From IMG/VR virus record IMGVR_UViG_3300025570_000150, positions 1 through 20,476 of that record: DNA of 20,476 nucleotides. One strand, 5' to 3'. The first letter of the stretch is position 1; every line of letters begins with the position of its first letter. Below, one piece after another: positions 1-20,476 of the stretch. Origin of the DNA: a virus. Position numbers and translations under genes: made by a program. The notes below the pieces were generated by a model, which saw only the letters and a program-made list of their open reading frames with translations, did not search any database and was not told where the DNA came from.

Positions 1-50
1 TATCTAGCTTCTATTTTTTTAGGTTTAGTTCCTTCTATCCAATCACTCAT
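1..50 (-). CDS. 5' end of an unidentified gene (partial)
   Basis: Only the first 16 codons lie in the window; the gene runs off the left edge. The start is an ATG at 48-50 (read leftward), preceded by a strong Shine-Dalgarno sequence AGGAGG that is built over the TAG stop of the upstream gene at 61-63, so the two are probably translationally coupled. The visible peptide begins MSDWIEGTKPKKIEAR and is too short to assign. Confidence 0.6.
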   Translation of the reverse strand, partial: MSDWIEGTKPKKIEAR

Positions 51-60
51 ACTCTACCTC

Positions 61-891
61 CTATGCTGTATGAATTACAAAGCCTGAACTATCATGTCGT
101 GCTTTGCCCTTTGCTTTCAAGCCTACTACTACATTCGGCTTGTCTTTAAATCTAATATCACTCTTGTCCCCATCAATAACTTCTCTACCTTTGTAGTAGA
201 TAGGCATTGTACCATGAAAGACTACAGCAATATTGTATTTGATAGAATCAAAGTATTGTGCATACTTGCTGTTAGCTTCTGAATAACTCCATGTCAAATG
301 ATAGTTCTTGTACTGCTCAACCTTTCTTGTAGGTATCTTTGTGTAGTCATAGAATTGTACATCTGGAAATAACTCAAAGATATTTTTAGCTTCTCTCCAA
401 CCCAAGTCTACAATTTCTTTACAGGGTTTCCATTCAGGATGTCCATAACCTTCAAAGTATTGTGCATGTTGTTGAAACAAATGCATTTGTGAAATACCAT
501 AATGAGTATTCTTTGTGGGTATTGTCTCCCACTGTATATCACTAGTACCATTGAGTCTCAAGCAAGGAAGCTTACCTTTCTTTTCACAGTATCTTACAAA
601 CTTTTGTATGTCTGTAATCAGGTCGGTCATGAAGATATCTCTAGCTTCTAAAAACAACTTAGTCTTACGTTCTCTAGCTAGTTGTATGGTATTAGTGGTT
701 TCACCCTTCTTTATAATACCACCACGCCCTGCTGTATTAAGACAAGCCTCCTTGCACCCTGCAATATCTTGATAGGGACATATCTTTGTATTGATAGGAC
801 TCAAGTGCAGTATAGCACTCAAGTATTCTGAATACACATCTCTACCTTTTAAAATCTTTGGGTTGCTAAAACTCAATAATCTATAACTCAT
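61..891 (-). CDS. gp88/DUF7227-like phage protein
   Basis: A 276-residue protein that I recognise as resembling the phage gp88/DUF7227-type family, whose biochemical role is not established. Visible marks are a cysteine cluster near the N-terminus (C38-P39, C46, C50, followed by LNTAGRG at 51-57), RLNGTSDI at 112-119, FPDVQFYDYTK at 175-185, VIDGDKSDIRF at 238-248 and a C-terminal VVGLKAKGKA at 255-264. The spaced cysteines suggest metal or cluster binding, which is inference. The start ATG follows TAGGAGATAGTT, a good ribosome-binding site. It lies 16 bases after the preceding gene and its stop codon forms part of the ribosome-binding site for the next, so it sits inside a leftward operon. 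The family assignment is from memory of sequence style, not a search. Confidence 0.8.
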   Translation of the reverse strand: MSYRLLSFSNPKILKGRDVYSEYLSAILHLSPINTKICPYQDIAGCKEACLNTAGRGGIIKKGETTNTIQLARERKTKLFLEARDIFMTDLITDIQKFVRYCEKKGKLPCLRLNGTSDIQWETIPTKNTHYGISQMHLFQQHAQYFEGYGHPEWKPCKEIVDLGWREAKNIFELFPDVQFYDYTKIPTRKVEQYKNYHLTWSYSEANSKYAQYFDSIKYNIAVVFHGTMPIYYKGREVIDGDKSDIRFKDKPNVVVGLKAKGKARHDSSGFVIHTA

Positions 892-907
892 AACTATCTC
901 CTAAAAT

Positions 908-1150
908 TTATACATCTTCTCCGTAATCTTTTGCCATCTTCTTGATGTCAGCACTTGACAAAGGGTTAGCTTTAAACAAAGCTTTCTGCAACCATTCAAG
1001 TGTCAAATCTTTGACATCAATTTTACCATCGTAGAAATCATACTCTGAACAAATCTCTTCAAGACAATCATCAAACAAATCATCTCGACCTTCCATAATC
1101 CAAATGTCTGATAGCTCTACTAAAATTCTACCATGTGTTTTCTTTTCCAT
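908..1150 (-). CDS. small acidic hypothetical protein
   Basis: An 80-residue protein of unknown function. The frame is open from an ATG at 1159, but the ribosome-binding sequence GAGG abuts that ATG, whereas it is about nine bases from the second in-frame ATG at 1150, so I choose the latter (MEKKTHGRILVELSD...). The protein is rich in Asp and Glu (for example GRDDLFDDCLEEICSEYDFYD) with a predicted helical C-terminal half, LEWLQKALFKANPLSSADIKKMAKDYG. There is no membrane segment and no motif I can name. It is the second-last complete gene in the leftward operon, 16 bases ahead of the gp88-like gene. Confidence 0.65.
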   Translation of the reverse strand: MEKKTHGRILVELSDIWIMEGRDDLFDDCLEEICSEYDFYDGKIDVKDLTLEWLQKALFKANPLSSADIKKMAKDYGEDV

Positions 1151-1188
1151 TATACTCATCCTCTACTAAAATTAAAGAGGCACTTTAA

Positions 1189-1204
1189 AGTGATACCCAG
1201 CACT
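1189..1204 (-). promoter_or_regulatory. Intergenic hairpin with TGGGTAT loop, copy 1
   Basis: Just after the stop of the gene at 1210-1629 the transcript strand reads AGTG-CTGGGTAT-CACT, a 4-bp stem around a loop. The loop sequence TGGGTAT recurs at 1675-1691 in the same position relative to a stop codon but with a different stem. The function is unknown. An overlapping perfect palindrome CACTTTAAAGTG (1181-1192) offers an alternative fold. Confidence 0.4.
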
Positions 1205-1209
1205 AACAC

Positions 1210-1629
1210 TTAGGATATTAACTGCTTACCAGTAATCAACCTGTTAAAGTTCATGACCAATCTCTGAAAGAAACTTAAAGAAGTATTATACTCAAAGTCA
1301 TCAATCACATCAAATGTTTGTTGTGCATCCATGTCAGTAGAAATCTCAAGCACTTGCATACCCTTGTTCTCTTTACCTAAAGCAATCTTTCTCTTGAAAA
1401 ACAATGGCTTAGAAGGGTTCTGTCGTTGCTTGTACAGTGATGTTTTACCACCATGCCAACCTACAAACGTATCTCCCTTTGTGACTTCATAGCGTTCTTT
1501 AGCACTACGAACCCTTACAATGTTGATACCTAAGTCATTTGCTCTATGCCATACAGCCTTGACTGAATAGGGTGCTTGACTAATTGGTGTGGTTGTCTTA
1601 CTGCCTTTCTTTGAATATGTAATTTTCAT
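1210..1629 (-). CDS. hypothetical basic protein
   Basis: A 139-residue protein I do not recognise. The start ATG follows GGAGATAGATT, a good ribosome-binding site. The N-terminal half is basic with a KGDTFVGWHGGKTSLYKQRQ stretch (about 51-70) that looks like a small beta-rich domain. The C-terminal half (QTFDVIDDFEYNTSLSFFQ then RLVMNFNRLITGKQ) looks helical and amphipathic. No signal peptide or clear membrane helix is seen. It is followed after ten bases by the TGGGTAT hairpin and then by the 80-residue gene, and it is preceded by a 67-base gap holding the second copy of that hairpin. Membership of the leftward operon suggests an early or host-interaction role, which is inference from position only. 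Confidence 0.65.
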   Translation of the reverse strand: MKITYSKKGSKTTTPISQAPYSVKAVWHRANDLGINIVRVRSAKERYEVTKGDTFVGWHGGKTSLYKQRQNPSKPLFFKRKIALGKENKGMQVLEISTDMDAQQTFDVIDDFEYNTSLSFFQRLVMNFNRLITGKQLIS

Positions 1630-1674
1630 AATCTATCTCCAATGATATAAGTTAATAAAGTTTGGGTAGTTTTG

Positions 1675-1691
1675 AAGCGATACCCACGCTT
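1675..1691 (-). promoter_or_regulatory. Intergenic hairpin with TGGGTAT loop, copy 2
   Basis: The transcript strand reads AAGCG-TGGGTAT-CGCTT, a perfect 5-bp stem with a 7-base loop, beginning a few bases after the stop of the 64-residue gene. It shares the loop and 14 of 16 bases with copy 1 at 1184-1199, and the stem differences are partly compensatory (AAGCG/CGCTT against AGTG/CACT). A transcript-level protein-binding or processing site is possible; nothing in the sequence settles which. Confidence 0.45.
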
Positions 1692-1696
1692 AAATT

Positions 1697-1891
1697 CTAG
1701 TCTGTATAAACAAGCTTACCGATTGATTTGTCATTAAAAAAACAATTCAATGATATCTGTCTCTCAACATAATCACCTATATTGTAATCATATTCTTTAC
1801 TATGAATTACAATATCTCTTGTAGAAAAGCTTTTCAAATCAGTACGCTTTTTAACTTCAATCTTACTGACTCTGTGTATATTAATTTCCAT
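1697..1891 (-). CDS. small hypothetical protein
   Basis: A 64-residue protein, mixed charge, with alternating hydrophobic residues (IVIHSKEYDYNIGDYVERQISLNCFF) that suggest a small beta-rich fold. I do not recognise a family. The start ATG is only nine bases past the stop of the 34-residue upstream gene, and the ribosome-binding sequence TAGGAGATAAAC uses that stop codon, so translation is likely coupled. It is the second gene of the operon driven from the promoter at 2049-2077. Confidence 0.6.
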   Translation of the reverse strand: MEINIHRVSKIEVKKRTDLKSFSTRDIVIHSKEYDYNIGDYVERQISLNCFFNDKSIGKLVYTD

Positions 1892-1900
1892 GTTTATCTC

Positions 1901-2005
1901 CTAAGTTGTTGGGTTAATCGACTCTTCAAGTTCTTTGTCTGCCTCATCTAAAGCCTCTAAAGACTCAAGATAATTCATCAAATCATCATGTTCATTGTCA
2001 TCCAT
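1901..2005 (-). CDS. 34-residue acidic leader-position protein
   Basis: A very short gene that encodes 34 residues, beginning MDDNEHDDLMNYLESLE and ending EESINPTT. It is strongly acidic and almost certainly one helix. Support is positional: ATG preceded by AAGGAGATAATT, lying about 36 bases downstream of the predicted start of transcription from the promoter at 2049-2077, and its TAG stop supplies the first bases of the next gene's ribosome-binding site. Small acidic proteins encoded first in phage early operons are sometimes inhibitors of host proteins or DNA mimics; that is only a possibility here. Confidence 0.55.
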   Translation of the reverse strand: MDDNEHDDLMNYLESLEALDEADKELEESINPTT

Positions 2006-2048
2006 AATTATCTCCTTTATGATTAATTGTTCGTTGTTGTCGCTGAGA

Positions 2049-2077
2049 AGTGTACCGCAACCCTGTCTGGCTGTCAA
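2049..2077 (-). promoter_or_regulatory. Sigma70-type promoter, left operon
   Basis: Read leftward: -35 TTGACA (2077-2072, all six consensus bases), 17-base spacer, -10 TACACT (2054-2049, four of six). An AT-rich stretch directly upstream (2083-2118) could be an UP element. Predicted start near 2042, giving a leader of about 36 bases to the 34-residue gene. Confidence 0.7.
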
Positions 2078-2105
2078 GCATTTCTCTAATCTTAAGATAT
2101 ATTTA
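2071..2105 (-). repeat. Duplicated promoter-upstream cassette, copy 1
   Basis: The 35 bases covering the -35 box and the AT-rich upstream region are nearly identical to 2743-2776: two substitutions and one single-base gap by my alignment. The shared core on the transcript strand is AAATGCTTGACAG, preceded by TAAATATATCTTAA. The spacers and -10 boxes of the two promoters differ, so only the upstream half is repeated. Confidence 0.75.
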
Positions 2106-2110
2106 TTATC

Positions 2111-2323
2111 TTAAAAGGTTTGAATAGTCCACACAGTCCCCATTTCCATAGAACCTGCACTCAAAAAAGTATAGTCAGACTTTAGAAACAAATGTTTGCT
2201 TTTAGAATACTTGTGTTGATATATAAAAGACTTGTCCTCTTTAAGTGCATGTCTCTCATTAACAAAGTATCCTAAGTCATTGATATACCGTTGTGCTTTT
2301 TGTAAGTTTGTGAACTGTTTCAT
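2111..2323 (-). CDS. small hypothetical protein
   Basis: A 70-residue protein of unknown function, beginning MKQFTNLQKAQRYINDLGYF, which suggests an N-terminal helix, followed by a Lys, His and Tyr rich middle and a hydrophobic tail (GSMEMGTVWTIQTF). Its start is one base past the stop of the preceding gene. The ribosome-binding site is weak (GGCGG about a dozen bases upstream), so translation probably depends on coupling. Last gene of the three-gene operon from the promoter at 2721-2749; it ends just inside the AT-rich upstream region of the next promoter, with no clear terminator between. Confidence 0.6.
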   Translation of the reverse strand: MKQFTNLQKAQRYINDLGYFVNERHALKEDKSFIYQHKYSKSKHLFLKSDYTFLSAGSMEMGTVWTIQTF

Positions 2324-2324
2324 A

Positions 2325-2531
2325 TTACTTGACCGCCATAATTAAATTATTTTTCATAGTGACATTTGCAAAAAACTCTCTACCTTTTCCAGTAATATGA
2401 GGTCTATTTGCTCCAGTTAATACACCATTTGATACATATTCGTCTCCAAACATGCTAGTTTCAATGTAATTTAAACGATTGCCGATATTTTCTTTAAGTT
2501 CTTTCTTGCTTTTGTAGTTAAAAACTATCAT
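2325..2531 (-). CDS. small hypothetical protein
   Basis: A 68-residue, basic, mixed-structure protein (MIVFNYKSKKELKENIGNRL at the start, then a GANRPHITGKGREFF stretch). I do not recognise it. Its ATG overlaps the TGA stop of the 46-residue upstream gene in the arrangement ATGA, a hallmark of translational coupling, and the sequence AAAGGAGTTAGCACA ahead of it gives a good ribosome-binding site. It is the middle gene of a compact three-gene leftward operon. Confidence 0.6.
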   Translation of the reverse strand: MIVFNYKSKKELKENIGNRLNYIETSMFGDEYVSNGVLTGANRPHITGKGREFFANVTMKNNLIMAVK

Positions 2532-2668
2532 TGTGCTAACTCCTTTAACTTGTTATCGATGCTTTCAATATCATATTTAGCACTTGAACCACTTTGTAGT
2601 GTTTCCCATTCTTCACTATCTACAATATACTGAAGTGTATCCCTAATATCTTCTAATAATTCTCTCAT
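2528..2668 (-). CDS. 46-residue hypothetical protein
   Basis: A short gene of 46 residues beginning MRELLEDIRDTLQYIV and ending SIDNKLKELAQ. It is predicted to be almost wholly helical and acidic, with leucines spaced as in a coiled coil. GGAGATATAAAA precedes the ATG at good spacing, and its TGA overlaps the start of the next gene (ATGA). It is the first gene after the promoter at 2721-2749, with a leader of about 45 bases. Function unknown. Confidence 0.6.
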   Translation of the reverse strand: MRELLEDIRDTLQYIVDSEEWETLQSGSSAKYDIESIDNKLKELAQ

Positions 2669-2720
2669 TTTTATATCTCCTTACTTTGTTTTACAAGGAA
2701 CATCCCTTGCTGACCCGACC

Positions 2721-2749
2721 ATCATGCCCCAAGCCGACAAACCTGTCAA
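2721..2749 (-). promoter_or_regulatory. Sigma70-type promoter, second left operon
   Basis: Read leftward: -35 TTGACA (2749-2744, perfect), 17-base spacer, -10 CATGAT (2726-2721, four of six). The upstream 30 bases are AT-rich and copied from, or to, the promoter at 2049-2077. Predicted start near 2714. Confidence 0.65.
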
Positions 2750-2776
2750 GCATTTACCTAATTTAAGATATATTTA
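2743..2776 (-). repeat. Duplicated promoter-upstream cassette, copy 2
   Basis: Second copy of the cassette described at 2071-2105, in the same orientation, 672 bases away. It keeps the core AAATGCTTGACAG on the transcript strand. Confidence 0.75.
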
Positions 2777-3000
2777 TAATATTAAAACTAAAAAAACTTA
2801 ATAATTTAACATAATATTAAAATAAATACAAACTTTTTTGTAAATAAATTACATTTTTTAACTTAAATTAGCACATTTGTCCTGTATTTTAACTTAAATA
2901 CGCCCTCAACCAACCGACCAATTTAAAAAGCTCCCTCAACCAACCGACCAACCGTAAGCTCGAGTCTTAAATTACTTAATTAAGTTTAATTAATTTCTTT
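2777..3000. other. AT-rich non-coding region with direct repeats
   Basis: No convincing gene. The first 100 bases are almost pure A and T. TTTTAACTTAAAT occurs at 2856-2868 and 2887-2899 (31 bases apart), and a 19-base sequence starting CCCTCAACC and ending CGACCAA occurs at 2903-2921 and 2933-2951 (30 bases apart). AT-rich DNA beside short direct repeats about three helical turns apart recalls a replication origin or a regulator-binding region; neither can be proved here. Confidence 0.45.
2903..2951. repeat. Pair of 19-base direct repeats
   Basis: Two exact copies at 2903-2921 and 2933-2951 with an 11-base spacer. Inside each, the unit AACCAACCGACCAA is itself quasi-repetitive (AACC/GACC). 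Confidence 0.8.
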
Positions 3001-3077
3001 GGAGTGGTCGACTAGAACCCCCATAAAAAGCCTTCATCATTATCAAGTAGCCTGTCTTCTAAGGGAACAATAGACAT

Positions 3078-3110
3078 AAAAAAACCTTCCAAACTCTGTA
3101 GCTTGGAAGG
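3078..3110 (-). terminator. Intrinsic terminator of the 3119-3588 gene pair
   Basis: On the transcript strand CCTTCCAA, a 10-base loop, then TTGGAAGG (8-bp perfect stem, 3110-3085), followed directly by seven T residues (3084-3078). It lies nine bases past the stop of the 91-residue gene. Confidence 0.88.
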
Positions 3111-3118
3111 CTTTTAGG

Positions 3119-3394
3119 TTAGCTATTCTCTTTAAGATATAAATCTATCTTATCAAAGTACGCTTTAGGGAGAACTTTCTTAGTGAAAAGCTCGTTTGCT
3201 TTCTTGAAAGTGAACCTCTGTTCTTTAGCTAGTCCGTATAAGCAACCCTGAATCTGCTTTTGCAGTCTCCAGTTCATAGAGCCAGTCTTCTGGTCTTTGG
3301 CGAACTTGTAGCCTAATCCCTGACATTGCTTGAATGAAGCAGGGCTTTGAAGTCTTTCTTTGTCGAAAGCGTTTATATCGAATGTATTTTCCAT
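3119..3394 (-). CDS. 91-residue hypothetical protein (intact copy)
   Basis: A 91-residue basic protein, probably soluble and mostly helical, with the stretches NAFDKERLQSPASFKQCQ near the start, MNWRLQKQIQGCLYGLAKEQ in the middle and ANELFTKKVLPKAYFDKIDL near the end. I do not recognise a family; the composition suits a small nucleic-acid or protein-binding protein. The ATG follows CTTAGGAGATAATC and lies just past the stop of the 63-residue gene. An intrinsic terminator follows nine bases after the stop. A decayed inverted copy of the gene lies at about 3917-4180, so this is the surviving member of a duplicated pair. Confidence 0.7.
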   Translation of the reverse strand: MENTFDINAFDKERLQSPASFKQCQGLGYKFAKDQKTGSMNWRLQKQIQGCLYGLAKEQRFTFKKANELFTKKVLPKAYFDKIDLYLKENS

Positions 3395-3396
3395 GA

Positions 3397-3588
3397 TTAT
3401 CTCCTAAGATTTATGGATTGTTGAATGCCAGCAATGTAGTCTTGCAAGCGGTTAAAGTCAAGTGCGTCTTCGCACTTAATTCCCAATGGCTTGATATCAC
3501 AATCGTTTAGGATTTGTGTGGATATCTCAGCTATTGAAACTGAGGGAAACTCGAAAGTTTCGTTGTTTGAGTAAGTTATTAGAATCAT
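3397..3588 (-). CDS. 63-residue hypothetical protein (intact copy)
   Basis: A 63-residue protein with hydrophobic N-terminal beta-like segment (MILITYSNNETFEFPSVSI) and a helical end (FNRLQDYIAGIQQSINL). No family is recognised. The ATG follows AAGGAGAAAAGC. It is the first gene of a two-gene unit, with a promoter-like sequence at 3617-3645 about 20 bases upstream of the ribosome-binding site. A decayed inverted copy lies at about 3752-3915, where the ATG has become GTG and the frame closes after 15 codons. Confidence 0.65.
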   Translation of the reverse strand: MILITYSNNETFEFPSVSIAEISTQILNDCDIKPLGIKCEDALDFNRLQDYIAGIQQSINLRR

Positions 3589-3608
3589 GCTTTTCTCCTT
3601 ATAATTTC

Positions 3609-3731
3609 TTTACAGGATTAAAACATAAAGATTTTAAAGTTGCAAATGCTTGAGTTTTTATGAAGCTTTAGCGTAATAAAAAGTTTTACTTGTAAACATT
3701 TGTGGCTTTAAAATCTTTATGTTCCTGTAAA
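3609..3731. repeat. Well-kept palindromic centre of the inverted duplication
   Basis: TTTACAGGA at 3609-3617 pairs with TCCTGTAAA at 3723-3731, a perfect 17-base arm at 3623-3639 pairs with 3706-3722, and CAAATG at 3643-3648 pairs with CATTTG at 3697-3702. The unpaired middle is 48 bases (3649-3696). The left arm has five extra bases after the first block. Confidence 0.85.
3617..3645 (-). promoter_or_regulatory. Promoter-like site for the 3119-3588 genes
   Basis: Read leftward: -35 TTGCAA (3645-3640, four of six), 17-base spacer, -10 TTTAAT (3622-3617, five of six). The corresponding place in the right arm has lost the -10 through a five-base deletion. Predicted start near 3610. Confidence 0.5.
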
Positions 3732-3751
3732 CCAGAAATTGTTAGGGGAAA

Positions 3752-3915
3752 AGTGTGAGGCTAATGACCAAACAACGAAACTTACGGGCTTCACACGCAT
3801 AGCTGAGCCACACAAAGACTGATTGTGGTGTCGAGCCATTGGGGATGTGTCTTTGACTGCTTGGAAGGCGTACAGTGCTGTGTGTTCAACGATTCATAAA
3901 GCTTTCTAGTTAAGC
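3752..3915 (+). pseudogene. Decayed copy of the 63-residue gene
   Basis: Collinear with the gene at 3397-3588 in inverted orientation. The upstream GAAATT and the ribosome-binding region survive as GGGGAAAAG, the ATG is GTG, and the block AAACAACGAAACTT (3770-3783) is unchanged. A four-base gap before it shifts the frame and a TAG at about 3799 closes it. Later landmarks such as TAGCTGAG and GAGCCATTGGG remain recognisable. No product is expected. Confidence 0.7.
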
Positions 3916-3916
3916 A

Positions 3917-4180
3917 TGGGGAATACATGTTGAGAGCTTTCGACAAAGAAAGACTTCACTGCTTCACGCACGTTAATTAATTAGGCTATAAGTTTGACAA
4001 AGACTCTCGGTCTATGTTAGAATACTGCATTCGTGAAGGCTTTCAAGTTAGGACTAGCTGAAGAACAGAGGTTTGCTTGGGTAGACTTCAAGAGCTTTTC
4101 ACTAAGAAAGTTCGGAAGGTACTGGTATAGATTTACTTTAGACAGGATAGCTTTGAAGTCTTCCAAGCTTCAGAGTTTGG
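3917..4180 (+). pseudogene. Decayed copy of the 91-residue gene
   Basis: Starts with ATGGGGAATACAT, matching the start of the intact gene at 3394 (ATGGAAAATACAT), but a TGA follows within a few codons. Blocks 3936-3958, 4051-4073 and 4092-4113 match the intact gene with at most one difference each. Gaps between them break the frame several times. It ends beside a remnant of the terminator stem (4160-4181) that has lost its T-tract. Confidence 0.75.
3994..4023 (+). promoter_or_regulatory. Promoter-like sequence inside the decayed arm
   Basis: -35 TTGACA (3994-3999, perfect), 18-base spacer, -10 TAGAAT (4018-4023, five of six) preceded by TG one base upstream (extended -10). The intact arm has CGCCAA and GAACTG-type sequence at these places, so the promoter arose in the copy. 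It would direct transcription rightward, towards the terminase genes. Confidence 0.5.
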
Positions 4181-4434
4181 ATGACACTGATGGTCTATTG
4201 TGACCACCTCTCTCAGGCTACTCAGGGGGTGGCAGGAGACCACTCCCCCTACCCTATATATCTATAGCATGGTTATACATTTTATAACGCACAACCCATT
4301 AACCAGAACTAGTTAACGCCCCGACACTAAAACCTATAAAGTTTCATAGCCTAGGAAGTATTTATTTGAGGTGATTGTTTTATCAGAATGATGACAAGGG
4401 ATTGTCTATATTGACCGTGGGGGACCACAATATT

Positions 4435-4463
4435 ATTGTACACTTCAAATCCACTTTTGTCAA
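4435..4463 (-). promoter_or_regulatory. Divergent leftward sigma70-type promoter
   Basis: Read leftward: -35 TTGACA (4463-4458, perfect), 17-base spacer, -10 TACAAT (4440-4435, five of six). Predicted start near 4428. The transcript would cross the decayed arm in antisense and could continue into the intact arm; the first intact gene it meets is at 3588, about 840 bases away. Confidence 0.7.
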
Positions 4464-4484
4464 GTCTTAATTTAAACTTGACAA
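4457..4484. promoter_or_regulatory. Palindromic operator-like site covering both -35 boxes
   Basis: A 28-base palindrome, 12 of 14 positions symmetrical, with outer arms TTGTCAAGT and ACTTGACAA. Each arm contains the -35 box of one of the two divergent promoters, so a dimeric regulator bound here would control both. Alternatively the symmetry may simply arise from two back-to-back TTGACAA boxes. Confidence 0.55.
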
Positions 4485-4506
4485 TCTTGAAATAGAACTG
4501 TATACT
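4478..4506 (+). promoter_or_regulatory. Strong sigma70-type promoter for the virion operon
   Basis: -35 TTGACA (4478-4483, perfect), 17-base spacer, -10 TATACT (4501-4506, five of six). Only six bases separate the -10 box from the ATG at 4513, so the predicted transcription start coincides with the start codon. Confidence 0.82.
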
Positions 4507-4512
4507 AGATTC

Positions 4513-4953
4513 ATGGCTATATTACCAAGTGTAAACAAAACATCAACTAAAAGAGAACTTACGGAAAAGCAACAGTCTTTCCTTACTCATCTTGTAGATA
4601 CTCAAGGTGATGCAAAGAAAGCCGCAGAGCTTGCAGGTTATTCTAGTCATTATCATCATGTTGTAAAGACTTTAAAGTCTGAGATACTAGAACTCACTCA
4701 AGAGATACTAGCTAACTCTGCCCCTAAAGCGGCTTTTAAAGTTGTTGAAATTATGGAATCTAAGAAGCCTGTAGTGCAAGCCGCTAATAAGCTAACTGCC
4801 GCACAGACTTTACTAGATAGAGTAGGGGTCAGTAAAGTAGATAAGATAGATGTTAATCATAATGTAAACAGTGGTGGTATCTTTTTAATGCCCGATAAAG
4901 CTCCAGTAGTTATTGAGGCTGAAGATGTTACATATCAGGAGGTAGAGAACTAA
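4513..4953 (+). CDS. Terminase small subunit
   Basis: A 146-residue protein with the layout of phage small terminases: an N-terminal helix-turn-helix region (LTEKQQSFLTHLVDTQGD then AKKAAELAGYSS, about 17-45) for packaging-site DNA binding, a central helical oligomerisation part, and a flexible C-terminal tail (IFLMPDKAPVVIEAEDVTYQ) expected to contact the large subunit. In the family, rings of this protein recognise the pac or cos site and start head filling. It is first in the rightward operon. No ribosome-binding site precedes the ATG, the -10 box ends six bases upstream, and no other in-frame start is near, so the mRNA is probably leaderless. The following gene overlaps its stop by one base (TAATG). 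Confidence 0.85.
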   Translation: MAILPSVNKTSTKRELTEKQQSFLTHLVDTQGDAKKAAELAGYSSHYHHVVKTLKSEILELTQEILANSAPKAAFKVVEIMESKKPVVQAANKLTAAQTLLDRVGVSKVDKIDVNHNVNSGGIFLMPDKAPVVIEAEDVTYQEVEN

Positions 4954-5243
4954 TGCCAAAAGAAAAAGATAGTAGATTAAAACGAGCAGGAGTCTCTGGG
5001 TTCAACAAACCTAAGAGAACACCTAGTCATCCTAAGAAGTCACACATTGTAGTGGCTAAAGAAGGTGATAAGATTAAAACAATACGTTTTGGTCAGAAGG
5101 GTGCAAAGACAGCAGGTGCTCCTAAAGCAGGAGAATCAGCTAGAATGAAAGCTAAAAGGAAGTCTTTTAAAGCGAGACACGGAAAGAACATCGCTAAAGG
5201 TAAGATGTCAGCCGCATATTGGGCTGATAAAGTGAAGTGGTAG
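4953..5243 (+). CDS. Conserved basic phage protein between terminase subunits
   Basis: A 96-residue very basic protein (pI well above 10 by composition). Landmarks are RLKRAGVSGFNKPKRTPSHPKKSH (about 8-31, given here as a Lys, Arg and Pro-rich block), an AKEGDKIKTIRFGQ beta-like stretch and a C-terminal MKAKRKSFKARHGKN followed by AKGKMSAAYWADKVKW. I recall very similar proteins in marine phage genomes, always unassigned. The charge and the place beside the small terminase suggest nucleic-acid binding, perhaps in packaging, as inference. The ATG overlaps the TAA of the terminase gene, with GGAGG twelve bases upstream. Confidence 0.75.
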   Translation: MPKEKDSRLKRAGVSGFNKPKRTPSHPKKSHIVVAKEGDKIKTIRFGQKGAKTAGAPKAGESARMKAKRKSFKARHGKNIAKGKMSAAYWADKVKW

Positions 5244-5244
5244 T

Positions 5245-5427
5245 ATGGCACAAATAGGTTCAGACGATAGTAAGAATAGTGTGCCACTACGTAGAAGTAT
5301 ATATAAAACTAGTGACGGTGGTAAAGGCTCTAAGCCTAGAGTAAACATACACTCTAAACAATACGCCGACAACTGGGATAAAATCTTTGGGAGAAAAAAT
5401 GCCGACAAAAAAGAAACCAAAAAGTAA
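5245..5427 (+). CDS. Small basic hypothetical protein
   Basis: A 60-residue protein, Lys, Ser and Asn rich, starting MAQIGSDDSKNSVPLRRSIY and ending in a lysine-rich tail (FGRKNADKKETKK). It starts one base after the previous stop, so expression is likely coupled. Its end overlaps the next gene by 29 bases in another frame. No family is recognised and no structured domain is obvious; it may be largely disordered. Confidence 0.6.
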   Translation: MAQIGSDDSKNSVPLRRSIYKTSDGGKGSKPRVNIHSKQYADNWDKIFGRKNADKKETKK

Positions 5428-5593
5428 ATCTACGGTCAACAAAGCTGGGAACTATACCAAGCCAAGTATGCGTAAGAGACTTTTCGAGAAGATTAAATCT
5501 GGCACACGAGGTGGTAAGTCTGGACAATGGTCTGCTCGAAAAGCCCAGCTTTTAGCAAAAGAATACAAAGCCGCTGGAGGTGGCTATAAATGA
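5399..5593 (+). CDS. DUF5872-like N-terminal half (WSARKAQLLAKEYK protein)
   Basis: A 64-residue basic protein. The frame extends to a TTG at 5387, but the ATG at 5399 has GGGAG at ideal spacing, so I take the ATG. After a lysine-rich lead (PTKKKPKSK) comes MRKRLFEKIKSGTRGG, then GQWSARKAQLLAKEYK (42-57) and GGGYK at the end. This matches my memory of the first half of DUF5872-type proteins, found in bacteria and large DNA viruses, whose role is unknown. The second half of that domain appears to be encoded separately at 5723-5974, with another small gene between. The name rests on recall, not on a search. Confidence 0.7.
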   Translation: MPTKKKPKSKSTVNKAGNYTKPSMRKRLFEKIKSGTRGGKSGQWSARKAQLLAKEYKAAGGGYK

Positions 5594-5757
5594 TGGATAA
5601 AATAAGAAACATATACAACAAATGTAAACAATATGTAACAAAATGGATATCAGATGTTAATAAAGGATATGCAAAAATATTTAAAAAATGTTTAGTTAAA
5701 GAAACACCAAAGGCTAAGAAAAATGTCAAAACTAAAAAAACCACAAAAAAGTCTTAA
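5590..5757 (+). CDS. 55-residue lysine-rich hypothetical protein
   Basis: Starts with ATGATG overlapping the TGA stop of the previous gene, with GGAGGTGGC upstream as ribosome-binding site. The N-terminal two thirds (IRNIYNKCKQYVTKWISD, then GYAKIFKKCLV) form a strongly amphipathic helix pattern with two cysteines; the rest is lysine and threonine (KAKKNVKTKKTTKKS). The last 35 bases overlap the next gene. Base composition is even more AT-rich than its neighbours. An amphipathic cationic helix could bind membrane or nucleic acid; I cannot say which. Confidence 0.55.
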   Translation: MMDKIRNIYNKCKQYVTKWISDVNKGYAKIFKKCLVKETPKAKKNVKTKKTTKKS

Positions 5758-5974
5758 GGCTTGGACAAAACAGAAATGGACAACTAAGAGTGGTAAGAAA
5801 TCGTCTGAGACAGGTGAGAGATATCTCCCGAAGAAGGCGATTAGTGCACTTTCATCTTCAGAGTACGCAAAAACAACAAGAAAGAAAAGAGCAGATACAG
5901 CCAAAGGAAAGCAACACTCTAAGCAACCAGCTAAAGTAGCAAAGAAAGTTAGGAAGTATAGGAAAGTAAAATGA
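5723..5974 (+). CDS. DUF5872-like C-terminal half (WTKQKW / GERYLP protein)
   Basis: An 83-residue, extremely basic protein. Landmarks in order are SLKAWTKQKW (10-19), TKSGK, GERYLPKKA (31-39), SSSEYAKTTRKKR and KGKQHSKQP (61-69). I recall this order following the WSARKAQL block within single bacterial DUF5872-type proteins, so this gene and the one at 5399-5593 look like the two halves of one ancestral or cognate domain. The start lies inside the preceding gene and has a weak ribosome-binding site (AAAGGCTAAGAAAA), so translation is likely coupled; its TGA overlaps the next ATG. Function unknown. Confidence 0.68.
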   Translation: MSKLKKPQKSLKAWTKQKWTTKSGKKSSETGERYLPKKAISALSSSEYAKTTRKKRADTAKGKQHSKQPAKVAKKVRKYRKVK

Positions 5975-6216
5975 GAGATGGGTATATTACCAGAACATCC
6001 TCAACCATACCTTTTGGATATGAGTTAGAAGAAGAAGCTGGTTCTTTCTTAAAGCCTATAGATGAAGAGTTACAGGTACTCAAAGAAGTATCTGAAGCAG
6101 TCTTTCATGGAGAAATTAGTCTAGGTATTGGAGTAGACTGGTTAGAAGCAGAAACAGGACGTAAGATGTCTAGACCAGGATTAAAAAAGCACGTAGATAA
6201 ACTATATGGTAGATAA
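5971..6216 (+). CDS. Small acidic helical protein upstream of the large terminase
   Basis: An 81-residue acidic protein, in contrast to its basic neighbours. The first 30 residues (GYITRTSSTIPFGYELEEE) look extended; the rest reads as a helix-turn-helix-like region ending IGVDWLEAETGRKMSRPGLK followed by KHVDKLYGR, where a chromosomally similar pattern (WLxxxTGRxxSxxGLKK) is common in phage proteins preceding terminase genes. DNA or terminase binding is a reasonable guess only. It starts in an ATGA overlap with the previous gene and overlaps the large terminase by 11 bases. Confidence 0.65.
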   Translation: MRDGYITRTSSTIPFGYELEEEAGSFLKPIDEELQVLKEVSEAVFHGEISLGIGVDWLEAETGRKMSRPGLKKHVDKLYGR

Positions 6217-7843
6217 ATCAAAAAAGTACTTGACAAACCCAGATGGGAGTTATATACTAAAGAAAGATGGTACTCCCCGATTAAAATCAGGTAGACCTAA
6301 AAATTCAGAACTTTCTGACATGAAGTTGGCTTTACAGGCTAAGAATAAATTACAGAAGAAGAATAAGAAAGTTCAAAAGCTAACAAGAAGTTTAGCAAGA
6401 GTCAAAAAAGAATTTGACAAAGAAGAGAAAGTTTTAACATCTAATGTTTTAACAGAATCAGAAACCAAAGAGTTACCTGATACTATACAACAACATTTAG
6501 ATAGCACTGGTTCTCATGTGGCTTTTATGCCAAACGAAGGACCGCAGACAGACTTTCTTGCCGCAGGTGAGAAGGATGTTCTTTACGGTGGTGCGGCAGG
6601 TGGTGGTAAAAGTTTTGCAATGTTAATAGACCCATTGCGATACTGTCACTTCTCAGAGCACAGAGCTTTGATACTAAGAAGGTCTATGCCAGAACTACGA
6701 GAACTAATAGATAAGTCTCGTGAGCTTTATCCGATAGCATTTAAGGGTGCTAAGTTTAAAGAAGTAGAAAAGTTATGGCAGTTCCCTAGTGGAGCAAAGA
6801 TTGAATTTGGATTCTTGGAACGAGATGCAGATGTTTATCGTTATCAAGGACAAGCGTACAGTTGGATAGGTTTTGATGAGATAACTCATTTACCTACAGA
6901 GTTTGGTTGGAACTACTTAGCATCACGACTAAGAACGACTAACCCAGAGATTAAGACATATCTCAGATGTACAGCTAACCCAGGAGGTGTAGGTGCTCAT
7001 TGGGTTAAAAAAAGGTACGTAGAACCTTCGGAATATAATACAAGTTTCCAAGGTCATGACGGACTGACAAGAAAGTTTATACCAGCATTGTTACAGGATA
7101 ATCCTCACCTTGCTGAAGACGGTGAATACGAAAGGATGTTGCAATCCTTACCAGCCATACAACGTAAACAGTTGTTGGAAGGTAACTGGGATATCTCAGA
7201 AGGTGCGGCATTTGCAGAGTTTGAAGTAGAGACACACGTTATACCGCCATTTGAATTACCAAGTTGGTGGGAAAGAGTTAAGGCGGTAGACTACGGTTAT
7301 GCCGCAGAAAGTTGTTGTCTCTGGGCTGTGATAGACCCTGAAGATAAGACCATCATAATATATAGAGAACTATACAAAAAGGGTCTGACAGGTGAAGCAC
7401 TCGGAGATACCATTACAGAAATGGAACAGGAAGAGATTAGGTCCATAGCAGGTGTACTAGATACAGCCGCTTGGTCAAGAACAGGATATACTGGTCCAAC
7501 GATAGGCGAGATATTAGTTAATAAAGGACATAAACTAAGACGAGCCGATAAGAATAGGTTAGCAGGTAAAACTCAGATACATGAGCATTTGAGAAAGAAT
7601 AACACTACAGGAAGACCAAGGTTGCAAATATTTAATACATGTGTAAACCTTATAAAAGAAATACAGGCTTTGCCTCTTTCTAAGTCTAACCCTGAAGATG
7701 TTGATACTCATGCGGCTGACCACGCGTATGATGCGTTAAGGTACTTGGTTATGAGTCGACCAAGAATGGACCATCCTCAAGATAGGATGTTAAGAATAAA
7801 ATCAGATATGTTTAGCCCTTCTGATTCAACTTTTGGTTATTAA
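6206..7843 (+). CDS. terL: Terminase large subunit (packaging ATPase and nuclease)
   Basis: A 545-residue protein with the two-domain large-terminase plan. It pumps DNA into the prohead through the portal and cuts the concatemer. After a basic, probably coiled N-terminal extension of about 100 residues comes the ATPase domain: Walker A GGAAGGGKS (128-136), Walker B WIGFDE (220-225) with the catalytic Glu, and TANPGG (256-261) in the coupling position. The RNase H-like nuclease domain has the expected acidic residues in AVDYGYA (D362), VLDTAAW (D419) and HAADHAYDALRY (D505, D509). The N-terminal extension is longer than usual. No good ribosome-binding site precedes the ATG, which lies inside the previous gene, so coupling is likely. 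Confidence 0.95.
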   Translation: MVDKSKKYLTNPDGSYILKKDGTPRLKSGRPKNSELSDMKLALQAKNKLQKKNKKVQKLTRSLARVKKEFDKEEKVLTSNVLTESETKELPDTIQQHLDSTGSHVAFMPNEGPQTDFLAAGEKDVLYGGAAGGGKSFAMLIDPLRYCHFSEHRALILRRSMPELRELIDKSRELYPIAFKGAKFKEVEKLWQFPSGAKIEFGFLERDADVYRYQGQAYSWIGFDEITHLPTEFGWNYLASRLRTTNPEIKTYLRCTANPGGVGAHWVKKRYVEPSEYNTSFQGHDGLTRKFIPALLQDNPHLAEDGEYERMLQSLPAIQRKQLLEGNWDISEGAAFAEFEVETHVIPPFELPSWWERVKAVDYGYAAESCCLWAVIDPEDKTIIIYRELYKKGLTGEALGDTITEMEQEEIRSIAGVLDTAAWSRTGYTGPTIGEILVNKGHKLRRADKNRLAGKTQIHEHLRKNNTTGRPRLQIFNTCVNLIKEIQALPLSKSNPEDVDTHAADHAYDALRYLVMSRPRMDHPQDRMLRIKSDMFSPSDSTFGY

Positions 7844-7846
7844 GAT

Positions 7847-10060
7847 ATGGCAGAAAACGAAAATACATTTTTAAACGCTAATAGTATTTATGAAGAAGTA
7901 GAAGGCGAATCTGGTGTCCAACTTACATTAGAAGAGGACCAGCAAAGAAATATTATTGGAACTATTAAAGATAGGTTCGCAGTAGCAGAAGATGCTAGAC
8001 AAACAGATGAGACTCGTTGGCTTAAAGCTTACGAGAACTATAGAGGGCTTTACTCTAAGAACGTAAAGTTTAGAGAGTCTGAGAAGTCACGAGTATTTGT
8101 AAAGATTACAAAAACAAAAGTCCTTGCGGCTTTTGGTCAACTAGTAGATGTTATATTTGGTACAGGGAAATTTCCGATAGGAATTTCGGAAACCAAGATA
8201 CCCGAAGGTGAAACAAACTACGCACACTTAGATACTTCTAATCCTACTCCTAATTTAGAAACTTCAATAGGTAATGAAGAAGAAGAACTACCAGATAACT
8301 TTGGAAACCTAAAAGATAATCCATACGATGTAGGTTATGAAGGTGATGGTAAAGTTTTAAAAGCAGGAGCTACTTACTTAAATGGAATATTTGAGGATAG
8401 CTTAGAAGACCAAGCAGAAGATGCAGGAATACTTACAGACGGAGCAAGTCCTGACCCACAAGCTTTAGAACTATCTCCAGCACAACGAGCCGCTAGACGT
8501 ATGGAGAAGTTAATCCATGACCAGATAGAAGAATCTAACGGCAACTCTGAAATGAGAAATGCTTTACTAGAGTCGGCTTTACTAGGTACTGGTATTGTCA
8601 AAGGACCATTTAACTTTAATAAAAAATTACACAAGTGGGATACAGATGAGGAAGGTAACAGAGCTTACAATCCTTTAGAAGTAAGAGTACCACGTATTGA
8701 GTTTGTTAGTTGTTGGGATTTTTATCCAGACCCTAATGCAACCAATATGGAAGAATGTGAGTATGTAATACATAGACACAAAATGAATCGTAGTCAAGTA
8801 AGACAGCTACGTAACATGCCTTACTTTGATGATGATGCTATACGTAGTGCAATTCAAATGGGTCCAAACTATGTAGAAAAAGATTTTGAATCACAACTAA
8901 AAGATGATTCACGCTATGATGAAGAAGTAGGTTCTAACTTTGAAATTTTAGAATACTGGGGAATCATGGATGCAGAGTATGCAAGAGAAGTAGGTATCGA
9001 CTTACCCGACAGTGTTGATGACTTAGATGAAGTACAAGTAAATATATGGACATGTGGTACTTACTTATTAAGAGCAGTACTAAATCCATTTACTCCTTAT
9101 AGAATCCCATATCACGCTTTCCCATACGAAAGAAACCCATACAATTTCTTTGGTATTGGTGTAGCAGAAAACATGGATGATTCTCAACAGATTATGAATG
9201 GTCACGCAAGAATGGCTATTGACAACCTAGCAATGTCTGGGTCGTTAGTCTTTGATGTAGATGAGTCTGCTTTAGTTGGTGGGCAATCAATGGAAATATA
9301 TCCAGGAAAGATATTCCGCAGACAAGCAGGAATGCCTGGGCAAGCTATACACGGCTTAAAGTTTCCTAATACATCACAAGAAAACTTAATGATGTTCGAC
9401 AAGTTTAGGCAACTTGCAGATGAGCAAACTGGTATACCTAGTTACTCTCACGGACAGACAGGTGTTCAAAGTATGACAAGGACTGCTTCTGGTATGTCTA
9501 TGTTACTTGGAGCATCTAGTTTAAACATTAAAACAGTTATCAAGAACCTTGATGACTTTTTATTGAAACCACTAGGGGAAGCCTACTTCCAGTGGAACAT
9601 GCAATTTCTAGAGGACGAGTTGGATGTCAAAGGTGATTTAGAAGTTAAGGCTACAGGTACTAACAGCTTGATGCAGAAAGAAGTAAGAAGTCAAAGATTG
9701 ACAATGTTCTTACAAACTGCTCAGAATCCTGCTGTTGCACCGTTTGTTAAGATTTCTAAATTGATTAGTGAATTAGCCTACAGCTTAGACTTAGACCCTG
9801 ATGAGATACTCAACGACCCTGAAGAAGCGGCTGTGATGGCACAAATTATAGGAATGCAAAATGCTGGACAAACAAATGGCGAAGAAGCTCAACCCAATAG
9901 TCAACAGTCCCCAATGGGAGGACTTCAAGGAGCACCTCAACAACCTCAAGACCTTGGACCTACAGGCACTGGTGGTGGCAACATCGGAACAGGAAATGTT
10001 CCGCTTGCAGGGGAGGATGAGTTCTCTGGTACGCCTAGAGCAGTTGGACCTACAGGTTAA
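7847..10060 (+). CDS. Portal protein
   Basis: A 737-residue protein matching the portal proteins of short-tailed phages in order and style. It would form the dodecameric ring at the capsid vertex through which the terminase packs DNA. Visible marks are DETRWLKAYENYRGLY (54-69), a helix-rich block RAARRMEKLIHDQIEES, ALLESALLGTGIVKGPF, the wing-type region with EFVSCWDFYPDPNA, and a C-terminal part with an elongated helix followed by a disordered tail rich in Gln, Pro and Gly. The tail, about 65 residues, overlaps another gene in a different frame. It begins three bases after the terminase stop and has no clear ribosome-binding site, which again suggests coupling. Confidence 0.9.
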   Translation: MAENENTFLNANSIYEEVEGESGVQLTLEEDQQRNIIGTIKDRFAVAEDARQTDETRWLKAYENYRGLYSKNVKFRESEKSRVFVKITKTKVLAAFGQLVDVIFGTGKFPIGISETKIPEGETNYAHLDTSNPTPNLETSIGNEEEELPDNFGNLKDNPYDVGYEGDGKVLKAGATYLNGIFEDSLEDQAEDAGILTDGASPDPQALELSPAQRAARRMEKLIHDQIEESNGNSEMRNALLESALLGTGIVKGPFNFNKKLHKWDTDEEGNRAYNPLEVRVPRIEFVSCWDFYPDPNATNMEECEYVIHRHKMNRSQVRQLRNMPYFDDDAIRSAIQMGPNYVEKDFESQLKDDSRYDEEVGSNFEILEYWGIMDAEYAREVGIDLPDSVDDLDEVQVNIWTCGTYLLRAVLNPFTPYRIPYHAFPYERNPYNFFGIGVAENMDDSQQIMNGHARMAIDNLAMSGSLVFDVDESALVGGQSMEIYPGKIFRRQAGMPGQAIHGLKFPNTSQENLMMFDKFRQLADEQTGIPSYSHGQTGVQSMTRTASGMSMLLGASSLNIKTVIKNLDDFLLKPLGEAYFQWNMQFLEDELDVKGDLEVKATGTNSLMQKEVRSQRLTMFLQTAQNPAVAPFVKISKLISELAYSLDLDPDEILNDPEEAAVMAQIIGMQNAGQTNGEEAQPNSQQSPMGGLQGAPQQPQDLGPTGTGGGNIGTGNVPLAGEDEFSGTPRAVGPTG

Positions 10061-10094
10061 AGAAGCACTAACTCGGAGAGAAGAAAATGTATAA
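9861..10094 (+). CDS. Overlapping small helical protein at the portal end
   Basis: A 77-residue gene in the +1 frame relative to the portal, overlapping its last 200 bases. It has its own start signal: AGGA seven bases before the ATG. The product looks like a real folded protein: NSPQWEDFKEHLNNLK then ATSEQEMFRLQGRMSSLVRLEQ and a charged end, a pattern of two helices with W, F, L spacing. I recall short phage proteins of the type 'SPxWxxF...YRxQG...RL..L' in the same place behind portal genes, of unknown function. Its stop overlaps the ATG of the next gene. The portal tail over this stretch is low complexity, consistent with the overlapping frame being the constrained one. Confidence 0.75.
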   Translation: MLDKQMAKKLNPIVNSPQWEDFKEHLNNLKTLDLQALVVATSEQEMFRLQGRMSSLVRLEQLDLQVKEALTRREENV

Positions 10095-10644
10095 TAAAAA
10101 GAAAGGAATGCTAACAGACGATAGAGATGCTTATGACATGGGTGGAGAAGTAGGAATCGCTGTAATGCCCATCGAACCTACAATGGTCGATGACAATGAA
10201 ATGGAAGAAGACCATACAGATTTTATATTAGACGAAGCATTGTCTGAAGAAGAACAAGATATGCTTATGTCAAAACTAGAACAAGATAACGAACTACAAA
10301 CACTCTTTGATAAAGTAGTGGGAGTAGCACAAGAATTTGCTGGGTCTGGTTCTGTAGAAGGACCAGGAACAGGAGTCTCCGACAGTATACCTGCAAGGTT
10401 ATCTGACGGTGAATTTGTCTTTACTGCAAAAGCTGTAGAAGAAATCGGAGAAGACACTTTAATGTCTATGATGAAAGATGCTGAAGCAAATGCAGATGAA
10501 AGACAGAATCTTAATATTGGTGGAATGCTAGTTAACCAAAAACGAGATGTTGACCCACTAGGGCAACCCGTTGAGGAAGATATAGTAGATAACGAAATCC
10601 GTAAGGGTATGTTATCATCTAATCCAAGATTAAGACAGCGATAG
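10087..10644 (+). CDS. Acidic virion-associated-type protein
   Basis: A 185-residue acidic protein. It contains an Asp and Glu rich helical region (DFILDEALSEEEQDMLMSKL, 45-64), then the striking block GPGTGVSDSIPARLSDGEFV (92-111) followed by FTAKAVEEIG. That block is common in phage structural-region proteins, where its role is not settled. The gene lies between portal and scaffold and starts inside the end of the overlapping gene, with GGAGAG upstream. A head-assembly or connector role is the natural guess. Its stop codon forms the base of a hairpin that opens the structured leader of the scaffold gene. Confidence 0.7.
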   Translation: MYNKKKGMLTDDRDAYDMGGEVGIAVMPIEPTMVDDNEMEEDHTDFILDEALSEEEQDMLMSKLEQDNELQTLFDKVVGVAQEFAGSGSVEGPGTGVSDSIPARLSDGEFVFTAKAVEEIGEDTLMSMMKDAEANADERQNLNIGGMLVNQKRDVDPLGQPVEEDIVDNEIRKGMLSSNPRLRQR

Positions 10645-10763
10645 AGCCACCCTATTTATAGGCACTCTATTATTTTAAAAACCCGAAAGGCGACCTTTAC
10701 ATACAAGCCCTCTAGTCGACATAGAGCTACCTTGTGAACGAAGCCCTGATTAGGAGAAAGAAG
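10642..10763 (+). promoter_or_regulatory. Structured leader ahead of scaffold and capsid genes
   Basis: Three hairpins follow one another: TAGAGCC (10642-10648) with GGCACTCTA (10661-10669, two-base bulge); AAAGG/CCTTT (10686-10698, three-base loop); and a nested one, ACAAG/CTTGT (10703-10735) enclosing CTCTA/TAGAG (10710-10726) with loop GTCGACA. The TAGAG and CTCTA elements of hairpins 1 and 3 are interchangeable, so alternative pairings exist. The ribosome-binding site AGGAG (10752-10756) lies just after. No promoter with good -35 and -10 boxes is seen. Confidence 0.5.
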
Positions 10764-11642
10764 ATGACTAATACAGTCCAAAAAGAACAAACGCCAAATC
10801 CTTATAATGCAAAAAAAGATTGGCACAACAGTGATGATAAACCTTTTGTATCATCTAATAGTATGTATTTTGAAGAGCCTCAAAATAAACTTTTTAAAAG
10901 CGATGACGTAACTGAAATCGGTAATGAAGGAAGTGTTAATAGAGAGGAACTGGAATCAAAGAAGGAAACCCCTTACAAGAAGCCAGACTACAAAAAACGC
11001 TATGATGATTTAAAAAAGCATTACGATAGCAAGCTTAATGAATTTAAGTCTAGGGAAGAAGAGTTACTAACCCAAGTTAAACAACCTGAGTATAGAGCAC
11101 CTAAGTCCCCAGAAGAACTTGAGAAGTTTAAGACAGACTATCCTGATGTGTATGAAGTTGTAGAAACCGTTGCTCACATGCAAAGCGAATCTAAAGCAAA
11201 AGTTCTAGAAGAACGCCTTAGTAAACTCCAAGAACGTGAAAACGATTTAGTACGACAAGATGCAGAAAAAAGGTTAATGAATAGGCATCCTGATTTTGAA
11301 GATATCAGAAACAGTGATGACTTTCATGAATGGGCAAAAGAACAGCACTCATCTATCCAAGCATGGATTTATGATAACAATGACGATGCCGATTTAGCAT
11401 CACGTGCTCTTGATTTGTTTAAGAAGGATTTAGGAATTGATGTTCCTAAAACTAAGTCATCTTCCAAAAAACCGACTAAGCAATCTGCGGCAGATATGGT
11501 TTCCACTAAAACAACTAGTGTAGAACCTAACTCCGAGAAGGTTTGGTCAGAAAGGGAGATTGCGTCTATGAGTATGGCAGAATTTGATAAATACGAACAG
11601 GAAATATCAGATGCTATGCAAGAAGGCAGAATCTCGAAATAA
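10764..11642 (+). CDS. Scaffolding (capsid assembly) protein
   Basis: A 292-residue, highly charged, mostly helical protein placed directly before the major capsid gene, as phage scaffolds are. The open frame extends to a GTG at 10734, but AGGAG at seven bases from the ATG at 10764 makes that ATG the start (MTNTVQKEQTPNPYN). The N-terminal 70 residues look disordered; from about 75 to 185 runs a coiled-coil-like region (KKRYDDLKKHYDSKLNEFKS, then LEERLSKLQERENDLV); the C-terminus holds a Ser and Lys rich linker and a final helical stretch ending YEQEISDAMQEGRIS, the part usually binding capsid. Assembly around it and later removal are family knowledge. Confidence 0.82.
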   Translation: MTNTVQKEQTPNPYNAKKDWHNSDDKPFVSSNSMYFEEPQNKLFKSDDVTEIGNEGSVNREELESKKETPYKKPDYKKRYDDLKKHYDSKLNEFKSREEELLTQVKQPEYRAPKSPEELEKFKTDYPDVYEVVETVAHMQSESKAKVLEERLSKLQERENDLVRQDAEKRLMNRHPDFEDIRNSDDFHEWAKEQHSSIQAWIYDNNDDADLASRALDLFKKDLGIDVPKTKSSSKKPTKQSAADMVSTKTTSVEPNSEKVWSEREIASMSMAEFDKYEQEISDAMQEGRISK

Positions 11643-11670
11643 ACTATAATTAACTTAAAGGAGAAGTATC

Positions 11671-12645
11671 ATGGCTCAATTTTTTGAACCCTCAACAGAT
11701 ACAAATGCTAACTTTGCAAACTCCGTAAGTGGACAAACTAATAGTTTCTTCTTACCTTCGGTTTACTCTAAAAAGGTTCTAAACTTTTTTAGGAAAGCCT
11801 CGGTAATTGAAGCTATCACCAACACAGATTACGCTGGTGAAATTTCCTCTTTCGGAGACTCTGTAAAGATTATCAAGGAACCTGTCATTTCAGTATCAGA
11901 CTACACTCGTGGTTCTGACACTACTGACACAAAACTAACCGACCAAGAAATTTCTTTGGTTGTTGACAGTGCTAAAGCTTTCAAATTCATCGTAGATGAT
12001 ATCGAAAGCAATATGTCACATGTGAACTTCAAAGAAGTAGCTTCAAGCTCTGCGGCTTATGCTCTTAAAGATGCATACGATGCGGCTGTACTAGCTACTA
12101 TGTTCTCTGGTTGTTCTGCATCATCACCTGACCATATCATTGGTTCTGACAGTGCTACTGCTGACGCTACTATGGCTCACGCAACTAACTCTGTAGACCT
12201 ACTTGGTTCAGATGGAACTGGTGTAGATGCTATTGACCTAATGGCTAGAATGGCTAGACTATTAGATGACCAGAACGTACCTGAAGAAGGTCGTTGGTTT
12301 GTTGCACCACCTTCATTCTATGAAGAGTTGTCACAATCTGGCTCTAAAATGCTATCTGTTGACTTTAACGCAGGTCAAGGCTCAATCAGAAACGGTTTAG
12401 TTTCAAGTGGAAAGCTACGTGGATTCGACATGTACAAGTCTAATAACATTGCCGCTACGTCTAATGCGACTGGTAAAGTTATGGCTGGACATATGAGTTC
12501 TACGGCTACTGCTAATACTATTCTTTCAACAGAAGTGTTGAGAGACCCAACATCGTTTGGTGATATAGTAAGGGGTCTTCATGTCTATGGTGCGAAAGTA
12601 CTTAGAGACGAAGCTCTATGTAGTGCATTCTACGTAATTGACTAA
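11671..12645 (+). CDS. Major capsid protein
   Basis: A 324-residue protein following the scaffold by 28 bases with a strong ribosome-binding site (AAAGGAGAAGTATC). Length, position and pattern suit an HK97-fold capsid protein of short-tailed phages: N-terminal arm with NSVSGQTNSFFLPSVYSKKV, a beta-rich section around SSFGDSVKIIKEPVISVSDY, a long spine-helix-type region (FKEVASSSAAYALKDAYDAA), and a C-terminal section (GRWFVAPPSFYEEL, then VLRDPTSFGDIVRG) typical of the A-domain. It would form the icosahedral shell. An intrinsic terminator follows at once, which fits a gene that must be made in excess of the tail genes. Confidence 0.92.
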   Translation: MAQFFEPSTDTNANFANSVSGQTNSFFLPSVYSKKVLNFFRKASVIEAITNTDYAGEISSFGDSVKIIKEPVISVSDYTRGSDTTDTKLTDQEISLVVDSAKAFKFIVDDIESNMSHVNFKEVASSSAAYALKDAYDAAVLATMFSGCSASSPDHIIGSDSATADATMAHATNSVDLLGSDGTGVDAIDLMARMARLLDDQNVPEEGRWFVAPPSFYEELSQSGSKMLSVDFNAGQGSIRNGLVSSGKLRGFDMYKSNNIAATSNATGKVMAGHMSSTATANTILSTEVLRDPTSFGDIVRGLHVYGAKVLRDEALCSAFYVID

Positions 12646-12655
12646 TGTCAAACTC

Positions 12656-12686
12656 GGGGGAGTCTTCACGGACTCCTCCACTTTTT
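12656..12686 (+). terminator. Intrinsic terminator after the capsid gene
   Basis: GGGGGAGTC (12656-12664), six-base loop, GACTCCTCC (12671-12679): nine pairs with one G-T, followed by ACTTTTT. It probably reduces, rather than stops, read-through into the tail genes, since no promoter is apparent before 12701. Confidence 0.88.
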
Positions 12687-12700
12687 ATAGGAGAAATAAT

Positions 12701-12841
12701 ATGCCGAATGTAAATGGAAAGAAATTTCCTTACACTAAGAAAGGGATTGCTGAAGCTAAAAAAGCTAAAGAGCAAAAAAGAACAAATTATATGCACGGTG
12801 GTAAAGTAAAAGATGCTATGCCAAAAGCTAAACCTTGCTAA
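12701..12841 (+). CDS. 46-residue basic protein
   Basis: Begins at the ATG following TAGGAGAAATAAT; the frame is open further upstream, but that part lies within the terminator hairpin, so the ATG is preferred. The protein is lysine-rich with a K-rich helix (KFPYTKKGIAEAKKAKEQKR) and then YMHGGKVKDAMPKAKPC. Tiny proteins of the 'YTKKGIAEAKK...HGG' type recur behind capsid genes of marine phages as I recall them, with no known role. A virion-internal or DNA-binding peptide is conceivable. Confidence 0.68.
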   Translation: MPNVNGKKFPYTKKGIAEAKKAKEQKRTNYMHGGKVKDAMPKAKPC

Positions 12842-12857
12842 CTAATAGGAATTATTA

Positions 12858-13631
12858 ATGGCTAATACATATTTAGACTTAAGTAACGAAGTACTAAGAG
12901 AGCTTAATGAAGTTGTCTTAACTTCTGGTACTTTTGAAAGTGCGACAGGTATTCAAGCATTTGTAAAAGATGCTATTAATAAATCTATATTTGATATAGC
13001 TAACGAAGAACCACAGTTGCCTTTCTTTTCCGCAGGAGCTAGTGGAGGTACAGACCCTTTTTATGGTAATGTAACTGTAGCTACATCAGAAGGTGTACGC
13101 TGGTACACACTTAAAAGCGGAAGCTCAAATATCTCTACAGACTACTCTTCAGTAGACTGGGATGATTTTTATTTAACAACAATAAACGTAAGTGGAGAAA
13201 CAACTCCTTACGTTTCTAAAGGATTAAGATTTTTAACACTATCAGATTGGAAACAATATTATAGAGATAGTGAAAATGCAGATGATGCAAACGGTTCAGA
13301 TGCTTCACACGGCGAACCAAGGTTTGTAATTAAAAGTCCTGACCACAGGAAGTTTGGATTAAGTCCAATACCTGATAAAGTGTATAACGTACACTTCTAT
13401 GCTTTTGACAAGCCTACAGCTTTATCAGCATACAACGATGCGATTACGATGCCAGAGCAATATAGCAACGTAGTAACAGCACGTACAAGATATTATGTTC
13501 ATCAATTTAAAGAAAACTTACAACAAGCTTCTTTTGCACTTGATGAGTACAAAAAGAACATGAGGACTATGAAATCTAATTTGATTAATCCTACACCTAC
13601 TTATATGTCAGACGATAGGACTTATTTCTAA
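12858..13631 (+). CDS. Tail adaptor (gp11/tail tubular A-like) protein
   Basis: A 257-residue protein that fits the head-tail adaptor of short-tailed phages, the ring that sits under the portal and opens the tail. The N-terminal part is the best match: LDLSNEVLRELNEV (6-19) followed by AFVKDAINKSIFDIANEE (34-51) and PFF, the helical start seen in such adaptors. The middle is beta-rich and aromatic (VRWYTLKSG, SVDWDDFYL), and the end is helical (YSNVVTARTRYYVHQFKENL). AGGA precedes the ATG. The next gene starts directly at its stop, so the pair are co-translated; that gene is the expected nozzle partner. Confidence 0.82.
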   Translation: MANTYLDLSNEVLRELNEVVLTSGTFESATGIQAFVKDAINKSIFDIANEEPQLPFFSAGASGGTDPFYGNVTVATSEGVRWYTLKSGSSNISTDYSSVDWDDFYLTTINVSGETTPYVSKGLRFLTLSDWKQYYRDSENADDANGSDASHGEPRFVIKSPDHRKFGLSPIPDKVYNVHFYAFDKPTALSAYNDAITMPEQYSNVVTARTRYYVHQFKENLQQASFALDEYKKNMRTMKSNLINPTPTYMSDDRTYF

Positions 13632-15233
13632 ATGGCAGGTTCTCAACCATTTTCAGTACCTTTAGGTGGTGGACTTAATAAGTCTACTAACTCTTTAGCG
13701 TTACTACAAACCCCAGGAGTAGCTACAAAGTTAAGAAACTTTGAGGTTTCACCAGAGGGTGGTTATCGTAGAATAAACGGATTTAGTTTATTTGGCGATA
13801 CATTGCCTAATACGACTAATGATGTAGAAGGTTTGTTAGTATATGCTGATGGCGTACTAGCTGTCGTAGGTGATGATATATTTTTCAGTCAAGATGGAGA
13901 GGATGCTTGGCTACAACTTAATAAAGCTAGTGTTGATGCTAGTGGAGATAATTATTCTGCATTTACAGGCAGAAGTGAGTTAGCACTTAGTAGTGTAGAC
14001 CAATGTGAGTTTGCTGTTTATGAAGGTACGTCACAATACGGTGAAGTAGTTATTACAGATAAGAGTGGTAATAATAAACCTTTCTTATTTAAAATGACAG
14101 GCTCTTCTGCAAACTTAAATGCACGAACATACTTTGCAAGTCAAATAACTATTAGTGGTTCTACTACTGCAAAGTTTTGTACAATACATGACCAGCATTT
14201 AGTAGTTGCTGGAGACCCTGCAACACCTAACACTATTTACTATAGCTCTACAGGAGACATAGACCACTTTACAGGCACAGGTTCTGGTAGTGTAACACTA
14301 GAAGATAAGGTAGTAGGTCTTAAAAGTTTCCGTAACGAATTATTTATATTCTGTCAAAACTCAATATTTAAATTACAAAATATAAATAATGCGGCTACGA
14401 CTGCTGTAGTTCCTGTAACTAAAAACGTAGGTTGTTTAGATGGTCAGACAATCCAAGAGATTGCTGGTGACTTGATATTCTTAGCACCTGATGGATTCAG
14501 AACAGTTGCTGGTACATCAAGAATTGGTGACGTTGAGTTAGGTACAATTAGTCAAGCTATACAGCCTTTGATTAATGATATTGCCGCCGCCGCTAATACA
14601 TTACAATTTAGTAGTGTTGTGCTTAGAGATAAGTCACAGTATAGAATGTTTTATAGTACTTCAACAGATACTGCGGCAACTTCAAGAGGTATTATAGGAA
14701 CACTTAGACCACAAGGATTTGAATGGTCAGAAACACTGGGTATACAAGCCCCTGCTATTACATCTGGATTTGATAGTACAGGACTAGAAAAAGTATATCA
14801 TGGTGATAGAGATGGTAAAATTTATAACCATAACTTAGGAAATAGTTTTAACGGTTCAAACATTGAAGCAGAGTATCAGTCTCCAGATTATGACTATGGT
14901 GACTTAGGAACTCTTAAGACTTTAGATTATGCTAAAATTGCATTTACTCCAGAAGGAGATGCACAACCAACACTAAGAGTTAGATTTGATTACGACAGTT
15001 TAGATACTCCACAACCTGCTGACGTAGTTCTAACAGAGATACCTGAACCTGCTATTTTTGGTAAGGCTTTATTTAATGCTCAAAAGTTTGGTGCAACAGA
15101 ACAGCCTCTTGTAAGGCAAGCTTTAACAGGTAGTGGACACAGTAACTTTTTTAAAATATTTAGTGCAGACACAAATGCACCATATGCAATTAACGGTTTG
15201 TATGTAAATTATAGACCATCAGGAAGACAATAG
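13632..15233 (+). CDS. Tail nozzle-like (tail tubular B/stabilisation) protein
   Basis: A 533-residue beta-rich protein directly after the adaptor, in the place of the nozzle or tail stabilisation protein. The start, PFSVPLGGGLNKSTNSLALL then GVATKLRNFEVSPEGGYRRI, is the signature opening of this group (a GGGL turn, then an NFE...GYRR segment). The rest consists of repeated beta-strand units with Asp and Gly turns and IYYSS or MFYSTS-type edges, consistent with a propeller-like or multi-domain beta fold. It would extend the tail and hold back DNA until infection. No ribosome-binding site is seen: the ATG directly follows the TAA of the adaptor gene. Confidence 0.82.
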   Translation: MAGSQPFSVPLGGGLNKSTNSLALLQTPGVATKLRNFEVSPEGGYRRINGFSLFGDTLPNTTNDVEGLLVYADGVLAVVGDDIFFSQDGEDAWLQLNKASVDASGDNYSAFTGRSELALSSVDQCEFAVYEGTSQYGEVVITDKSGNNKPFLFKMTGSSANLNARTYFASQITISGSTTAKFCTIHDQHLVVAGDPATPNTIYYSSTGDIDHFTGTGSGSVTLEDKVVGLKSFRNELFIFCQNSIFKLQNINNAATTAVVPVTKNVGCLDGQTIQEIAGDLIFLAPDGFRTVAGTSRIGDVELGTISQAIQPLINDIAAAANTLQFSSVVLRDKSQYRMFYSTSTDTAATSRGIIGTLRPQGFEWSETLGIQAPAITSGFDSTGLEKVYHGDRDGKIYNHNLGNSFNGSNIEAEYQSPDYDYGDLGTLKTLDYAKIAFTPEGDAQPTLRVRFDYDSLDTPQPADVVLTEIPEPAIFGKALFNAQKFGATEQPLVRQALTGSGHSNFFKIFSADTNAPYAINGLYVNYRPSGRQ

Positions 15234-15245
15234 GAGAGATAATCA

Positions 15246-18200
15246 ATGGCTACTTATGTAAGACAGAGTTCGTTTAGTGATGGCGATACAATTACGGCGG
15301 CACTATTTAATAACGAATTTAACCAACTAGTAAATGCTTTTAACGTAGCAACAGGACATACCCATGATGGTTCTACCGCAGGTGATGGTGGACCAATTTC
15401 AAATCTGTTTAGCAATGCTTTAGTATTTGGTACTAACACAGACAACGATGTTGTAATTACTTTTAACGCTAACTCTAACGATGGTGTTTTAACTTGGATG
15501 GAAGATGAGGATTACTTCCAATTCTCAGATGACCTACTACTCACAACAACAGAAAAGGTACAGTTTAGAGACACAGCAATTTATATTAATTCTAGCACTG
15601 ATGGACAACTCGATATAGTAGCCGATACCGAAATCCAAATTGCCGCTACAACTATTGATATGAATGGCAACGCAGATATCTCTGGTAACTTAGGAGTTGG
15701 TGGTAACTTAACAGTAACAGGTACAACTACATTTAACGGTGGCACAATCACTATGGGTGATGCGGCTACTGACAATGTTGTATTCGGTGCTGATGTAGAC
15801 TCTAACATTATTCCTGATGATGACGATACATATGACCTTGGTAGTTCTACACAGCAGTGGAGAAACTTATTTATTGATGGCACTGCAAACATTGATAGCC
15901 TTGTAGCTGATACAGCAGATATTAATGGTGGTACGATAGATGCCGCTAATATTACTGTAGGCTCTGGTAAAACTTTAGATGTTTCAGCAGGTTCACTAAC
16001 ACTAGCAGATAATCAAATTTCTGGTGATAAAGTAGAAGGCGGTACAATTAACGCTACTACTATTAACACTTTAACATATGGTAGTATCACAGATGGTACT
16101 ATTACAGTGACAGCTTTTGTTGATGAAGACAACATGGCTTCTAACTCAGCAACACTTATCCCAACACAACAGTCCGTAAAAGCTTACGTAGACGCACAAG
16201 ACACAGCACAAGACTTAGACCTAGTATCCGACAGTGGTACTATTGCAATCGACTTAGACGGCGAAACATTAACAGTTACAGGTGGTGAAGGTATTGATAC
16301 TTCAGCATCTAGTAATACTCTAACAATTACTGGTGAAGATGCTACAACATCTAACAAAGGTATTGCATCATTTAACTCAGATGACTTTAACGTCTCTAGT
16401 GGTGCAGTTACACTAGCAACTACATCAACAGCCGCAGAACTTAATTTACTTGACGGAACTACAGCAGGTACTATCGTAGCCTCTAAAGGTGTAGCAGTTG
16501 ATGCTAACAAAGATATTACAGGCTTTAGAAACATTACACTTACTGGAGAACTTGATGCAGGTTCTTTGGATATCAGCGGTAACGTAGATATTGATGGTAC
16601 ACTTGAAACAGATGCACTATCTATAAATGGTACAACAGTTACAGCTACTGCGGCAGACATAAACTTAATAGATGGTATAACTAACGGAACAGTTATAGCA
16701 AGTAAAGCTATTATAACAGATGCAAACAAAGACATTACTGGTGGTAGGAATATTACTATTAGTGGTGAACTAGATGCGGCAACCTTAGATATATCAGGTA
16801 ACGCAGACATTGACGGTACTTTAGAAGCTGATGCAATTACTATTGCTGGTGTTACTCTAGCAGAAACCATATCAGATACTGTTGGAGCTATGGTAGCTTC
16901 TAATACTGAAACAGGTATTGCAGTTACATACGATGATGCAGATAACACTTTAGACTTTGTAATCGGTGATAACGCTATTGTCCAATCTATGATAGCTGAT
17001 AATGCTATTGATTCTCAAATGTATGTAGATGGCAGTATTGACTTAGTACACATGTCTGCAAACTCTGTAGACTCTGACCAATATGTTGATGGCTCTATTG
17101 ACACAGCACACATTGCAGATAGTCAGATTACAAGTGCAAAGATAGTAGACGGAACAATCGCTACAGGTGACATTGCTGATGATGCAGTCACAGGTGCTAA
17201 ACTTGCAAACAATATAGACATAGCAGGAACACTAGATGTTACTGGCGTATTGACAGCAGATTCTAATGTTGTAATTGCAGGAAATCTTACAGTTCAAGGA
17301 GATACAACAACTCTAAATACTGCAACGCTTGATGTCGAAGATAAAAACATAACACTTAACAAAGGTGCAGGAGATACTTCAGGCTCTGCTAATGGTGCAG
17401 GTCTTACTATTCAAGATGCTGTAGATGCGTCTAACGATGCTACAATTCTTTGGGACACAACTAACGATGAGTTTGATTTCTCACACCCAATTAATGTAGC
17501 AGGTAAAGTTACAAGTACAGGTACTTCAGTATTTGCAAGTCTTGATATTTCAGGCGATATAGATGTTGATGGAACTACTAACTTAGACGTTGTAGATATT
17601 GATGGTGCTGTGGATATGGCGAGTACACTAACTGTTGGTGGCAATGCTACTTTTGTTTCTGTTAAATCAAATGGAGCGTCTGAAGGTAATACATACTTTA
17701 CAGGTGGCACGGCAAACTCAAGATTATTAAATGTCTTTACTTCTACACACGATAGTGCGGCAAACGCAGGGCATAATTTTAAGATTGCTTCAGGTCAGGG
17801 TGCTTTCATCTTTGGCAATAATACAACGGCTAATCTTTTAACAGTTAAATCTGGGGGCATAGACGTTACAGGTACGGGTACGTTTAGTTCTAGTGTTACT
17901 GGAGGTGCGGCTTCCTTTACTACCGTGGGTGCAGGAACTTCTACAAACTTATATGGAGGAATTGACCTTTACACTGGAAGCACAAGTGAGTCGCAAGGTG
18001 GTCTTGGAATTTACAACGCTACGGATGGAGTAGGGTATGTGTTGTTCGGTGATGGAGCAGGTGCCGATGCTTACCGTGGGCAAATAAGTTACTCCCACGC
18101 GACTGATGCAATGGCTTTTGGTATCAACGGCATGGCTAAAGTTGTTGATATTACGCCCTCTGAGATTGTGATGAATCAATCTTCTCAAGACATAGACTTC

Positions 18201-19835
18201 CGCGTTGAGTCAGATGCTAATACACACGCCTTATTTGTTAATGCCGAGAATGCTCGTTTAGGGCTTAGTCAAAGTAACCCAAGTTATTCTGTGCATGTCG
18301 GCGATGGGGGTGCTGCTCAAAGAGTTCACATAGAAGGAAACGGCGGCGGTGCGGTATTTAGTGGCGTAGATTCTGCTAACAACTCTAATTTTGGTTTCCG
18401 ATGGGGTCATCTTAACGGCACTGACCGTTTAGAGGGTGCTATTGGCACGACACAAATAATTGATTGGAGAAACACAGCCCTTTATTTTAAACCTAACGCC
18501 ACCGAAGTGTTAGCTTTAACGGCAAGTGAAGTAACGGTTAATAATGGTTCAGCTGATGTAGACTTCCGCGTTGAGTCTGACACCGCAACTCATGCTTTGT
18601 TTGTTAATGGTGCTACGGGTAAGGTTAATTTAAATACTGCCGGTTCTTATGCAGGTCAGTTAAACATGGTGCAAACTAATGGCGATGCTTACGGTATTGT
18701 TATACAAGCATCTGCTAATGACAGATGGCTGAGAATGGGTCATACAGGGTCTTACGCTCAAATAGACGCAACGTACAATTCTTCTGGTGGATATTCGGGA
18801 ATACAATTATTGACAGGTGGTGTTTCTAGAATAGATGTAGAAGCTGGTGGTAATGTTGTTATAAACGAAAGCAGTGTAGACGCTGACTTCCGCGTTGAGT
18901 CTAACGGCAACGCTAATATGTTGTATGTTGATGGTGGTGAAGATATTGTTTCAATGGGAATGCCAGCAGGTGTTCCATCATGGATAGGCGGCAACAGCGT
19001 TGTAGTTGCAGATAACCTTTACGCTTTTCAAGGGGCTAGTTACTCCAATGCTTGTTTTAACCTCTCTGTAGATAACAACTTCACTTACTTACTACACAAC
19101 GCTTACTACGGTTCTGGGTGGAAACAACGGCTTACGGGCTATGCCCCAACCATGCTCCAAACAGGTAGTGCCGCATATAATTTTAACTATGCCGCTGACA
19201 CAGGGTCAGACGCAAGTATCAGTTGGATTAGTCTCATGGCGTTAAATTCGTCTGGAGCTATATTTAACGATGCAGGTAACGCAGGGCAAGACTTCCGCGT
19301 TGAGTCTGACAGCGACACCCATATGCTGTTTGTCGATAGTGGTAATAATGCAGTATGTATGGGTACTGCTACACAACAGGCAACACTTACAGTAAGTGAA
19401 AACCAAGCATCACATTTTGTTGGGCATTTCACAAACTCTAATGCAAACGCCTATGGGGTTGCAATAGATACTGGGTCAGGTAGCCAATTATTTTTCTATC
19501 TTGGCGGTGCTAACAAAGGGTCAATTATATCCAATTCAAGTGGGACTGCCTACAACACCTCATCAGACCAACGCCTCAAAGAAAACATTGCAGACGCTGA
19601 TGACGCAGGTAGCAAGATAGACTCCATCCAAGTACGCAAGTTTGATTGGAAAGCAGACGGCTCTCACCAAGATTACGGTATGGTAGCTCAAGAATTACAA
19701 ATCGTTGCACCAGAAGCAGTATCAGCCTTAGAAGACCCTGACGAAATGATGGGTGTGGACTACAGCAAGCTAGTCCCAATGCTTGTCAAAGAAATACAAA
19801 CCCTACGTGCGCGAGTAGCGGACTTAGAATCATAA
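15246..19835 (+). CDS. Large tail fibre with C-terminal peptidase S74 chaperone
   Basis: A 1529-residue protein, the likely receptor-binding fibre. GHTHDG (37-42) is the metal-binding-type HxH turn of trimeric fibres. Up to about residue 800 it is Asp, Thr and Ile rich with beta-helix-like repeats: two copies of a 73-residue unit (396-468 and 469-541, landmarks DANKDITG and LDISGN.DIDGTLE). From about 800 the DNA becomes more GC-rich and four DFRVES units occur (984, 1106, 1214, 1349). The end, SDQRLKENI from S1440 with YGMVAQEL and a final leucine-rich coil, is the intramolecular chaperone: in this family it trimerises the fibre and cuts itself off at the Ser-Asp bond. The chaperone, about 90 residues, is on the short side. 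GGAGAGATAATC precedes the ATG. Confidence 0.93.
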   Translation: MATYVRQSSFSDGDTITAALFNNEFNQLVNAFNVATGHTHDGSTAGDGGPISNLFSNALVFGTNTDNDVVITFNANSNDGVLTWMEDEDYFQFSDDLLLTTTEKVQFRDTAIYINSSTDGQLDIVADTEIQIAATTIDMNGNADISGNLGVGGNLTVTGTTTFNGGTITMGDAATDNVVFGADVDSNIIPDDDDTYDLGSSTQQWRNLFIDGTANIDSLVADTADINGGTIDAANITVGSGKTLDVSAGSLTLADNQISGDKVEGGTINATTINTLTYGSITDGTITVTAFVDEDNMASNSATLIPTQQSVKAYVDAQDTAQDLDLVSDSGTIAIDLDGETLTVTGGEGIDTSASSNTLTITGEDATTSNKGIASFNSDDFNVSSGAVTLATTSTAAELNLLDGTTAGTIVASKGVAVDANKDITGFRNITLTGELDAGSLDISGNVDIDGTLETDALSINGTTVTATAADINLIDGITNGTVIASKAIITDANKDITGGRNITISGELDAATLDISGNADIDGTLEADAITIAGVTLAETISDTVGAMVASNTETGIAVTYDDADNTLDFVIGDNAIVQSMIADNAIDSQMYVDGSIDLVHMSANSVDSDQYVDGSIDTAHIADSQITSAKIVDGTIATGDIADDAVTGAKLANNIDIAGTLDVTGVLTADSNVVIAGNLTVQGDTTTLNTATLDVEDKNITLNKGAGDTSGSANGAGLTIQDAVDASNDATILWDTTNDEFDFSHPINVAGKVTSTGTSVFASLDISGDIDVDGTTNLDVVDIDGAVDMASTLTVGGNATFVSVKSNGASEGNTYFTGGTANSRLLNVFTSTHDSAANAGHNFKIASGQGAFIFGNNTTANLLTVKSGGIDVTGTGTFSSSVTGGAASFTTVGAGTSTNLYGGIDLYTGSTSESQGGLGIYNATDGVGYVLFGDGAGADAYRGQISYSHATDAMAFGINGMAKVVDITPSEIVMNQSSQDIDFRVESDANTHALFVNAENARLGLSQSNPSYSVHVGDGGAAQRVHIEGNGGGAVFSGVDSANNSNFGFRWGHLNGTDRLEGAIGTTQIIDWRNTALYFKPNATEVLALTASEVTVNNGSADVDFRVESDTATHALFVNGATGKVNLNTAGSYAGQLNMVQTNGDAYGIVIQASANDRWLRMGHTGSYAQIDATYNSSGGYSGIQLLTGGVSRIDVEAGGNVVINESSVDADFRVESNGNANMLYVDGGEDIVSMGMPAGVPSWIGGNSVVVADNLYAFQGASYSNACFNLSVDNNFTYLLHNAYYGSGWKQRLTGYAPTMLQTGSAAYNFNYAADTGSDASISWISLMALNSSGAIFNDAGNAGQDFRVESDSDTHMLFVDSGNNAVCMGTATQQATLTVSENQASHFVGHFTNSNANAYGVAIDTGSGSQLFFYLGGANKGSIISNSSGTAYNTSSDQRLKENIADADDAGSKIDSIQVRKFDWKADGSHQDYGMVAQELQIVAPEAVSALEDPDEMMGVDYSKLVPMLVKEIQTLRARVADLES
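16431..16868 (+). repeat. Tandem 219-base repeat in the tail fibre
   Basis: Two consecutive units of 73 codons (from 16431 and from 16650) encode similar protein segments, aligned without gaps through ANKDITG, RNIT, GELDA, LDISGN and DIDGTLE. DNA identity is lower than protein similarity, so the duplication is old. A partial third unit (LDISGDIDVDG) lies near 17545. Confidence 0.75.
18195..19306 (+). repeat. Four copies of a 17-base sequence in the fibre
   Basis: GACTTCCGCGTTGAGTC occurs exactly at 18195-18211, 18561-18577, 18885-18901 and 19290-19306, spaced 366, 324 and 405 bases, all in frame (Asp-Phe-Arg-Val-Glu-Ser). The flanking protein units resemble each other but their DNA is much more diverged. 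Confidence 0.9.
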
Positions 19836-19859
19836 ACTGTCATTAAAGGAGAAAGAAAC

Positions 19860-20210
19860 ATGGCAATTAACAACACATGGTCCATACAGGACATGCAACA
19901 CACGGACGCCGATGGCGGTGTCTTTTTAGTTTACTGGTCGATGGTAGCGGCAAGCGATGGTACTCCATCGTACACTGCTTCTGAAGGAGGCAAGCTGCGA
20001 TGCACATATGATGCTTCAGCTTCAGACTTTATTCCATACGCTGATCTAACAGAGAACGATGTTCTTGGTTGGGTCTACGACAGCTTGATCGAAGGCGACG
20101 AAACCGCTGCCGAAGCTAAAGCTCGCGTAGAAGCGGACCGTGACGCTAAGGTTCAAAAGCAAATTGATGCGGCTGCAACGACAGCTTCAGGGGTTCCCTG
20201 GTCGTCTTAA
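19860..20210 (+). CDS. Conserved phage protein downstream of tail fibre (DUF7936-like)
   Basis: A 116-residue protein starting MAINNTWSIQDMQHTDADGG and containing a beta-sandwich-like middle (FLVYWSMVAASDG, GGKLRCTYDA), the block FIPYADLTENDVLGWVYDSL (57-96 region) and a helical, Ala-rich end closing in ASGVPW. The pattern W-[ST]-I, V-x-W, FIPYxxLTExxVxGWV and GxPW is familiar from cyanophage and other marine phage proteins I associate with DUF7936; role unknown, probably virion-related. AAAGGAGAAAGAAAC precedes the ATG. Its DNA differs from the rest of the window: more GC, with two GATC sites and three GCTGC sites that are otherwise nearly absent, a sign of separate origin. Confidence 0.72.
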   Translation: MAINNTWSIQDMQHTDADGGVFLVYWSMVAASDGTPSYTASEGGKLRCTYDASASDFIPYADLTENDVLGWVYDSLIEGDETAAEAKARVEADRDAKVQKQIDAAATTASGVPWSS

Positions 20211-20242
20211 TCCACCGTGTTAAACTTTGAGATGCCAGGTAT

Positions 20243-20395
20243 ATGGATGGTCTTGACGCCATTGGGGCACTTTGGCCCATTGCATTAGGGTTTGTAACTC
20301 TAGTAATTGTGCTGGCTAAAATGCACGCAGATATCGAGCAGATTAAGGAAAAAGTAAAAACCTTGTTTGACCTGTGGAACAGGAAGGACAAATAA
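20243..20395 (+). CDS. Small holin-like membrane protein
   Basis: A 50-residue protein with one clear membrane segment, ALWPIALGFVTLVIVLA (9-25), after a short acidic start, followed by a charged helix with heptad-like spacing (MHADIEQIKEKVKTLFDLWN) and a basic end. One-membrane-helix proteins of this shape near the fibre genes of phages are often holins or holin partners, which let the endolysin reach the wall; the role is inferred. It starts ATGGATGGT with AGGT close upstream; a competing ATG at 20232 in another frame gives only a 14-codon peptide. It carries the single GGCC of the window. Confidence 0.68.
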   Translation: MDGLDAIGALWPIALGFVTLVIVLAKMHADIEQIKEKVKTLFDLWNRKDK

Positions 20396-20419
20396 ATTTA
20401 AAACTAAAGGAGACTTATA

Positions 20420-20476
20420 ATGGCGAAAAATGAAAAGAAAACCATTACTGTTAATGACGTAGAGCACAACATTGAA
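20420..20476 (+). CDS. Start of a small conserved phage gene (partial)
   Basis: Nineteen codons to the window edge, reading MAKNEKKTITVNDVEHNIE. The ATG follows AAAGGAGACTTATA, a strong ribosome-binding site. The opening 'KTITVNDVEHNIE' resembles small phage proteins of the DUF6447 type as I recall them, but the fragment is too short to be sure. Confidence 0.6.
   Translation, partial: MAKNEKKTITVNDVEHNIE

Follow-up and report, generated by a model that had tools for sequence, protein, structure and literature searches.

Leaderless mRNAs are usually regarded as oddities, or else as a trait typical of particular bacterial phyla. Among phages, the naturally leaderless mRNA that serves as the standard is that of the lambda cI gene, transcribed from the PRM promoter (PMC4965119). 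In Deinococcus-Thermus a -10 motif is found next to ORFs and the resulting mRNAs are leaderless (PMC12340547). A study of transcription starts in an alphaproteobacterium, which counted leaders of 0-9 nt as leaderless, placed 7% of the messages in this category (PMC9320726). Thus, leaderless mRNA as a kind is already known; however, a search of the open-access literature recovered no earlier report of a leaderless terminase mRNA or of a leaderless pelagiphage mRNA, and a deeply conserved leaderless terminase mRNA, such as the one predicted below, appears to be unreported there.

The locus considered here, the start of a phage gene for the terminase small subunit (terS), shares with lambda cI and PRM a sigma-70-type promoter, a predicted start on the AUG, the lack of a Shine-Dalgarno sequence and the presence of a divergent partner promoter nearby. 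It differs from them in that the product of cI is a lysogeny repressor and defined operators lie between the lambda promoters, whereas terS is the first gene of the virion block; moreover, both promoters are near-consensus here and a conserved operator was not found. With the Deinococcus-Thermus genes it shares a -10 box placed a few bases ahead of the start codon, where a specific spacing is required. There, however, the leaderless start is a genome-wide bacterial habit, while here it is predicted for terS alone: among the genes of the stretch analysed and those of the related phage HTVC104P, only terS has a promoter matching the consensus in at least 10/12 positions located 6-7 bases before the gene start.

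The DNA that we analysed (hereinafter the window) is a virus record of 20,476 bases from a marine podovirus. Its first 3.6 kb comprise small leftward ORFs, while the rightward block runs in the order terS (4513-4953), small ORFs, terL, portal, capsid, and tail and fibre genes. Among cultivated phages, the window is closest to the pelagiphages HTVC103P, HTVC104P and HTVC115P, which have been termed HTVC103P-type (PMC10504331). The TerL DNA of the window is about 70% identical to that of these three phages (70% for HTVC104P), and its TerS protein shows 50-55% identity to theirs, typically about 54% (54% for HTVC104P). Homologous TerL and TerS proteins, together with portal and capsid PHROGs, place it among the HTVC103P-type and HMO-2011-related marine podoviruses. 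Like the HTVC103P-type phages, it has terS, TerL, the divergent-block layout, the promoter pair and a gap of 6 or 7 bases between the -10 box and the ATG. Unlike them, its TerS belongs to a separate clade (clade A) and its right -35 box is TTGACA, as opposed to the TTGTCA of HTVC103P and HTVC104P. It does not belong to the HMO-2011-type proper, where terS is found inside an operon after lysis-type genes (in HMO-2011 itself, after the lysozyme gene), whereas the terS of the window opens its block.

The initial annotation had pointed to two near-consensus promoters firing in opposite directions just upstream of terS, and these were readily recovered. The rightward promoter combines a TTGACA -35 box (4478-4483, plus strand) with a TATACT -10 box (4501-4506) over a spacer of 17 bases. 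The leftward one combines TTGACA (4458-4463, minus strand) with TACAAT (4435-4440), likewise with a spacer of 17 bases, and its transcript is predicted to start at the G at 4428. Each matches the consensus in 11/12 positions, a score reached by only four sites in the window. The total of 62 promoter-like sites in the window is no higher than in shuffled sequences (55.8, sd 9.3), and hence the promoter score alone proves little. What is unusual is the position of the promoter relative to the gene start, which has a probability of about 1e-3 of arising at any of the approximately 25 genes of the window by a composition-based estimate. As had been stated in the initial annotation, the rightward -10 box ends six bases before the ATG, being separated from it by the discriminator AGATTC (4507-4512). 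Given that transcription usually starts 7 bases past the -10 box, this gap puts the predicted start on the A of the ATG at 4513.

The terS ORF itself (146 aa; plus strand; PHROG 51 and 2538) lacks a ribosome-binding site, with a Shine-Dalgarno pairing energy of -0.1 kcal/mol at 4513, and there is no alternative in-frame ATG, GTG or TTG start near 4513; both points agree with the initial annotation. By contrast, the next ORF, starting with the ATG at 4953, is preceded by the Shine-Dalgarno sequence AGGAGG (4937-4942). The further statement that terS is in this regard unlike almost all of its neighbours holds for most genes of the window, which show energies of -6 kcal/mol or lower, but is slightly too strong, as terL (6206) and a few other genes are also weak. 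The start codon is ATG in the window and in the tallied relatives, where the start search accepted ATG only. The least structured segment of terS is the first 39 nt of its message, which fits a leaderless start without being specific to it.

To place this geometry in a comparative context, we used TerS loci from IMG/VR (80 + 80 + 80) plus those of cultivated phages. Across the set of clades A, B, C1 and C2, 203/206 loci have a near-consensus rightward promoter with a spacer of 17 bases and a gap of 6 or 7 bases, those of the Pelagibacter phages HTVC103P, HTVC104P and HTVC115P among them; the three exceptions are members of clade E. The spacer is invariably 17 bases in the 122 distinct upstream sequences, of which 64 have a gap of 6 bases and 58 a gap of 7 bases. 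All 122 also have a leftward promoter matching in at least 11/12 positions, and a pyrimidine (C or T) precedes the ATG in 120, as expected for a start on A. A Shine-Dalgarno core located 4-12 bases from the start codon is found ahead of none of the 122 terS genes and ahead of the following ORF in 72/85 cases; similar runs 0-3 bases ahead of the ATG are seen in 11/122 terS genes, too close to be typical. This geometry stays put even though the upstream region is otherwise diverged and rich in indels. Thus, the proposal of a leaderless terS mRNA, which originally came from the window alone, gains strong comparative support as a prediction.

The individual clades differ in what else they conserve. 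Each of the 50 distinct upstream sequences from the window's clade has TTGACA as its right -35 box; in clades B and C2 (e.g. L086, L100 and L200, over the bases from -60 to the ATG) this box is always TTGTCA. In clades A and C1 the bases of the gap and the spacer vary widely while their lengths are constant; unlike clade A, clade B has a nearly invariant 17-base spacer (ACTAG.TGTAAACTTGT). The TTGTCA box and this spacer may point to a regulator acting on the right promoter alone. In some relatives an in-frame upstream GTG or ATG overlaps the -10 box (L015 5986, L131 326), and so gene callers can add a false N-terminal extension to terS; any terS start that an annotation places further upstream, within the -10 box, is probably an error. 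In clade B many contigs (L092-L130) break off no more than a few hundred bases ahead of terS. Their end points are scattered and reflect breaks in the assembly or sequence variability, not a single physical end.

Two further clades provide natural contrasts. In clade D, which comprises HMO-2011-like phages, terS lies within an operon and there is no promoter at terS. In the sister clade E (L215-217, L330-341) a perfect TTGACA-17-TATAAT promoter is retained, but it sits 150-229 bases ahead of terS, and all 8 of its distinct sequences have a Shine-Dalgarno-like AAGGA, GGAG, GAGG or AGGA 5-9 bases before the ATG; none of these 8 has a recognisable paired leftward promoter. Hence, going by these predicted transcripts, a long leader is accompanied by a ribosome-binding site, and where there is no leader there is no such site. 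The availability of clade E makes the leaderless question testable. The TerS tree leaves open the branching order of clade A, clades B plus C2, clade C1 and clade E, as well as the ancestral state of the leader.

We also scanned all IMG/VR contigs for the DNA pattern only, namely a left -35 box and a right promoter followed by an ATG at a gap of 6-7 bases. Of the 120 sites returned, 61 encode TerS; all 61 have the left -10 box, and they include clades beyond those compared above. A scan with a gap of 10-11 bases, intended as a negative control, likewise returned terS at 35/120 sites, and accordingly a gap of exactly 6-7 bases was rejected as a universal feature. A third scan accepted any gap from 5 to 34. 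When the three were pooled, the TerS starts fell at gaps of 6, 7, 8, 9, 10 or 11 in 112/113 sites, with a single one at 32, although gaps of 6-7 and 10-11, which had their own scans, are over-represented in this pool. In the wider clades gaps of 8-11 are common, corresponding to predicted leaders of 1-5 nt, and a start exactly on the AUG is not universal. The predicted leaders thus span 0-5 nt across the wider family and 0-1 nt in the window's own wider clade. Some other genes share this arrangement of divergent promoters and predicted leaderless start, namely those coding for repressor-like helix-turn-helix proteins of about 270 aa (L353, L413, L428) and for a small DNA-binding-like protein of 56-60 aa (L350, L398, L404, L436, L455).

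The reading that we favour, with a probability of about 85%, is that the promoter pair is a compact two-way unit and that terS is translated from a leaderless mRNA starting on the A of its ATG. It draws on the promoter geometry, the conservation of this geometry, the lack of a ribosome-binding site and the clade E contrast, all of which are seen directly in the sequence. Under this reading, the main sigma factor of the host would read the two-way promoter, and its rightward half would set the start of RNA polymerase on the A of the terS ATG. The resulting message would be translated by 70S-type initiation on its 5'-terminal AUG, as for lambda cI, while the downstream virion genes would use ordinary ribosome-binding sites and the leftward promoter would launch an early transcript with a long leader. 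One possible effect would be to keep the output of TerS low relative to that of the capsid genes.

Another transcript with a leader could cover terS too, for example one from the 11/12 promoter at 3994, and phages often possess several promoters. It is nevertheless unlikely that the leaderless start is a minor one, with most TerS coming from such longer, upstream-started or read-through transcripts: the 3994 region is alignable only within the 12 closest loci, a longer message would still be without a ribosome-binding site at terS, and clade E indicates that, in these phages, a leader comes with such a site. The fixed gap might instead be kept for a reason unrelated to translation, such as a packaging or regulator site overlapping the terS start, given that TerS proteins often recognise DNA close to the gene that encodes them and that the clade B spacer is nearly invariant. 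We regard this as highly improbable, because the constant lengths with varying bases in clades A and C1 fit a promoter-to-start geometry better than a bound sequence, and because clade E couples the loss of the geometry to the presence of a Shine-Dalgarno site.

The two -35 boxes of the window form a 28-base imperfect palindrome (4457-4484), on which the initial annotation had placed a dimer switching the early and late blocks together. Viewed in isolation the window offers some grounds for such an operator, bound by a dimeric phage or host regulator acting jointly on both promoters, as 12/14 of the base pairs match, and some relatives, such as L036, have matching arms of 13 bases, though far apart. 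However, 6 of the 12 matching pairs are the -35 hexamers themselves. The comparison with relatives, which had been proposed as one of the checks, went against the palindrome as a conserved unit: the two -35 boxes are anywhere from 19 to 62 bases apart, with 19 different distances represented. A rigid dimer could not accommodate such variation, and the palindrome is ruled out as a conserved operator on these grounds. The inner flank of the left arm is not kept either, with A instead of C before the left TTGACA in 17/50 sequences of the window's clade, and the right box turns into TTGTCA throughout clades B and C2. Conservation among the relatives is confined to the bases of the promoter pair (TTTTGTCAA and [A/G]CTTGACAA), with no fixed two-fold site; a regulator site of the lambda OR type, i.e. 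a palindrome of fixed length common to both promoters, is thus absent. Hence, joint switching through this palindrome is very unlikely. Under the two-way promoter reading, the back-to-back placement of the -35 boxes would be no more than a by-product of the close packing of two promoters.

On the other side of the pair, the leftward promoter is predicted to give a leader of about 840 nt (3589-4428, minus strand) ahead of the first leftward ORF (3397-3588). Inside it lies a highly conserved noncoding element (4226-4336), possibly a structured RNA. Its minus strand folds with -42.4 kcal/mol (z of -3.9 relative to shuffles, as compared to -1.4 for the plus strand). The full multi-hairpin fold was discarded, as only the first hairpin is well supported over 30 relatives, with G-U pairs that agree with the minus strand. 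A search of this region returned no tRNA and no Rfam match at the gathering threshold (a single weak match was meaningless). By eye, HTVC115P and clade E show a similar sequence ahead of their terS genes. The element may act as a leader RNA or else as a DNA site, for packaging or as an origin. The early-left and late-right layout suggested for the window is supported by the annotated close relative HTVC104P, where the two blocks opened from the promoter region are real: the replication genes (SSB, primase and DNA polymerase) lie on one side and the virion genes on the other, with the blocks converging near 17.4 kb.

More tentatively, one short two-way host promoter might open both genome halves in an abundant group of marine phages, the virion half with a leaderless terminase mRNA as a form of translation control (through low TerS or a late 70S shift) and the early half with a long structured leader RNA; we consider this wider picture possible, if doubtful. 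If the leaderless start is real, a virus would be keeping leaderless translation for one chosen gene while its other genes mostly use Shine-Dalgarno sites, and a large group of ocean phages would have kept it between clades with TerS proteins only about 50% identical.

Two segments of the window, 3080-3651 and 3694-4190, are the arms of a decayed inverted duplication (about 0.55 kb; centre near 3673). Its noncoding right arm, which contains the 3994 promoter (11/12), repeats the leftward genes 3119-3394 and 3397-3588 in inverted orientation, including stretches identical at 23/23 and 22/22 positions. Only the 12 closest relatives share the duplication. Further, two identical 19-base direct repeats (CCCTCAACCAACCGACCAA) are located 30 bases apart between leftward genes (2903-2921 and 2933-2951).
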